The notes below the pieces were generated by a model. It was not told the DNA's origin. It made no database searches and saw nothing but the letters and a program-made list of their open reading frames with translations. This document shows, piece after piece, positions 1-64,000 of a stretch of 64,000 nucleotides of DNA. Source of the DNA: Alphaproteobacteria bacterium. GTDB lineage: Bacteria > Pseudomonadota > Alphaproteobacteria > Micavibrionales > Micavibrionaceae. The first letter of the stretch is position 1. Every line of letters starts with the position of its first letter. The DNA lies in contig JAUIIA010000002.1 of the NCBI GenBank assembly GCA_030432025.1, positions 62,001 to 126,000 on the forward strand, given 5' to 3'. Made by a program: the position numbers and the translations under genes.

Positions 1-1799
1 AGACTGGCGATCAACGTTTCCTTGGCTGATAAGTCCGCACGCAGCTCCTCATTCAAGCTCAGCGCAGATGCAAGCTCCGTCTTCACCTCGTCGAGACTTT
101 TCTTTAATGAGGTGTTCGTATTTTCCAGCTCCGTAACGTGTTCATGCAAATCTGCAATCTTTTGACTGCTGAGCGCATGTGTTTCTGACTGTGTTTCGGC
201 CACAGCACTCACCTGTTCAAGAGCTTTCTTTTTATCAGCCTTGAGTTCATTCACATTCGCCATAGACGCGGCAAGTTCGTCTTGTAGAGCCTTATTCTCA
301 CCACGTAGCTTTTCAATCGTGTCGAGCTGTTTATCCATCGCAGCTATTTCGCTGTCCTTGGCATCCTGTGTGCTCAACAAATTCTCGATCTCTTTTTCAA
401 GCGCTGCAATATCCTGAGCAGCTGCAGATTTAAGCTCGGCAATTTCCTTTTGATGCTTACTCTGCAACTCTTGCTGCATACTGGCCGATGCCTGAGATGC
501 CGTTTCTTTAAGCAAACGGTTTTCATTTTCTGTTTTTGCAATCTGCTCACGCAATTGATCCAGCAACTGGCTATCTACATTTTGTGCAGCCTGCTGGCTT
601 TGCATAGCTTTTTGAGCATCCTTTAACGACGCATTCTCACGTTCCAGCGCGGCAAGCTGACTTTCATAGTTATTCTTGATGTTCTCACGCATGGTCAGAA
701 TGTCGCTACTCAAGCGCTCGTTTTCATCTTCCAACGCAGAAACCTGAGATTCCAACTCGGCAACCGCCGCATCATCAACACCGGAAGACACAGGTGACGC
801 AATCGCCGCCTCTAACTGTCTGTTGGCACTTTTAAGCTCCTTAACTTGATCCATCAGCACAAGAATTTGCTCAGAATCCGACTCGCCTGACTGCAGCTTA
901 GCTTCCAGCGTCAATTTCTCTCTACGGATTTGCTCCAACTCCGTCTGCAACTTGGAAATCTCTGAAAGACTTTCCGTGTCAGGCTCGACAACGGCAGTTG
1001 TCTGCGCCTCGGCCAACCTGCGTTTCAACAACACATTCTCGTCTTCCAGCTGTCGTAATTCCGCCGACAGTTGAGTAACAGATGAAGAAACTTCGCTGAC
1101 ACCTTCCCCGCTGCTCTTCAGCTGGGTTTGTAGTGCTGTGTTTCTTTCCTTCAGTGTATTGATCTGTTTACGCAGGTTATTGATCTCGCTACGGAATGAC
1201 TTCGTCGCATCGGCAACCCGCGCTTCAAGGTCCGCGCTACTGATAGTCGAGCTGGCACCAGGGGAGACAACAGGGTTCTCTTCGCCCGCCGCCGGCATAA
1301 CCGCACTGGCTATGCAAGCATCAAGCTGGGATTGCCCTGTATCAATGTCCGAAACATTAAAATGAAATGATTTTTCAGCAACCTCTATACGCAATAGCCC
1401 TGTGCGTTCCATCGCACCGAAAAAGCTCGGGTCTCGCCCCATACGCACAACAAAGGCTTTGTTGGAAACAGGTTTGATAGTGTAAGCACGCTGCTGCCCC
1501 GCTCCGGGGTCGAGCATGATTTTAACGTCCTGCCCGCTGCTAAATACTGGCTGCTGAAAATCCAGCGCCATTGATGTTTCGGAGCTGCTATTACGCGCAA
1601 CTGTAAGAACCGTGTCCTGATTAAACTTTTTAGCCAACGCACAATATGGATTGGCCTGATTATCGACCTTGCTGACAGCCCATGAAGTAGACGGGCTCAT
1701 GAACGTGCCCTTTTGTGCCAATGCTGTGTTAACGAGAGCCGAGCTGGCCAAAAGACTTCCTACAAGTGCCGCAGATGAGACAAATGAGCGAATGCGCAT
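1..1799 (-). CDS. Secreted coiled-coil protein (partial at left edge)
   Basis: An open frame of about 599 codons starts with ATG at 1797-1799 and runs off the left edge without a stop. Residues 1-28 form a Sec signal peptide (basic start, long hydrophobic core, ending ALA before Gln). A globular stretch of roughly 130 residues with two cysteines (NPYC and LDAC contexts) follows. From about residue 165 on, the sequence is an uninterrupted Glu/Gln/Leu/Ser-rich heptad pattern, a long parallel coiled coil. I do not recognise the family. The secreted head followed by a long stalk suggests a periplasmic spacer or tether. It lies downstream of the TcpQ-domain gene on the same strand, so an envelope-machine role is possible but unproven. 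The C-terminus is not visible. Confidence 0.8.
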   Translation of the reverse strand, partial: MRIRSFVSSAALVGSLLASSALVNTALAQKGTFMSPSTSWAVSKVDNQANPYCALAKKFNQDTVLTVARNSSSETSMALDFQQPVFSSGQDVKIMLDPGAGQQRAYTIKPVSNKAFVVRMGRDPSFFGAMERTGLLRIEVAEKSFHFNVSDIDTGQSQLDACIASAVMPAAGEENPVVSPGASSTISSADLEARVADATKSFRSEINNLRKQINTLKERNTALQTQLKSSGEGVSEVSSSVTQLSAELRQLEDENVLLKRRLAEAQTTAVVEPDTESLSEISKLQTELEQIRREKLTLEAKLQSGESDSEQILVLMDQVKELKSANRQLEAAIASPVSSGVDDAAVAELESQVSALEDENERLSSDILTMRENIKNNYESQLAALERENASLKDAQKAMQSQQAAQNVDSQLLDQLREQIAKTENENRLLKETASQASASMQQELQSKHQKEIAELKSAAAQDIAALEKEIENLLSTQDAKDSEIAAMDKQLDTIEKLRGENKALQDELAASMANVNELKADKKKALEQVSAVAETQSETHALSSQKIADLHEHVTELENTNTSLKKSLDEVKTELASALSLNEELRADLSAKETLIAS

Positions 1800-1884
1800 A
1801 ACTAAACCTTTAAATTCGATGGTGAAAAATAAGAATCGAAATTACCCTATGTAAATTTTAAAGCCTGCCCTTAGTGAGTCAAAC

Positions 1885-1918
1885 TTATTCACATTCTGTG
1901 GGTTAACGCTGTGGATAA
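1885..1918. promoter_or_regulatory. Two DnaA-box-like sites in inverted orientation
   Basis: TTATTCACA at 1885-1893 and TGTGGATAA at 1910-1918 (the reverse complement of TTATCCACA) both match the TTATNCACA DnaA-box consensus. They lie in the 126-bp gap upstream of the coiled-coil gene. This is seen in the sequence. DnaA binding and any control of the gene are inference. Confidence 0.4.
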
Positions 1919-1925
1919 GTGGGAA

Positions 1926-2693
1926 TCACATACCTTCGACTACGCGAACGACCAAAGTCTTTACGTTGGTTTCAGGATCAACATGAAGCGTCGCGACCGG
2001 ACGCACCTGATTATCCTGATATTGATCCAGCAGCTTTTGCACCGCCCTCTCATAAGTTGCACTCATGATAAAAGGATTGAGCACCGCGAAATCGTTTTCA
2101 CCTTGCCAAATCAATTCAACATTCGCAATTGCGGACCATCCCTGCAAAACCTGACGAATACTGTTCCCTTCCAAAGCATTCCAGTTTAGCTGCTGAACAC
2201 CAACAGGTGCGCGCGCCTCAACGGGTATTGGCGGAGGTACAGCATCCACCTCCATCGGGGTAATCCCTGAAGGCGCAGCTTCTTCACGCTTTTTATATTT
2301 TTGCTTTTGCTCCGCAGCCCAACGTTCATACTCCTGAACGTCATTCAAAGGTGGGGAAAGCGGTTCATCTGTGGGTGCGCTGACAATGTCTTCTTCCATT
2401 TCGACAGGTTCAGGCAATGCCTCTGCAGCCTTACCGCCATCTTTGGAAAAATAATCACTACCCGGCTCGGGTACGACGACACTATTCAACAACGCGCGTT
2501 CCTGACGAAGCTTCTGTTCTGTCACATCAATAGGCACGAGCAAATCATCCTGCGATGGCTCTGCTATAGGTGAATTAGCCAAAGGTGTCGGATTGATTAC
2601 AATTTTACCCTGCTGCGCGACGGCTGGCTGTCCGGAGAAACCGAACGAAAGGCAAACGCTGAATAATAAGGGTAAGGAGTATTTGGTGTTCAT
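1926..2693 (-). CDS. TcpQ-domain secreted protein
   Basis: 255 residues. A signal peptide ends near residue 26 (AVA before Gln). Residues 27-165 are a low-complexity linker rich in Pro, Glu and Val. The last 85 or so residues (from NWNALEGNSIRQVLQGW) resemble the TcpQ C-terminal domain found in toxin-coregulated pilus and IncI/Dot-type secretion proteins that assist outer-membrane pores. The ATG at 2691-2693 is preceded by AGGAA. The gene follows prfB by 79 bp on the same strand and precedes the coiled-coil gene, so the two secreted products may work together. The TcpQ assignment is from the pattern of the tail and has not been searched. Confidence 0.6.
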   Translation of the reverse strand: MNTKYSLPLLFSVCLSFGFSGQPAVAQQGKIVINPTPLANSPIAEPSQDDLLVPIDVTEQKLRQERALLNSVVVPEPGSDYFSKDGGKAAEALPEPVEMEEDIVSAPTDEPLSPPLNDVQEYERWAAEQKQKYKKREEAAPSGITPMEVDAVPPPIPVEARAPVGVQQLNWNALEGNSIRQVLQGWSAIANVELIWQGENDFAVLNPFIMSATYERAVQKLLDQYQDNQVRPVATLHVDPETNVKTLVVRVVEGM

Positions 2694-2772
2694 AGTGATT
2701 CCTGCATATAGCTTGCGTTAAGTGTATGCAGAACAGGACGCTATGACAATGCAGCAATAAAAACTATGCCCA

Positions 2773-3883
2773 CTATTCCTCAGCAGCGTTTAATTTGAGT
2801 GCTAACGCTGCCTCTAAAAACTGATCGAGATCCCCGTCAAGAACGGCCGCACTTTGCGAAGTCTCTACCCCTGTGCGCAAATCTTTGATCATCTGATAAG
2901 GGTGCAATACATAAGAACGAATTTGGTGCCCCCAGCCGATATCACTTTTCTCACCATGCTCGGCAGCCGCAGCCTCCTCACGCTTTTGTAATTCCGCCTC
3001 ATACAACTTTGCCTTGATCAACGCCATGGCATTTGCACGGTTCTGGTGTTGGGAGCGTTCGCTTTGCACAGCGGCCACAATACCGGTCGGGATGTGTGTA
3101 ATGCGAACAGCGGAATCCGTAGTGTTCACGTGCTGCCCGCCTGCGCCACTGGAACGATACGTATCGATACGTAAATCCTTATCCTCAACATCAACCTCGA
3201 TTGAATCATCAATCACAGGGGACACCGCTACGGATGCAAAACTGGTATGACGACGCGCATTGGAATCGAACGGTGAAATACGCACCAGGCGGTGCACGCC
3301 ATTCTCGGTCTTCATCCAGCCATAGGCCTGATCACCTTCCACTTTCACGGTCGCGGATTTTATACCGGCCTCTTCCCCGTCGCTCATCTCCAAAACGCTA
3401 ACTTTATATCCGCGTTGCTCGGCCCAGCGCGTATACATGCGCAAAATCATATTGGCCCAGTCTTGCGCCTCCGTACCACCGGCACCCGCATTGACTTGCA
3501 GGTAACAATCATTGCCGTCAGCCTCACCGGATAACAAGCTCTCCAACTGCTGCTTTTGCACCTGTTTCTTCATAGCCGCCAAAGCCGCCTCGGATTCGGA
3601 CACGACATCATCATCGCCCTCCTCTTCTCCAAGGGCGATGAGCTCAACATTATCATTCAGGGATTGTTCGACTTCGCGCACCTTGGATATCTGACTATCA
3701 AGACGGTTGCGCTCACGCATAATTTTTTGTGCTTTATCGGAATCGTTCCAGAGCTCGGGGTCTTCACTCAGGGCGTTTAGCTCATCAAGTCTTTGCAGGG
3801 CCTTATCCCAGTCAAAGATGCCTCCTCAGCAATGCCAGGGCATCCTGAATATCCTGAACTATGCTTTCAGTTTCGGCTTTCAT
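2773..3883 (-). CDS. prfB: Peptide chain release factor 2 (programmed +1 frameshift)
   Basis: Class I release factor that reads UGA and UAA and triggers hydrolysis of peptidyl-tRNA on the ribosome. The main frame carries the RF2-type anticodon tripeptide SPF (in [12 protein letters not shown]) and the universally required GGQ loop ([13 protein letters not shown]). The true start is ATG at 3881-3883. Twenty-three codons are read (ending LLRRHL), then the ribosome must shift +1 at CTT TGA C to enter the main frame ([12 protein letters not shown]). The full product is about 369 residues, normal for RF2. An annotation starting at the internal ATG at 3720 would lose the N-terminal domain. The gene follows the DJ-1-like gene by 25 bp. 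Confidence 0.97.
3811..3826 (-). promoter_or_regulatory. prfB autoregulatory frameshift site
   Basis: On the minus strand the order is AGGAGG (3826-3821), CAT, CTT, TGA, C. This is the classical layout: an internal Shine-Dalgarno-like hexamer three bases before the CUU UGA C slippery stop. When RF2 is scarce the ribosome slips +1 at CUU and makes full-length RF2, so the factor controls its own level. Confidence 0.95.
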
Positions 3884-3908
3884 GCAGATTTAGATATATG
3901 AAAGAGCT

Positions 3909-4496
3909 TTACGCGGCAACAGGCTGCAGAACTTTTTCCGCATCATTGTCAGACGTGTTCATCAGAAACTCATAAACGGAGTCAACAAACTCTGCGCGTG
4001 TCTCTTTAGTACAGTTACCTGACAATACATTGTCACTGATTACGCAAGGCGAATCGCTGTAGTCACCGTCGGCTTCTGTAATCGCGGTTGCGTATGTTAA
4101 AGGACCGGCAAGCTTGCGGCCTTCAGCTTTGTTCGCGAATACCATCAATGAAACCGCTTCGTTAAACAGAACAACTGGCTTGTCTGTATCGACAAAACCG
4201 CCGAGGAAACGACGTGTGTGCGCAGTCAAAGCCAGCTTCTCGATGCTTCTGTGCCCACCGGGGATAATCAGAATGTCAAAGTCCGCAGCCAATGCCTGGC
4301 TCAAAACTTGATCAGAAGCAAAATGCAGCCCCCAACCTTCGCTGGTCCAGCTGTTCACGAGCCCGTGATCCATGCTGACAATGCGCATATTTGCCCCTGT
4401 ACCGGACAATTTCTTCTGTGTGTGTGTAAGGTCTCTTTCAGCAAATCCGTTTGCCACGAGCACGGCAATCTTCTTGCCAAGCAGGGGTTTATTCAT
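3909..4496 (-). CDS. DJ-1/PfpI-like protein lacking the nucleophilic cysteine
   Basis: 195 residues with the class I glutamine amidotransferase-like fold: KKIAVLVANGF strand at the N-terminus, DILIIPGGH in the middle, and a C-terminal ISDNVLSGNC segment matching the family's final strand. In active members the nucleophile elbow reads PVAAICHGP. Here the same place reads PVVLFNEAV, so Cys is Asn and the following His is Glu. Protease, deglycase or glyoxalase chemistry is therefore unlikely. A stress-response or binding role is possible. It lies 25 bp upstream of prfB on the same strand and may be cotranscribed. Confidence 0.75.
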   Translation of the reverse strand: MNKPLLGKKIAVLVANGFAERDLTHTQKKLSGTGANMRIVSMDHGLVNSWTSEGWGLHFASDQVLSQALAADFDILIIPGGHRSIEKLALTAHTRRFLGGFVDTDKPVVLFNEAVSLMVFANKAEGRKLAGPLTYATAITEADGDYSDSPCVISDNVLSGNCTKETRAEFVDSVYEFLMNTSDNDAEKVLQPVAA

Positions 4497-4942
4497 ACCT
4501 AGCTCCTGTTTGATACGATTTAGTTATCTTGTTTTTGATGTGCTTTTCGCCGTTTTGGAAAAGCGAGGCGTATTCAACGCAATATCAATTGCAACGTTAT
4601 CTATAATTTCACCTACTTCTGTCAATAAAAAATTATGCACCGCAATAAAAGATTTTTCTAAACTACCTTTATGCATGCGGCTTTGCAGAGGCTCAAAAAA
4701 TGTGGAAAGACACTTTATGGAGCTTTTGCGCACGTCAAAATTTAACGACTATTATAAAGTTAACGACTCACACCTAATTAAGTCGCCCGAAAAAATCCCC
4801 TAAAAACCCGATTATAAATCACAAACTTGCTTTACATTGCGAGTTGGTCGGATTATTGATGGGCTGTTATCACAAATACATAAAACGTTTTTGGATTGAT
4901 CAAGAATTACAAAAGAGTATCAGGTTTAAGGAGCTTATTACG
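4497..4942. other. 446-bp AT-rich intergenic region with direct repeats
   Basis: This gap separates the divergent DJ-1-like and OmpA-like genes. TTAACGACT occurs twice on the plus strand (4742-4750 and 4760-4768, 18 bp apart), a possible operator on one face of the helix. A weak minus-strand frame of 69 codons with GTG at 4733 ends at 4524. It has no recognisable domain and I do not call it a gene. A purine-rich AAGGAG at 4928-4933 is the ribosome binding site of the OmpA-like gene. No promoter is convincing enough to place. Confidence 0.5.
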
Positions 4943-5860
4943 ATGAAAACGCTGCGCAATTTGGTTTTGACCGCAGGACTACTTGCCCTCTCCGGCATGA
5001 CAACAGGCTGTACAGCTTACAAAAGCTTTAGCGAAGTCGAGGCGTTGAATGACGCACAAGCAGTCGGCAGTCCATTCACACAAGAACTTGCAAATGAATA
5101 TCGTCGTTTCGCGAACAGCGAACTGAAAGACATGTTCGACTATCCTGATGCTCTGCACTTCGCACGTAAGGGTTTGGCTGCGGCCTCCGGTACGGTTGTT
5201 CTGCCTGAGCCTGTCTCAGACTGGAACCTGAACGAAACACACATTCAAGAATTGAGCGCGGCACGCGGTCGTTTGATCGTTGCTTATGATTTGGGCGCAC
5301 GCGAAGTTGCTCCTTCATTGGCTGCTCGCACACAAGCTAAATTCGACTGCTGGATCGAAGGTCAGGAAGAAGACTGGCATGATTCGGAAGATGCAGCGTG
5401 TAAGGATGAATTCCTTCGCCTGATCAACGAACTTGAAGGCATGCTTGAGCCTCCTGCTCCTGCGCCTGCACCTGTCGCTGAAGACACAGGCCCATTCGGT
5501 GTTGACCCGAACGCTCCAATGGCTGCTGAAAATGCGATGTATCTGGTTTTCTTCAACTGGGATAAATCAGACCTCGGTTCCGGTGCTCTGAACGTTCTGG
5601 ATGCGGTTGCTGACGAAGTTGCCAAAAACCCACCTACAGCGGTGAACGTTGTTGGCCACACCGATACATCCGGTTCACAAACATACAACCAGCGTCTGGC
5701 TTTCAAACGTGCGAACAATGTTCGTGACGCTTTGATCGAGCGCGGCGTTGACCCTGCCCTGATCGTCGTTGACGCAATGGGTGAGAACGAACTTCTGGTA
5801 GAAACACCTGATGGTATCCGCGAGCCTGCTAACAGACGCGTGAATATCTCTTTCCAGTAG
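4943..5860 (+). CDS. OmpA-family envelope protein with lipoprotein-like signal
   Basis: 305 residues from ATG 4943, chosen because AAGGAG lies 9 bp upstream; the frame is also open further upstream. The N-terminus is a signal sequence ending GMTTGC, close to a lipobox although Thr at -3 is atypical. A helical region (about 25-170), an Ala/Pro linker (about 170-185) and a C-terminal OmpA domain follow. The domain carries the peptidoglycan-binding signature HTDTSG...RANNV, including the Asp and Arg that hold diaminopimelate. It probably anchors the outer membrane to peptidoglycan, in the manner of Pal. Thr codons are almost all ACA, as in other apparently highly expressed genes here. A terminator follows directly. 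Confidence 0.85.
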   Translation: MKTLRNLVLTAGLLALSGMTTGCTAYKSFSEVEALNDAQAVGSPFTQELANEYRRFANSELKDMFDYPDALHFARKGLAAASGTVVLPEPVSDWNLNETHIQELSAARGRLIVAYDLGAREVAPSLAARTQAKFDCWIEGQEEDWHDSEDAACKDEFLRLINELEGMLEPPAPAPAPVAEDTGPFGVDPNAPMAAENAMYLVFFNWDKSDLGSGALNVLDAVADEVAKNPPTAVNVVGHTDTSGSQTYNQRLAFKRANNVRDALIERGVDPALIVVDAMGENELLVETPDGIREPANRRVNISFQ

Positions 5861-5880
5861 AAATTCAATGAATTACGATA

Positions 5881-5909
5881 AAAACCGGGGCATACGTCCC
5901 GGTTTTTTA
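5881..5909 (+). terminator. Rho-independent terminator
   Basis: AAAACCGGG, a short loop, then CCCGGTTTTTT, 20 bp after the stop of the OmpA-like gene. Stem and T-run are both visible. Confidence 0.9.
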
Positions 5910-5945
5910 TTGGGAGCCAGAACCGCTCCGCAACATGGATAAACT

Positions 5946-7388
5946 ATGGATTTTCGTCCAATTCTATACATCCTAGGCATTCTCCTGTCCGTACTGGCCG
6001 TCAGTATGGTTTTGCCGATGATGACGGATATCTACTGGGGTAACGAAGACTGGAAAGCCTTCTTCCTCTGCATCGTGATAACCTCTTTCTTTGGCGGATC
6101 ACTTGTCCTGAGTAACGCAAGCTTCGATCTAAACATAAACTTGCGTCAGGCCTTTATGATGACATTCCTGAGCTGGATTTTACTCTCTCTGTTTGCCGCC
6201 CTTCCGCTGAAGCTCTCCACTATGGATCTGAGCTTTACCGACGCATTTTTCGAAGCTGTATCAGGCATTACCACAACCGGATCAACTGTTATAACAGGCC
6301 TCGACAATGCACCGCCGGGGGTCTTGCTTTGGCGTGCGATCCTCCAATGGCTGGGTGGCATCGGTATCATCATTATGGCGATGTCCGTGCTCCCGTTCCT
6401 GAGCGTTGGTGGTATGCAGATATTCCGTACCGAGCTTTCTGAAAATGACAAGGCCCTGCCCCGTGCGGCACAAATGGCCAGTTCCATCGGCATTGTCTAT
6501 GTCGCCCTGACCGTCGCCTGCGGCATTGGTTATTTAATGTGCGGAATGAGCAAGTTTGACGCCCTCACCCACGCCATGACTACATTGGCCACAGGCGGCT
6601 ACTCTAACTACGACGCATCGCTTGGCCACTTTCACAGCGACTCAATAGAACTTGTCGCATCTCTATTCATGATCATCGCGGGTATTCCGTTTGTCCTCTA
6701 CCTCAAAGTAGTCCGCGGCAATTTACGCCCTCTGGTCACAGACCCGCAGGTAAAGTTATTCCTCAGCATGCTGGCAATCTCAACGGTCGCAATGATCCTC
6801 TACCTGACACTGGTCCGCGACATGGATCTGCACCTCGCCTTTATCGGCTCATCCTTTAACATCGTGTCACTGATGACCGGAACGGGATATTCGAGTGAGG
6901 CCTACGACACATGGGGCGGCTTTGTGGTCGCGATCATGTTCTTCCTCATGGCCATGGGCGCATGTGCCGGCTCGACATCTTGCGGAATCAAACTGTTCCG
7001 CTTCCAGATTTTCTTCGCCGTCGCCCGCGTGCAACTCAAAAAACTCCTGCACCCGAACGCCGCCTACGTTCCCTACTATAATAAAAAGCCAATCCCGAAG
7101 GACGTACCCCTTTCGGTTATGAGCTTCCTCTTCCTGTATGCGGTCAGCTTCGTTGTAGTCGCGTTGGCACTTTCGGCAATCGGCCTGGACTTTATGACCG
7201 CGCTTTCCGGCGCCGTAACATCTATATCGAACGTAGGTCCTGGCCTCGGGGAAATCATCGGGCCTTCCGGCAACTTTGCGCCTTTACCCGACAGCGCAAA
7301 ATGGGTTCTCACCGCCAGCATGTTGCTGGGCAGACTCGAAATCCTTGCAGCGTTAATCCTGCTGCATCCTGATTTTTGGAAACACTAG
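5946..7388 (+). CDS. trkH: Trk/Ktr-type potassium uptake protein TrkH
   Basis: 480 residues, a polytopic inner-membrane channel subunit with the four-fold membrane-pore-membrane repeat of the family. The four selectivity-filter stretches are visible: ITTTGSTV, LATGGYSN, GTGYSSE and ISNVGPGLGE. Length and hydrophobicity are typical of TrkH. It takes up K+ using the membrane gradient and needs a cytoplasmic TrkA-type nucleotide-binding partner, which is not in the window. It lies alone between the terminator of the OmpA-like gene and the convergent hslO, whose 3' end is 3 bp away. Confidence 0.95.
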   Translation: MDFRPILYILGILLSVLAVSMVLPMMTDIYWGNEDWKAFFLCIVITSFFGGSLVLSNASFDLNINLRQAFMMTFLSWILLSLFAALPLKLSTMDLSFTDAFFEAVSGITTTGSTVITGLDNAPPGVLLWRAILQWLGGIGIIIMAMSVLPFLSVGGMQIFRTELSENDKALPRAAQMASSIGIVYVALTVACGIGYLMCGMSKFDALTHAMTTLATGGYSNYDASLGHFHSDSIELVASLFMIIAGIPFVLYLKVVRGNLRPLVTDPQVKLFLSMLAISTVAMILYLTLVRDMDLHLAFIGSSFNIVSLMTGTGYSSEAYDTWGGFVVAIMFFLMAMGACAGSTSCGIKLFRFQIFFAVARVQLKKLLHPNAAYVPYYNKKPIPKDVPLSVMSFLFLYAVSFVVVALALSAIGLDFMTALSGAVTSISNVGPGLGEIIGPSGNFAPLPDSAKWVLTASMLLGRLEILAALILLHPDFWKH

Positions 7389-7391
7389 GTC

Positions 7392-8381
7392 TTACTGAAC
7401 TTTTTCAGGTTTTTTCTTGAACTCTGATTTGGGGAAAGCATATTCCGAGCTACAAAATTCGCAGCGCATAGAAATCTTACCCTGCTCATCTTCCATATAG
7501 TCCAAATCTTCTTCAGGCATCATACGGAGCATATTGAGCACGCGCTCTTCGCTGCATCTGCAATTCTTCTGAATATCCAGAGGCTTGAACACACGCACAT
7601 CTTCTTCATGGAACAAGCGTGTCAGCAGCACATTCGAGTGCAACTCAGCATCCAGAAACTCATCATCGGTGCAGGATTCTAGCAAGATCATAGCCCGTCG
7701 CCAATCATCTTCATCCTGGTTGCTTTTCGACGTTTCGGAATATCCGTCATCTTCCGGCATATTCTGTAACATAATACCGCCACCGCGCCATTGCCCGTCG
7801 CGAAGACCGATGGCCATCTTTATACCCGTATCGATCTGTTCCGATTGCTGGAAGTAATGCTGAACACAATCAATCAACGACGACCCTTTGAGCTCGACAA
7901 TCCCTTGATAGCGCTCGGTATTCTCACCTTGGTCCACTGTAAAGGCGATATAGCCCTTACCCAGATATTGCGCTAGATGGTTTCGTGCGCTTTCCGGGGT
8001 CTTCAATGCCGCCAGCTGCTCACGCGCATGCTCCAATCTCTCAGGATCAAATTGCGCACAACCACGAACATCCCCACTGGATGAAATATCCGCTACCAGC
8101 AAGTCCACCGGCCCGTCGCCCTTCGCCTGCAACGTAAATATCCCTTCATACTTCAACATAGAGGATAGCAGCATCGTCAGCGTGACCGTTTCGGCAACCA
8201 AATGCGCCACAGGGTTGGGATAGTCATGCGGCTCGAGAATATCGTTTAGAACCGAGCCGAGCCTGACGACCCGTCCGCGCAATGATGAAATATCCAGTTG
8301 GAAAGGTTGAATGATGTTGTCATCGGCCTCGTCAAACGCTGTAAACGCATCGATGACCGTATCTTCGTTCGAAATATCCAT
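7392..8381 (-). CDS. hslO: Redox-regulated chaperone Hsp33
   Basis: 329 residues. Hsp33 is a cytoplasmic holdase activated when oxidation releases zinc from a C-terminal four-cysteine centre. The pair NCRC and, about 30 residues later, CEFC are both present, so the redox switch looks intact. The N-terminal substrate-binding domain begins around DNIIQPFQLDISSLRGRVVRLG, a typical start for alphaproteobacterial members. The protein is slightly longer than the E. coli one because of a charged insert around residues 215-230 and a Lys-rich tail. It is convergent with trkH and 57 bp downstream of the ABC permease gene. Confidence 0.95.
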   Translation of the reverse strand: MDISNEDTVIDAFTAFDEADDNIIQPFQLDISSLRGRVVRLGSVLNDILEPHDYPNPVAHLVAETVTLTMLLSSMLKYEGIFTLQAKGDGPVDLLVADISSSGDVRGCAQFDPERLEHAREQLAALKTPESARNHLAQYLGKGYIAFTVDQGENTERYQGIVELKGSSLIDCVQHYFQQSEQIDTGIKMAIGLRDGQWRGGGIMLQNMPEDDGYSETSKSNQDEDDWRRAMILLESCTDDEFLDAELHSNVLLTRLFHEEDVRVFKPLDIQKNCRCSEERVLNMLRMMPEEDLDYMEDEQGKISMRCEFCSSEYAFPKSEFKKKPEKVQ

Positions 8382-8438
8382 TTATTAATTATACCATGAA
8401 AATTCGGCGATTTCTTCTAAAGCCTTATTGGAACTATG

Positions 8439-9227
8439 TTAGCTCTTGATTTTATATCCGGTTTTCAACATCCGGTATATAAGCGCCAACAACGCCAGAT
8501 TAATACCTAACAAGAACCAGACACCCCCATACGGGTCACCATCTGACTGGCCAATAAATCCGGCTCTAAACCCGTCAATCATGTAAAAGAACGGATTGTA
8601 ATATGCAAGGGCTTGCCACATCTTCGGCAAGGATTCGATGGAATAGAACGTACCGGACAAGAATGTCAGCGGCGTAACAATGAAGTTGGTCACGGCGGCA
8701 ATATGGTCAAATTTTTCCGACCAGACACCCGCGGCCATCCCCAGCGCAGCCAATAGCATGGTGCCCAAGAACGCATAAGCGACGACTAGATATATGGAAT
8801 GAATAGTAATCGGGACAAAGAAACTCATCACCACGCCCGTAACAAGCCCGACCAGCAAACCTCTCGCGATAGCACCGATCACAAAGCCGCTCAGCATTTC
8901 GAATGGTGACAAGGGTGGCAGAAGGATATCAACAATATTGCCCTGCACCTTGGAAATCACAATAGAAGAAGATGTATTTGCAAAGGAATTTTGCACCATT
9001 GTCATCATCATCAAGCCGGGCGCCAGAAACTCAAGAAACGGAACATCGCCGACTTGCCGTGCAATACCGCCAAAAGCGAGCGCAAAAATAGCATAGAACA
9101 AAAGCGTCGTAATGACAGGCGCAACGATAGTTTGCGTATATACATTGATGAAACGGTCAACTTCCCGTTTCACCAAGGTAAAAAGACCGATCGTATTAAT
9201 CCCGTTAATGTGTAAAGGCTCTGGCAT
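8439..9227 (-). CDS. ABC-2 type transporter permease
   Basis: 262 residues from ATG 9227; in-frame ATG codons at 9263 and 9308 are alternatives. Six hydrophobic segments and the ABC-2 signature region near the end (FLSGTFYSIESLPKMWQ, then YYNPFFYMIDGFRAGF) match the NodJ/YadH-type exporter permeases. Such permeases pair with a separate ATPase to move polysaccharides, drugs or lipids; no ATPase gene is adjacent, so the substrate cannot be named. The 9263 start would overlap the divergent recX start, which favours 9227, but neither has a strong Shine-Dalgarno sequence. Confidence 0.85.
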   Translation of the reverse strand: MPEPLHINGINTIGLFTLVKREVDRFINVYTQTIVAPVITTLLFYAIFALAFGGIARQVGDVPFLEFLAPGLMMMTMVQNSFANTSSSIVISKVQGNIVDILLPPLSPFEMLSGFVIGAIARGLLVGLVTGVVMSFFVPITIHSIYLVVAYAFLGTMLLAALGMAAGVWSEKFDHIAAVTNFIVTPLTFLSGTFYSIESLPKMWQALAYYNPFFYMIDGFRAGFIGQSDGDPYGGVWFLLGINLALLALIYRMLKTGYKIKS

Positions 9228-9255
9228 TGCGGATATCTGCTTGTTAAAATTTAAT

Positions 9256-9882
9256 ATGTTCATAAATAAAGCGGAAAAGACCAATAGCAAGGCCCCAAAC
9301 AAAAACAAGGGGCAAAAACCGCGAAAAACCCCTAAAAAAATAACGGAGAGCTATCTTCACAACTCGGGGCTTTATTATCTGGAGCGCTATTCGACGAGCA
9401 CTGAAAACTTCCGCCGTGTCATGATGCGCAAAGTACAAAAGTCCTGCCGCGCCCATCCGGAGCAGGAATTCTCCAAATGCGAACAAATGGTCGGTGACTT
9501 GATCACAAAATTTATACGCGTCGGCTTACTCGATGACAACGTTTACGCCCGTTCAATCGTCAATAGCCAGCGACGTAACGGCAAATCATTACGATACATC
9601 CAGACCTACTTAAGAAGTAAGGGACTGGACACTGAAGTGATTGAAAAATCACTCGACCAGTTTAACGAAGAAAATGACAAAAACGCCGCAGAGATCGAGT
9701 TCGAATCCGCCATGGTCTACGCCCGTAAAAAACGTTTGGGGCCGTTTCGTACCCGTAAAGAATTTGATATTCAAAAAGAGATGGGGCGCCTAGCTAGAGC
9801 GGGATACTCCTACGATACGGCTCGGCGCGTTTTAGATAAAAACCTGGATGATGAAGATATAGCCGGTCTTATAGGATATTAG
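9256..9882 (+). CDS. recX: Regulatory protein RecX
   Basis: 208 residues. RecX binds RecA filaments and limits their growth. After a Lys-rich N-terminus, the family pattern of three-helix repeats is visible: YLHNSGLYYLERY, then LIRVGLLDDNVYARS-like segment (FIRVGLLDDNVYA), GKSLRYIQTYLRSKG and the last repeat GYSYDTARRVL. The ATG at 9256 is the last good start before conserved sequence and has no obvious Shine-Dalgarno site. The start lies 28 bp from the divergent permease start. recA is not in the window. The gene ends 1 bp before the convergent kinase gene. Confidence 0.85.
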   Translation: MFINKAEKTNSKAPNKNKGQKPRKTPKKITESYLHNSGLYYLERYSTSTENFRRVMMRKVQKSCRAHPEQEFSKCEQMVGDLITKFIRVGLLDDNVYARSIVNSQRRNGKSLRYIQTYLRSKGLDTEVIEKSLDQFNEENDKNAAEIEFESAMVYARKKRLGPFRTRKEFDIQKEMGRLARAGYSYDTARRVLDKNLDDEDIAGLIGY

Positions 9883-9883
9883 C

Positions 9884-12505
9884 CTAGCTTTTTGGCTGAC
9901 CTTCAGGCTCATGGAAACGGGACTTGCCCTCTTCTTCCTTGTTTTTCTTCTGCACAACACGTTCAGCAGGGAAAATCGCCGTCGCCGTTGTACCGATACC
10001 TTTTTGCGAGAACAGTTCAAAGTCACCGCCATGCAATTTGATCAATGCATCGACAAGCGTAAGCCCTAAGCCGGTACCTGAACCACTTCTGGACAATTCG
10101 TTATCAACCTGCCCGAATGGGGAAAGCGCCTTCTTGATCTCGTAATCATCAAGCCCGATCCCCGTATCCGTGATAGAGATATGCATACGCCCGTCCTTGG
10201 CAATGTGGCCGGAAATTGTAATGCGGCCGCCCTCTGGGGTAAATTTCACTGCGTTAGACAGCAGGTTCAGCACAATCTGCTTAATAGCCAACTCTTCACC
10301 AACCAGATCCGGCAAGCCATCCAGCGTCTTGGTAATCGTCAGCTTGGTATTATCAATCTTAACATCCATCAACTCCTCGGCTGATGAAATAACATCTCTG
10401 ATCTTCACCACACCTTCGTTCAACTGGCGTTCACCCGCTTCAATCTTCGAAATATCGAGAATTTCATTAATCACGCGCAACAGCTTATTACCGCTATCAT
10501 GAATATCACGCGCATATTCCCAGTAACTACGCTGCTCTATCGGGCCAAACACCTCGTTCTTAATCATCTCGGAAAACCCGATGATCGAGTTCAAAGGCGT
10601 ACGTAGCTCATGGCTCATATTCGAAATAAACTCTGACTTCGCACGGTTAGCGAGGTCGGAACTCATTTTTGCTTCATGAATAGCGCGCTCTGACTCACGA
10701 CGCTCTGTAATATCCTCGATACTGCCTTCGAAGAATAAAAGCTGGCCGCTATCATCCTTAACCGCACGCACACTTTCACGCACCCAGATCATTGTGCCGT
10801 CCTTGGCACGCAACTGGACTTCATGGTTATGAATGTCATCGGACTTATAAAGCTTCTGATAAAACGCCTGACGGCCACTGAAGTCCATATATACCTGCTC
10901 ATGCGCGTTCTTGACCTCACGCAGAACTTGTTCAGGGTTTTCGTATTTCAAAATCCTTGCAAAGGCCGGATTTACACTTAGATACAGCCCTTCACCAGTC
11001 AGCTGGAAAATACCGCCTGCCGCATTCTCGACAATACTGCGATACTTCTTTTCCGCATCACTAAGTGCGCGCTCGGCACGTCTGCGCTCTTCAATATCTG
11101 TAAAGGTCCCTATAACACGGGGCTTTTGCCCTTCCTGAACCATCTTTTTCATCACAAGCTCAACCGGCTTGAACATACCATCCGACATACGGATCTGCGT
11201 ATATAGGCGCATAGAAGTCTTCTCGTCCTCCAGCAATGCACGAAAATCAAGGCTCAGCTGATCCTGATCGTCAGTATGAATAAGCTGCCTTAAATGCTGT
11301 CCCATCGTCTGCTCAACATCAAAACCTGTGATCGTCGCCCAAGCCTTGTTCAGGAACACAATCTTCCCGTGATTGTCGGCTTCGAAGATAATATCGTTGA
11401 CCGCGTCAATAACGGTACGTGTCTTCTGTTCAGTTTGCTTGATAGAAAGGTTGAGACGCTCTCTTTCCTCCGCCTCGTTCTTCAAGGCAAAGTTCTTTTC
11501 TTCCAACGCACCGTTCATCTCCTGCAACACTTCATTCTGACGCTGATGCGTGTGAATTGTAAAAGTCCCTAAGGCCGTCAGAAGTATACCAATAATGGCC
11601 GCGACAGAGGGAACAGCATTCAGGAAATTGGAGCGTGTATCTTGTTTAAACACACCGGAAACTTCCAACGTCCGTCCGCCGAACGGAAATTCATATACCT
11701 GACGCATACTTGATGGTTCTGCAGGCTCATCAGGATAACGATCAAATTCATATAACGAGCGGTTAGCCTGAATGTCGTGAATACGCATCATCGATACGTG
11801 GCGGTGCTGCCCTATCCACATATCATTATATCTTTCGGACACATTGATAACGGCCAGCAGAAAACCCTGCTCTCCGGAACCGTTTGCACTTGGCACGGCT
11901 TTCGCCAGCACGACCGGACGCATCGCCAGCCTCGGCGATTGCCTCAACAATTGTATCTGGAAGTTGATACCTTCGATCGGCATTACACTTTCGGAGGCTT
12001 TGTGGGCGCCTTGCTCGAACATCAGTTTCAGAAATTGCGCATTGGGATCTATCGTATTGCGCTTCGCATAGGACGTTGCATCCTCAGGCTCAATTAAATT
12101 GGAGAATGTCCACTTGCCCTTCTCGTTTTTATAAAACCATAAAATCTGGTCGTAATATTCGTATTTTTCCTTCTCCTGCCCAATAACGGAAGCAACCATA
12201 TCTGCATCATTTTCATCACCGCTTAAGGCAATCAGTTCGGCCAATGAATTTAACGGGCGTTGCATAACATCAAAATCTGCAACAATTTCTTCAACGAAAT
12301 CCTGAGAGACACGGGCTTGCTCTTCTTGAACAAGGCCGGACATGAATGAACTGAGAATTAGAAAAACACCGAGCGTAAAAATCAGCCCTACAATGACAAA
12401 AGCCATCTTTACCATTTGCGGACGCGGAGCATTGGATTCATCAGAAGCATCGCCATCCCCTAACAAACGACGTTTTTGTTCCAAAATGTGATCGCGTAAA
12501 GCCAT
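9884..12505 (-). CDS. Membrane sensor histidine kinase with two PAS domains
   Basis: 873 residues. A transmembrane segment at about 33-55, an extracytoplasmic domain to about 288, a second transmembrane segment (about 290-312) and a coiled-coil linker lead to PAS 1 (about 360-475) and PAS 2 with PAC (about 480-610). The HisKA dimerisation helix follows, with its phosphorylated His near residue 632 (SHELRTPLN), then the ATP-binding domain with GIGLDDYEIKK and a GSGTGLGL lid. There is no receiver domain and no regulator gene beside it, so it is an orphan kinase by context. The signal is unknown. It is convergent with recX. Confidence 0.9.
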   Translation of the reverse strand: MALRDHILEQKRRLLGDGDASDESNAPRPQMVKMAFVIVGLIFTLGVFLILSSFMSGLVQEEQARVSQDFVEEIVADFDVMQRPLNSLAELIALSGDENDADMVASVIGQEKEKYEYYDQILWFYKNEKGKWTFSNLIEPEDATSYAKRNTIDPNAQFLKLMFEQGAHKASESVMPIEGINFQIQLLRQSPRLAMRPVVLAKAVPSANGSGEQGFLLAVINVSERYNDMWIGQHRHVSMMRIHDIQANRSLYEFDRYPDEPAEPSSMRQVYEFPFGGRTLEVSGVFKQDTRSNFLNAVPSVAAIIGILLTALGTFTIHTHQRQNEVLQEMNGALEEKNFALKNEAEERERLNLSIKQTEQKTRTVIDAVNDIIFEADNHGKIVFLNKAWATITGFDVEQTMGQHLRQLIHTDDQDQLSLDFRALLEDEKTSMRLYTQIRMSDGMFKPVELVMKKMVQEGQKPRVIGTFTDIEERRRAERALSDAEKKYRSIVENAAGGIFQLTGEGLYLSVNPAFARILKYENPEQVLREVKNAHEQVYMDFSGRQAFYQKLYKSDDIHNHEVQLRAKDGTMIWVRESVRAVKDDSGQLLFFEGSIEDITERRESERAIHEAKMSSDLANRAKSEFISNMSHELRTPLNSIIGFSEMIKNEVFGPIEQRSYWEYARDIHDSGNKLLRVINEILDISKIEAGERQLNEGVVKIRDVISSAEELMDVKIDNTKLTITKTLDGLPDLVGEELAIKQIVLNLLSNAVKFTPEGGRITISGHIAKDGRMHISITDTGIGLDDYEIKKALSPFGQVDNELSRSGSGTGLGLTLVDALIKLHGGDFELFSQKGIGTTATAIFPAERVVQKKNKEEEGKSRFHEPEGQPKS

Positions 12506-12799
12506 GTGACTTGCCCGTCAGTTAAAGATCAAAAAACCCTCTACACAGAACATGTAGAAGATTTACGCAGTTGCCCGGCTACAGAATGATGAGATTCTGC
12601 CCCACACTCTAACAATGCACAAAAACTCTTAACAAAGGCCTAAAATACTGCTTTTTTTGAAACATTAGGAAACGCTAAAAAAGACAACTATTTCAATAAT
12701 GTATGTTTTACAAATAAACCTTTGTATTCGCCAGCCAGCGTGCTACAAAGTCCTTAATGCTACATTACAACATGAATTTATCAGTAAGGAATTTGAACG
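12506..12799. other. 294-bp divergent promoter region
   Basis: This AT-rich gap lies between the divergent kinase and phasin genes and must hold both promoters. I see one small perfect inverted repeat (CAGAAT, 6-base loop, ATTCTG) and an AAGGA ribosome binding site before the phasin. No RNA gene or further open frame is apparent. Confidence 0.4.
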
Positions 12800-13249
12800 A
12801 TGACGAGCAACAATCCTTTTAGTGAGTTTTTCTCACAGAACGATTTTTCAAAGTTTTTTGAAAACTATCAGTCTATGCCTTTCGACGTACAGACCTTCAT
12901 GGAAACACAGCGCAAAAATGTTCAGGCCCTGACAGATGCGCAGCAAATTACCATGGACAACATGCAAAAGCTGGCACAGCGTCAAAGCGCTGCACTTTCT
13001 CAAATGGTTGAGGATAACGCCCGCCTTGCAAAAGAAATGATGACTGAAGGCACACCGGAAGAAAAGATCGCCAAGAACGCTGATCTGATCAAAACAGTGT
13101 ACGAGAAAAGCATCAAGAACATGAATGACATCTCAGAACTTCTGAGCAAGTCAAACAAAGAAGCGAACGACGTAATCAACAAGCGCGTAAAAGCGACATT
13201 GAATGAAGTCAAAGCTGCGATGGAAAAGCCCAAGAAAAAAGCGGCTTAA
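12800..13249 (+). CDS. Phasin family protein
   Basis: 149 residues, almost entirely helical, with the phasin pattern: an N-terminal segment with FMETQRKNVQALTDAQQ, then a long amphipathic helix (QRQSAALSQMVEDN) and a Lys/Ala-rich tail. Phasins coat polyhydroxyalkanoate granules and control their size, although some act as general stress proteins. AAGGA lies 8 bp before the ATG. No PHA synthase or depolymerase is in the window, so the link to storage granules rests on the family alone. A strong terminator follows, so it is monocistronic. Confidence 0.85.
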   Translation: MTSNNPFSEFFSQNDFSKFFENYQSMPFDVQTFMETQRKNVQALTDAQQITMDNMQKLAQRQSAALSQMVEDNARLAKEMMTEGTPEEKIAKNADLIKTVYEKSIKNMNDISELLSKSNKEANDVINKRVKATLNEVKAAMEKPKKKAA

Positions 13250-13270
13250 TTCCCTTCCCCACAAAGAATT

Positions 13271-13300
13271 AAAAGGGTCGTTGCAAAACGGCCCTTTTTT
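13271..13300 (+). terminator. Rho-independent terminator after the phasin gene
   Basis: AAAAGGGTCG, loop, CGGCCCTTTTTT with one G-T pair; a T-run closes the stem, 22 bp after the stop. Confidence 0.9.
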
Positions 13301-13314
13301 GTTATGAGTAACGC

Positions 13315-13650
13315 ATGACAATAGAATTTGATGATTTCCTGAAAGTAGATATCCGTGTCGGCACCATTATTGAGATCGAGGATTTCCCCGAGGCACGTAA
13401 ACCAGCTTACAAACTGAAAATCGATTTCGGTGATGAAATCGGGATCAAGAAGTCATCCGCACAAATCACTGTGCACTACACCAAAGAGACTTTACTCAAC
13501 AAGCAGGTTGCGGCGGTCGTGAACTTCCCACCCCGCCAAATTGGTCCGATCATGTCTGAGGTTTTAACTCTCGGCTTTCCCGATGAAGACGGAGAGGTTG
13601 TCCTCTTCAGCCCCGATCTAAAAATTCCGAATGGCGGACGCCTCTTCTAA
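13315..13650 (+). CDS. csaA: CsaA-type tRNA-binding/chaperone protein
   Basis: 111 residues, the usual CsaA length. The whole protein is a single OB-fold tRNA-binding domain with the typical opening FLKVDIRVGTI and the later pattern VVNFPPRQIGPIMSEVL. Members bind tRNA and help export of preproteins in Bacillus. The 3' end overlaps the convergent sensor kinase gene by 4 bp. The start is the ATG 14 bp after the phasin terminator, so it has its own promoter in a very short space or depends on read-through. Confidence 0.9.
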   Translation: MTIEFDDFLKVDIRVGTIIEIEDFPEARKPAYKLKIDFGDEIGIKKSSAQITVHYTKETLLNKQVAAVVNFPPRQIGPIMSEVLTLGFPDEDGEVVLFSPDLKIPNGGRLF

Positions 13651-14978
13651 AGCGGCATGCGCACAACAACCTTCAAACCACCGTGTGTGCTTTTATCCAG
13701 CCAGATTTTACCGCCATGCGCATGAACAATATCCATCACAATCGCAAGCCCCAGGCCCACTCCACCCGTCTCTGTGCTACGTGACGGGTCCACTCGGGTA
13801 AATGGTTTGAAGGCTTCATCATAAAACGCTTCAGGTATGCCCGGACCGTTATCTTCAATCTCGATCTGGGCCTTTTCTTCATCACAGAACGCTTTAACCC
13901 ATATACCGTCGGCATAGCGTGCAGCATTATTAATCAGGTTCGACATTGCCCGCTCAAACGCCATTGGGCGAACCTCAATGACCAAATCATTGGGAATATC
14001 AATTTCAATGTCAGGTGATTTGGGCCGCTTTATTTCCCGCAGACGCTCGAACATGCTAACGAGACTTAGCGACTCAAACTCCTCTTCACCATCACCGCGC
14101 ACAAAATCGAGATAGGCATGGATCATCTTCTCCATCTCGATAATATCTTCACGCATTTCGTTGCGTTCATCCCCGTCCATCATTTCGACTTGCAGCTTGA
14201 GTCGTGTCAAAGGCGTGCGCAGGTCGTGGGAAACACCCGCCAGCATATCCGTCCTTTGCGAGACCTGCCTCTCAATGCGGCGTTTCATGTCCAGAAACGC
14301 ACTACCCGCCTGTCGCACCTCGCGTGCGCCCTCGGGCTTAAAGAACGGCGTGTCGCGCCCCTTACCAAAACGATCCGCTGCAACGGCCAACTTACGTATC
14401 GGCCTTATCTGGTTGCGCATAAAAACGATCGCTATAAACAAAAGCAGCAGAGACGTCCCGAATACCCAAAGCAAAAAGATATAACCGGACGAAGAGAACA
14501 AACGGTTTTGTGGGAACTTGGCCGTCAAAACACCGTCATCAAGCTGAATAAAAACAGAGACCTCCTTTTCCCCAAAATCCGCATGAACGATAAAATCCTC
14601 CGCGATCTTCTTGTCCAGCTCACTAGCAACCTTACTCGCGACGACACTTTCCCATATCTGCAATCGAGATAATTCAAGTTCCTGCGGCAAGGTCATTCCC
14701 GGCTTAAACTCAATATCCATGCTCAAATGCTGACCTGCATACCTCACAATATTGGCTATCTTCTCCGGGTCTTGCCCTTCGTTAAGCGCAGTCGTGACAA
14801 TGGCCAACTCCCCCGCCACGGAAAAAGCAAGCCGCGTCGTCATCTTGCTCCAATGACGGTCAAAGAACACAAATGTCGTAATCAACTGGATTAACAGCAC
14901 CGGTGTGATCAGGATCACCAGTGAACGTCCGAACAGCGTGCGCGGCAAAAACTGTTTTATTGATAAACCCCTAGCCAC
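13647..14978 (-). CDS. EnvZ-like sensor histidine kinase
   Basis: 443 residues from a GTG start that directly abuts the TAG stop of the response regulator gene. Transmembrane helix at about 17-37, a periplasmic domain to about 155, a second transmembrane helix (FLLWVFGTSLLLLFIAIVF), then a HAMP domain. HisKA has its phosphorylated His near residue 250 (GVSHDLRTPLTRLKLQ) and the ATPase domain contains NNAARYADG, DNGPGIPE and GVGLGLAI. The pairing, order and domain set are those of alphaproteobacterial EnvZ/OmpR-type systems for envelope control. The actual stimulus is unknown. Confidence 0.93.
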   Translation of the reverse strand: MARGLSIKQFLPRTLFGRSLVILITPVLLIQLITTFVFFDRHWSKMTTRLAFSVAGELAIVTTALNEGQDPEKIANIVRYAGQHLSMDIEFKPGMTLPQELELSRLQIWESVVASKVASELDKKIAEDFIVHADFGEKEVSVFIQLDDGVLTAKFPQNRLFSSSGYIFLLWVFGTSLLLLFIAIVFMRNQIRPIRKLAVAADRFGKGRDTPFFKPEGAREVRQAGSAFLDMKRRIERQVSQRTDMLAGVSHDLRTPLTRLKLQVEMMDGDERNEMREDIIEMEKMIHAYLDFVRGDGEEEFESLSLVSMFERLREIKRPKSPDIEIDIPNDLVIEVRPMAFERAMSNLINNAARYADGIWVKAFCDEEKAQIEIEDNGPGIPEAFYDEAFKPFTRVDPSRSTETGGVGLGLAIVMDIVHAHGGKIWLDKSTHGGLKVVVRMPL

Positions 14979-15698
14979 CTAAGCCTCCTCCGCACGTAAA
15001 AGATATCCCTTACCACGAACGGTCTGCAGATATCGCGGACTTTTGCTGTCTTCCTCAATCTTTCGGCGCAGGCGCGTCACCTGCACATCGATCGTGCGCT
15101 CCCCCGCATCAACACCACAAAGCTTGGCCAACTTTTCGCGTGACAAGACATCGCCTTTATACCGGCCAAGGACTTTTAGCAGCATACTCTCCGCATCCGT
15201 CAGGCTAACCGTCTCTTTCTCCGATGTCAGAACATCCATCTCGGGGTCAAAAATCCACCCCCCCATACGGAAAGCCTCGTCCTTTTTGTCGGGCTTTACA
15301 GTACGTTTCAAAATTGCATTCAACCGCAACACAAGCTCCTTAGGTTCGAACGGCTTTGGCAAATAATCATCCGCCCCTGCTTCCAACCCCTTAATCCGGT
15401 CCTCCGTCTCCCCCAAAGCCGTTAACAACAATATCGGCGTATCGTCCTTCTGTCTGAATTCTTGTGTGAATTCCACTCCGCTTTGGCCGGGCATCATCAC
15501 ATCCACCACCATGACATCGACCTCAAATGTCTTGAGTAACCCTTGCGCTTCCGCCGCATCCCCCGCCTGAAGCACTACAAACCCCTGCTCGCTCAAAAAT
15601 CTGGATAATAAATCCCGAATCCGTCTGTCATCATCCACCACCATCACATGGGGGCGGGATTCAAAATCGACATAATCTTTCGCGTTTTCAGCCGTCAT
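14979..15698 (-). CDS. OmpR-family response regulator
   Basis: 239 residues. The receiver domain has the acidic pocket VDDD and the phospho-acceptor Asp66 (VMVVDVMMPG), the switch Thr in LLTALG and the Lys in YLPKPF. A C-terminal winged helix with ERTIDVQVTRLRRKIE and LQTVRGKGYLL follows. It binds DNA as a dimer when phosphorylated, most likely by the kinase encoded immediately downstream. The gene is divergent from ilvE across 90 bp that must contain both promoters. Confidence 0.95.
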   Translation of the reverse strand: MTAENAKDYVDFESRPHVMVVDDDRRIRDLLSRFLSEQGFVVLQAGDAAEAQGLLKTFEVDVMVVDVMMPGQSGVEFTQEFRQKDDTPILLLTALGETEDRIKGLEAGADDYLPKPFEPKELVLRLNAILKRTVKPDKKDEAFRMGGWIFDPEMDVLTSEKETVSLTDAESMLLKVLGRYKGDVLSREKLAKLCGVDAGERTIDVQVTRLRRKIEEDSKSPRYLQTVRGKGYLLRAEEA

Positions 15699-15788
15699 CG
15701 TGCTTTACAAGTCCTGTGCATCCGCTTTATAGGTATTATCTGGCTTAGCACGCCTTAACACTTTGAACCACTAGAAATAGGTAAAGCA

Positions 15789-16688
15789 ATGGCTTTAGTC
15801 CCTTTTGATAAACGCGACGGCTTCATCTGGATGGATGGCGAAATGCTTCCATGGAAAGATGCACAGCTTCACTTCCTCACCCATGCCCTTCACTACGGCA
15901 CACAGGTATTTGAGGGTGAGCGCGCCTATAACGGCCGTATTTTCAAAAGCCGTGAACATTCCGAGCGTCTGTTCAACTCCGCACACATCATTCATATGGA
16001 CATGAATATGTCCGTTGATGAGCTGGAAAAAGTCAAAGTCGAGGTATTAAAGGCAAACAACCTAGAAAACGCTTATATCCGCGCGGCTGCTTGGCGTGGT
16101 GCGGAACAAATGGGCATTGATGTTACCGGCACGGAGACACATGTCGCCGTCGCTGCTTGGGAATGGGGCAGCTATTTCGACCCTGAAATCCGTGAAAAAG
16201 GCATCGCCCTGAAAACATCAAAATGGCGCAAACCCGCCCCTGACACGGCCCCGACCGCTGCTAAAACAGCGTCACTGTACAATTTGAGCTGCATGGTCAA
16301 AGCCGAAGTTAAAAAAGAAGGCTTCACCGACGCCCTTATGCTCGATCATGAGGGCTATGTCGCTGAATCCACTGGTGCAAACCTGTTTGCAATCAAGGAC
16401 GGTGTCCTGCACACACCCATTGCTGACCGTTTCCTGAATGGTATTACACGCCAAACAGTCATGGATTTAGCCGAAGAACGCGGCTTTAAAATCGAAGAAC
16501 GCCGCATTTCACCTGAAGAACTCGAATCTTTTGAGGAAATTTTTCTCACTGGGACCGCTGCAGAGGTCACCGCAGTGGGCTCAATTGACGATATTCAATA
16601 CGGTGTCGGACCGGTAACACGTCAATTGCATGAGGCCTATGAGGACCTCGTGAACGGTCGTAACGAACCTGTAAAAAAGCAGGCCTAA
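15789..16688 (+). CDS. ilvE: Branched-chain amino acid aminotransferase
   Basis: 299 residues, PLP fold type IV. It transfers the amino group between glutamate and the keto acids of leucine, isoleucine and valine, the last step of their synthesis. Visible family features are FEGERAYNGRIFKSREH, the lysine-containing stretch AAKTASLYNLSCM, the LMLDHEGYVAESTGANLF segment and EIFLTGTAAEVTAV near the end. The gene stands alone: divergent from the response regulator gene and followed by a hairpin and the promoter of the next operon. Confidence 0.93.
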   Translation: MALVPFDKRDGFIWMDGEMLPWKDAQLHFLTHALHYGTQVFEGERAYNGRIFKSREHSERLFNSAHIIHMDMNMSVDELEKVKVEVLKANNLENAYIRAAAWRGAEQMGIDVTGTETHVAVAAWEWGSYFDPEIREKGIALKTSKWRKPAPDTAPTAAKTASLYNLSCMVKAEVKKEGFTDALMLDHEGYVAESTGANLFAIKDGVLHTPIADRFLNGITRQTVMDLAEERGFKIEERRISPEELESFEEIFLTGTAAEVTAVGSIDDIQYGVGPVTRQLHEAYEDLVNGRNEPVKKQA

Positions 16689-16725
16689 CCCCTCAAACCT
16701 TTGAATCTTAACCACTTTTCATACG

Positions 16726-16754
16726 CAAGATCGTTTCACACGGGAACGGTCTTG
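16726..16754 (+). terminator. Hairpin after ilvE, possible terminator
   Basis: CAAGATCGTTTC pairs with GGGAACGGTCTTG, allowing G-T pairs. There is no T-run behind it, so termination may be weak or factor-dependent. Confidence 0.45.
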
Positions 16755-16803
16755 TGAACATTTATAACCACTTACACCCCTCCTCAAAACCTTACTTAAA
16801 TAG

Positions 16804-16818
16804 TTAACAAATCGTTAA
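16804..16818. promoter_or_regulatory. CtrA-type site upstream of the giant operon
   Basis: TTAA, seven bases, TTAA: the full-length binding pattern of the alphaproteobacterial cell-cycle regulator CtrA. It can also be read as a direct repeat of GTTAAC. It lies 22 bp upstream of the putative -35 element of the operon promoter. The match is exact; binding is inference. Confidence 0.5.
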
Positions 16819-16840
16819 CATACTGATTTGCAACAAAAAT

Positions 16841-16869
16841 TTGACTTTCACGGTTTTTTCGCGTACCCT
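16841..16869 (+). promoter_or_regulatory. Probable sigma-70 promoter of the giant operon
   Basis: TTGACT at 16841-16846 and TACCCT at 16864-16869 are separated by 17 bp, in an AT-rich gap 67 bp before the first start codon. The -10 is imperfect. Confidence 0.45.
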
Positions 16870-16935
16870 GTGTTTAATAAATAAAAAAGTAAAAACAAAA
16901 AGCATATTAAATGCGGTGTTTAGTTAGAGGGTATA

Positions 16936-17118
16936 ATGGCATTCACCACACAAAAATTCGCAACAGATGTATCCGCCATAAACGGGTTTTATGGCGAATT
17001 TTCCGTTGTTGAAGCACGCCATAACCTCTCAGCACTTATTAATGCTCTAAAAAACCAAGTACCCACGATCGGCAAAACAACCAAACGCCATAACGGCGAG
17101 AACAGCGATAGGGGGTAA
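16936..17118 (+). CDS. Small protein, first gene of the giant operon
   Basis: 60 residues, preceded by AGAGGG 7 bp upstream of the ATG and followed 3 bp after its stop by the next start, so translation is probably coupled. The middle (SVVEARHNLSALINAL) resembles the N-terminal signature of Phd/YefM antitoxins (VSEARANLSELL pattern), but the usual following strand is missing and the tail is polar and basic. An antitoxin, immunity or leader-peptide role is speculation. It could also simply be a translated leader. I do not recognise a firm family. Confidence 0.6.
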   Translation: MAFTTQKFATDVSAINGFYGEFSVVEARHNLSALINALKNQVPTIGKTTKRHNGENSDRG

Positions 17119-17121
17119 ATT

Positions 17122-18537
17122 ATGGGCTGGTTAAGTGACAGATGGAATTCAGTAACAAGTACGGTTAGTGCGGCTGCAAGCAGCGTGACGAAAGCCGTTG
17201 TTAATACAGTATCCGAGACAGCGAGTGACCTAAGAGACGCAGCAGTAGAAGCTGTTGTCGAAACATATGACGATTTCGTCGAGGAAGCCTCCAGCATGGC
17301 CTCCGCCGCATACGAAAGCGCAGGCACCTGGGTTTCCGATAATGTTTTCGCCGACGACACATGGGTTGGCAAAGGTATGAACTGGGCCGCAGATGCCGGT
17401 GACAAACTTTCCAACATGTACGACTACATGATCGAAAACCCTGAGCGGGCTTTCGCCACAATCGGTGAAGGTCTCGAAGAAGGTATCGGTTACATTGTCG
17501 GTACACCCGGCTACCTGATTGACTTGGGTGCCGAAGGTGTCGACTGGGCTTACAGCTCAATGACAGGCGCAGAAAGAAGCGAAGGCTTCGGTCTTGGTTG
17601 GGGTAATGCCATCGCAAGCGGCGTTGATCAGGGTTTCGACCACGTTCAAGCGGCCAGCACTTACGCAATAAATAACGGCATTTTAGGCATGGACACAACA
17701 TATGCTGAAGCCTTGGATATGGCTGAGGTTAAAGTCCTAAACGAAGAAGAAGCCCTGCTTAAAGGAATCACAATCGGCGCACTGGAAGTTGGCGTTCTGG
17801 CCGCTACAGCAGGCGGAAGTGGTGTAGCCCGCGCAGGTGCATGGACAGCCCGCATCGCCGGTAAAGCTGACGATGTTGTTAGATTGACAAACACAGGAAC
17901 AAGACTGAGTAACACAGCTAGCAGGATCGGTTCAGCTGCGACAAGAACAGCAGAAACGGCTTCACGCCCTTTCCGTGCCGCAGCCTCTATCCCCGGCGTT
18001 GCTCCTACAATTAAATATGCAGCTGTCCCTGGCGCACTCTTTTACCTGAACGTTAACGGAGAACTCTCAGCGTACCGTGTACAAGAGCTGCAAGAGCGCA
18101 CAGCCGAAATGCAGGACCGCATGGTCGAAGGCGCAATCACCGGCTTTCAGGAAAGAGAAGATTACATGCAGGCATTGCTGGACGCTCAAACTGCAGAAAT
18201 CGACGCTATGGTTGATGTTTTCAATTCCAGACGCGTGTCAGAAGACGAGCGTGCGCAAATGATTGCCCGTTTCGAAGAGCTGGAAGCGCAAGCTGACTTG
18301 ATTGAAGAATGGCAGAACCCGGACACGACAGAAGCACGTCGCCAGGAAATTTTTACGCACTTGCAAGAAAGAAATGCAGCCCTTCAGGCAGAGCCTACCG
18401 CTCTTGAAACAGACGGCTCTGACGGCACACAAGAATTCAACACAAACGCTGAAGGCGTTGACCCTGCACCTCAGGATGAAATCAACAATGACAGCGTTCT
18501 CGACGAGGGCACGACAGTGGAGGTTAAGTCTCCATGA
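17122..18537 (+). CDS. Unknown 471-residue protein, second gene of the giant operon
   Basis: No family recognised. The first 75 residues are amphipathic helix rich in Ser, Ala and Val. A region to about 210 is rich in Gly, Trp and acidic residues. A hydrophobic stretch (about 212-233, ITIGALEVGVLAATAGG) and a weaker one (about 294-312) could enter a membrane. Residues 318-425 form a coiled coil, and the tail is acidic. There is no Sec signal peptide and I find no cysteine. AGGGGG precedes the ATG, and the stop overlaps the next start by 4 bp (ATGA). The overlap indicates the product is made in step with the 2046-residue partner. Codon choice strongly favours ACA for Thr, as in the giant gene. 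Confidence 0.9.
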   Translation: MGWLSDRWNSVTSTVSAAASSVTKAVVNTVSETASDLRDAAVEAVVETYDDFVEEASSMASAAYESAGTWVSDNVFADDTWVGKGMNWAADAGDKLSNMYDYMIENPERAFATIGEGLEEGIGYIVGTPGYLIDLGAEGVDWAYSSMTGAERSEGFGLGWGNAIASGVDQGFDHVQAASTYAINNGILGMDTTYAEALDMAEVKVLNEEEALLKGITIGALEVGVLAATAGGSGVARAGAWTARIAGKADDVVRLTNTGTRLSNTASRIGSAATRTAETASRPFRAAASIPGVAPTIKYAAVPGALFYLNVNGELSAYRVQELQERTAEMQDRMVEGAITGFQEREDYMQALLDAQTAEIDAMVDVFNSRRVSEDERAQMIARFEELEAQADLIEEWQNPDTTEARRQEIFTHLQERNAALQAEPTALETDGSDGTQEFNTNAEGVDPAPQDEINNDSVLDEGTTVEVKSP

Positions 18538-21500
18538 GTTTCCTATCCGCACTCATCAGAAACGGCGATGACTTCGCCAGACATTTCGGCAGCCACGCTG
18601 ACGATATGGCTGCGTTCATGCGCGCCGGAAGAAACGCTGATGACATTGCGGAAGCCCTAAGCAGACAAGGCTCAAAAAGCCTCGATGACATTCTGGCTGA
18701 CATGCCTGCTGACCTGCAATCCAAGGCAAGAGCTTACTTCCGTCCTTTACAGGAAAACATCGAAACAATCACGAGAATGGAAGATGCCATCCGCGCAGGC
18801 AACAACATCGACCTCGATGCATTAGGCCAGCAGTTAGGTAAATCCCCTGACGAGCTTGCACAAATGCTTGGTAAAACCACGGACGAACTAACAAACATGC
18901 TTCGCGGTTTTCAGGATGAAATCGCCGAAACAGCAGCAAAAGCAGGTACCCGTAACGCTGCCGGTGACCGTTTCAGACAAGCCTCAGGCCAAGGCGATGA
19001 CGTTTTAGACGCGACCTTACGCGAAACCGGCGAAGCGGCTGCACGCCCACGTTCAATGTTTAGTCGCCTTATTCCGGGTAGAAAAACAATTGTTAGAACG
19101 GCTGCTACAGTAGTCGTAATCGGCGGAGCCGGCATTACACTCAAATTCATGGGTGTAGGCGGAAGCGATCTCGACATTCCTGAGGGAGAACAGCCACCAA
19201 CACAAGCAGAACTGGAAGCTGAAGTAAGAGCAAACTTCAACGCCGCCAAGGAAGCTGTCCCCGGCATCGTAAGCTGGATTAACCAGAACCGTGAAGAGAT
19301 CAACGCAGCGATCTTCAGCCTGACAACGCGCCCTGACGGCACACCGGCAACAGACGAGTGGAAGCGCTCAATGCTGATCTCCGAAGACATCCCTGCGGAT
19401 GCTGAACTAACAAGCGCGGCTTTCCTGCATGCATATGACAGTGTTATTGCCGTAGCCAACCTTGAGCCAGTAAAGTCAAACCAAGCGGTATTCGAAGCGC
19501 TACAAAGCGTTGACGGCGTTCTGGAAGGTTACTCAGCCATTTACGAAATCCTCGGAGATGACGCACAAGTTGCAGCAGATCCAATTCAGGCTATGAAAGA
19601 CCTCTCCGCTCTTAACCTGAGAAGAGTTGTCTCAGAACTCGACCGTGCACAGGTTTTTGGTGACCTGCCTGATTTCGATTTGGCGACCGATCCTTACAAC
19701 CTGACATCTCCGGAATTCCTGAGCGCCTATTCCACTGCCCTCGTTAGAATTGAAGAGCAAGTCGGCCCGATCATCGCCGGCGTTCTACAAAACGAAGCAA
19801 CGCCTGAAAACGTCAAAACCGCTCTTGCACAGGCACAAAGTGGCGGCATGGGCGCACAAATCGAAGTATTGCTGCAAACAAACGTACTAACTGAGACAGA
19901 AGCTCAAAAAGTAGGAGCAGCTTACGCGCTTCTTATTGCGAGACAGAACCTCGACCCAAGTCAGGCTGCAGCACTTGCACCAGTCACACAAGCCGCAATT
20001 GAAACAGTAACACGCACTCCACCAGGCAGCGAACCACGCATGTCCATGGAAGAAGTGCTGAGAATTTTCACACCGGACATTCGTCACGCAACAATGATTG
20101 TTGAAGAAGCTTTCGACAACCGCGGCGAATACGATCCTGACGAGCAAGACTGGCATCCGGACCAATTCCTGGATCACAGAACCCGTCACGAAGTCCACGA
20201 CATCGTCATGGATTCTTTCAAGCTCTTCGGTGATGACTTCCACGGCGAAAATATTTCACGCGTAGTCGTACAAACTGATCCGAGCACAGGCGAAGAGAAA
20301 TACTTTGCATTCAACGATGACGGTTACATTTTCGAAGTTGAAATTTCAGGCGGCGGCGTAGTTAAAGATCACGCATACGCGACTGACCCAGACTTCCCTG
20401 TCACTGCACGTTTGGAAGAAGGCGCAACAGCAACAATCGTAGGCCAGCACGTAGGCCGCATCGATCAAGGTATCCATGTCCGTGATGAAGACGGTCAAAT
20501 CAACACAGTACATGTCGCAGCAGCGGCCTTCATGGGTTGGGTTTCAGGAAGCCTCGAAAAAGAACAAAGCGACCGCAACGTCCGCATCGACGGGTTCTTC
20601 CAGAGCATCGGTGATGAAACTCTTGAGCAAGAACTCCGCCTCGCTCTGGCTGATCGCAACCTGACACTTGAGCAATTCAGAACAACAGACTTGTTCCGTC
20701 GTGTAAAAGACGCAAAAGGTGACGACGGCGCAACCGAACAATTTGTCACACAGCTCTTCTCTCTGGACCTTAACCGCTTCACACAGGGCGCGGACACACT
20801 GGGCCTGTCAGAATCAGCCGGCGAAGCCAGTGCAGTCTACAACTTGCTGCGCAACCTCGCAGGTACAGACGTAAACACAGCGCACCAAAACCTGCGTGAC
20901 CAAACACCGTTCGCACGTGACAACATCCTGTCCCGTAACGGTTATGAAATCATGAAACAAATGCGCCACGGTGAGCATGTAGCTCTCGCCGTCCTAGAAG
21001 ACAGCCGTCAGGATGAATTCGGCGCACGTCAGAGAGCCGCCCTGCATAAAGAATTCGCAAACGCCGAGGGTGTAGTCCCACAAACAGTTTCCCGCGAGCA
21101 AGTCCACGCATTTGTTCGCAAACAATTCGACCTGCGCGCAATCACAACACTCGGTGATCTTCGTCTGGAGCAATCATACCTCGATTCAATGTCCGAGGAA
21201 GATCAGGAGAAATTCCGCGAAATGCTAGGTCAGGATCTGACCGATGAGATGGTTGCCGCAATGAGTGTCGAAGCACAAAGCGCTTTGATCCGTGACAACG
21301 CAGATGTTTTGGACCGTGTATCAATGGCCATGGCCGAAGGTCGTTTCAACCCAGACGACCGTGACGTCCGTCTGGTCTTCAAAGCATTCGAACGCCCAGA
21401 ACTGGACAATCAAACAATTCGCGACCTGATCGACTCACAAAGAGCTGCAGGCCGTATCCCGACAGCTGAATACGCTTTGAACTACTTCACAAAGCCACAG

Positions 21501-24500
21501 CTGGAAAGCATCACAGGCCTTTCCGACTTCAACGATCCAACTGTCTACACACTGCAACAGCAAAAAGACATTCTGGATGAGTTGTTCAGAAACCCGACCC
21601 CTGCTCTGTTGGCTAACCCCGACTATGAGCGTCTGACAATGAATTTCTACGAGCCGTTCCTCGCGAACTACACATGGTTCCGTAACGGTGAAGTTGACGA
21701 CGACACAATGAACACATGGAACGGTCGCTACGGCGAGCCGGGTCAAGACCAATTGATGCATATGTTCATGCAGTACAACATGATGAATCTGGAGCAGCAC
21801 TTCCCTGATGGTGCACACCGTGTGTTCTATCAAGGTGGCCTGAACAGCGTAGACTTCACACTGACTTATGACGAAGTTCGCGCAAGACTTGCTGAAATGG
21901 ATGCTGCAAACGGTACAAACCACGTTGCATCTTTGGACCACGGTATCGAAGCCTTGAACCGCCCTTCCATGTACATGTACCTGATGGATATGCGTCTCGG
22001 TCACTACCGCGACCTGCGTAACAATCACTACATCCCTGGTTTGAAGGACCGTCAAATCACAGCTGAATTTAACAGAGCGCTTACGGACGAAGAGCCAACC
22101 GTCGAAGAGCCAAGAAACGATCCACCAATTCGCGATCCTCCCATCGCAACAATTCCTGATGGCGCAGAGCCACTAGACGAAACAGTCATAAGCAACCCCG
22201 GCGTATTGCCAAGTGCTGTAATGACCATTACACGCCAGCGCCCCGGCGTTGTAACAGGCACAGACCTGATACTGACAGGTGAGAGCACAGACATCACCGT
22301 CCGCCCATATGATGGCACCCGCCCACTTTCAACAGTTATCCCTCAAGAAATTCTGGACGACCCTGACGCAATGCGTGATATCAAGCGCGCAGCTACGCGC
22401 CTGAAGGGTGTTGACCACCCTGACCTCGCTGACGATGTACGCGCCAGATGGAGAGCAGACATTGACAGCATCAAGGAAAGATACGGTCTTACCGATGCTC
22501 AAGTTAAACAATATGGCGATGCTATCAAGGCGCACCAGCAAGCAGAGACAAGAGCGCGCGCAGAAGCTGAAGCCAGAGCAAAAGCAGAAGCCGAAGGCAG
22601 AGCTACTGACGTTGATGAAACACGCATGACACCAACAGAAGGTGACGGCTCCCGCATTCAAGGTACAGGCGAAGGCAGCATCCGCGCAGACGCAGACGAC
22701 ATTATCCCGACTGAACGTGCACTTGTTCCTTATGAAGGTCACCCACTCGTAACAACTGACCCTGAAGGTCGTGCACTTATGCCGTTTGAGGGCAACGAGC
22801 GCGCTCTTGCAATTTACGAGCCCGGCGCCGAGCTAGCTCCTGACAGAATGAGCATTCCTTGGGGCAGAACAGTTTCCGGTGGCGCTGCTGCACTAAGCCT
22901 GGGTCTTGCATTCACAGACACAGACGAAGGCCACAAAGTAGGTTCACGCTTGGCCGTGGGCGGACTGGATGCAGCCCTCGCCGTAGACGACATCTTTTAC
23001 AACTCCAGACATTTCGGTGGCAACGCCAGATTCCTCGGCATGCAGGGCGGTAAAGTTCTCGCATCCGGTGGTGTTGCTATCGTTGCAACGACATCTGTTG
23101 AAGTCGGTATCGCTCTGGCAAACAAAGACGGTCAGGCCGCCGGTGCTGCAACTACAGTCGGTGCCTTTGCTCTGGGCGGCATGGCTGCCGGCGCAGGCGT
23201 CGGTAGTGTTGTTCCGGGTGTCGGTACAGTTGCAGTCGGTGCTGTTGGTACCGTCGTCGGTACAATCGCCGGTATCGGTGTTGTTGCATACACAAGCGTA
23301 GAAGACCCACTTGGCCGCTTCTATAACGACATCGTTTACAACGGCAGTTGGTTTAACGACGGCATGATCAAAGAAACAGAAGATCTGCTGGAAAAAGTAG
23401 ACGGCTACAAAACAAGACTCGAAGCCGGCAACCTTTCTCAGGCTGAACTTGCAGAATACCAGCAAACACTGGAAGAGCTTGAAGATCACCTTATGGATCT
23501 GAGAAAAGCTGAAGTCACACTTGCAAGTCTGGCAATCCCAAGCTTTACAGCTGTTGATGCCGACGGTGACGGTAACATCACAGAAGCAGAAATGAATGCC
23601 GATGACTCCGCAGACCACAAGAACATTCAATTCTGGGTCGCAAACCGTCGCCTACAAACACAGCTTGAAACCGCCCGTGCCGACTTGAACACAGCTTACG
23701 ACCAAGAGCGCGTTGGCGGCCTGACAGCCCTTCTTGCCGGCACATCCAGTGCCGATGATGTCGAGCAGCGCTTGAGAGGTGAATTCTCTCATGTAGCAAA
23801 CGGCATCACAGAAGAAAGCCAAATCAACTGGAACCTGTACTTCTGGGGCAACACGAAGAGCCACTGGGAAGACCGCCTGAAAGAGGCACGCGAGCAAATT
23901 ACATTCGACTCTGATAACGGTGAAGTACTTGCCATCGGCCACCTAACACACACTGAGCTCGAAGAAGCACAAAGAGAAGTTCACAATGTTCGTGAAGAGA
24001 TCGAGCATCGCATCCAGAACCTTCTGTACAATGCGAGCCAAGGCGCTTTGACAACTGATGAATACAGAGAGTTGAAAGAGCTTCGTGACATGTTGGTAGA
24101 TTGTGACGAGCTTGAGACAGCTTTGTGGGCAGAGAACGGTCCTCTTGGCGATCGTGCCTTCCAAGAGCAGGAAGTTACACAAATGGATCGTGCCCGTCAG
24201 GCACTGGACGCTTCCCGTCTGGCAAACGGTCAAGTCAACCGCGACGCTCTGGAAGCATACCTGAACCGCGCGGAAAACATCGACATCGTCAGAGGCCGCG
24301 ATCAGTATAACTGGCTATGGTTAACAACTGCAGGCGTAGATAAGCTTACACGTCGCGTGAATGAATACGATCTGACTGAAGGACAGTTGGACGGCCTTTC
24401 TGAAGAAGGTCTGAGAGAGAAGTACGAAGATTTACAAGAGGTTGGTGAAGATCTCGAAAACCGTATCTACAACCTTATGATTGATGCTGCTGAAGGCAAC

Positions 24501-24674
24501 CTTTCGCGCGATGAAGCTGAAGAACTCGACAAGGCTCTGGAAGCTCACAAACAGTACGAGACAGCCAAAGCAGAATACGAAGCCCAGTTCAGAGAGAACG
24601 CAGGCGATATCACAGGACAAAACGTTATGGCACCGGGAGCGCAAAGAAACCTCGTCCCTGGCGCAACACGTTAA
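18534..24674 (+). CDS. Unknown giant 2046-residue protein with EF-hand and glycine-rich membrane-like region
   Basis: No family recognised. In order: a helical N-terminus (1-183) with two copies of an LGK[ST]xDEL motif; a hydrophobic segment at about 185-208; a long mixed region to about 1190, His-rich around 538-560; a Pro-rich linker near 1190-1210; an Arg/Ala/Glu helix (about 1340-1358); and three RALxx[YF]E units (about 1393-1432). A Gly/Ala/Val-rich region (about 1505-1592) looks like glycine-zipper membrane helices. One canonical EF-hand loop occupies 1675-1686 (DADGDGNITEAE). Three helical repeats with GxL[ST]xxExxE lie near 1630, 1835 and 1988. Only one cysteine is visible (VDCDELE). 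No Sec signal. It is the last gene before a strong terminator. The composition suggests a secreted or surface-acting protein; the function is unknown. Confidence 0.93.
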   Translation: MSFLSALIRNGDDFARHFGSHADDMAAFMRAGRNADDIAEALSRQGSKSLDDILADMPADLQSKARAYFRPLQENIETITRMEDAIRAGNNIDLDALGQQLGKSPDELAQMLGKTTDELTNMLRGFQDEIAETAAKAGTRNAAGDRFRQASGQGDDVLDATLRETGEAAARPRSMFSRLIPGRKTIVRTAATVVVIGGAGITLKFMGVGGSDLDIPEGEQPPTQAELEAEVRANFNAAKEAVPGIVSWINQNREEINAAIFSLTTRPDGTPATDEWKRSMLISEDIPADAELTSAAFLHAYDSVIAVANLEPVKSNQAVFEALQSVDGVLEGYSAIYEILGDDAQVAADPIQAMKDLSALNLRRVVSELDRAQVFGDLPDFDLATDPYNLTSPEFLSAYSTALVRIEEQVGPIIAGVLQNEATPENVKTALAQAQSGGMGAQIEVLLQTNVLTETEAQKVGAAYALLIARQNLDPSQAAALAPVTQAAIETVTRTPPGSEPRMSMEEVLRIFTPDIRHATMIVEEAFDNRGEYDPDEQDWHPDQFLDHRTRHEVHDIVMDSFKLFGDDFHGENISRVVVQTDPSTGEEKYFAFNDDGYIFEVEISGGGVVKDHAYATDPDFPVTARLEEGATATIVGQHVGRIDQGIHVRDEDGQINTVHVAAAAFMGWVSGSLEKEQSDRNVRIDGFFQSIGDETLEQELRLALADRNLTLEQFRTTDLFRRVKDAKGDDGATEQFVTQLFSLDLNRFTQGADTLGLSESAGEASAVYNLLRNLAGTDVNTAHQNLRDQTPFARDNILSRNGYEIMKQMRHGEHVALAVLEDSRQDEFGARQRAALHKEFANAEGVVPQTVSREQVHAFVRKQFDLRAITTLGDLRLEQSYLDSMSEEDQEKFREMLGQDLTDEMVAAMSVEAQSALIRDNADVLDRVSMAMAEGRFNPDDRDVRLVFKAFERPELDNQTIRDLIDSQRAAGRIPTAEYALNYFTKPQLESITGLSDFNDPTVYTLQQQKDILDELFRNPTPALLANPDYERLTMNFYEPFLANYTWFRNGEVDDDTMNTWNGRYGEPGQDQLMHMFMQYNMMNLEQHFPDGAHRVFYQGGLNSVDFTLTYDEVRARLAEMDAANGTNHVASLDHGIEALNRPSMYMYLMDMRLGHYRDLRNNHYIPGLKDRQITAEFNRALTDEEPTVEEPRNDPPIRDPPIATIPDGAEPLDETVISNPGVLPSAVMTITRQRPGVVTGTDLILTGESTDITVRPYDGTRPLSTVIPQEILDDPDAMRDIKRAATRLKGVDHPDLADDVRARWRADIDSIKERYGLTDAQVKQYGDAIKAHQQAETRARAEAEARAKAEAEGRATDVDETRMTPTEGDGSRIQGTGEGSIRADADDIIPTERALVPYEGHPLVTTDPEGRALMPFEGNERALAIYEPGAELAPDRMSIPWGRTVSGGAAALSLGLAFTDTDEGHKVGSRLAVGGLDAALAVDDIFYNSRHFGGNARFLGMQGGKVLASGGVAIVATTSVEVGIALANKDGQAAGAATTVGAFALGGMAAGAGVGSVVPGVGTVAVGAVGTVVGTIAGIGVVAYTSVEDPLGRFYNDIVYNGSWFNDGMIKETEDLLEKVDGYKTRLEAGNLSQAELAEYQQTLEELEDHLMDLRKAEVTLASLAIPSFTAVDADGDGNITEAEMNADDSADHKNIQFWVANRRLQTQLETARADLNTAYDQERVGGLTALLAGTSSADDVEQRLRGEFSHVANGITEESQINWNLYFWGNTKSHWEDRLKEAREQITFDSDNGEVLAIGHLTHTELEEAQREVHNVREEIEHRIQNLLYNASQGALTTDEYRELKELRDMLVDCDELETALWAENGPLGDRAFQEQEVTQMDRARQALDASRLANGQVNRDALEAYLNRAENIDIVRGRDQYNWLWLTTAGVDKLTRRVNEYDLTEGQLDGLSEEGLREKYEDLQEVGEDLENRIYNLMIDAAEGNLSRDEAEELDKALEAHKQYETAKAEYEAQFRENAGDITGQNVMAPGAQRNLVPGATR

Positions 24675-24716
24675 TACAGCTTTCGCCCGACCATACCCTC
24701 GGGCTAAATACCAACT

Positions 24717-24757
24717 CAAAAGATCACATTCATATAGAGGGTGTGGTCTTTTTTTTT
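24717..24757 (+). terminator. Terminator of the giant operon
   Basis: AAAAGATCACA pairs with TGTGGTCTTTT (one G-T pair) and is followed by an unbroken T-run. It ends 2 bp before the convergent ychF stop. Confidence 0.9.
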
Positions 24758-24759
24758 AT

Positions 24760-25863
24760 CTAGACATTAAATCGGAATAAAATGACGTCGCCGTCTTTCA
24801 CGACGTACTCTTTGCCTTCTTGGCGCATCTTGCCGGCGTCTTTCGCGCCTTGCTCGCCATTTAGCCCCGTATAATCGGCAAAGTCGATAACCTCGGCCTT
24901 AATAAAGCCTTTCTGGAAATCCGTATGAATGACACCGGCCGCCTCAGGTGCCTTCGCACCAATGCGCACCGTCCATGCACGGGATTCCTTCGGCCCTGCG
25001 GTGAAGTAAGTTTGCAAACCGAGCAACTTGAAACCGGCCTTGATGATACGGTCCAACCCTGGCTCAGTCAGACCCAAAGTCTCCAGAAATTCTTTCTTCT
25101 CTTCTAAAGTATCAAGCTGTGCTATTTCCGCTTCGATAGAGGCACAAATCACAACGACTTCCGCATTCTGGCTTTTGGCCATCTCTTCTACTTTGGCCGT
25201 CCACTCATTCCCTGTCGCAGCTTCTTCCTCGTTCACGTTGCAGACATACAAAATCGGCTTGGCGGTCAAAAGCTGAAAATGCTTCATGTAGCGCACTTCA
25301 TCGTCATTTGACGGATCAACCGTGCGTGCAGCTTGTCCGCTTTCCAGTGACGCCTTAATGCGTTCCGCCAATTCAAGCTGCCCCTTCATCTCTTTGTCGC
25401 CGCTGCGCGCCTTTTTGAAGATATTCATAATTTGCTTATCCAGGCTTTCAAGGTCGGCAAGCATCAACTCGGTTTCAATCACTTCCGCATCACGGATTGG
25501 GTCAATCAATCCTTCTACATGAGTGATGTCTTCATCTTCAAAACAACGAAGGACATGGATAACCGCGTGTGTTTCACGAATATTGGCCAGAAACTGGTTA
25601 CCCAACCCCTCACCTTTTGAGGCACCCTTAACAAGCCCTGCAATATCAACAAACTCTAGCTGAGCAGGAATAATCTTCTCGGATTGGGCAACATTTGCGA
25701 TTTCCTGCAAACGTATATCCGGCACAGCTACCTTGCCCACATTCGGCTCGATCGTACAGAACGGGAAATTCTCCGCCTGCGCGGCCTGTGTTGCCGTCAA
25801 AGCATTAAACAACGTAGATTTCCCAACATTCGGCAAGCCGACAATTCCGCAATTAAAACTCAT
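24760..25863 (-). CDS. ychF: Ribosome-binding GTPase/ATPase YchF
   Basis: 367 residues, the usual length of this OBG-family protein. The P-loop [14 protein letters not shown], the switch [22 protein letters not shown] and the G4-like NVNE (instead of NKxD, which explains ATP preference in YchF/OLA1) are visible. The C-terminal TGS domain ends [14 protein letters not shown]. It associates with ribosomes and negatively affects oxidative stress resistance in E. coli. It follows pth by 9 bp, the standard pth-ychF pair. Confidence 0.96.
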
Positions 25864-25872
25864 AGTTTCTTC

Positions 25873-26478
25873 CTACTTCATACTTTCTGAAACGCGGGTC
25901 ATATAATCATCACCACTGCCGCTAATCAAGAGGTCAGTATAACGGCTAGCCCCGTCAAGGCATCGCTCTAACGTATCTTGCTCCGCCTTGGCAAAGTCGC
26001 TCAAGACATAAGGGCTAACTTTCTCCTTTGCTCCCGGATGGCCTATACCCATCCGCACCCGCATAAAATCGGGCGTCCCCAGATGGGCCTTTATCGACTT
26101 CAAACCGTTATGCCCGGCCGCGCCTCCACCTTTTTTCAGGCGAAGCTTGAATGGATCAAGATCAAGCTCATCATGAAAAACGATCACCCTTTCCGGCGGG
26201 ATCTTATAAAATTTGGCGGCCTTACCAACCGATTGCCCAGACTCATTCATATAAGTCTGCGGCTTCAGCAGCATAACCTTCTGCCCACCTATGCGGCCTT
26301 CGGTATATTGCCCCTGGAATTTGTCTTTGAAACCGCTGAAACCGTTATCTTCGGCAATGCGATCAACCACCATAAACCCGATATTATGACGGTTACCTGC
26401 ATATTTATCACCGGGATTTCCCAAGCCGACTATTAACCACATCTCTTCACGCTGCTTTGGTTTAAAGAATGAAAACAT
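25873..26478 (-). CDS. pth: Peptidyl-tRNA hydrolase
   Basis: 201 residues. It frees tRNA from peptidyl-tRNA that has dropped off ribosomes. Catalytic His is in GNRHNIGFMVVD, with the conserved Asn in NESGQSVG and the HDELDL motif; GGGAAGHNGLKSI is also present. Most family members begin at the LIVGLGNPG strand, so translation might begin at ATG 26442 rather than 26478; neither has a clear ribosome binding site. It lies between rplY and ychF on the same strand. Confidence 0.95.
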   Translation of the reverse strand: MFSFFKPKQREEMWLIVGLGNPGDKYAGNRHNIGFMVVDRIAEDNGFSGFKDKFQGQYTEGRIGGQKVMLLKPQTYMNESGQSVGKAAKFYKIPPERVIVFHDELDLDPFKLRLKKGGGAAGHNGLKSIKAHLGTPDFMRVRMGIGHPGAKEKVSPYVLSDFAKAEQDTLERCLDGASRYTDLLISGSGDDYMTRVSESMK

Positions 26479-26501
26479 AATTCAGTATACGGATTCAGAT
26501 A

Positions 26502-26538
26502 GAAAAAGCGCGGGTGAATGTATCTTCATCCCGCGCTT
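26502..26538 (-). terminator. Terminator after rplY
   Basis: On the minus strand AAGCGCGGG, a 15-base loop, then CCCGCGCTTTTT. A strong GC stem with a T-run 26 bp after the rplY stop, so pth-ychF may need its own promoter or read-through. Confidence 0.88.
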
Positions 26539-26563
26539 CTTCAAAATTAGATCGTAAAAAGGC

Positions 26564-27268
26564 TTACTCGTCGCCACCTTCGGCTTTTTCGCCCTCACCG
26601 CCTTCGGCACCTTCGCCTTCAGCGCCCTCAGCACCTTCACCTTCAGCACCTTCTTCGCCCTCAGCACCTTCTTCACCTTCAACAGGCTCAAGTTCTTCAA
26701 GCTTACGCGGTGTCATGATTGTCGCGAGCGTAAAGTCACGGTCATCAATTACAGGTGTAACGCCTTCCGGCAATTTAGCGTCACTGATGTTCACTGAGTC
26801 GCCCTGCTCTTTACCAGCAAGGTCTGCTTCAATGTAATCAGGAATAGCAGTAGCGGAACAACGAAGCTCGACAGTATAGCGAACAACGTTGAGGATACCT
26901 TTTTCTTCCAGACCAGGAGACTGATCTTCGTTGATAAGCTGGACAGGAACGTCCACAACGATTTTCGTCTTCGGTGTCACGCGCAAAAAGTCGATGTGCA
27001 ACACGTTGTCTGTGACCGGGTGCAATTGCACATCACGAGCCAACACAAGGTGCTTGTCGCCATCAACGTCCAGATCACACAAAGTAGTGAACATCTGGCC
27101 ACGGTTATATTCAACATTAGCATCATTGGAAATCAAAGAAATATTCAGGGGCTCTTTGGAATCTCCATAAATAACGGCCGGAATACGGCCCTCACGGCGT
27201 AGTGCACGAGCGATCCCCTTACCGGCTCGATCTCTTGCTACCGCTGTCATAGCATAGTTCTTAGACAT
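26564..27268 (-). CDS. rplY: 50S ribosomal protein L25 (CTC form)
   Basis: 234 residues. The N-terminal L25 domain (AVARDRAGKGIARALRREG, VIYGD) binds 5S rRNA, and the C-terminal TL5/CTC domain (about 95-185) is the longer form typical of alphaproteobacteria. After about residue 190 comes an acidic tail of Glu, Gly and Ala in short repeats (EGEEGAEGEE type), unusually long and low in complexity. AAAGGA precedes the ATG. It lies between prs and pth, the common alphaproteobacterial order. Confidence 0.95.
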   Translation of the reverse strand: MSKNYAMTAVARDRAGKGIARALRREGRIPAVIYGDSKEPLNISLISNDANVEYNRGQMFTTLCDLDVDGDKHLVLARDVQLHPVTDNVLHIDFLRVTPKTKIVVDVPVQLINEDQSPGLEEKGILNVVRYTVELRCSATAIPDYIEADLAGKEQGDSVNISDAKLPEGVTPVIDDRDFTLATIMTPRKLEELEPVEGEEGAEGEEGAEGEGAEGAEGEGAEGGEGEKAEGGDE

Positions 27269-27287
27269 AGCATTTTCCTTTTAAAAT

Positions 27288-27354
27288 GGCCCGCCTCCAG
27301 GGGTGCTTGGTGTGGGCCGGTTTCAGTTATGCGCCTAAAAAGCAGATTTAGGCG
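27288..27354 (-). promoter_or_regulatory. Structured leader between prs and rplY
   Basis: Two inverted repeats lie between the genes: CGCCTAAA/TTTAGGCG (27332-27354) and GGCCC/GGGCC (27288-27318). On the minus strand neither is followed by a T-run, so they may be leader structures of rplY or an attenuating hairpin after prs. No known riboswitch is recognised. Confidence 0.35.
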
Positions 27355-27385
27355 GCTTTTTCAAGAAAAATGTGAATTTGGAGAG

Positions 27386-28318
27386 TTACTTAAAGAGCGC
27401 AGAGATAGAGCGTTCTTCGTTAATTCGACGCAAAGCTTCGCCCATCAAGGGGGCTACAGAGATTTGTTCGATCTTCTCGGCGTTTTGAACCTCTTCGGTC
27501 GCCACGATGGAATCCGTAATCACCAGCTTCTTGAGCGGCGATTTCTCGACCTTATCAACGGCTGAACCGGACAACACACCATGCACGACATAGGCATGCA
27601 CTTCCTTGGCTTTATTTTCCATCAATGCGCCCGCCGCATTACACAGTGTTCCACCAGAGTCGACGATATCATCGACCAGAATACAAACCTTGCCTTCGAC
27701 CTCACCGATAACATTCATAACTTCGGACTCACCGGCCTTTTCACGACGTTTATCGATAATGGCGAGATCGGCATTCAAACGTTTTGCCAGCGCACGGGCA
27801 CGAACCACACCACCAACATCCGGCGATACGATACATAGGTCTTCACCGTTAAACTTTTCCTGAATTTGCGGCACAAATACGGGTGCAACGACCATGTTAT
27901 CGACGGGAATATCAAAGAAGCCCTGAATCTGCCCGGCATGCAGTTCCATTGTCAAAACACGATCCGCACCGGCCGCTTCAATAAGGTTCGCAACCAGTTT
28001 CGCCGAAATTGGCGTACGACCGCCTGTTTTACGGTCCTGACGCGCATAGCCAAAATACGGGATAACAGCAGTAATACGACGCGCTGATCCGCGTTTGAGC
28101 GCATCAATCGCGATCAACAGCTCCATAAGGTGGTCATTCGCAGGATAAGAGGTCGATTGAATAAAGAATGTGTCCTGACCACGGACATTTTCCATGATCT
28201 CGACGAAGATCTCCATATCGGAGAAACGCTTAAGACTGGCTTGTGTCAATGGCACATTCAAATAGGCTGACATTGCTTCGGAGAGAGCTTTGTTGGAATT
28301 TCCGGCGATCAGCTTCAT
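27386..28318 (-). CDS. prs: Ribose-phosphate pyrophosphokinase
   Basis: 310 residues. It makes PRPP from ribose 5-phosphate and ATP for purine, pyrimidine, histidine, tryptophan and NAD synthesis. The ATP-binding flexible loop region [14 protein letters not shown] and the PRPP-binding loop [11 protein letters not shown] are complete, as is the N-terminal [15 protein letters not shown]. Length is standard. It heads the prs-rplY-pth-ychF block, 131 bp after pgeF. Confidence 0.97.
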
Positions 28319-28449
28319 CAGTCTTGTACCACTCTAAACTTCTGTTTTTATTAATGAATTAACCAATTCAAATATACACTCGCTGGCACTATAGAAAATC
28401 TGCCTGCCATAAATCAAGCATAGTTTTGCGCCGCCAGACAATTTCGGGC

Positions 28450-29190
28450 CTATGGCCGGATCACGATCGCCGACAACTGCCGCCCATAGTCCTTTTCACC
28501 GCGATGGGTCGTGCGGCGATAACTATAGTATAAATCTTCCATCCCATACGTATCATGGTCAAGGATATCGACCTTTTTAATCCCCGCCTGCGCCAGACGG
28601 AAAGCACAATAGCCTGCTATATCAAATTGCAGGTGCCATTCGCGCTTACCATTCATAAAAAATTTCTCAGCAACATCGTCTCTTTCAATGAACGGTTCTG
28701 CGAACTGTTCCTGCACCTCATAGGACGCCTGAGAGATACACGGCCCGATCATAGCCTCAACATCCTCACCGCCCAGCTTTTCAATCGCCGCAATAGTGTT
28801 TTCAAGGACACCGCCAAGTGCGCCCTTCCATCCGGCATGCGCCGCGCCGATGACGGGCGCCCCGTCCCCTTTCATGCTTTTGAACAACACGGGCGTGCAA
28901 TCCGCCGTCAAAACGCCGATACCCAGAGCATGCTTATCCGTCACTAACGCATCAGCTTGCGGCCGTTCATTGACAGTCCACGGATCCTGAACAATCAGGC
29001 ATTTATCGCTGTGTATCTGATGCAGCATGACCAAGCGGCTTTCCAGACATTCCAACTCAGCACTCGCACGGCGTAAGTTTTCCTCCACCGCCATCGAGTC
29101 ATCCTCAGACCCCGGACCACAATTCAGACCTTCGTAGATGCCTTTACTGACACCACCTTCACGCGTAAAAAATTTCCAAAAAACATTCAT
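28450..29190 (-). CDS. pgeF: YfiH/PgeF family multicopper-like purine/peptidoglycan-editing enzyme
   Basis: 246 residues. The family (LACC1/YfiH) acts on purine nucleosides and, in E. coli, removes wrongly incorporated L-serine-containing peptidoglycan precursors. The metal ligands are in place: LHQIHSD, GAAHAGWKGALGG and MIGPCISQASYEV. The C-terminal YYSYRR segment is also conserved. It follows the MidA-like gene by 4 bp, the usual alphaproteobacterial arrangement lgt-MidA-pgeF. Confidence 0.9.
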   Translation of the reverse strand: MNVFWKFFTREGGVSKGIYEGLNCGPGSEDDSMAVEENLRRASAELECLESRLVMLHQIHSDKCLIVQDPWTVNERPQADALVTDKHALGIGVLTADCTPVLFKSMKGDGAPVIGAAHAGWKGALGGVLENTIAAIEKLGGEDVEAMIGPCISQASYEVQEQFAEPFIERDDVAEKFFMNGKREWHLQFDIAGYCAFRLAQAGIKKVDILDHDTYGMEDLYYSYRRTTHRGEKDYGRQLSAIVIRP

Positions 29191-29194
29191 CTCG

Positions 29195-30223
29195 TTAACC
29201 GCTAATCAAAAGTACTTTGAATAAATCGCCCATCTCATTCAAATCAATCAAACGCTGTAAGCCGCGCTCCAATTCTCTGGCTTGTTCCTGACTCGCCTTC
29301 TTCTTCAACACCTGTGCGCGAATAACAATACCGAGACTGCGCAAAAAATCACCTTGTGTGGTCAATTGCGCATGCTCCTTGCCAACGCGCTTATACAGGG
29401 CAGAAAAATCAACATGGCTCGTTAAGTCCGCGTCCCCGGGCTGCTTCAACACATCGACATATTCATGTCCACGCACAGCCTGAAACGTATCGCCGAACCC
29501 ATCATTGATATAGCCGTAATCAATGAAAATCCCAGCCCCCTTTTGTGCTTTCAAACGATCGGCAACGTTTTTAATGAAAACCTCACGGGCGGGCGAAACC
29601 TCGTAAACATCACCCAGATCGGCTTTAGGCAGTTTCTTGGACAACGGTCCCGCCGGCCTTAAACCGAAAACAAGCTCGTCATCCTCGATGCCAACAACCC
29701 GCTCCTGCCATACGCCATCCTCGAAAATGAACTGACGAAACGGTAAAGCATCAAGAAACTCATTCCCGATAACAATAAGCGGCATATCATCCGGAACACT
29801 CTCCAAATTCTTATGCCATGTCGGATTATACTGACTTAAATTTTGTTCCTGCCGTTCCTTTAACGCCTCGCTGATCTCAACTAAATGCAGCTCTGCTGCC
29901 GTCTGAAATGGCTCAACTTTTTTAAGAGCCCGCAGCAGGTCCTTCATCAACGTTCCGCGACCCGGCCCGCATTCCACTAATGCAAATTTGCTCGGCGCAC
30001 CCAACGCCGTCCATGCATCCGCCGCCCATATGCCCAGCATCTCCCCGAACATCTGCGATATCTCCGGCGCTGTTGTGAAATCACCGTCCCAACCCAAAGG
30101 GTCTTGCTTCATGTAATATCCATGTTGCGGATGCCCGAGGGCGATATTCATAAACTGCCCGACATCCAGAGGCCCTGAATGCTGGATCTGCTTTTTGATA
30201 AAATCTTCAAGAGGCGTGCTCAT
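29195..30223 (-). CDS. MidA/NDUFAF7-type SAM-dependent methyltransferase
   Basis: 342 residues from ATG 30223, chosen because GGAGGAG lies just upstream and the MSTPLEDFIKKQI start matches the family. The start overlaps the lgt end by 17 bp. Family hallmarks are HGYYMKQDPLGWDGDFTTAPEISQMFGEM, which I split here as HGYYMKQDPLG and DFTTAPEISQMFGEM, the SAM motif VECGPGRGTLMKDLL and the GNEFLDALPFRQF segment. NDUFAF7 methylates an arginine of complex I during assembly; a role in bacterial complex I is plausible from the family, though not shown by this context. Confidence 0.88.
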   Translation of the reverse strand: MSTPLEDFIKKQIQHSGPLDVGQFMNIALGHPQHGYYMKQDPLGWDGDFTTAPEISQMFGEMLGIWAADAWTALGAPSKFALVECGPGRGTLMKDLLRALKKVEPFQTAAELHLVEISEALKERQEQNLSQYNPTWHKNLESVPDDMPLIVIGNEFLDALPFRQFIFEDGVWQERVVGIEDDELVFGLRPAGPLSKKLPKADLGDVYEVSPAREVFIKNVADRLKAQKGAGIFIDYGYINDGFGDTFQAVRGHEYVDVLKQPGDADLTSHVDFSALYKRVGKEHAQLTTQGDFLRSLGIVIRAQVLKKKASQEQARELERGLQRLIDLNEMGDLFKVLLISG

Positions 30224-31040
30224 TCTCCTCCGCCAACTTCTTCTGATATTTCGCATACCGTACATGCGCAAAAATGATCAGCCCTATCCCTGCCGCGATC
30301 ATAGGATAACTTAACAGCTGTCCCATGGTAAAAGTTCCATCGATAAAGCCGATATGGGCATCCGGCTCCCTGAACAATTCGACAAAGCTGCGCGCCGCCC
30401 CATATCCGGCAAGAAATACGCCCGACACAATCCCCGGCTTGTTTCGAACCCCGTCGATACGGATCAGGATCAGCAGCACAATGAATAGAATCAGCCCCTC
30501 AAGCCCCGCTTCATAAAGCTGGCTGGGGTGACGCGGCTCTGGCCCGCCTGCGGGAAACACAATACCAAGCGGTGAGTCCGTCACACGCCCGAAAAGCTCG
30601 CCGTTCACGAAATTCGCAATCCGTCCGAAAAACAAACCTATCGGCACACTTGCACACACAATATCTGCAAGCCGTAGGTGCGGAATGCGGTGTATATACG
30701 GCCATATCAGCAGCATCAAAATCACACCGATCGCACCACCATGGAAGGACATGCCCCCGTGCCAGAGCTTGAATATATCGGCAGGATTCTCGAAGTAATA
30801 TTCGGGATGATAAAACAGGACATAGCCCAGACGGCCGCCTAAAATGACCCCACCGATAACCCACGGCAAAAAGTCATCCACATCCTTCGGCGTCGGACGT
30901 GTGTCATCATCAAAACCGGCAAGCTTCATCGCGTATCGCCAGCCGATCAAAAACCCGGCGAGATACGCAAGCGCATACCATCGAATCACAACAGGGCCGA
31001 TAGAAAAAGCAACAGGATCAATATTTGGAAATTCGAACAT
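30207..31040 (-). CDS. lgt: Prolipoprotein diacylglyceryl transferase
   Basis: 277 residues with seven or so membrane helices. It attaches diacylglycerol from phosphatidylglycerol to the lipobox cysteine of prolipoproteins in the inner membrane. The key segments GGRLGYVLFYHPEYY, MSFHGGAIG, GRIANFVNGELFGR and RHPSQLYEAGLEG are present with their essential Arg, His and Asn residues. It starts the minus-strand block lgt-MidA-pgeF-prs and is divergent from ubiK. It would modify the lipoproteins predicted elsewhere in the window. Confidence 0.97.
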   Translation of the reverse strand: MFEFPNIDPVAFSIGPVVIRWYALAYLAGFLIGWRYAMKLAGFDDDTRPTPKDVDDFLPWVIGGVILGGRLGYVLFYHPEYYFENPADIFKLWHGGMSFHGGAIGVILMLLIWPYIHRIPHLRLADIVCASVPIGLFFGRIANFVNGELFGRVTDSPLGIVFPAGGPEPRHPSQLYEAGLEGLILFIVLLILIRIDGVRNKPGIVSGVFLAGYGAARSFVELFREPDAHIGFIDGTFTMGQLLSYPMIAAGIGLIIFAHVRYAKYQKKLAEENEHAS

Positions 31041-31199
31041 AGACGGATTTTATAAATCATTGGCATTAAATGGAAACCCTTTATCCATTTTGTCCGCTCT
31101 TTTGTCTGTCCACAAAACCACACCTTAAAAAAATGGAAAGTTATTGCGAAGCGGATGACCGCATGCTACTCACATCGACTTAATTGCTTGGGAATTGAG

Positions 31200-31502
31200 A
31201 TGTTGAAAAACAGGGAAAAAGTACTGGATGACATCGCGCGTGTTGCTGGCGGCACCGTAAGCGTTTTCTCCGGTATTGGCCAAAACATCCGCGACGATAT
31301 TCGCGCCTACATTGATGACATGGCTGACAGATTGGACCTTGTCCCCCGCGAAGATTTTGAGCGTTTGGAAGCGCAAGTCGCAGCCCTTCAGGAAAAAATC
31401 GAAAAACTGGAAAAGCCCGCGAAGAAATCAACAGCCAAGACCAAGACCACAAAAAAGCCTGCGAAGAAAACCGCGAAGAAAACCACCACATCTAAGAAGT
31501 AA
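31200..31502 (+). CDS. ubiK: UbiK-like ubiquinone accessory factor
   Basis: 100 residues from ATG 31200; the frame is open upstream but the family starts at about MLKNREKVLDDIARVAGG. The central amphipathic helix and coiled coil (IRAYIDDMADRLDLVPREDFERLEAQ, read here as DDMADRLDLVPREDF) match the BMFP/YqiC family. UbiK assists late ubiquinone synthesis with UbiJ under aerobic conditions. The C-terminus is a long Lys/Thr/Ala tail resembling histone-H1-like basic tails. A YbjN-family gene follows 17 bp later. ubiE is also in this window but 12 kb away. Confidence 0.85.
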   Translation: MLKNREKVLDDIARVAGGTVSVFSGIGQNIRDDIRAYIDDMADRLDLVPREDFERLEAQVAALQEKIEKLEKPAKKSTAKTKTTKKPAKKTAKKTTTSKK

Positions 31503-31519
31503 CCACTGAGGACCTGATC

Positions 31520-32029
31520 ATGCAATCACAGCTAGACATCATCGAAGACGACAACGAAATCTGCCCGATCGACACTGTCGAAGATGTCCTGAACGCCCAC
31601 AACTGGAGCTTTAACCGCATCAACAACGAAGAATTGCTGGTCGACATCACCGGTAAAAGCGGCAGCTATAAATTATTCTTTATCTGGCAAGAAGACATGA
31701 ACGCCATGCAGTTCTGCGTGCAGCTTAACCAGGAAATCGAACAGAACAATTTCCCCACTGCGCAAAAAGCCATTCTGCAACTGAATGAAGAAATGTGGAT
31801 GGGCCACTTTGACTTGCCCGAAGCCACCCGCAAACCAAGTTACCGCCACACAGCTCTAATCCCGCGCACATCCCGTGCACAGGTTATGGATTTGCTGGAA
31901 AATCTGGTCGATGTATCCCTCGCCCAATGCGAACGTCATTACCCGCTCTTCGCACTACTTGCCAGCGCGAACGACATTGACGACCAGATCCTCTCCCTCG
32001 CAGTAATGGATACGGTAGGCGAGTCTTAA
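31520..32029 (+). CDS. YbjN domain protein
   Basis: 169 residues, cytoplasmic. The YbjN pattern (type III secretion chaperone-like fold) appears in LNQEIEQNNFPTAQKAILQL and MWMGHFDLPEATRKPSYRHT; conserved hydrophobic strands precede it. In other bacteria YbjN homologues affect motility, stress tolerance and antibiotic sensitivity, with no agreed mechanism. It lies between ubiK and proC, 3 bp before proC, a gene trio often seen in alphaproteobacteria. Confidence 0.8.
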   Translation: MQSQLDIIEDDNEICPIDTVEDVLNAHNWSFNRINNEELLVDITGKSGSYKLFFIWQEDMNAMQFCVQLNQEIEQNNFPTAQKAILQLNEEMWMGHFDLPEATRKPSYRHTALIPRTSRAQVMDLLENLVDVSLAQCERHYPLFALLASANDIDDQILSLAVMDTVGES

Positions 32030-32032
32030 AAC

Positions 32033-32842
32033 GTGAGTAGCGGCGATAACATCATCCTTGTCGGCTGCGGTAAAATGGGCAGCGCCATGCTGGAAGGCTG
32101 GCTCAAAACCGCCCCGCAAAACACCTACACTATTGTAGACCCCGCGCTTGAAAAACCACCCACTGATGACACACCTGTTTTCTCGGACCTGATTGAAGCT
32201 GCCGAGCATGTGCGCAATGCCACAATCATTATCCTTGCCATCAAACCGCAAATGATGATGAGCGTGTGCAACAATCTGGCAAAACACCTGCCCGATGCTG
32301 CGCTCGTAATCTCGATTGCTGCGGGCGTTAAGATCGGCTCTTTCGAGGACTACTTCGGCACAGAACAACCGATCGTGCGTGCCATGCCCAACACCCCCGC
32401 CGCAATTGGCAAGGGCATGACCGTCGCCGTTGCCAACGCAAAAGTAAGCCTTGAAAACAGCAACAAGGCTAAAGACCTGCTCAAGACAACGGGAAAATTC
32501 GAATGGGTCGACGAAGAAGAAATGATGGATGCGGTAACCGCATTATCGGGTAGCGGCCCCGCTTACGTATTCCACCTTATCGAAATGCTGGCAAATGCGG
32601 GTATTGAAAACGGGCTGGATAAAAACCTGTCGATGACACTCGCCCGTCAAACTGTAATCGGTGCTGCCGCGCTTGCCGAGGCTGAACCGAAGACATCTGC
32701 AGAAACTTTACGCGAGAACGTCACCAGCCCCGGCGGAACCACTGCCGCAGCGTTACGCGTCCTCATGGATGGTCGTGCACAAAATCTGTTCAATGAAACT
32801 TTAGCAGCGGCAAAACACCGCAGCGAAGAATTAAGCGAATAG
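32033..32842 (+). CDS. proC: Pyrroline-5-carboxylate reductase
   Basis: 269 residues from a GTG start 4 bp after the YbjN gene. It reduces pyrroline-5-carboxylate to proline with NAD(P)H. The dinucleotide-binding GCGKMGSAML motif, AIKPQMM, VRAMPNTPAAIGKGM and the C-terminal signature (ALSGSGPAYVFHLIE and TSPGGTTAAALRVL) are all present. Length is normal. It ends 1 bp before the convergent mucR. Confidence 0.97.
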   Translation: MSSGDNIILVGCGKMGSAMLEGWLKTAPQNTYTIVDPALEKPPTDDTPVFSDLIEAAEHVRNATIIILAIKPQMMMSVCNNLAKHLPDAALVISIAAGVKIGSFEDYFGTEQPIVRAMPNTPAAIGKGMTVAVANAKVSLENSNKAKDLLKTTGKFEWVDEEEMMDAVTALSGSGPAYVFHLIEMLANAGIENGLDKNLSMTLARQTVIGAAALAEAEPKTSAETLRENVTSPGGTTAAALRVLMDGRAQNLFNETLAAAKHRSEELSE

Positions 32843-32843
32843 T

Positions 32844-33251
32844 TTAAGAACGCCCGCGGGTTCCCAAACCAATATCTTTGGCAAGCTTACTACGTTGCTC
32901 GGCATAATTCGGCGCAACCATCGGGTAGTCGGCCGGAAGCCCCCAACGCTCACGATAATCATCAGGTGACATACCGTAAGCCGTCTTCAAATGACGCTTA
33001 AGCATTTTCAACTTCTTACCGTCCTCAAGACAAATCAAATAATCAGGCGTAATTGATTTCTTGATCGGCACAGCCGGTTGAGGTCTATCAACGGTCATAT
33101 TGACGTCCGTGTTTACATTCGCCAAAGTCTTGAAAACCTGCTCGATAACACCGGGAATTTCACCGCTTGGCATCGTATTATTCGCCAGATATGCGGAAAC
33201 AATCTCGGTTGTGAAGGCAAGCAAATCATCGCGGCTGGTTGGAGATGTCAT
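32844..33251 (-). CDS. mucR: MucR/Ros-family transcriptional regulator
   Basis: 135 residues. The C-terminal half has the prokaryotic zinc-finger pattern of MucR: YLICLEDGKKLKMLKRHLKT, then GMSPDDYRERWGLPADYPMV and PNYAEQRSKLAKDIGLG. The N-terminal helix (about 5-35) is the oligomerisation region. MucR proteins are global silencers of AT-rich promoters and, in Caulobacter, part of the cell-cycle network. A TTAA-N7-TTAA site lies about 95 bp upstream of the start. Confidence 0.93.
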   Translation of the reverse strand: MTSPTSRDDLLAFTTEIVSAYLANNTMPSGEIPGVIEQVFKTLANVNTDVNMTVDRPQPAVPIKKSITPDYLICLEDGKKLKMLKRHLKTAYGMSPDDYRERWGLPADYPMVAPNYAEQRSKLAKDIGLGTRGRS

Positions 33252-33345
33252 CGATACGACCTTTCATTTAAAATAATTGAAGCGCCAGAATAGCGAAAAA
33301 CTTCAATCAGTCAACAAATACTCAAATATTTATAAAGTAATAAGC

Positions 33346-33360
33346 TTAATTAATACTTAA
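33346..33360. promoter_or_regulatory. CtrA-type site upstream of mucR
   Basis: TTAA, seven bases, TTAA, the last half overlapping the tsaB stop codon. It lies in the 105-bp AT-rich gap that must carry the mucR promoter. An exact match to the pattern, but AT-rich DNA makes chance hits more likely. Confidence 0.35.
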
Positions 33361-34037
33361 ACAGCAAGAACCCGTGGTTTTTTCTTAGGCTGACTTACAT
33401 CCGCCCCACGAAGGTACAACGGCTGCGGATCTTTAATAAAAAACGGATGCTGACCACCGTTTTCTCTTAAAACCTCACATATTTCCGCCATATCAGGCAA
33501 ATCATAGCCCTTTTCATGCTTAAAGCTACGATCACTCAGTGATAAGAACCGCTCTACCCCGTCACCTATCAAAACAACCCCATCATCAAGCGTTTCGACC
33601 AACGCCTCATACTCAAGGGCCTGAGGGTCGGATACAGCGACAGACTCAGCATCAAAGCTTTGCGTATAAAAGTCGCTCCGCTTTGTCTCCAATATCACGG
33701 CAAACGCATTATCTTCCGCATAGTTCAACGCAAACGCATTTAACGTCGTGATACCGTATACAGGCACATCCCAAGACAACCCAAACGCGCGCGCAGCGGA
33801 CATCCCGATCCGCAAGCCCGTAAAAGCACCAGGGCCAACAGTACATATCACGGCATCAAGCTCATCATAACCAAGCTCACATGTTTTCATTGCGCTATCA
33901 GCAAACGGAACAAGGTGCTCTGCCTGCCCGCGCGGCATTTGCTTGCTCTTGGTACACGAACGCTCACCTGCGAGCACGCTTGCCGTGCACCCGCCAAGCG
34001 CCGTATCCAATGCCAGTATATTTTCAAAATCAGCCAT
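33357..34037 (-). CDS. tsaB: tRNA t6A37 biosynthesis protein TsaB
   Basis: 226 residues with the ASKHA fold. TsaB pairs with TsaD and TsaE to put threonylcarbamoyl on A37 of ANN-decoding tRNAs. Typical features are ILALDTALGGCTASVL at the start, AEHLVPFADSAM, and the CTVGPGAFTGLRIGMSAARAFG stretch (here split CTVGPGAFTGLRIG, MSAARAFG). The usual neighbour rimI is absent; a nitroreductase gene lies 8 bp upstream instead. Confidence 0.93.
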   Translation of the reverse strand: MADFENILALDTALGGCTASVLAGERSCTKSKQMPRGQAEHLVPFADSAMKTCELGYDELDAVICTVGPGAFTGLRIGMSAARAFGLSWDVPVYGITTLNAFALNYAEDNAFAVILETKRSDFYTQSFDAESVAVSDPQALEYEALVETLDDGVVLIGDGVERFLSLSDRSFKHEKGYDLPDMAEICEVLRENGGQHPFFIKDPQPLYLRGADVSQPKKKPRVLAV

Positions 34038-34045
34038 AAGGCGTT

Positions 34046-34636
34046 TTAAATGATGCTGTTAGCCTCATCAAATGAAAAACGCGGCGAGCGTGGGAATAGC
34101 CCCTCAGGATCACCATAACCCAAGTTGCACAGAAAGTTCGGCTTCACATTGGTTCCGGCGAAAAACTCTTTCTCGACACCATCGGAATCAAATCCCGACA
34201 TCGGTCCACAATCCAGCCCCAATGAACGCGCTGCCAGCATCAAATACGCGCCTTGCAAACTACTGCTTCTGAATGCTGTTTCCTCGATAAGCTTGTCGTT
34301 ACCGACAAACCAGCTTCTCGCATCCGTATGCGGAAACAACTTAGGCAAGTGCTCGTAGAATTCCATATCATGGCCGATAATCGCCGTCACAGGGGCAGAC
34401 ATCGTCTTTTCAACATTCCCCTCAGCCAAATGCGGCTTCAAACGTTCTCTGGCTTCATCCGACTTCACAAACACTACACGCATAGGGCAACAATTCGCAC
34501 TCGTAGGACCGTACTTAACGAGATCATGCAGATCGTGCAGGACGCTGTCCTCAACCTCCACATCTTTCCAGTTATTATAGGTACGCGCCTCACGAAACAG
34601 CGTATCCAGCGCATCATCATCCAAAACCTTGCTCAT
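34046..34636 (-). CDS. Nitroreductase-family protein, RutE/HadB-like
   Basis: 196 residues from ATG 34636, chosen for the GGAAAGGAT ribosome binding site; the frame continues upstream without family sequence. FMN-binding fold. The start [17 protein letters not shown], the [15 protein letters not shown] segment, and the [16 protein letters not shown] ending match malonic semialdehyde reductase RutE and 3-hydroxypropionate reductases. RutE normally works in pyrimidine degradation, but no other rut gene is present, so the substrate is uncertain. It lies just upstream of tsaB on the same strand. Confidence 0.85.
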
Positions 34637-34753
34637 GAAATTATCCTTTCCGGTACTATACAAACTTAACAGAGCGTCACCATTAGCGACATAGAACAAA
34701 TAGCCGTAAAAAAAACCGTTTCTTTTCAAAAATTTCTGCCCTACATAGATGGT

Positions 34754-35857
34754 ATGCCATTTAGCCGCTTACTGTTCGCATTCAGCATTCTCATGTCCCT
34801 GTGCCATTGGCCAATGCACAGTCGCGCTACAACATCTCTTGATGAAGACCAAAGCAAATTCGTTATCCTTGCTTACAGCCGCATCGGTGAAGACTACCTG
34901 CCCGACCAAAGCCTGACACGCCAGCAATTCGATGAGCACCTGCAGGAAATGCTTCAGGGCGATTACAACGTCATATCACTCAGCGACGCACTCACAGCCA
35001 CATCAAGCGGCAGAGCGCTCCCCGCCAACACGATTGCACTGACTTTTGACGGTGCCTATAAATCGGCTGCTGAATACGCATTCCCTAAACTACAGGACGC
35101 AAACATACCCTTCACGGTATTTTACTCCGCGAACAGCATCGATAACGAAGACCCCGAATATGCAGACTGGAAAACCCTAAAAACACTGGCCAGAGACGAC
35201 AATGTAATATTGGCCACCCTGCCCGCCATTTATGACCACATCGTCTACCAAGGCCCGACCGAGATACTAAAGTCCATAAACCAAGCCCGTAAGCGTTACC
35301 GCGAGGAATTCAACACAGAAACCGATTACCTTGCATACCCTTACGGCGAATACTCCATCCAGCTTCAGGAAACTGCCAAAACACAGGGCTTCAAGGCTGC
35401 GTTAGGGTTACACTCCGGTGTTGTACATACAGGCACAGATCCTTTCGCCCTTCCACGTTTTTCAATGACTGAGCGCTTCGGCAGTATTGACCGTTTTCGC
35501 ATGGCTGCCCGTGCAATGCCCCTACCCGTATCGGGCGTGATCCCCGCCGACATGATGCTTGGAGAGGAGCCGTTCAAGGTCGGCTTTACGCTGGATGAGC
35601 CCTTAAATGATGCCATTAGCTGCTTCGTAGATGGAGAACAACAGCAGGATCAGGAACGTTTGGAGCAAAGAGTAGAAATCAGGCCTGACAACACGCTGCT
35701 CAATGAAAACCGTATCCGCCTGAACTGTACAATGCAGGGACCAAAGACCGAAGATGATGAGCAAACATGGCGGTGGCTAGGATTTCTGTATCACCGCGAC
35801 CCGAACAGGGAAATCAGTATTCCTCAACCGGTCGAACCTCTTCAACCTCAGGAATAA
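34754..35857 (+). CDS. Exported polysaccharide-deacetylase-like protein with degenerate active site
   Basis: 367 residues with a signal peptide of about 26 residues. The middle has the NodB fold: [28 protein letters not shown] and LAYPYGEYS. In active enzymes motif 1 is TFDDG and motif 2 is HSxxH, together supplying the Asp-His-His metal triad. Here motif 1 is TFDGA, losing the metal Asp, and motif 2 reads ATLPAI with no His. The zinc site should therefore be absent. It may bind glycan without cleaving acetyl groups. The last 100 residues are a separate, unidentified domain. The end overlaps nfuA by 44 bp, convergently. Confidence 0.82.
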
Positions 35858-36374
35858 AGTGTTTCAGCATATTCTCAATGCCGCTTTTCAGCGTCATGGT
35901 GGAGCTCGGACACCCCGCGCACGCACCGCGCATACGTAACAACACAATACCGTCTTCGAATTTCTCGAACTCGATATCCCCGCCATCCATCGCAACCATT
36001 GGCCGCACACGGGTATCAATCAACTCACGGATCTGCGCGGAGATCTCGTCATCTTCCTCCGCTGCATCAGTTTTTTCGCTGTAAAAACTTTCGAGAACAA
36101 CAGGCTGGTGCGTTGAAAAATGCTCCATCAAGGCCGCAAGCACCATCGGCTTCAGCATAACCCAATCCGTATCATCATCTTTGGAAACGGAAACAAAATC
36201 AGTCGCCAGAAAGACCAGATTAACCCCTTGCAGGGAGAACAATCTCTGCGCCAGCGGCGAGATCGCCGCATCTTCAGCGCTGCTAAATTCTGCAGTACCG
36301 GACTTGAGAACCTCTTGTCCCGGCAAAAACTTGATTGTCGCCGGATTCGGCGTAGCTTCGGTTTGTATAAACAT
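35814..36374 (-). CDS. Nfu-type iron-sulfur cluster carrier
   Basis: 186 residues from ATG 36374, where the family starts (MFIQTEATPNPATIKFLPG). The Nfu N-terminal domain spans about 1-90 and the NifU-like C-terminal domain about 105-186, with the cluster-binding CAGC in RMRGACAGCPSSTMTL. It carries 4Fe-4S clusters to target proteins and is typical of alphaproteobacteria and mitochondria. The universal stress protein gene lies 39 bp upstream on the same strand, a common pair. Confidence 0.94.
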   Translation of the reverse strand: MFIQTEATPNPATIKFLPGQEVLKSGTAEFSSAEDAAISPLAQRLFSLQGVNLVFLATDFVSVSKDDDTDWVMLKPMVLAALMEHFSTHQPVVLESFYSEKTDAAEEDDEISAQIRELIDTRVRPMVAMDGGDIEFEKFEDGIVLLRMRGACAGCPSSTMTLKSGIENMLKHFIPEVEEVRPVEEY

Positions 36375-36413
36375 ATGAGGGGAAATAAGCCTATAGTGCT
36401 CTAAAGTCAATGT

Positions 36414-36911
36414 TTACGAGTGGAGCATGCTCTCCGGCACAATCACCAGCGGCACATTCAACTCGTACAGGCCTTTACCTGTAAAATAGGAGATCAACGG
36501 GTTCGCATTAGTCGCAGAAGCACCAAGCACAAGCGCACGGATCGTCTTGTCTTCGGCGATAATCTGCGCGACTTCCTGCCTCGTCTTACCTTCCTTGATG
36601 TAGAACGCAGGGCGCTGTCCACAACTTTGGTAAATGCGTTGAGCCACATTCCAAAGCAAGCTCTCCGCTTGCTCTCTCTTATCGCTCTGAATTCGCTTTT
36701 CGATGAAGCGCCAATGCAAGTATCCCTCATCCTCAATCACGTATAACAACGCAATCTGCCCTTTATTCTTGCGTGCCAGATACTGTACACGGCTCAATGC
36801 CGCTTCGAACTCAGGACTATCATCCACGACCAGCAGATAGACGCCGCCGTCATCGACCATGAATGACTCGTCGCTTTCAGTATTATCTATGTCCGGTTTC
36901 GTCTTAGGCAT
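36414..36911 (-). CDS. Universal stress protein family protein
   Basis: 165 residues. One UspA fold: the first strand VYLLVVDDSPEFEAALSR, then AQRIYQSCGQRPAFYIKEG and the terminal strand PLVIVPESM. The ATP-binding loop (GxxGxxxx-S) appears degraded to GASATNANPLISYFTGKG, so nucleotide binding is uncertain. It lies between the TIGR02186 gene and nfuA on the minus strand, an arrangement with trpS and murJ nearby that is common in alphaproteobacteria. Confidence 0.85.
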   Translation of the reverse strand: MPKTKPDIDNTESDESFMVDDGGVYLLVVDDSPEFEAALSRVQYLARKNKGQIALLYVIEDEGYLHWRFIEKRIQSDKREQAESLLWNVAQRIYQSCGQRPAFYIKEGKTRQEVAQIIAEDKTIRALVLGASATNANPLISYFTGKGLYELNVPLVIVPESMLHS

Positions 36912-36943
36912 ATATTCATGCTATCCCAATTTCGGCCTTAAAC

Positions 36944-37714
36944 CTAGCTGCGGCGCACAAGGGTGTTTGACAGCCACCCCGCCGTTACAGCCAACAATAC
37001 GCAGAGTAAACCATAAAAAAACGAGTAGTCCTTCGAGAATACATACAACTGAGAGCTAAAACCTTCCAGCCCTATATGCACATCCACAGTGTGCTCATGA
37101 ATAATCTGACCATCTCTAATCAGAAATCCCTTCACCTCGTACTCACCTGAAGGCACGTTTGCAGGCACTTGAAACTTCACGCGAAAGAACCCCTCACTCA
37201 AGAAAGTGACTTCTTTCGGCTCAAGCGGATAAAGGCCTTGAGTTTGCTTGTTACGGATAAGGGCTTTTTGAAACTCTTTAACAACCTTATCGTCATAACG
37301 CTTCTTACGCGGTGGGTGCTCCAGAGTATCCAGGCCGATATGAAGCCTTTGGCGGGTCGCCATATCCGGTAAAAACTCCTGCCCTTCCTCCGAAGCAGCA
37401 AAATCGTAATAAACGGGCAAATCATCAAACCGCAACCATGTGCGGTTCATCCATGCCCCCAGGACAGGCTCCTTACGGCGCACCATCGCGGTTTTGCGCG
37501 GCCCTTCCAGCTGTAAGACAACTGTGCCTTTTTCCTCTACCGTGCCGAAAACTACCAACTCTGTGCCTGTAAAGCCTGTCGTAATGCGCACAGCATCATC
37601 AGCCAGAGCAAACGTAAATGGAGGCTTCTCCTCTGCCTCAGCCTGAGAAACCGCCAGCATCCCCGTCCCGAGTAATATTAAGCTAAAAGTCAGTATCAAA
37701 CGGCTCAGCTGCAT
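36944..37714 (-). CDS. TIGR02186-family membrane-anchored protein
   Basis: 256 residues with a signal peptide (about 1-28), a beta-rich extracytoplasmic domain and a single C-terminal membrane helix (about 230-250, FFYGLLCVLLAVTAGWL). The opening ALADDAVRITTGFTGTELVVFG, here split as ALADDAVRITTGF and TGTELVVFG, and the GAWMNRTWLRF segment match TIGR02186, a family found almost only in alphaproteobacteria and regularly encoded beside a TauE/SafE transporter, as here (4 bp away). It probably helps that transporter, but the substrate is unknown. Confidence 0.88.
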   Translation of the reverse strand: MQLSRLILTFSLILLGTGMLAVSQAEAEEKPPFTFALADDAVRITTGFTGTELVVFGTVEEKGTVVLQLEGPRKTAMVRRKEPVLGAWMNRTWLRFDDLPVYYDFAASEEGQEFLPDMATRQRLHIGLDTLEHPPRKKRYDDKVVKEFQKALIRNKQTQGLYPLEPKEVTFLSEGFFRVKFQVPANVPSGEYEVKGFLIRDGQIIHEHTVDVHIGLEGFSSQLYVFSKDYSFFYGLLCVLLAVTAGWLSNTLVRRS

Positions 37715-37718
37715 CCCA

Positions 37719-38636
37719 CTACTCCATCACCGTTGAATAAACGTCCAGAGGGGGGACAAACAAGTCGAAGGACAGCATCGCACACGTCCCGAGGATAATC
37801 ATCGCCAGAATAACCCGCGCCTGTTGCCCTTTTATAAAGCGTGCAAATGCAACACCGATCTGCGTACCGACCACGCTCCCCAACACCAATATAAGCGCAA
37901 GGATGATATCAACCGTGTTGTTAAAGGTCGCATGCATCAACGTTGCCGAGGATGTCGTAAAGATAATCTGGAACAATGCAGTACCGGCCACCAGAATCGG
38001 CGGCATTCCCAAGATATAAATCATGGCAGGGACAATCAAAAAACCACCGCCAATACCCAGCACCGACGCAAGCACTCCACCGATAAACCCGATACCGCCC
38101 GGCACCAGAGCGCTTATAAACAGCTTTGAACGCGGAAAACGCATCTTGTATGGCAAAGACAAAATAAACGGAGACATTTGGGAAGTATTGAACTTACCCT
38201 TGATATTCGCACCTCTTTTGAAGAAATAGGACGAAAAGCTTTCCATCAGCATCAAGCCACCAATACCACCAAGCAACACGATATAGAGTAGTGAAATCGC
38301 GATATCGATTTGTCCAAGATATTGTAAAAACTTAAAGATAAAGATGCCGACAAAGGATCCGAGCAAGCCGCCTACCATCATGATCATGCCCATCTTCAGG
38401 TCGACATTCCCTTTTCGGAAATGCCCAAGCGATCCCGCAACACTGGACGCGACCAGCTGACTGGCCTGCGTCCCCACAGCAATCGCAGGAGGAATACCCA
38501 TAAAAATCAGAAAAGGTGTGGTTAGAAATCCGCCGCCAAGACCAAAGATACCCGATAGCATTCCGACAAACCCGCTAAGGAAAAATATCGTCTCCGCCGA
38601 AACAGCCAGCTCCGCAATGGGCAAGTAAATTTGCAT
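37719..38636 (-). CDS. TauE/SafE-family sulfite/anion exporter
   Basis: 305 residues with about eight membrane helices. Two family repeats are visible: SGFVGMLSGIFGLGGGFLTTPFL and IGFIGGVLASVLGIGGGFLIVP, here quoted only in part (GIFGLGGGF and SVLGIGGGF). Members export sulfite, sulfonates or other small anions. The paired downstream TIGR02186 gene is a strong contextual link. It lies 103 bp from the next gene upstream. Confidence 0.9.
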   Translation of the reverse strand: MQIYLPIAELAVSAETIFFLSGFVGMLSGIFGLGGGFLTTPFLIFMGIPPAIAVGTQASQLVASSVAGSLGHFRKGNVDLKMGMIMMVGGLLGSFVGIFIFKFLQYLGQIDIAISLLYIVLLGGIGGLMLMESFSSYFFKRGANIKGKFNTSQMSPFILSLPYKMRFPRSKLFISALVPGGIGFIGGVLASVLGIGGGFLIVPAMIYILGMPPILVAGTALFQIIFTTSSATLMHATFNNTVDIILALILVLGSVVGTQIGVAFARFIKGQQARVILAMIILGTCAMLSFDLFVPPLDVYSTVME

Positions 38637-38739
38637 GTGTTAAATCTGCATATATTAGAATTTACTGTTGTAACTTAACGCACTGCAATAATGCATAAAA
38701 CATGCCTCATATTCAAGTTTTTATGTCATATACGGAAGT

Positions 38740-39444
38740 CTAGGGGTTGTGGACGCCGAAATAGCTGTCTTCACGGAAAGAAGGCCCACGGACTTTCAAC
38801 GTCTTGTCGTTGATGAAGTCACGGTAATGCCCCGCCAGAGCGAAGTTTGTACGATTGTGGAAATCGACAGACTTAATAAAGCTCAAGAACGGCTTATGCC
38901 ATTTATGATATGCACTTTCCAAAGCAGAACATTCAACTGTGTACAGTACATTGTTGTACAAGGACGCAAAACCGATCGAACGCTTGCGAATCTTTGAACC
39001 ACCCGGCGTCGTGTATGAAACCTGCGCCATTGACGCAAAACCGTCACCTAGACCGTTATTACTGGTGCCCTTATGCAGGACAACATCGTCATAACGCGCT
39101 GTATACTTCTTCCAGTAATCTTCAGCGATATAAAGGCGCTGAATCGGCGCACTATACTGAACGGGATAAATCTTGAAACGGCCATCCGGATGCGCATTCA
39201 CCTTACATTCGGCGAACTCATGCATACCAGCCGGGCTTGGCGCACGCACGGTCAGAATATCGTTCGGGTTCTGACTGCTGATGTCATACCAGCGATCAGG
39301 GTAAGAAACTGTCATCTTCGTAACCGGATCACGAAAGACACTCACTTCGGCTTGTGCTGAAGAAACTACACCTGCGGCCATTGCGACAGCAAAAACAGAC
39401 GCTTTAAAAGCTTTTGAAAAAGATACGTTCATAGAAAAATTCAT
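38740..39444 (-). CDS. Secreted protein of unknown function
   Basis: 234 residues. A signal peptide ends at AQA before Glu (about residue 32). After it, VFRDPVTKMTVSYPDRWYD has the look of a PsbP/DcrB-type beta fold that binds at membrane surfaces, followed by further beta-rich sequence and two cysteines (ECKV and VECSAL) that could pair. I cannot name the family. AGGCGGG precedes ATG 39444. A TTATCCACA DnaA-box match sits at 39479-39487 upstream. No operon partner: trpS is 110 bp upstream on the same strand. Confidence 0.75.
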   Translation of the reverse strand: MNFSMNVSFSKAFKASVFAVAMAAGVVSSAQAEVSVFRDPVTKMTVSYPDRWYDISSQNPNDILTVRAPSPAGMHEFAECKVNAHPDGRFKIYPVQYSAPIQRLYIAEDYWKKYTARYDDVVLHKGTSNNGLGDGFASMAQVSYTTPGGSKIRKRSIGFASLYNNVLYTVECSALESAYHKWHKPFLSFIKSVDFHNRTNFALAGHYRDFINDKTLKVRGPSFREDSYFGVHNP

Positions 39445-39555
39445 GGCAGACCCGCCTTTTTGATAATCTTATTATGCCTTATCCACAGGCATATTTAAAG
39501 AGGTAATTAACACACTCTTTAAGCATACGAATCAAAAGCTAAGAAGTTCTGAATA

Positions 39556-40575
39556 TTATTTCCAGAATCCCATGATATCCCGAACCTCCTGCAAGGTTAC
39601 TTCCGCCAGCGCATTGGCTTTCGCATTACCTTTTGCGAGAACCGCATCAATCTCGGACTGATCCTCCAGTAACTGCGCCATACGCTCGGTAATCGGGGCC
39701 AGCGTTGTAACAGCCAGCTCAGCCAACTTCGGCTTAAACTGCCCCCAGCCCTGCCCGCCATACTCGGATAGAACATCTTCCTTGGAGATACCGGCAAGAC
39801 CGGCATAGATATTCACGAGGTTATCCGCCCCTACGCGCCCCTCAAGGCCTTCGACTCTCTCGGGCAATGGTTCAGGGTCGGTCTGTGCCTTCTTGATCTT
39901 CTTCACAATCGTATCGGCATCATCCGTCATGTTAATACGGCTTTTCTCACTCGGGTCCGACTTGCTCATCTTCTTCGAACCATCCTGCAAGCTCATCACC
40001 CGCGTGGCTGCGCCCATGATGTATGGCTCGGGCTGTACCAACGTTTCAGTGTCAAAGCGGGTATTAAAGGTGCTCGCAATCTCTCGCGACAGCTCCAGAT
40101 GCTGCTTCTGGTCGTCACCCACGGGCACATGCGTTGCCTTGTAAACCAAAATATCCGCGGCCATCAGCACAGGATACGCAAACAAACCCAGCCCAGCGCG
40201 CTCGGCATTCTTACCCGCCTTATCCTTGAACTGTGTCATGCGTTCCAGCTTACCCATCTGCGTCATAGTCGCCAGCAACCACATCAACTCCGAATGCGCG
40301 GGAATAGCGGATTGCACGAAAATCGTCGATTTATCGGGGTCTACACCGCCCGCAATGTAAGCCGCCGCAATCTCACGCGTGGCTTTCAACAGCTCCGCAG
40401 GCTCCTGCGGTACCGTAATCGCATGCAGATCCACAACACCGTACAAACACTCGGCCTCCTCGCCCAGCACATCTGCGGCCTGATCCTGCAGCAGCACCCA
40501 GTTTTTCAACGCCCCGAGATAATTCCCGAGATGAAGATTATTGGTCGGTTGCATGCAAGACAGAATACGTTTCAA
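39556..40575 (-). CDS. trpS: Tryptophanyl-tRNA synthetase
   Basis: 339 residues, class I. It charges tRNA-Trp. The HIGH-type motif is NLHLGNYLG and the KMSKS motif is KKMSKSDPS, both complete. MKRILSCMQPTNNLHLG is the canonical start. Its ATG overlaps the murJ stop by 4 bp, so the two are translationally coupled; the murJ-trpS order is typical for alphaproteobacteria. Confidence 0.97.
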   Translation of the reverse strand: MKRILSCMQPTNNLHLGNYLGALKNWVLLQDQAADVLGEEAECLYGVVDLHAITVPQEPAELLKATREIAAAYIAGGVDPDKSTIFVQSAIPAHSELMWLLATMTQMGKLERMTQFKDKAGKNAERAGLGLFAYPVLMAADILVYKATHVPVGDDQKQHLELSREIASTFNTRFDTETLVQPEPYIMGAATRVMSLQDGSKKMSKSDPSEKSRINMTDDADTIVKKIKKAQTDPEPLPERVEGLEGRVGADNLVNIYAGLAGISKEDVLSEYGGQGWGQFKPKLAELAVTTLAPITERMAQLLEDQSEIDAVLAKGNAKANALAEVTLQEVRDIMGFWK

Positions 40576-42122
40576 GAGACTTTTCCTTTTTTCAAATACT
40601 TCGCAATGTCGGAGAATTTAAAGACCCCCATCGCGACAATCGATAATCCATAGACCAGCATACCGCCGACAATCAAGATGCCCAGCTCAAAAATCTGCTC
40701 CCAGCCGCTCGCATCGCTCCAGTAATGCATGACATGCGCATTGAAATACAACGCCCCTGCCATCAACAATGTCGCAATGATAATCCGCGGATACACGGCC
40801 TTAAACCGATCATCAAACAGCGCCGCAGGGTTACCCTGTAACGCCAGTATATGCAGTCCGAACTGCATCCATCCCGTAATGCCCGTCGCCAACGCAATTC
40901 CGACAACGCCAATATATTGGATCAGGATGATACTCATGATGATATTCACCACCGTCGCCGCCACAGAAATCTTAACAGGTGTCACCGTATCCTGATTGGC
41001 CCAATGCACCGTCGAAAACACCTTGATACATATATAGGCAGGCAACCCCAGCGCGTAGGCCATCAACACACTCGCCGTATTCAGGCTATCAGCGGCTTCA
41101 AACGCACCACGCTCGAACAACACGGTAATAATAGGTACTGGAATAACCGCCAGCGCCATCGCGGCGGGTAACGCGAGCAACAAACACATCTCCAGCGCAC
41201 GGTTAAATAAATTCTGCGCCTCGACCACATCATCCTTGGCCAGCGAGCGCGATAGCATCGGCAGCAATGCGGTGCCCACGGCAATTCCGACAACACCCAA
41301 CGGTAACTGGTTCAAACGGTCAGCATAATAAAGGTAAGAAATCGCCCCCGTGGACAAGAACGACGCAATCACCATATCGGCGAACAGATTGATATGCATC
41401 ACTCCTGCGCCTATGACCCCCGGCCCCATCAGCTTGAATACCTTCTTGATCTTCACATCCATCTTGGGCGCACCCAAACGGATTCGAACACCTGCACGGC
41501 GCGCCGCAACCCACAACCAAATAAGTTGCACAACACCCGCAGCCGCAATCCCGTACGCCATGGCGTGACCTGCGGTTTCGAAAAAGCCTGCGCACAGCAA
41601 AGCCAAGATCAAACACAAATTGAACAAGACGGGTGCAAACGCAAACGGCGCAAAGCGGTCCAGCGCATTCAGCACACCACCGAGCAATGCGGTTAAAGAC
41701 ATCAACAATAAGTAAGGAAACGTAACCCGCGATAACTCGACCGCCAGATCATAGCGAATAGGATCATCGACAAAACCGGGCGCAACCACATACAGCACAT
41801 ACGGCATCGCCAAAACGGCCAGTACACACACCACCGACAATATCGACAGCATCATCATGAACGCATTGGATGCGAACTGATCCGCGGCCTCCTTGCCATC
41901 CTTTTCTATGCTCTCACTATATAAGGGGACAAAGGCAACGCTGAACGCACCCTCCGCAGTCACGCGACGAAAAAAGTTCGGCAACTTCAGCGCAACAAAG
42001 AATGCATCACCAATCGGCCCCGCACCCAGAATAGCCGCCGTCAGGATATCACGGACAAACCCCGCGATCCTGGAGAGACCCGTAAGTCCCGCTACCGTTG
42101 CCATTGCCCTAGCGAGTTTCAT
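40572..42122 (-). CDS. murJ: Lipid II flippase MurJ
   Basis: 516 residues with about 14 membrane helices, MOP superfamily. MurJ moves lipid II across the inner membrane for peptidoglycan synthesis. The N-terminal ARAMATVAGLTGLSRIAGFVRD region is the family signature (quoted in part: GLSRIAGFVRD), as are FFRRVTAEGAFSVAFVPLY in part (AEGAFSVAFVPLY) and YYADRLNQLPLGVVGIA. Length and start are normal. It is divergent from the TPR gene across 85 bp. Confidence 0.96.
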   Translation of the reverse strand: MKLARAMATVAGLTGLSRIAGFVRDILTAAILGAGPIGDAFFVALKLPNFFRRVTAEGAFSVAFVPLYSESIEKDGKEAADQFASNAFMMMLSILSVVCVLAVLAMPYVLYVVAPGFVDDPIRYDLAVELSRVTFPYLLLMSLTALLGGVLNALDRFAPFAFAPVLFNLCLILALLCAGFFETAGHAMAYGIAAAGVVQLIWLWVAARRAGVRIRLGAPKMDVKIKKVFKLMGPGVIGAGVMHINLFADMVIASFLSTGAISYLYYADRLNQLPLGVVGIAVGTALLPMLSRSLAKDDVVEAQNLFNRALEMCLLLALPAAMALAVIPVPIITVLFERGAFEAADSLNTASVLMAYALGLPAYICIKVFSTVHWANQDTVTPVKISVAATVVNIIMSIILIQYIGVVGIALATGITGWMQFGLHILALQGNPAALFDDRFKAVYPRIIIATLLMAGALYFNAHVMHYWSDASGWEQIFELGILIVGGMLVYGLSIVAMGVFKFSDIAKYLKKGKVS

Positions 42123-42207
42123 AAAGCTTGATTCTTAGAGATAAAAATTTCATACCCTTCCTTCATGTGCTATTTTTCGCAAAACATCAAACAGGAGTTG
42201 CTATCCA

Positions 42208-42975
42208 ATGCCAAACAACAGACGCATAACCTATCTGTTAACAGCCCTTCTGGCGCTTTTCATCGTCACGGCAGGCCCGGTACATCAAGCGCACGCACAA
42301 CTAGACTGGCTTAGCGGCTCCAAGGAAAAAGACCTCAAAGATTTCGACACTGCGGAAAATCTGTTCAAGGCCGGACATTACCAACTCGCCATCGCCCGCG
42401 TGGACAAATTTCTTAAGAAATATCCTGACGATGTCGGCGGACGCATGCTCAAAGCATGGGCATTACTCAAAGTCGACCAACTCGACGAGGCAAAAACCAT
42501 CATCGATGGCGTGCTAATAGAAGACCCTAAACATCTCGATGCGCTGGTCGCCACAGGCGTATATCACCGCAAGCTCGGCGACAATGACACTGCACTGTCT
42601 TATTATGAGCGTGTTCTCGATATCGATCCCAATGATCCTTACGCCCTGTCCAGCATTGTCACGGTTGCCCTGCTGAGCTGTGAAATTAAAAAAGCTGTTG
42701 ATTATGGCGAGCGCGGCGTCAAGGGCGCACCAGATGACGCGGTCATCAACGCCAACCTAGCCGTCGCTTACCACTTCGATGGACAATTCGATCAACGTGA
42801 CAAATACACCGCATTGGCAAAAAAATATAATTACCCGCGTATAAAAGACCTCGACGGCATTTATAGCGGCGCACTGCTCCTACTGCCGGATGATTGCGAG
42901 CCGAACAAGCCTCAGCAGTCGACCGTACAAAAAGAGCACGTAAAAGAAGCACCCCCAACAGAGCCGGATTACTAA
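42208..42975 (+). CDS. Periplasmic TPR-repeat protein
   Basis: 255 residues. A signal peptide (AHA before Gln, about residue 30) is followed by four or so tetratricopeptide repeats between about 45 and 215, for instance AENLFKAGHYQLAIARVDKF and ALSYYERVLDIDPNDPYAL. AGGAG lies 11 bp before the ATG. TPR proteins scaffold protein complexes; the partner is not known. ubiE follows 10 bp later, so cotranscription is likely, though a functional link is not evident. Confidence 0.8.
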   Translation: MPNNRRITYLLTALLALFIVTAGPVHQAHAQLDWLSGSKEKDLKDFDTAENLFKAGHYQLAIARVDKFLKKYPDDVGGRMLKAWALLKVDQLDEAKTIIDGVLIEDPKHLDALVATGVYHRKLGDNDTALSYYERVLDIDPNDPYALSSIVTVALLSCEIKKAVDYGERGVKGAPDDAVINANLAVAYHFDGQFDQRDKYTALAKKYNYPRIKDLDGIYSGALLLLPDDCEPNKPQQSTVQKEHVKEAPPTEPDY

Positions 42976-42985
42976 GGTACATACA

Positions 42986-43735
42986 ATGAACACGAACCCG
43001 GAAAGCACACAGTTTGGCGAGCAAAGCGTAACACCAGATCAGAAAACAGGTCTGGTCCGCGGCGTATTCGACTCGGTCGCCGATAACTACGACCTGATGA
43101 ATGACCTCATGTCCGGTGGGCTGCACCGCGTTTGGAAGGATCGTTTGGTACGCCTGATCCGCCCTAAGTCCAACATGCGCTTTATTGATGTTGCGGGTGG
43201 TACAGGTGATATCGCTTTCCGCATCCGCAAAAAAGCGCCCAAAGCACAGATCACAGTCTACGACCTGAACCAGAATATGCTGGATGTTGGTCGCGACCGC
43301 GCCATTGATAAGGGCTGGGTCGAAGGTTTTTCATGGGAATGTGGTAATGCGGAAAAGCTCCCCCACCCTAATAATACATTTGACGTGTATACAATCGCGT
43401 TCGGCCTGCGCAATGTTACCCACATTGATACAGCCCTTAAAGAAGCTCACCGCGTTCTTAAACCGGGCGGCCGCTTTTTCTGCCTTGAATTCAGCCATGT
43501 CCGCGAACCGATACTCAGCAAAGCTTACGACTTCTACTCCTATAATCTGATCCCGAAAATCGGGGCTGCCGTAGCCAAGGACCGCGACAGCTACCAATAC
43601 CTGGTGGAAAGCATCCGCAAATTCCCCAGACAGGAGGTTTTAAAGGCCAGAATGGAAGATGCAGGCATGAAAAACTGTTCATTTTCAAACCTTTCCGCCG
43701 GAATCGTTGCGATTCATAAAGGATACAAGATTTAA
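42986..43735 (+). CDS. ubiE: Ubiquinone/menaquinone C-methyltransferase UbiE
   Basis: 249 residues. It adds the C2 methyl group during ubiquinone synthesis with SAM. The family signatures GVFDSVADNYDLMNDLMSGG (in part) and the SAM-binding DVAGGTGDIAFRI are present, as is FGLRNVTHIDTALKEAHRVLKPGG (in part: FGLRNVTHID). Length is standard. The only ubiquinone-related gene nearby apart from ubiK. Confidence 0.95.
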   Translation: MNTNPESTQFGEQSVTPDQKTGLVRGVFDSVADNYDLMNDLMSGGLHRVWKDRLVRLIRPKSNMRFIDVAGGTGDIAFRIRKKAPKAQITVYDLNQNMLDVGRDRAIDKGWVEGFSWECGNAEKLPHPNNTFDVYTIAFGLRNVTHIDTALKEAHRVLKPGGRFFCLEFSHVREPILSKAYDFYSYNLIPKIGAAVAKDRDSYQYLVESIRKFPRQEVLKARMEDAGMKNCSFSNLSAGIVAIHKGYKI

Positions 43736-43892
43736 CCTGCACCATAATTTCCCATAATATCAGTGAATTATAATTTTTTATTGACACTAAGCCCTTATAA
43801 GCGCAAAGGTATGCGTCATTGACCATAATAAACTGTAATTTGCGCTTAATAGGCGCACATGAGCATGAATTTTAAGGAGAGGACTGCTTCAA

Positions 43893-44345
43893 ATGAATAA
43901 CTTTACTAAATCAATCGTTTACTCCGGCGTTGTATTGGCCGCTGGTTTGGTTGCGATCTTTGCCATCTACAACAACATGGGCACAGACGCTTCTAACGTA
44001 TCTTACATCGAGCCTGCCGCTGGTGAAGAAACAATGACAGAAAAAGCTACTGAAGCTTACGACAACACAGTTGAAGCAATCACAGAGACAGCAGAAGATG
44101 CTGGCGAAGCGATTTCTGAAACAGCTGAAGACACAACAACAGCGATCGAAGAAACAATCGAAGAAGCTGATGCTACAGAAACAGCTGAAGAAGTTGAAAC
44201 TCAGGAAGCTTCTGATAACTCTCCTGAAGACAGAACAGCTGCTGGCGACGATGTTGAGCAAACAGAACCTGCTTCCGGCGACGCTGTAATCGAGAACGCT
44301 AAAGAGCTTCTTGAAGAGAGCAAAACAGAAGAAGCTGCTGAATAA
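43893..44345 (+). CDS. Acidic membrane-anchored repeat protein of unknown function
   Basis: 150 residues. A single hydrophobic helix (about 8-28, VYSGVVLAAGLVAIFAIYN) anchors it, or acts as an uncleaved signal. The rest is very acidic low-complexity sequence of Glu, Ala, Thr and Asp with an 11-residue periodicity (units such as AITETAED, AISETAED). No aromatic residues appear after the anchor region except Tyr. AAGGAG precedes the ATG and a strong terminator follows, so it is transcribed alone. Thr is encoded almost only by ACA, the codon preference of other apparently abundant proteins in the window. An LEA-like or envelope spacer role is speculation. Confidence 0.8.
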   Translation: MNNFTKSIVYSGVVLAAGLVAIFAIYNNMGTDASNVSYIEPAAGEETMTEKATEAYDNTVEAITETAEDAGEAISETAEDTTTAIEETIEEADATETAEEVETQEASDNSPEDRTAAGDDVEQTEPASGDAVIENAKELLEESKTEEAAE

Positions 44346-44368
44346 GCGCATTCTGATAGAAATTTGAA

Positions 44369-44402
44369 CAAGCCCTGCCTTTACCGGCGGGGCTTTTTCT
44401 TT
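44369..44402 (+). terminator. Rho-independent terminator
   Basis: AAGCCCTGCC pairs with GGCGGGGCTT (one G-T pair), then a T-run. It ends 12 bp before coaBC. Confidence 0.9.
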
Positions 44403-44413
44403 ATATTAAAAGC

Positions 44414-45664
44414 ATGACACAGACACTTGAAAACAAATCGGTATTACTGGTGATCAGCGGCGGGATAGCCGCCTACAAATCACTGGAGCTCATCCGCCTA
44501 ATCAAAAAAGCGGGCGGTGCCGTGCGTTGTATCCTGACCAAGGGCGGCGAGCAATTTGTTACACCACTCAGTGTCTCCGCATTATGCGAAGAAGAAGCCT
44601 ATACCGACCTCTGGTCCCTCAAGGATGAAACAGAGATGGGCCACATTCAGTTAACCCGCGATGCGGACATGATCGTCATCGCACCCGCATCAGCCAACCT
44701 GATCGCGCAAATGGCAAATGGTCTGGCGCAGGACTTGGCCTCCACCGCTCTGCTAGCTTCCGACAAACCCGCTATCATCGCTCCGGCTATGAATGTGCGC
44801 ATGTGGGAAAACCCCGCCACGCAAGCCAACATCGCAAAACTGCAAGAATACGGCCACACCATAATCGGTCCATCCGAAGGCGACATGGCCTGCGGCGAAT
44901 ACGGCATGGGCAGAATGCTGGAACCCGAAGAAATCTTCGCAGCCCTTACGTCCGCCCCGCAAAAAAAAACTGAAAACGCAGCCAAACCGTTAGCGGGCAA
45001 AACCGCCCTTGTCACCAGCGGCCCGACTTTTGAGGCCATAGATCCCGTCCGTTTTATAGGCAACCGTTCATCGGGTAAACAAGGGCATGCCATCGCTACC
45101 GCTTTGCAACAGGCGGGCGCGAATGTCACCTTGATCACTGGCCCCGTGTCCATTTCCGACCCTGCGGGCGTAAAAACAGTCCACATCGAAACCGCACAGG
45201 AAATGTTGAAAGCCTGTGAAGACAGCCTGCCTGCCGACATTGCTGTCTGCGCCGCCGCCGTCTCCGACTGGGCGCCAAAACAACACGAGCAAAAAATCAA
45301 AAAGCGCGGTGATGCCTCTCCACCGCACATCGAACTGAACGAAAACCCCGATATCCTCAAAACCATATCGAACCATAAAAACCGCCCAAGCGTTGTGGTC
45401 GGGTTTGCCGCCGAAACCGAAAACCTGGAAGACAACGCCAAGGCCAAGCTTACGCGTAAGGGCTGCGATATGATCCTCGCCAACCTCGTCGCGCAGGAAG
45501 GTGCAGAAGTATTCGGGCAGGATAAAGGGCACATATACTGCGTTACCGCAGCATCGGTTGATAACTGGCAACCAATGTCCAAGTCCGCTATTGCCAAAAA
45601 GCTCACGGACACTATCATTAGCTCACTCGACGAAACCGAAACGATTAAGAGCGCTGCCGAATAA
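44414..45664 (+). CDS. coaBC: Bifunctional phosphopantothenoylcysteine decarboxylase/synthetase
   Basis: 416 residues. It makes 4'-phosphopantetheine for coenzyme A: the N-terminal flavin-dependent CoaC decarboxylase ([11 protein letters not shown], catalytic His and Cys in [13 protein letters not shown]) and the C-terminal CoaB synthetase ([20 protein letters not shown] in part; ISDP-type loop, AAVSDWAP). Length is normal for the fused form. Its TAA stop overlaps the dut ATG (TAATG), so they are coupled, a common pair. Confidence 0.96.
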
Positions 45665-46131
45665 TGGACTCCGATGTAACCATCAAACTTATGCCGCTGG
45701 AACACGCGGTCGGCCTCCAACTCCCGACATATGCGACGGAACAATCTGCTGGCATGGATCTTTCCGCCGCAATTGAAGAAGCGATTGAAATCGGCCCTGG
45801 TGAACGCGCGCTTATTCCGACAGGTCTAGCCATCGCACTCCCAAAAAACCACGAGGCACAAGTTCGCCCGCGCTCTGGCTTAGCGCTAAAGCACGGCGTA
45901 ACAGTTTTGAACGCGCCGGGCACAATCGATGCCGACTATCGCGGTGAAATCAAAGTCATCCTCATCAACCACGGCCAAGAACCCTTCACGGTCGAGCGCG
46001 GCATGCGCATCGCCCAAATGGTCGTCGAAAAATTTGAAATCGTCGAATGGAACGTCGTTAAGGAACTCGAAGAATCCGAGCGCGGCGAGGGCGGCTTCGG
46101 CTCAACGGGCACGGATGAGAAGAAGAAATAG
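45664..46131 (+). CDS. dut: dUTP diphosphatase
   Basis: 155 residues, trimeric dUTPase. It hydrolyses dUTP to dUMP, keeping uracil out of DNA. Motifs are visible in order: AGMDLSAAI (1), [10 protein letters not shown] (2), [13 protein letters not shown] (3), RIAQMVVEK (4) and the glycine-rich GGFGSTG (5) near the C-terminus. Coupled to coaBC through the overlapping TAATG. Confidence 0.97.
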
Positions 46132-46287
46132 AAGTTCAGGATAACCTCAACTTTACCCTTTCGCGCACACCCTGCCATCTTTTATCATAAACACGATTAA
46201 TCAATGCGAAGCTGTTGAGATTTTTAGCTGCACAAGGCGCAAGGAGCGTCGTGTAGGTGAAATTTACAGGAGCGACGCGGCAACGAT
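46132..46287. repeat. Intergenic region with a dispersed repeat, copy 1
   Basis: The stretch from about 46222 to 46281 carries CAAGGAGCGTCGTGTA and TTTACAGGAGCGACGC, whose ends (GCGTCG/CGACGC and TGTA/TACA) can fold back. A related sequence lies at 56284-56330. A weak AAGTT/AACTT hairpin follows dut. The repeat ends just before mutS and may lie in its leader. Confidence 0.4.
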
Positions 46288-48984
46288 GTGCAGATGAAAA
46301 TGGGAACAGCGACTGCGTTAAAAACTTCGGAGGATTTTCTTGCCGACGGCCATACGCCAATGATGGCGCAATATATGGCGCTGAAGGAAAAGTACCCCGA
46401 TGTCTTGCTGTTCTACCGCATGGGCGATTTTTACGAGCTGTTCCATGACGATGCGGTCAAGGCGGCCGAAACCCTCGACATCACCTTGACCAAACGCGGC
46501 AAGACCGACGGCAACGACATCCCGATGTGCGGCGTGCCGTTCCACTCTTACGAGCCTTATCTCGAAAAACTCATCCGCAACGGATACAAGGTCGCGATCT
46601 GCGAGCAAACCGAAACACCGGAAGAAGCCAAACAACGCGCAAAGGCCGAAGGCAAACCCGCCTCCAAAGCACTGGTAAACCGCGATGTCGTCCGCGTCGT
46701 CACCCAAGGCACATTGACCGAAGACACACTACTCGACGCCCGCGAAAACAATTACCTCAGCGCTCTGGCAGAAGTCGGCGGGCAATACGGCCTCGCATGG
46801 GCGGAGCTGTCCACGGGCGCCTTTACTGTCCAACCGCTGCATAAAGACCAGATCACAGGCGCAATCGAACGCATCTCCCCGCGCGAAATCGTCGTCGCGG
46901 AAGACCAATACGAAAACGTCACAGCCGACGCACGCGTGACCGTACAACCACAATCGCTATTCAATTCCGAAAACGCCCGCCGTCGCCTCGAAAAAGCATT
47001 CGGCGTAGACACGCTCGAAGGTTTCGGCGCATTCAGCCGCGCGGAAGTCACCGCCGCAGGTGCGCTTATTGACTACATCGAACGCACGCAAATCGGCAAA
47101 ATCCCCTACCTCGAAAAACCAAAGCAAATCAGCAGCGGCGCGAATATGGAGATCGACCCCGCGACCCGCCGCAACCTCGAAATCACTCGCACCCAAAACG
47201 GTGAGCGCAAGGGCTCGCTACTTGCGACCATTGATAAAACCGTCACCGGCCCCGGGGCACGGATGTTACAGGCTTGTCTGTCCGCACCCTTAACTGACTT
47301 GAGCACCATCACCACACGCCTCAACCGCGTTGAATATTTTGTGAATGATGCGGGCATGCGCGATTTGATCCGCGAACAACTCAAATCCATGCCGGATATG
47401 GAACGCGCATTGTCGCGCCTTTCCGTTGGCCGTGGCGGCCCACGCGATCTGTCCATGATCCGCGACGGCCTTAAACAGGTCGAAGTCATCCGTGCTGCGC
47501 TACAAGCTCAAGGCGATGCCAAAACCGTCCTCTCTGATATTCTTGATAACCTCAAAGACGAACGCGCGCTTTCCGAACTTCAAGACACCCTTTCCCAAGC
47601 GCTTCTAGAAGACCCGCCGATGCTCGCCCGTGACGGCGGCTTCATCGCACCCGACTTCCACAAAAAGCTGGACGAGCTGAAAACCCTGAAAGACGAGAGC
47701 CGCAGACTGATCGCGGGCCTGCAAAAGGATTACCAAGCCGATACAGGCATCGACGCGCTCAAAATCAAATACAACAACGTGCTGGGCTACTTTATCGAAG
47801 TCCCTGCCCGTAAAGCCGATCCACTGCTGAACAAGGACGCCGAAAGCCCCTATATCCACCGTCAAACCATGGCGAACGCCGTGCGCTTCACCACCACCGA
47901 CCTTGCCGACCTTGAGCGCGACCTATCAAGCGCAGGCGAAAAAGCCCTCGCACTTGAACTCGAGCTGTTCGATGGGCTGGTCATGGAAACAACCGCTTAT
48001 GCCGAGGAAATCGGCATCCGCGCCCGCGCCATCGCCACACTGGATATGGCGGCAGGCTTGGCTGAACTCGCCGTCGACAACCATTACACACGCCCCAAAC
48101 TCGATAACTCGCTGGCATTTTCTATCGAAGGTGGCCGCCATCCCGTTGTCGAGGCGGCTCTGAAAAAACAGCATGAAAGCTTCGTGCCCAATGACTGCAA
48201 ACTCATGCCCGAAAACAGGTTATGGCTGCTAACCGGTCCGAACATGGCGGGTAAATCGACATACTTACGCCAAAACGCACTCATCGCGATCCTCGCGCAA
48301 ATCGGCGCCTTCGTGCCCGCCACGTCCGCCCATATCGGCATTGTAGACCGCGTCTTCTCCCGCGTCGGTGCATCCGACGATCTGGCTTCTGGCCGTTCCA
48401 CCTTCATGGTCGAAATGGTCGAAACCGCCGCCATTCTGAACCAAGCCACCGAAAAATCCCTCGTCATCTTGGACGAAATCGGCCGCGGCACCGCCACCTT
48501 TGACGGCCTGTCCATCGCATGGGCCTGCGTCGAGCATTTGCACGATGCCAACAAATCCCGCGCATTGTTCGCCACCCATTACCACGAGCTAACCACGCTT
48601 ACCTCACGGCTTGACGCCCTGTCCTGCCACTCGATGCAAGTCAAGGAATGGAAAGGCGACATCGTCTTTTTACATTCTGTCGGTGAAGGTGCAGCCGACC
48701 GTTCCTACGGCATACATGTCGCCAAACTTGCAGGCCTACCCAAACCTGTCATCACCCGCGCGCAAGCCGTGCTCGACAAACTGCAGACGGGCGAGCAATC
48801 AGGCAATCTCGCTAAACTCTCCGAAGACCTGCCGCTCTTTTCGCTTCAAGACAGCGCAGAACAAGAAGAACTCACATCCCCGCTCCATAAACGCTTAGAG
48901 GAAATAAACCCGGACACACTATCACCGCGCGATGCGCTCGACGTGCTCTACACACTCAAAGCTTTGTCTGATGATGAAAACTAA
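46288..48984 (+). CDS. mutS: DNA mismatch repair protein MutS
   Basis: 898 residues. It recognises mismatches and recruits MutL. The N-terminal domain has the mismatch-inserting motif MGDFYELF (Phe-x-Glu), and the C-terminal ABC-type ATPase has [13 protein letters not shown], the Walker [19 protein letters not shown] and the ATHYHELT switch. The first possible ATG is at 46288 with others 6 and 12 bases later; no strong Shine-Dalgarno site decides between them. It overlaps glnD by 14 bp, the alphaproteobacterial mutS-glnD order. Confidence 0.97.
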
Positions 48985-51397
48985 GCGCGATAATCTACTC
49001 AAAAAATTACGCAAGCATGAGCTTAGCGGCCCTGAGTTCTGCGAAAAATACAGCGCCACCATGGACCGCCACGTCAAAAAGCTGGCGAAGGAAAAGCTAC
49101 CCGAAGATATTGCGCTCATCGCCACCGGAGGCTATGGCCGTTCAGAGCTTTGCCCCTACTCCGATATCGATATCGTCTTCCTCGTCCCTAAGAAAGTGAC
49201 AAAGAAGCTCGAAGCCTCGATCGAGAAACTGCTCTACGAATTCTGGGACAGCGGCATCAAAATGGGTCATGCCGTTCGCACACCACAAGAATGCATCCAG
49301 ATCATGCATAAGGACGCAAAAGTTCTGACCTCGCTGATGGATGCACGGCTGATCTGGGGCGACAAAGCCTTATACGCCGAATTCACAGAGGCGATGGAGA
49401 ACAACCGCAAACGACGCAAGATTTCCGAATTCGTCAAAGCCAAGCTGCACGAACGCGACCAACGCCACTTACGGTTTGGTGATACGCGTTACGTGCTGGA
49501 ACCGAACATCAAGGACGGCAAGGGCGGCTTGCGTGACTACCAGACACTCTTCTGGATCACAGGCATGGCCTATGAGGCCAAATCCCCCGAAGAGCTTTAT
49601 AAGCTGAAAATGCTGTCAAAACGGGAGGCAAACCGCTTCAAAAAAGCGCATGACTTCCTGACTTCCGTACGCTGTCACCTGCATGACATCGCAGGTCGTG
49701 GTGAAGAACGCCTGCATTTCGACATCCAGCTCGAACTCGCAGAACGCTTAGGCTACACCCACCGCAACAACGCCAAAGCGGTTGAGCGGTTCATGAAGCA
49801 CTACTTCCTCGTCACACGCGACATTGGTGACATGACCCGCATTGTGTGTGCCGCAATTGAAGAAGATGAGATAACCAAGCACAAATGGATCAAACCCAGC
49901 GCCCAAAGCTTCATGGGCTTTGAAATCCTCAACAACCGTCTGAATTTCAGTGAAGCGCAAAAAATAAAACAACAACCTTCAGAGATCATGCGTTTCTTCC
50001 GCGTCTCGCAAGAAACACCATATGACATTCACCCGCAGGCCTTGCGTAAAATCGCCAAAAACATTGACCTGATCGATCAGAAATTCAGGCACAACCCGCT
50101 GACCAACAGCCTGTTTCTGGAGATATTAACATCGCAGAACAATGCCAGCCTGACCTTGCGCCGTATGAATGAGGCGGGCGTTCTGGAACGTTTCATCGTC
50201 GAATTCCGTAAGGTCATCGCCCTCATGCAATTCGACCGCTACCATGTATTTACGGTGGATGAGCACATCCTGCGGGCGATTGATCTTCTGCATCAACTTG
50301 AAAGCGGAGCATTGCGTGACGAAGCCGGCCTCTCCAGCGCCCTCATTCACACCATTGAAAACCGCCGTGCATTATTCGTCGCCATCTTGCTTCACGACAT
50401 TTGCAAAGGGCAAAACGGCGATCACTCCGAACTCGGTGCAGATCTAGCATTGTCTCTATGTCCGCGTCTGGGGCTGAATGATCAGGAAACCCGCCTTGTC
50501 TCATGGCTCGTCTTCGACCATCTCTTCATGGCTGACATCGCCTTCAAACGCGACCTTGAGGACCCGAAAACACTCGAAGACTTCCTGTTCCGTATTCATG
50601 GGCTTGAGCGACTAAAACTGATCACCATTCTGACAACCATCGACATCATGGCCGTCGGGCCCGGTCGTTGGACAAGCTGGAAAGACAAGCTGATACAAGA
50701 GCTGTACTACATGGCCGAAGCCCGCATGACTGGCAAACACCCGCTCGTATCCACGGCGCTTCTATCCTCTGCTATCCCTTACGATCTGGAAGCCGACGAA
50801 ACCCGTATCGAAATCGCACAGGACAGCGAAAAACACACCACCATCATCAGCGTCTACACGCAGGATCAAAAAGGGCTGTTCTCCCTGCTCACCGGTGCCT
50901 TGACCCTTTCAGGTGTAAACATCATCGAAGCACGCATTAACACGCTTGATGACGGACGTGTCGCCGACATCTTCACTGTGCAAAATCTTAGCGGAAAACC
51001 GATCGTTCAGAAGAAACGAAAAGAGCAGATCGAAGAGATCATCAGTGAAACGATAGATAACATGCAGGATCAGAGCAAAAAGATAAAAGCGATGATCAGC
51101 AAGACATCGAAAAAGGATCAAGCTTTCGAGATTCCCAAAGGCGTTACAATCAAAAGCAAAGCCAGCCGCCGCTTTACGGTTATCGAGACCTATGGGCGTG
51201 ACAAGCCCGGATTGCTATACGAACTTTCAAAGACCATCAGCAAACATAACTGCGTCATCAAGAGCGCGAAAATCAACACTCTGGGGCTTAAAGCCGTCGA
51301 TGTTTTTTACATTCAGGACAAAACCGGTAAAAAGCTCAAAGACAAAGAAAAACTCGCCAAGCTGGAAAAATCTCTGCTCTCCATTCTGGAAAGCTAA
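48971..51397 (+). CDS. glnD: [PII] uridylyltransferase/uridylyl-removing enzyme
   Basis: 808 residues from ATG 48971, overlapping the mutS end by 14 bp. It senses glutamine and uridylylates or deuridylylates PII, controlling nitrogen assimilation. Nucleotidyltransferase motif [19 protein letters not shown] with the two metal Asp residues (about 50-70), the HD domain with [17 protein letters not shown], and two C-terminal ACT domains ([19 protein letters not shown] and [17 protein letters not shown]) for glutamine sensing. Domain set is complete. A weaker alternative start is 3 bases further on. Confidence 0.96.
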
Positions 51398-51463
51398 CAC
51401 CTTGCACACAGCCGTCTGCAAAGCGGTTTGACCTACCCGCGCCGTCATCCGTATCCTAAAAAT

Positions 51464-51829
51464 ATGAAGAACAAAATACTCGTCATCGATGACGATGAAA
51501 CGATTGCGGCAATTGTTGAATCTCTCCTGGAACCTGAAGGCTATGAAGTCACATCCGCAATGGATGGCGAAACGGGTTTGCAGCAGGCAAATGTCCTCCT
51601 GCCGGATGCCATTTTACTCGATCAGAAAATGCGCGGCATGAGCGGCCATGATGTCTTGAAACACCTCAGAAAGGAGCAAAAAACGCGCAACATTCCCGTC
51701 ATCATGATCACGGGAGAAAGCAACCTGCGTCTATTGGCTTTGAGCATTGATCTAGGTGCACAGGACTACATTCTGAAACCCCTGAACCATAACATCCTGC
51801 TTACGCGGCTGCGTAATGTTATAAATTAG
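51464..51829 (+). CDS. Single-domain response regulator
   Basis: 121 residues: a stand-alone receiver domain with the acidic pair DDDE, phospho-acceptor Asp53 (ILLDQKMRGMSG), Thr in MITGES and Lys in YILKPLN. No output domain. The start is ATG 51464; the frame upstream lacks family sequence. It ends overlapping by 4 bp the convergent Hpt gene, and the two may exchange phosphate, as in phosphorelays. Confidence 0.92.
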   Translation: MKNKILVIDDDETIAAIVESLLEPEGYEVTSAMDGETGLQQANVLLPDAILLDQKMRGMSGHDVLKHLRKEQKTRNIPVIMITGESNLRLLALSIDLGAQDYILKPLNHNILLTRLRNVIN

Positions 51830-52176
51830 ATATACTTTTTGAGCGCTTCGGCAGATTCATCATACAGCGCCTGCAACTTCGTAACCATCGGCTCCAGCTC
51901 TTCAATCTGCTGTTCACCGGCTACAACCTGTGAGCCACCCTCTTCCAAATCTTGTGACAGACTGCTTAGAGCGCGTAACCCGAGATTACCACTAGATGAC
52001 TTCAATGGATGCGCCGCATCAACAATCATCACGGCATCTTTTTTCTCATATCCTTCGAGGATTTCAGCGACATATTCTGCCGCACACCGAAGATAAGTCT
52101 CCGCAATCTCTGTAAAGCGGTGCTTAACAAACGCTTTAAGCTCACTGACTTCTTCGTCCTCTATAATCGGCTGCAT
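51826..52176 (-). CDS. Histidine phosphotransfer (Hpt) domain protein
   Basis: 116 residues, all helical. The Hpt signature is AAHPLKSSSGNLGLRAL with phosphorylated His56 and the conserved Lys. It would shuttle phosphate between a hybrid kinase and a receiver. It is convergent with the receiver gene. The gene is small but standard length, and the residues needed for transfer are present. The partner kinase is not known; the two kinases in this window lack receiver domains. Confidence 0.9.
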   Translation of the reverse strand: MQPIIEDEEVSELKAFVKHRFTEIAETYLRCAAEYVAEILEGYEKKDAVMIVDAAHPLKSSSGNLGLRALSSLSQDLEEGGSQVVAGEQQIEELEPMVTKLQALYDESAEALKKYI

Positions 52177-52240
52177 TAATTTTTCCTGTCTTTATCAACT
52201 ATCACACACACGCTCAGGAACCTTGCATTCCCGAACTTAA

Positions 52241-53371
<1,131 letters not shown>

Positions 53372-53390
53372 CAAGAAACACAATCCATAT

Positions 53391-53415
53391 AAAAAAGGCG
53401 GCCCTCGAAACCGCC
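53391..53415 (-). terminator. Terminator of the DotI-like gene
   Basis: On the minus strand GGCGGTTTC...GCCGCC followed by TTTTTT, 42 bp after the DotI-like stop. The stem is short but GC-rich. Confidence 0.8.
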
Positions 53416-53456
53416 GTCAATCAATCTCTGGATTGGTTAGAAACCCTTGATGCAGC

Positions 53457-54080
53457 TTAGAGACTTTCTTTAGAGGTAACGTCCAAATCATGAATTTGCC
53501 AACGCCCTTCCCCTTCGGGTGTGTAGCCCTGCTTAACAGATAATTTTACAATCGCACTAAATCGGCGAGGCCTAGCACCTGCCTGATAAGTAATTATTAC
53601 CGGTATTTCAAAAAACGTCTCAGATCCGCTACCATCTCTATCTATGCTCTTTGTGTATTCTGGCGAATTAAGCAAAGAGAGACTATGCACCTCCTGCTTA
53701 GGTTCGAGCTCTTTGATTACGCTTGAATGATAAGCCTTAAACTTTTCCAGCCCTTCTTCGGTAAAGTCTTCTGAAACCCTTTCATAATGGTGTTTTTCAT
53801 CAAACCAAGTGAAGCTCATCGATGACGTAAGCGCTTCAGCCACCCACCGTTGGAAAAATGGTCGTGGCATGCCTACACCCTCAACAGGGGTCATCATAAG
53901 TAACCGATCATCTGCAGCAAGGGCAAAGAAACGATCCCTGTAAACATTCAACTCTTCGGCGTTCTCCTCTCCTGAAAAGGTTTCAGCCGCTTGCATAGCA
54001 AACAGCTGAACACCAAGAATAACGACCAAGAGGCCAATGATTATGTATGAAAGCTTATCGTTCCTTGCGGGGCGATCCAT
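53457..54080 (-). CDS. DotI/IcmL-like type IV secretion component
   Basis: 207 residues. An N-terminal membrane helix (about 10-30) and a periplasmic domain whose order matches DotI/IcmL/TraM: FALAADDRLLMMTPV, then WVAEALTSSMSFTW, FTEEGLEKFKAY and IPVIITYQAGARPRRFSAIV. DotI is an inner-membrane core protein of type IVB secretion systems. It starts 2 bp after cysK, probably in the same transcript, with no other Dot/Icm gene beside it. It is the second secretion-like gene here after the TcpQ-domain gene, 51 kb away. Whether a working system exists cannot be told from this window. Confidence 0.65.
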   Translation of the reverse strand: MDRPARNDKLSYIIIGLLVVILGVQLFAMQAAETFSGEENAEELNVYRDRFFALAADDRLLMMTPVEGVGMPRPFFQRWVAEALTSSMSFTWFDEKHHYERVSEDFTEEGLEKFKAYHSSVIKELEPKQEVHSLSLLNSPEYTKSIDRDGSGSETFFEIPVIITYQAGARPRRFSAIVKLSVKQGYTPEGEGRWQIHDLDVTSKESL

Positions 54081-54082
54081 CC

Positions 54083-55132
54083 CTACATATCCAAGCCGTC
54101 AAACAGCGCTGTGGAGATGTAGCGTTCAGCAATAGAACAACCGATTGTCACAATCGTCTTGCCTTCGCTGCCTTCGGCTTCCGCAATTTTCTTCGCGGCA
54201 GCGATATTCGCACCCGTTGAAATACCGCATGGAATACCTTCCAGACGGGAAACTTCACGTGCCGTTTCAAACGCAGTGTTACTGTCGATTGTCACAACAC
54301 CATCAACCAGCGTCTTATCGAAGTTACCGGGCACAAAACCCGCACCGATACCCTGAATTTTGTGTGGACCAGGGTCACCGCCTGAAATCACAGAGCTTTC
54401 CTCCGGCTCAACAGCAATCGCCTGGAAATTCGGATTCTTTTGTTTCAGCACACGACTGACACCGGAAATCGTACCACCTGTTCCGACACCGGAAACCAAA
54501 AAGTCGACCTTGCCGCCCGTATCATTCCAGATTTCGATCGCGGTCGTCTCGCTATGGATTTGCGGGTTAGCAGGGTTATCAAACTGGCTCGGCATAAAGG
54601 AATGCTCATTTTCCTTGAGCAATTGCTCGGCACGCTCGATCGCGCCTTTCATACCGTTTTCCGCAGGTGTCAGAACAAGTTCTGCACCAAACAGACGCAA
54701 CATCTTACGACGTTCCAGAGACATACTTTCCGGCATAGTCAAAATCAAACGGTAACCTTTAGACGCAGCAATGAAGGCCAGACCGATACCCGTGTTACCG
54801 GAGGTCGGCTCAATCAATACTGTTTTACCCGGTGTAATCTGGCCTGCACGCTCAGCAGCTTCGATCATCGCGAACGCGATACGGTCCTTTACGGACGATA
54901 CAGGGTTAAAGAATTCAAGCTTTACGAGGATATCAGCCTTCAGACCATATTTATCCTTATAACGCGGCATACGAACCAACGGCGTATTACCGATCGTATC
55001 CAGAATACTGTCATAGACCTTGCCGCGTGATTCCGGGTTTTCCTTCAACGCGCCTTCGATTTTAGGAAACTCACGCTTTGTTTCCGTTTTCTTCTCTTCC
55101 TCTTCAGGCTGCTCTGCCGGCTTAAAACTCAT
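54083..55132 (-). CDS. cysK: Cysteine synthase A
   Basis: 349 residues, PLP-dependent. It makes cysteine from O-acetylserine and sulfide. PLP Lys is in NPVSSVKDRIA, phosphate-binding TSGNTGIGLA and GTGGTISGVSRVL complete the site. An N-terminal extension of about 35 charged residues (Glu, Lys, Pro-rich) precedes the usual start around YDSILDTIGNTPL. AAGGAG precedes the ATG, so the extension is translated. The DotI-like gene follows 2 bp later and fdxA lies 61 bp upstream. Confidence 0.95.
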   Translation of the reverse strand: MSFKPAEQPEEEEKKTETKREFPKIEGALKENPESRGKVYDSILDTIGNTPLVRMPRYKDKYGLKADILVKLEFFNPVSSVKDRIAFAMIEAAERAGQITPGKTVLIEPTSGNTGIGLAFIAASKGYRLILTMPESMSLERRKMLRLFGAELVLTPAENGMKGAIERAEQLLKENEHSFMPSQFDNPANPQIHSETTAIEIWNDTGGKVDFLVSGVGTGGTISGVSRVLKQKNPNFQAIAVEPEESSVISGGDPGPHKIQGIGAGFVPGNFDKTLVDGVVTIDSNTAFETAREVSRLEGIPCGISTGANIAAAKKIAEAEGSEGKTIVTIGCSIAERYISTALFDGLDM

Positions 55133-55193
55133 ATTCTGATCTCCTTATTACAAAACTTCGTTACTTTAACATTCTTCACGGCGTTCGTGAACG

Positions 55194-55532
55194 CTAATCC
55201 CCTTCGCCGGGCTCGGCGCTGAAATGCTCTTCAAACTTATTCGGAACATCTTTCATGTCATCCGCCCCGTCCATCGGAGGTTTCGCTTCTGTTATATTCG
55301 GCCATTTTTCCGAATAGTCACGGTTTAATTCCAACCATTTATCGGCTTTTTCATCAGAATCCGGCAAAATCGCGTCAATCGGGCATTCCGGTTCGCATAC
55401 ACCACAATCGATACATTCGTCCGGGCTGATCACCAGCATGTTCTCACCTTCGTAAAAACAATCAACCGGGCACACTTCTACGCAATCGGTATATTTGCAT
55501 TTTATACACACATCCGTGACAACAAACGTCAT
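55194..55532 (-). CDS. fdxA: 7Fe-type ferredoxin FdxA
   Basis: 112 residues from ATG 55532, chosen because AAGGAG lies 9 bp upstream; a TTG two codons earlier is possible. Two cluster motifs: [20 protein letters not shown] for the 3Fe-4S site and [16 protein letters not shown] for the 4Fe-4S site. An electron carrier. Its reductase may be encoded 2 kb away. The gene is followed on the same strand by cysK. Confidence 0.95.
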
Positions 55533-55680
55533 ATTCAAACACTCCTTAGGCGGCTCATGTCAGCCTCGAAAGATAAGCCCCGACAGGCATACGCGCAAGT
55601 CATTTACTCACATAAAATGTGCTTCAATGCACAAACAGGCAATTCACATTCGGGAATTTTCAGGTACCATTATCGCAGCT

Positions 55681-56244
55681 ATGAACGGAACCTTTCGAAA
55701 TCTTCTCTGTACGATTGTAATGTCCTCTGCCCTCCTGACCGTAGGTGCATGTGGCTCATCGCAGACTGAGCCTACGATAGAGGCGATGACACCGATGAGT
55801 TACGAACCCATAGACCCCGATGACAAAATTCTAGTCGCCGCTGTGCGCAGCTTTCTGCAAAACACGGATGCACCCGTTGCCTCCCGTTACGAATTCGAAC
55901 GTGTGGACCTGAACAATGACGGCCGCCGCGAAGGGCTGGTCCTGTTTGAAACGCCATACGGATACTGGTGTGGCATCCACGGTTGCACCATGCTGGTCTT
56001 CGAAGCGCATAACGACCACTTCACACTTGTGAATGATATCCAGCCCGTCCGCGAACCGCTTTATGTGAGTTTTGAGGAAAATAACGGCTGGAAAAGCATC
56101 GTCCACCGCGTAGCCGGACGCCAGTCCCGCGCCAAATATGTATCAATGGACTTTGACGGCCACCATTACCCGTCCGATCCGTCAAGCCTGCCGCCATCCC
56201 AATATGCGGGACGCGCGGCCTACAAACCAATCTTCTATAACTAG
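55681..56244 (+). CDS. Lipoprotein of unknown function
   Basis: 187 residues from ATG 55681. Signal sequence with a lipobox ending TVGAC at about residue 25. The middle (FERVDLNNDGRREGLVLFE) has the look of VCBS/FG-GAP-like repeat edges with Asp/Asn metal ligands, and two cysteines (WCGIHGC) are close. I do not recognise the family. The protein at 61982-62467 carries a similar DIDNDGEDEELQYF segment, so the two may belong to one broad family. It lies opposite fdxA and before the tandem TerB-like genes. Confidence 0.72.
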   Translation: MNGTFRNLLCTIVMSSALLTVGACGSSQTEPTIEAMTPMSYEPIDPDDKILVAAVRSFLQNTDAPVASRYEFERVDLNNDGRREGLVLFETPYGYWCGIHGCTMLVFEAHNDHFTLVNDIQPVREPLYVSFEENNGWKSIVHRVAGRQSRAKYVSMDFDGHHYPSDPSSLPPSQYAGRAAYKPIFYN

Positions 56245-56283
56245 CTATTTGCCAAGAGCAAAGAGCATTGAGAGTACATTAGG

Positions 56284-56330
56284 AACAAGGAGCGAAGCGT
56301 AAAAAATCTACGTGAGCGAGGCGTGACGCG
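56284..56330. repeat. Dispersed intergenic repeat, copy 2
   Basis: ACAAGGAGCGAAGCGTA, a short spacer, then TCTACGTGAGCGAGGCG. It shares the CAAGGAGCG...TAC..GAGCGA.GCG pattern with the copy before mutS. Alignment is imperfect. Confidence 0.35.
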
Positions 56331-56354
56331 ATTTAAGCTTAATGATCGAAGCTC

Positions 56355-56849
56355 TTAGTCGTCATCTTCTTTGAGTTTTTTCACGAACGCGTTACGGAAC
56401 GAATAGACGCGGTCCTTGAAGCCTTTCGGTGAAACCCCGCTTGCAAAGGCGTCCGAACCATCAGACCCGCCATCATCTTCCAGCGACAAAGACACCGTAC
56501 CGATCAGCTTGTCTACATCCGTAGCCTGTACATGCAGCTCTTTCAGGCGCAGCATAATCTCCTGCTCCTCTTCGCCGTAATCACCGTCAATATGAACCAG
56601 TTCATGCGCAAATTTGAAAAACGCGGCCTGATCCTTCGGCTCGGTAATCATCTTATACATTGCCTCGATATCTTGCGCGTTCTTCGCATCCTCATGCAAC
56701 TGCGCACGTTGTTCCTCGGAAAAACTCACATCAGCCAGCGCCGTCGCCATAAAACGAACCTCTTCGTCCGTTACGACATGATCGGCATGCGCCACCGCAA
56801 ACAATGTCCGCCACATATAGTATTCGCTTTCCGAAACCCCATCACCCAT
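56355..56849 (-). CDS. TerB-like protein, copy 2
   Basis: 164 residues from ATG 56849, overlapping the upstream paralogue by 8 bp, with AGGAAGGA as ribosome binding site. Helical TerB/DjlA-N-like core: WRTLFAVAHADHVVTDEEVR and FAHELVHIDGDYGEEEQEIML. Homologous to the gene just upstream, so a tandem duplication. The tail (about 115-164) is Gly/Ser/Asp-rich, then basic. Family members relate to tellurite resistance or membrane stress, but the role here is unknown. The acidic pairs (HADHVVTDEE, HIDGDYGEEE) may bind metal. Confidence 0.75.
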   Translation of the reverse strand: MGDGVSESEYYMWRTLFAVAHADHVVTDEEVRFMATALADVSFSEEQRAQLHEDAKNAQDIEAMYKMITEPKDQAAFFKFAHELVHIDGDYGEEEQEIMLRLKELHVQATDVDKLIGTVSLSLEDDGGSDGSDAFASGVSPKGFKDRVYSFRNAFVKKLKEDDD

Positions 56850-57357
56850 GAGCCAGTCCTTCCTCTTCCTCATAAAACGCAATCATTTGATAAATAATAT
56901 GCTTCATCATTTCTTCTTCACTGGATGTCGCTTGCTCTTCTATCGGCAAGTCCGGCTTGCGGTTCATCCAACGTAAATCCCGTTCATACTGGTGCACTTC
57001 ATCGCCCAGGTCAGTTTTAATCGCTTCGATAATCGCCATTTCCTGCTCGTGCAAGAATCCATCGCACCAGATCATGATCCGCGCTAAACGAAAAAACTGT
57101 GCGCGGTGATGTGGCAATTCAATGGCTTGAAACAAATTAAGCGTATTGCCGGCCTTGGTCATATCACCCAAAACCTCTTCGCGCTGCGCGTCAGCAAAGC
57201 TGAATATTTTCATCACCTCTTCGACCAGCGCACGCTCGGAATCAGCCACCTCGCCGTCCACATGCGCAAGCGAGAACACAGCCCGCCACAGGGCAAACAT
57301 TTGCTCATCGGGTGCTTGAGACGCTTTATATTCGATTTGACCTAGAAGATGTTCCAT
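56842..57357 (-). CDS. TerB-like protein, copy 1
   Basis: 171 residues from ATG 57357, taken because upstream sequence lacks family features; no strong ribosome binding site. Core matches its neighbour: WRAVFSLAHVDGEVADSERALV and ARIMIWCDGFLHEQEMAIIEAI. Conserved Asp/Glu pairs of the TerB type are present. It is divergent from the LexA-controlled polymerase gene with only 124 bp between, so the operator there could affect both. Confidence 0.75.
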   Translation of the reverse strand: MEHLLGQIEYKASQAPDEQMFALWRAVFSLAHVDGEVADSERALVEEVMKIFSFADAQREEVLGDMTKAGNTLNLFQAIELPHHRAQFFRLARIMIWCDGFLHEQEMAIIEAIKTDLGDEVHQYERDLRWMNRKPDLPIEEQATSSEEEMMKHIIYQMIAFYEEEEGLAHG

Positions 57358-57419
57358 CTTTTGTATTGAAGCCTGTTCGCGTCTTTCTGGCAAGTCCTTA
57401 ACTTTAAAAGAATAAAAAT

Positions 57420-57434
57420 GTTCTTGATTTGTTC
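57420..57434. promoter_or_regulatory. LexA/SOS operator
   Basis: GTTC, seven bases, GTTC: the LexA box of alphaproteobacteria (different from the E. coli CTGT palindrome). It lies 47 bp before the GTG of the Y-family polymerase and 62 bp from the divergent TerB-like start. Confidence 0.8.
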
Positions 57435-57481
57435 TTGTTGTGTGATATCCTGAAACCATCATCTGGAAAAGGAACACCGAA

Positions 57482-58762
57482 GTGAAGCGTGAAGACACCA
57501 TCAAATGGCTCTTTGTGGATCTCAACAGCTATTTTGCATCCGTAGAGCAAAACGAAAACCCGTCCTTACGCGGTAAACCTGTCGCCGTTGTGCCTATGCC
57601 GACAGAGCACACATGCGCTATCGCCGCGTCTTATGAGGCCAAGGCTTACGGTGTAAAAACGGGCACAATCATCCGCGATGCCCGTAACATGTGCCCGAAC
57701 CTGATTTGTGTACCCGCGCGGCACGACGTCTATGTCCGTTACCACAACCGTATTCTGGAAGAATTCATCAAACACGCCCCTATTAACAAGGTCTGGTCGA
57801 TTGATGAATGGTCCTGCCGCATCCCGCCCGGCAAACGAACAGTCGAAGACATCATGCAAATGTCCATGAAGATCAAGCAAGGCATCTGGGACAATATCGG
57901 CCCGTCAATCAATTGCTCCATCGGCGCGGCACCGAACTCTCTACTCGCCAAAATCGCGGGCGACATGCAAAAACCTGACGGACTAACCATCCTGCGCCCG
58001 CAAGACCTACCAGGCCGCCTACTCGACCTCAAACTTACTGACCTGCCCGGCATCGGCGTTAACATGGAACGCCGCCTGAACCGCGCCCGTATTTTCACGG
58101 TGGAGGATTTCTGGAACACATCTCCTAAACATGCCCGCCGCATCTGGGGCAGCGTACAGGGCGAGCGCTTCTGGTACTGGCTGCACGGCTACGATTTCAA
58201 GCAACCCGAAACGCAGCGTAACGTGATGATCGGCCACTCCCGTGTCCTCGACCCGAACCTGCGCTCTCCTGATAAAGCACGGTTGATGGCCCGCCGACTA
58301 TTAACCAAAGCTACATACCGCTTACGTCGCAAGGAATATTACGCCACCACCCTTTCTCTAGGCGTGCGCACGACAACGGGCGAACGCTGGCGGCGGGAAA
58401 TCCACCTTGCAACACCGGCGCAAGACCCTTTCACATTCATGCAGCATCTGGAAACACTCTGGATCGACATGATGGGCGAAATGAGTGGCTACACAGCGCC
58501 GACATTCAAAAAAGTTTCAACCATCCTGAGCGGACTAAAGCATAAACATGAAATTACGGGTGACCTGCTGGACGAACGTTTTCAGGAAAACATGGAAAGC
58601 CTGAAAAAACGCGAAGCCCTTGCCGACGCACTCGATGCATTACAAAACAAATATCAAAAGGAAACCGTCTATGTCGGCACGACACCGAAAACAATATCCG
58701 GCTATGTCGGTACGAAAATCGCCTTCTCCCGCGTACCGGAAGAAGAAGAATTCTGGAATTAA
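57482..58762 (+). CDS. Y-family translesion DNA polymerase
   Basis: 426 residues from a GTG start. It copies past DNA damage. The two catalytic centres are intact: FVDLNSYFASVEQ and SIDEWSC, with metal-binding Asp and the Asp-Glu pair. The helix-hairpin-helix LTDLPGIGVNMERRL follows, as in DinB/UmuC. The C-terminal portion lacks a recognisable beta-clamp motif that I can point to with confidence. It is closer to DinB/UmuC-type than to ImuB because both catalytic centres are present. A LexA box precedes it, so it should be DNA-damage induced. Confidence 0.9.
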   Translation: MKREDTIKWLFVDLNSYFASVEQNENPSLRGKPVAVVPMPTEHTCAIAASYEAKAYGVKTGTIIRDARNMCPNLICVPARHDVYVRYHNRILEEFIKHAPINKVWSIDEWSCRIPPGKRTVEDIMQMSMKIKQGIWDNIGPSINCSIGAAPNSLLAKIAGDMQKPDGLTILRPQDLPGRLLDLKLTDLPGIGVNMERRLNRARIFTVEDFWNTSPKHARRIWGSVQGERFWYWLHGYDFKQPETQRNVMIGHSRVLDPNLRSPDKARLMARRLLTKATYRLRRKEYYATTLSLGVRTTTGERWRREIHLATPAQDPFTFMQHLETLWIDMMGEMSGYTAPTFKKVSTILSGLKHKHEITGDLLDERFQENMESLKKREALADALDALQNKYQKETVYVGTTPKTISGYVGTKIAFSRVPEEEEFWN

Positions 58763-59538
58763 TTACCGGAAACGACGCGATCATTTAGAGGCTGGATCGG
58801 CCGCGCATTCACAGGGAACAACGCTTGAAACGCTTTAAGCTGCGTCTCGGACAACTCAACCGTATCCTTCATCACGAACCACTCAACACCTTCCGTACAT
58901 GGTGGCGTTGTCAGCGAACCTGTGTAGTGATAATGTGACAGGCTTTGCGGCATCAACGCACCAGCGTTGATTTTCACCGTACCGACCTCTTTGGTCTCAC
59001 CGGCTGTAATCGGTGCATTCTGCCAGATACCTTCGATAACAGGATTATGCGCACCCAACTTCAACATCACGGATACAATACCTACGGAACCGCTTTCGGT
59101 CTGATGCACAAACTGCGCTTCCATCGGGTATGGCGCGCCATCGAGGTAATGCTCACTCGGTGTATGGAATGTCAGCTTCAACAGATTGTATTGCTGACCG
59201 TTATTCGTGAAATAACTGCCCTCGTCGAAGTTCACTTCAACCGTCTTGCCGTTATTGTAAACAGACAGACCGGAATCCACGTATCCAGGCTCGAGCGCAG
59301 GCATGTTCGTTTCCTGCAGATATTCGGAAATGTTAATCGGAGACTGCGACTGACCACTCACGCATGTGTCGTAAGACGAATTCAATGTGCCCCAATATGC
59401 TGCAGCCGTCGTGCCCGTATACCCCCACGCCGCTGACGGTGCGGTTTCAGCCAAACTTACTGCGTCTTCGTCTTGCGCAAGCGCCTGTGAACTGAAACCA
59501 AGAACCAAAGCCGTGCTGACGAGCAAAAATCTTTTCAT
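58759..59538 (-). CDS. Alpha-carbonic anhydrase homologue missing two zinc ligands
   Basis: 259 residues from ATG 59538, with a signal peptide ending ALA before Gln (about residue 21). The alpha-CA fold is clear: SQSPINISEYL, PSEHYLDGAPYPMEAQFVH, LSHYHYTGSLTTPPCTEGVEWFV (part shown). In active enzymes the three zinc ligands lie in FHFHxPSE and MEAHFVH. Here they read LTFHTPSE and MEAQFVH, so the first His is Thr and the third is Gln; only one His remains. CO2 hydration is therefore unlikely. It is like the eukaryotic CA-related proteins. The 3' end overlaps the polymerase gene by 4 bp, convergently. Confidence 0.88.
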   Translation of the reverse strand: MKRFLLVSTALVLGFSSQALAQDEDAVSLAETAPSAAWGYTGTTAAAYWGTLNSSYDTCVSGQSQSPINISEYLQETNMPALEPGYVDSGLSVYNNGKTVEVNFDEGSYFTNNGQQYNLLKLTFHTPSEHYLDGAPYPMEAQFVHQTESGSVGIVSVMLKLGAHNPVIEGIWQNAPITAGETKEVGTVKINAGALMPQSLSHYHYTGSLTTPPCTEGVEWFVMKDTVELSETQLKAFQALFPVNARPIQPLNDRVVSGN

Positions 59539-59671
59539 AGTAATCCCCGAATGTATGTGTAACTGGCAATGAGTGTACTCGCAGCACACTTAAAATAAAA
59601 GGGGCCAGCGATTTTTTTATGCTCATGTTTTGTTTGCGAAATTTCGGGGGATTTGATACATCCTTGCCACA

Positions 59672-61093
59672 ATGAAAAACAACGTCATTCACATAGTGGG
59701 CGCAGGCCTCGCCGGATCGGAAGCCGCATGGCAAGCCGCCAATATGGGCGCGAAAGTGATCTTGCACGAAATGCGCCCCGAAGTTGGCACCCCCGCCCAC
59801 TCCACGGGCAATGCGGCGGAGCTGGTTTGCTCCAACTCCTTCCGCTCGGATGATGCGGAATATAACGCGGTTGGCTTGCTGCATGCCGAGATGCGCGCCA
59901 TGGAATCCCTGATCATGCTGGAGGGCGACAAAGCCGCCGTCCCCGCGGGTGGTGCACTCGCCGTTGACCGCGACCGCTTCTCCGAAGGCGTTACCCAAGC
60001 CCTGATCGACCACCCCAATGTTACGATCGAAACAGGTGAGGTTGCGGGCATCCCCCCCGCCGAGTGGAGTAACGTGATTATCGCCACAGGGCCACTGACC
60101 AGCGATGCGCTCGCCAAGGACATAGCCGAGCTAACGGGCGAAGGCGAACTGGCATTCTTCGATGCCATCGCGCCGATCGTCCATACAGACAGCATCGACA
60201 TGAACATCGCATGGTTCCAATCCCGCTACGACAAGCCCGGCCCCGCGGGCAGCGGTAAAGACTACATCAACTGCCCGATGACGAAGGAGCAGTACGAGAC
60301 CTTCATCAACGAATTGCTGAACGCCGAATACGGCCTGTTCAAGGAATGGGAACTCCCCTCTGGCTCCAAATCCCTCGCGGAACAGGAAGAAGACACGCCT
60401 TATTTTGACGGCTGCATGCCGATAGAGGTCATGGCCTCCCGCGGACCGGAGACATTGCGCTTCGGCCCCATGAAGCCTGTCGGCCTGACCAATCCGAACG
60501 CGGAAGAACAACCCTACGCCGTTGTGCAACTCCGCCAAGACAACGCACTCGGCACGCTATACAACATCGTCGGCTTCCAAACCAAAATGAAATGGGGCGA
60601 ACAAACCCGCGTCTTCCGTATGATACCGGGTCTGGAGAATGCGGAATTCGCCCGCCTCGGCGGACTGCACCGCAACACCTTCATCAATTCACCGAAATTG
60701 CTGGACGGGCAGCTTCGCCTGAAAGCCGATCCCCGCCTCAGATTTGCGGGTCAGATCACGGGCTGCGAAGGCTATGTCGAAAGCGCGTCCGTCGGTTTAA
60801 TCGCGGGTCGCATGGCCGCCAGCCAAGCTCTGGGCCTAGACTTCGAACTCCCGCCCGTCACAACCGCACATGGCGCATTGATCAACCACATCACGGGCGG
60901 CGCAGAGAGCGAAACCTTCCAACCAATGAATGTAAATTTCGGCCTCTTCCCCCCACCCGAAAATCCATTTCAGGTCATGCCGAACGGCAAACGTAAAAAG
61001 CTCAAAGGCAAAGACCGCAAGAAATGCTACACCGCCCGCGCGATGCAGGACCTCAATAACTGGCTATCTGGAAACAAGGAAAAAGCAGCTTAA
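59672..61093 (+). CDS. trmFO: Folate/FAD-dependent tRNA (uracil-54) methyltransferase TrmFO
   Basis: 473 residues. It methylates U54 of tRNAs to ribothymidine with methylenetetrahydrofolate. FAD motif [19 protein letters not shown] (in part: [11 protein letters not shown]), the [19 protein letters not shown] segment (in part) with its catalytic cysteine, and [19 protein letters not shown] ending. Length is standard. Its last 77 bases are repeated at 61904-61980. It is divergent from the carbonic anhydrase homologue. Confidence 0.96.
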
Positions 61094-61172
61094 GCCCTTT
61101 CTTTTCTTAGGAAAAGCCACCACCCTGAGGTCGGCTTGTCCAACCCCTCACCTTTTAGTAAGCTGATCCGTG

Positions 61173-61868
61173 ATGGAAAGATCCCGACACATATTTCACA
61201 GCACTATCGTATTGCTCTTGCTGCTTGTTTTAACAGCCTGCAAACAAGAGCCGCCTGCAGCGTGCGCAGAGATAGGGAGCACCTGCCCCGACGGTTCTTT
61301 TTATATGGGAACAGGCTTGGAAGGCCAAAACATCTTTACCCATAAGGACCATATCGAAAGCTTTTATCGCTTCTTCTCGGAAAACTTTCAGCCCAAGTAC
61401 AAAGATACTTACCTTTCCTCAAAGCAAGGCTGTTATGAATTAGGAGACACAAAAGCCTGCAACTCAGGACAAGATAACACCGAGCTTCTGGCCGAACTAA
61501 GTGACATTGAACAAGATAAGGTGCACTTGGCTGCTCTCGCCTGTTTTTGCCTGGGTGAGGAGCACGAAAACGCTCCGAATAAAAAGGTGCCCGACATATG
61601 CGCGGGTGATCTTGCCAAGACCAATACCCTCGATGGTCACGGTCATGATGACTGGTATTTGCCTTCAATCAAAGAACTGCAATACCTGTACAATGAAGTA
61701 TCTACTCGCAAAGAAACGCCGGTAGCAAAGTCATTTAGTAACAATCACTATTTGAGCTCGTCTGTAATTTCAGGCCGCAGGGTATGGGCAATATATTTTG
61801 GAAGTGATGAGTTAAAGAAATACGACAACCACTCATCCAATAATGTCCGTTGCCTGCGCAGCAATTAG
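61173..61868 (+). CDS. DUF1566 (Lcl C-terminal) lipoprotein
   Basis: 231 residues from ATG 61173, or a GTG one codon earlier. Signal sequence with lipobox LVLTAC. Cysteine-rich: CKQEPPAAC, CPDG, CYELGDTKAC, CFC, ICAG, RCLRS. The last half has the DUF1566 pattern HDDWYLPSIKELQYLYN followed by YLSSSV and WAIYF. DUF1566 proteins are surface or secreted, with no general function known. It lies inside an 887-bp segment between trmFO and a second copy of trmFO's tail, so it may be a late arrival. Confidence 0.82.
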   Translation: MERSRHIFHSTIVLLLLLVLTACKQEPPAACAEIGSTCPDGSFYMGTGLEGQNIFTHKDHIESFYRFFSENFQPKYKDTYLSSKQGCYELGDTKACNSGQDNTELLAELSDIEQDKVHLAALACFCLGEEHENAPNKKVPDICAGDLAKTNTLDGHGHDDWYLPSIKELQYLYNEVSTRKETPVAKSFSNNHYLSSSVISGRRVWAIYFGSDELKKYDNHSSNNVRCLRSN

Positions 61869-61903
61869 CGTGATTTAATTCGCAGTCCTCATATGAAACG
61901 ATT

Positions 61904-61980
61904 GCAAGAAATTCTACACCACCCGCGCGATACAGGACCTCAATAACTGGCTATCTGGAAATCAGGAAAAAGCGGCTTAA
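61904..61980 (+). pseudogene. Duplicated 3' end of trmFO
   Basis: 77 bp matching 61017-61093 at 71 positions and still ending in TAA. Read in frame it gives [16 protein letters not shown] against [16 protein letters not shown] of trmFO. There is no start or rest of the gene. It looks like a scar of recombination or insertion between two trmFO ends, with 887 bp between the trmFO stop and the end of this copy. Confidence 0.9.
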
Positions 61981-61981
61981 A

Positions 61982-62467
61982 TCAGCCCTGATAATACTTA
62001 CACAATGTTTTCACATTGTAATTTATATGCGCTTCCCTCGGATTACTCTGCTTTTCTTCAGCCGTTTTTTCTATCAGCTCTTGTAGCTCTAAAGGTGCAT
62101 CTGCGAAATGAATTTGTAAGAACTTATCTCTGTATCTGAGAATTGCATTTCCAGTATAATTGCCAATACCCTGGTTGGTGTTTAGCGTAGGCAAGGCAAA
62201 AACTTTTCCATCCACGACTTCAGCGACATAAGCATATGTTCGCGTTGTAAAATACTGCAACTCTTCGTCCTCACCATCATTATCAATGTCCACAAAGAAC
62301 GATTTTTGATAATTCTCGATAGGTGACCCAACAAATAAATCATTGATGGTTTTGTCCTTATACATCTCCTGCATTTCACTGCAAACATCGCGGGAAACAT
62401 CAACCTTAGCTATTGCCTCTGCGTGTACTAGGAATAAAAAAAGAACTGTCAGGATAGATTTTTTCAT
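61982..62467 (-). CDS. Secreted protein of unknown function
   Basis: 161 residues with a signal peptide (about 1-20, ending AIA). The middle carries DIDNDGEDEELQYF, an Asp-rich turn like an FG-GAP or calcium-binding loop, then beta-rich sequence and two cysteines (VCSEM, LCKYY) that could pair. No family recognised. It stops 1 bp from the trmFO tail copy. Similar to the lipoprotein at 55681-56244 in its Asp-rich loop. Confidence 0.7.
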   Translation of the reverse strand: MKKSILTVLFLFLVHAEAIAKVDVSRDVCSEMQEMYKDKTINDLFVGSPIENYQKSFFVDIDNDGEDEELQYFTTRTYAYVAEVVDGKVFALPTLNTNQGIGNYTGNAILRYRDKFLQIHFADAPLELQELIEKTAEEKQSNPREAHINYNVKTLCKYYQG

Positions 62468-62504
62468 ACCGACCGTTATCGCACAAAGTCTGACTTCAAT
62501 CTAC

Positions 62505-63017
62505 TTAACCCGTCAAACTACCCTTCACATACGCAGCCGCCGCTGAGCTTGAATATTCAAATGAGCGGGAATAGCTCGCCTCCAGCAATCGGCTTTGCGA
62601 AATCTCGATATCGCCGTCCGTTGTCTCCAGCGTCACCGTCGTTTCCTGCAAAAAACTCAGCTCATAGCTCTCGGTAAAGGAAAAGCTTTCCTGCGCCGCA
62701 ATCGCGCCGATATCAACCCGCAGCGACCCGCGCTTCAGAAGCGGCGCTTCATTCTCATCAACGCCGTTGCGCCCCTGCACCAATGATGCAAGCCGCAGGG
62801 CAAATTCACGGTCCTCCCGCAATTTGCGTTGCGCATCTTCGGAAATATCGACGATATCGAAAACTCTGGAAAGCGGGTCATCGGGCACTTCACGCGTGCC
62901 GCCCGCATACGCACTGGCCGACAACGCGGCCGCGCTTTGCTGATGCTGAATTTCAACTGATTTTGTAACAGACACAGATGTTGTTTGCGCAATACTCGCG
63001 CTGATAATACCTGTCAT
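62505..63017 (-). CDS. Protein of unknown function
   Basis: 170 residues from ATG 63017, with GGGAGA before it; the frame continues upstream without good sequence. N-terminus rich in Ala, Ser, Thr and Val (MTGIISASIAQTTSVSVTKS), without a Sec signal. A charged helical middle (about 65-85) is followed by beta-rich, Ser/Glu-rich sequence at the end (LETTDGDIEISQSRLLEASY). No cysteine. I do not recognise the family. It is divergent from the alpha/beta hydrolase across 115 bp. Confidence 0.65.
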   Translation of the reverse strand: MTGIISASIAQTTSVSVTKSVEIQHQQSAAALSASAYAGGTREVPDDPLSRVFDIVDISEDAQRKLREDREFALRLASLVQGRNGVDENEAPLLKRGSLRVDIGAIAAQESFSFTESYELSFLQETTVTLETTDGDIEISQSRLLEASYSRSFEYSSSAAAAYVKGSLTG

Positions 63018-63132
63018 GGTTATCTCCCTTCTGGAGGTCCAAATCAAATAGAGGTAACAATACTTGTCCCTTCCATTATACACCGAAATTCGCTTAAATA
63101 CGAATATTGAAAACAACTGTATTCCCTGACTT

Positions 63133-63825
63133 ATGACTGAAATCGTCGTCCTCCTCCACGGTATCCTGCGCAGCCGTACCGACATGCTCTTGATTGAACG
63201 TGCCTTGAGAAAAGCAGATTATATTCCGATCAATATCCGCTACCCCTCTCGCACCATGCCATTGGAGGAACTGACCGATTTCGTCGCCGAGACGATTAAA
63301 AACCACGAGGATTACGACCCCGATCTGCCGATCAATTTCGTCACCCATTCCATGGGTGGCCTAATTACGCGTTATTACCTCGCAACACACAGACCGGATA
63401 ATCTCAACAGGGTCGTCATGCTCAGCCCGCCAAACACGGGCAGTGAATTTGCCGACTTTTTCGATGACCATAAAATGCTCGGCGAACCGTTCCGCAAAAT
63501 ATTTGGTCCCGCCGGCCCGCAACTGCGCACCGACCACGAACATATAACCGGCGACATCGATTACCCGCTTGGCATCATCGCGGGCAGCGCCTCCATCAAC
63601 CCCCTCGCCCCATGGGTACTGGAGGGGGAGCATGACGGCATCGTCCCCGTTGAGCGCACAAAGATCGATGGCATGGCCGACCATATCGTCATCTTCGCCA
63701 CCCATTCCTTCATGATGTTCAACCCGAAGGTGATCGCGCAAACAATCGAGTTTTTAGACAACGGCAAATTCAACCACCAAAAACCGGATCTGGAAATAGA
63801 CCCGGAAACGGCAACCCCCGAATAA
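63133..63825 (+). CDS. Alpha/beta hydrolase, lipase-like
   Basis: 230 residues, cytoplasmic (no signal). The nucleophile elbow THSMGG (Gly-x-Ser-x-Gly type with Thr first) holds the catalytic Ser. An oxyanion-hole LLHGILRS stretch and a PPNTGSEFADFF lid-like segment match the lipase/PGAP1-like esterases. The acid is probably the Asp in GEHDGIVPVE and the His is in ATHSFMM. It probably cleaves lipid or other acyl esters. A FecR-like gene follows 9 bp later. Confidence 0.85.
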   Translation: MTEIVVLLHGILRSRTDMLLIERALRKADYIPINIRYPSRTMPLEELTDFVAETIKNHEDYDPDLPINFVTHSMGGLITRYYLATHRPDNLNRVVMLSPPNTGSEFADFFDDHKMLGEPFRKIFGPAGPQLRTDHEHITGDIDYPLGIIAGSASINPLAPWVLEGEHDGIVPVERTKIDGMADHIVIFATHSFMMFNPKVIAQTIEFLDNGKFNHQKPDLEIDPETATPE

Positions 63826-63834
63826 GAGGCCAAA

Positions 63835-64000
63835 ATGAGAATACTCCCGCTCCTGACATTATTTGTTCTGTTCACCCCCACTCAAGTTCTCGCACAAGCC
63901 GAAACCCCGATCGGTGAATTTATCGAACTCGAAGGCAGCGCCTTCATTGTAACAGAGGAAGAAGAGACATCTGCCGAAGTCGGCGACCCTATATTCCTCA
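63835..64000 (+). CDS. Exported FecR-like protein (partial at right edge)
   Basis: The first 55 codons from ATG 63835 are seen; AAGAGG lies 9 bp before. A signal peptide ends VLA before Gln at about residue 20. After it, IGEFIELEGSAFIVTEEEE then AEVGDPIFL has the pattern of FecR domains, which begin with a strand, a short acidic stretch and VGDxIF. The rest is outside the window, so the family call is tentative. Likely cotranscribed with the hydrolase. Confidence 0.6.
   Translation, partial: MRILPLLTLFVLFTPTQVLAQAETPIGEFIELEGSAFIVTEEEETSAEVGDPIFL

Follow-up and report, generated by a model that had tools for sequence, protein, structure and literature searches.

Does a protein with the fold of an alpha-carbonic anhydrase (CA) but without a complete zinc site still act as an enzyme, and what does it do if it does not? 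The question is raised by a gene (P0001) in the window analyzed here, a stretch of 64,000 nucleotides from a member of the family Micavibrionaceae. The coding sequence (positions 58759 to 59538, minus strand) was identified as an open reading frame of 259 codons whose product matches the Pfam profile PF00194 (Carb_anhydrase) over residues 54 to 257 (E value, 1.6e-37; bit score, 130; cut-off, 27). A Sec-type signal peptide, MKRFLLVSTALVLGFSSQALAQ, was recognized by eye (59473 to 59538, minus strand; the cleavage point is uncertain by ~1 residue), suggesting that the protein is probably exported to the periplasm. Frame 1 of the plus strand is broken by stops across 58759 to 59538, and a 163-residue antisense frame that is present in the window (58945 to 59436, plus strand) was taken as a chance occurrence. 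Scans of positions 58700 to 59760 gave no promoter-like sites (1.2 in shuffled sequences) and one terminator-like site (1.1 in shuffled sequences), neither of which is above chance.

An earlier note, made from the letters of this DNA, had proposed that two of the three zinc histidines are lost, pointing to the motifs LTFHTPSE and MEAQFVH and to the codons ACA and CAG. Both motifs and both codons are as described, and alignment to solved bacterial alpha-CA chains places Thr123 and Gln142 opposite two zinc histidines and His125 opposite the third. Positions 92, 106, 107, 117, and 199 and the remaining ones follow the usual CAII assignment, and Gln92 is the second-shell partner of His94. The numbering is that of human CAII, with positions 64, 94, 96, and 119 as given in the excerpts of PMC5437132. 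In place of the triad His94/His96/His119, the window protein has Thr94 (Thr123; 59170 to 59172; codon ACA), His96 (His125; 59164 to 59166), which is the sole ligand retained, and Gln119 (Gln142; 59113 to 59115; codon CAG). Two replacements, both to lysine, go beyond what the earlier note listed: Lys98 stands at the position of the proton shuttle His64 (59245 to 59247; codon AAG) and Lys121 at that of Gln92 (59176 to 59178). The gate residues are retained as Glu129 at the Glu106 position (59152 to 59154) and Thr210 at the Thr199 position (58909 to 58911; this and all the preceding codons are on the minus strand). According to the alignment, Trp209, Val207, Val121, Leu198, the cysteine pair, and Tyr7 are kept as well, and the protein also has Glu117, Ser197, and Gly196. 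With Glu106, Glu117, Thr199, Val207, Trp209, and others in place, the substrate pocket is largely present around the emptied metal site.

The earlier note had also named an alternative histidine at the metal site as something that would overturn its view. By alignment position, no candidate for a substitute ligand was identified, and none of the other histidines appears to be placed so as to take over the site: two stand at CAII positions 107 and 122, and the others are H164, H202, and H204. The last two, at positions 191 and 193, are new and, given the CA structure, presumably face outward. They belong to a His202-Tyr203-His204 run on one strand (58927 to 58935, minus strand), which, of the 18 sequences in alignment A1, only the window protein and its relative in genome G004 have; this run may form a metal site at the surface or may have no meaning.

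An AlphaFold2 model built from a 40-sequence alignment (mean pLDDT, 84.6; pTM, 0.81) has bacterial alpha-CA structures as its top-ranked counterparts among the matches listed (Z, 29.6 to 30.8; rmsd, 1.9 to 2.2), and the closest solved chains by sequence include the bacterial alpha-CAs 6eki, 6im0, and 1kop. The window protein has the same fold as the enzymes of Neisseria (1kop), Persephonella (6im0), and Thermovibrio (4c3t) and the vent enzyme 6eki. The bacterial periplasmic alpha-CAs and the window protein have the cysteine pair, Glu106/Thr199, and the CO2-pocket residues in common, whereas two zinc histidines, His64, and Gln92 are replaced in the window protein. Its PF00194 homology and a model Z of ~30 place it in the alpha-CA superfamily; descent and fold make it an alpha-CA, and its zinc triad does not.

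PF00194 genes were identified in 18 of the 104 genomes of the family and in all seven of the genus. The zinc triad (residues at 94-96-119) is altered in seven of the 18 carriers: it is T-H-Q in the window protein and in G004, E-H-Q in G012, and N-H-Q in G030, with single-ligand changes to N-H-H in G001 and G002 and to H-H-Q in G061. Within the genus, two copies have two ligands changed, two have one changed, and three (G003, G005, and G006) are canonical. The change noted earlier is therefore shared by G004, while other family members are partly altered or canonical. The G004 protein, a same-genus orthologue that is 87% identical, has all four changes (64, 92, 94, and 119) in common with the window protein, which means that these are neither chance nor assembly errors. 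We found no evidence in favor of a sequencing or assembly error behind the altered site, and the identical residues in a diverged second genome refute it in practice, leaving it a negligible probability.

The divergent neighbor of the gene is trmFO (59672 to 61093, plus strand; NCBIfam TrmFO), which serves here as a locus marker with no functional link claimed. A divergent trmFO lies within ~0.8 kb of the CA gene in all 11 relatives read (of 17 other family members), independently of the state of the zinc site. The two genes are neighbors in the window and in each of the six other members of the genus that were read, with a short frame of uncertain worth intervening in G002 and G041. The family copies thus look like orthologues at an inherited locus. 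On the other side, a converging gene (57482 to 58762, plus strand) resembles Y-family DNA polymerases (DNA polymerase IV models, below cut-offs) and accompanies the CA gene in 3 of the 11 relatives. Two adjoining proteins are encoded at 56355 to 57525 (minus strand), which we presume to be TerB-like, and a relative of the one at 56355 to 56882 was found on the side of the CA gene away from trmFO in 10 of the 11 relatives read. A short putative lipoprotein (by eye; 61170 to 61868, plus strand) gave a subthreshold match to a model of the fimbrial tip adhesin FimD (E value, 7.9e-7; bit score, 28; cut-off, 170). No functional link to the neighboring genes was found, and none of them points to sensing or adhesion; trmFO, fdxA, and cysK are housekeeping genes that also flank the copies of canonical relatives.

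When the trait columns were removed before tree building, the window protein and G004 grouped with the canonical copy of G003, with a support of 95 (SH-aLRT) in a large quick tree and of 97/94 in a careful family tree, in which the branch to the pair is 0.54 compared to 0.085 for the canonical sister. The inherited trmFO locus and this canonical sister in the same genus indicate that the zinc site was lost recently, at a locus that had not moved. A single origin of the five family rows with Gln119 was weakly disfavored (p-AU, 0.044). The window protein, G004, and G012 could be held together without rejection (p-AU, 0.075), so that those two origins of Gln119 may be one. L182 (G745), which comes from a different family within the phylum, sits on a long branch inside the clade of the window's family, possibly by horizontal transfer or as a long-branch effect. 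A beta-CA match is present in all seven genomes of the genus, including that of the window, and general or cytosolic CO2 hydration therefore need not rest on the window protein; with regard to gamma-CAs, there are three hexapeptide-repeat matches in the window's genome.

Comparison of the window gene with that of G004 gave a dN of 0.090 and a dS of 1.25 by NG86 and values of 0.085 and 1.11 by YN00. The resulting dN/dS of ~0.07 indicates constraint and lies within the NG86 range of four neighboring genes (0.035 to 0.108; trmFO, 0.08; the polymerase-like gene, 0.05; the terB-like gene, 0.11; cysK, 0.03). Nine canonical family members define 82 near-invariant positions, and the seven of these that differ in both the window protein and G004 (residues 79, 98, 121, 123, 142, 154, and 202 of the window protein) include the four sites at 64, 92, 94, and 119. 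A hypergeometric test gave a P value of 1e-4 with five sites picked after the changes were known and of 0.02 with a wider list of 18 pocket residues, 16 of which are among the 82. When each of six canonical members was set against the other eight, it differed at three to seven near-invariant positions, and their departures on the pocket list total one. The gene is therefore under constraint, with the losses falling on the catalytic center. A relaxed gene on its way to becoming a pseudogene would fit the long branch to the pair (0.54, compared to 0.085 for the sister) but is very improbable, as the reading frame, signal peptide, and predicted fold are all intact, dN/dS has been ~0.07 since the two species split, and joint alteration spares 75 of the 82 near-invariant positions.

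The wider survey comprised 204 proteins, namely, the window protein and those of 199 loci obtained by draws at the family, order, class, and phylum levels and by a genome scan. It is not unbiased: 79 loci (L022 to L100) were picked because they have the conserved motifs and resemble the window protein, and all of these have an unaltered zinc triad. Some rows are near-identical (e.g., L020/L022 and L077/L139), and one partial class match (G288) was left out. Four fragments without all sites (L018_1, L043_1, L204, and L205) stand outside the count of 200; L205 has Gln at 119, and L204 and L018_1 have His. Among the 200 sequences readable at all three sites, 179 are H-H-H and 21 are altered. The commonest altered triad is N-H-H (three sequences), followed by T-H-Q, H-H-Q, E-H-Q, D-R-Q, and R-H-Q (two each) and by N-H-Q, D-H-H, Q-R-Q, E-H-H, K-H-Q, E-R-Q, Q-H-Q, and H-R-Q (one each). 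Altered triads were seen in 6 of 29 loci of the class draw and in 1 of 80 of the motif-based genome scan, the latter being G012 again. With 21 of 200 readable sequences of this biased survey lacking an intact triad, a PF00194 match is insufficient to annotate CO2 hydration.

Position 119, when changed, is Gln in 16 of 16 sequences, and the best tree requires 12 changes there. L018 was kept outside the trees, and L195, with a very long branch, is in the counting tree and was pruned from the display only. Six independent pairs involving Gln119 were obtained on starred branches of the quick tree, which are rated less safe when long rows are present. Two of the eight nonsynonymous single-base changes of a His codon give Gln, so that, with equal rates, six of six would arise by chance with a probability of ~2e-4. 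The replacements at position 94 are varied (T, E, N, D, Q, R, or K). Judged from these alignments, zinc-site changes of this kind have arisen several times among related bacteria. Gln119 went together with loss of His94, His64, and Gln92 in 4 to 4.5 of the six independent pairs and in the opposite direction in at most 0.1, which is not significant. His64 is present in 166 and Gln92 in 174 of 178 H-H-H sequences, making H64K and Q92K of the window protein unusual losses; since His64 is missing from 12 of the 178 as well, absence of the shuttle is not decisive by itself. All 16 Gln119 sequences hold Glu106 (178 of 178 H-H-H sequences), Thr199 (176 of 178), Glu117, Val207, Trp209, Ser197, Gly196, and both cysteines. 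Of the 16, 8 retain Val121 and 13 retain Leu198, and the CO2 pocket is thus not intact in every zinc-less relative. Raw counts had linked Gln119 to His107 (15 of 16 versus 90 of 178 H-H-H sequences) and Glu117 (16 of 16 versus 135 of 178), a link that vanished once relatedness was controlled.

CA-fold proteins without zinc are known in eukaryotes and viruses. With at least one zinc histidine missing, the window protein is a CA-related protein (CARP) in the loose sense, and it would work like one if inactive. CARPs VIII, X, and XI also have the CA fold and lack zinc histidines, and they are eukaryotic and of independent origin; their titles are absent among the 50 structure matches listed, which is uninformative on relatedness. 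Of the earlier suggestion of a secreted bacterial counterpart of the CARPs, the CA fold lacking a complete zinc site and the signal peptide (by eye) are well supported, as is purifying selection, and noncatalytic action like that of the eukaryotic CARPs is a reasonable expectation. Because its sister is the canonical bacterial G003 and its trmFO locus is inherited, the protein does not belong to the animal CARP/RPTP clade, a call made from the bacterial sister and synteny with eukaryotic sequences outside the tree. Bacterial CARPs were not reported in the literature searched, which omits most subscription journals. Yam dioscorin, a storage protein whose origin is separate from that of the window protein, and the plant CAL enzymes likewise combine the alpha-CA fold with changes to the zinc ligands. 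Dioscorin 5 (4twl) aligns to the window model with a Z of 26.4 and has Gln at the position matching 119 in the alignment. The human PTPRZ CA-like domain (3jxf) aligns to the model with a Z of 25.5. In the excerpts of PMC11215419, the CA-like domains of RPTPgamma and RPTPzeta lack two zinc histidines and the shuttle, as does the window protein, and mostly keep the other CA residues, with Gln175 at a zinc-ligand position of RPTPgamma; the authors suggest that these domains still bind CO2/HCO3-. Unlike the window protein, these domains belong to membrane receptors of animals (PTPRZ and PTPRG) and have a hairpin that binds contactin, and their origin is separate. The Toxoplasma protein TgCA_RP has Lys64, Gln119, and the Glu/Thr gate, like the window protein, and is reported to be inactive, also after one or two zinc-site residues were mutated to His (excerpts of PMC5437132); it differs in having Phe94 and in being GPI anchored in the rhoptries, and its origin is independent. 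Plasmodium PfCA, of the eta class, is described in the same excerpts as active with H94/H96/Q119. It shares Gln119 with the window protein but keeps His94 and His96, and the window protein, in which Thr94 replaces His94, is therefore not of the eta class.

Taken as a whole, we put the probability at roughly 0.6 that the protein is an exported former alpha-CA that acts as a noncatalytic periplasmic binding protein for a small ligand or a partner, by analogy with the RPTP CA-like domains and the CARPs. Useful CA activity is very probably absent. The ancestor was probably an ordinary periplasmic alpha-CA at the unmoved chromosomal locus, and, within the genus, the zinc site (H94T and H119Q) was lost together with the shuttle (H64K) and Gln92 (Q92K), with the scaffold remaining under purifying selection. 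Such a protein would be expected to lack catalytic zinc and to hydrate CO2 to no useful extent, and the emptied, Lys-bearing pocket could hold a small ligand, with CO2/bicarbonate or another small anion as the first candidate; the two extra lysines would be compatible with an anion. A protein partner may be bound besides or instead of such a ligand. Several observations speak against a binding role: no gene nearby hints at sensing or adhesion, with trmFO, fdxA, and cysK being housekeeping genes; Val121 and Leu198 are altered in 8 and 3 of the 16 Gln119 sequences; the association of Gln119 with loss of His94, His64, and Gln92 is below significance; and Gln119 alone fits an active enzyme, as in PfCA (excerpts of PMC5437132).

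The last point leads to an enzyme that works weakly, in which His96, Gln119, and water or another residue would loosely hold zinc or another metal and give low CA activity in a metal-rich periplasm. CAII reportedly keeps activity after His-to-carboxamide ligand changes (a study of 1997), and single-change forms (N94 or Q119 alone) exist in the family of the window, but threonine is a poor zinc ligand and the window protein has lost two ligands, Gln92, and the shuttle. While the activity of PfCA with Gln119 counts in favor of residual catalysis, TgCA_RP, also with Lys64/Gln119, is inactive despite the restoration of one or two histidines (excerpts of PMC5437132), and modeling of human CA2 gave H119N and H119Q the lowest predicted zinc probability (excerpts of PMC10175565); taken together, we regard weak metal-dependent activity as quite unlikely. 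The fold might instead catalyze a different reaction without zinc, as do the plant CALs in alkaloid scaffold formation. PtCAL-1 and PtCAL-2 lack two and three zinc histidines, respectively, and their biosynthetic activity is unaffected by a zinc chelator (excerpts of PMC10700139), and the window protein retains Glu106 and Thr199 and gains lysines at 64 and 92. The CALs serve plant specialized metabolism and are of separate origin. No biosynthetic gene cluster was seen around the gene of the window protein, whose flanking genes are common to canonical relatives, and a new enzymatic role is unlikely. The binding protein remains the preferred reading. A generalization of it is tentative and somewhat doubtful, namely, that bacteria follow a stereotyped route in repeatedly turning exported alpha-CAs into pocket proteins free of zinc, in which His119 becomes Gln, His94 is replaced variously, and His64 and Gln92 are lost, often to Lys, Arg, or His. 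Such proteins would form a hidden bacterial counterpart of the CARPs and RPTP CA-like domains, with the genus of the window retaining canonical and halfway forms, and the emptied, positively charged pocket might serve in sensing or carrying by binding bicarbonate/CO2 or a different anion. Since canonical, one-changed, and two-changed copies occur at trmFO in one genus, the route from enzyme to nonenzyme is directly testable.

Some other survey sequences have unusual features. G367 has two alpha-CA homologues, L112 and L200, with zinc ligands altered in both (D-H-H and H-R-Q), and G264, of the same genus as G367, has one canonical and one H-H-Q copy. Four alphaproteobacterial sequences (L127, L128, L189, and L191) have His96 replaced by Arg, His94 replaced by a charged residue, or both; their states are D-R-Q, E-R-Q, and K-H-Q, they form a loose tree group (support, 57), and a side-chain salt bridge possibly replaces the metal in them. 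In addition, the alpha-CA gene of L158 (G530) contains one in-frame TGA in the search output.
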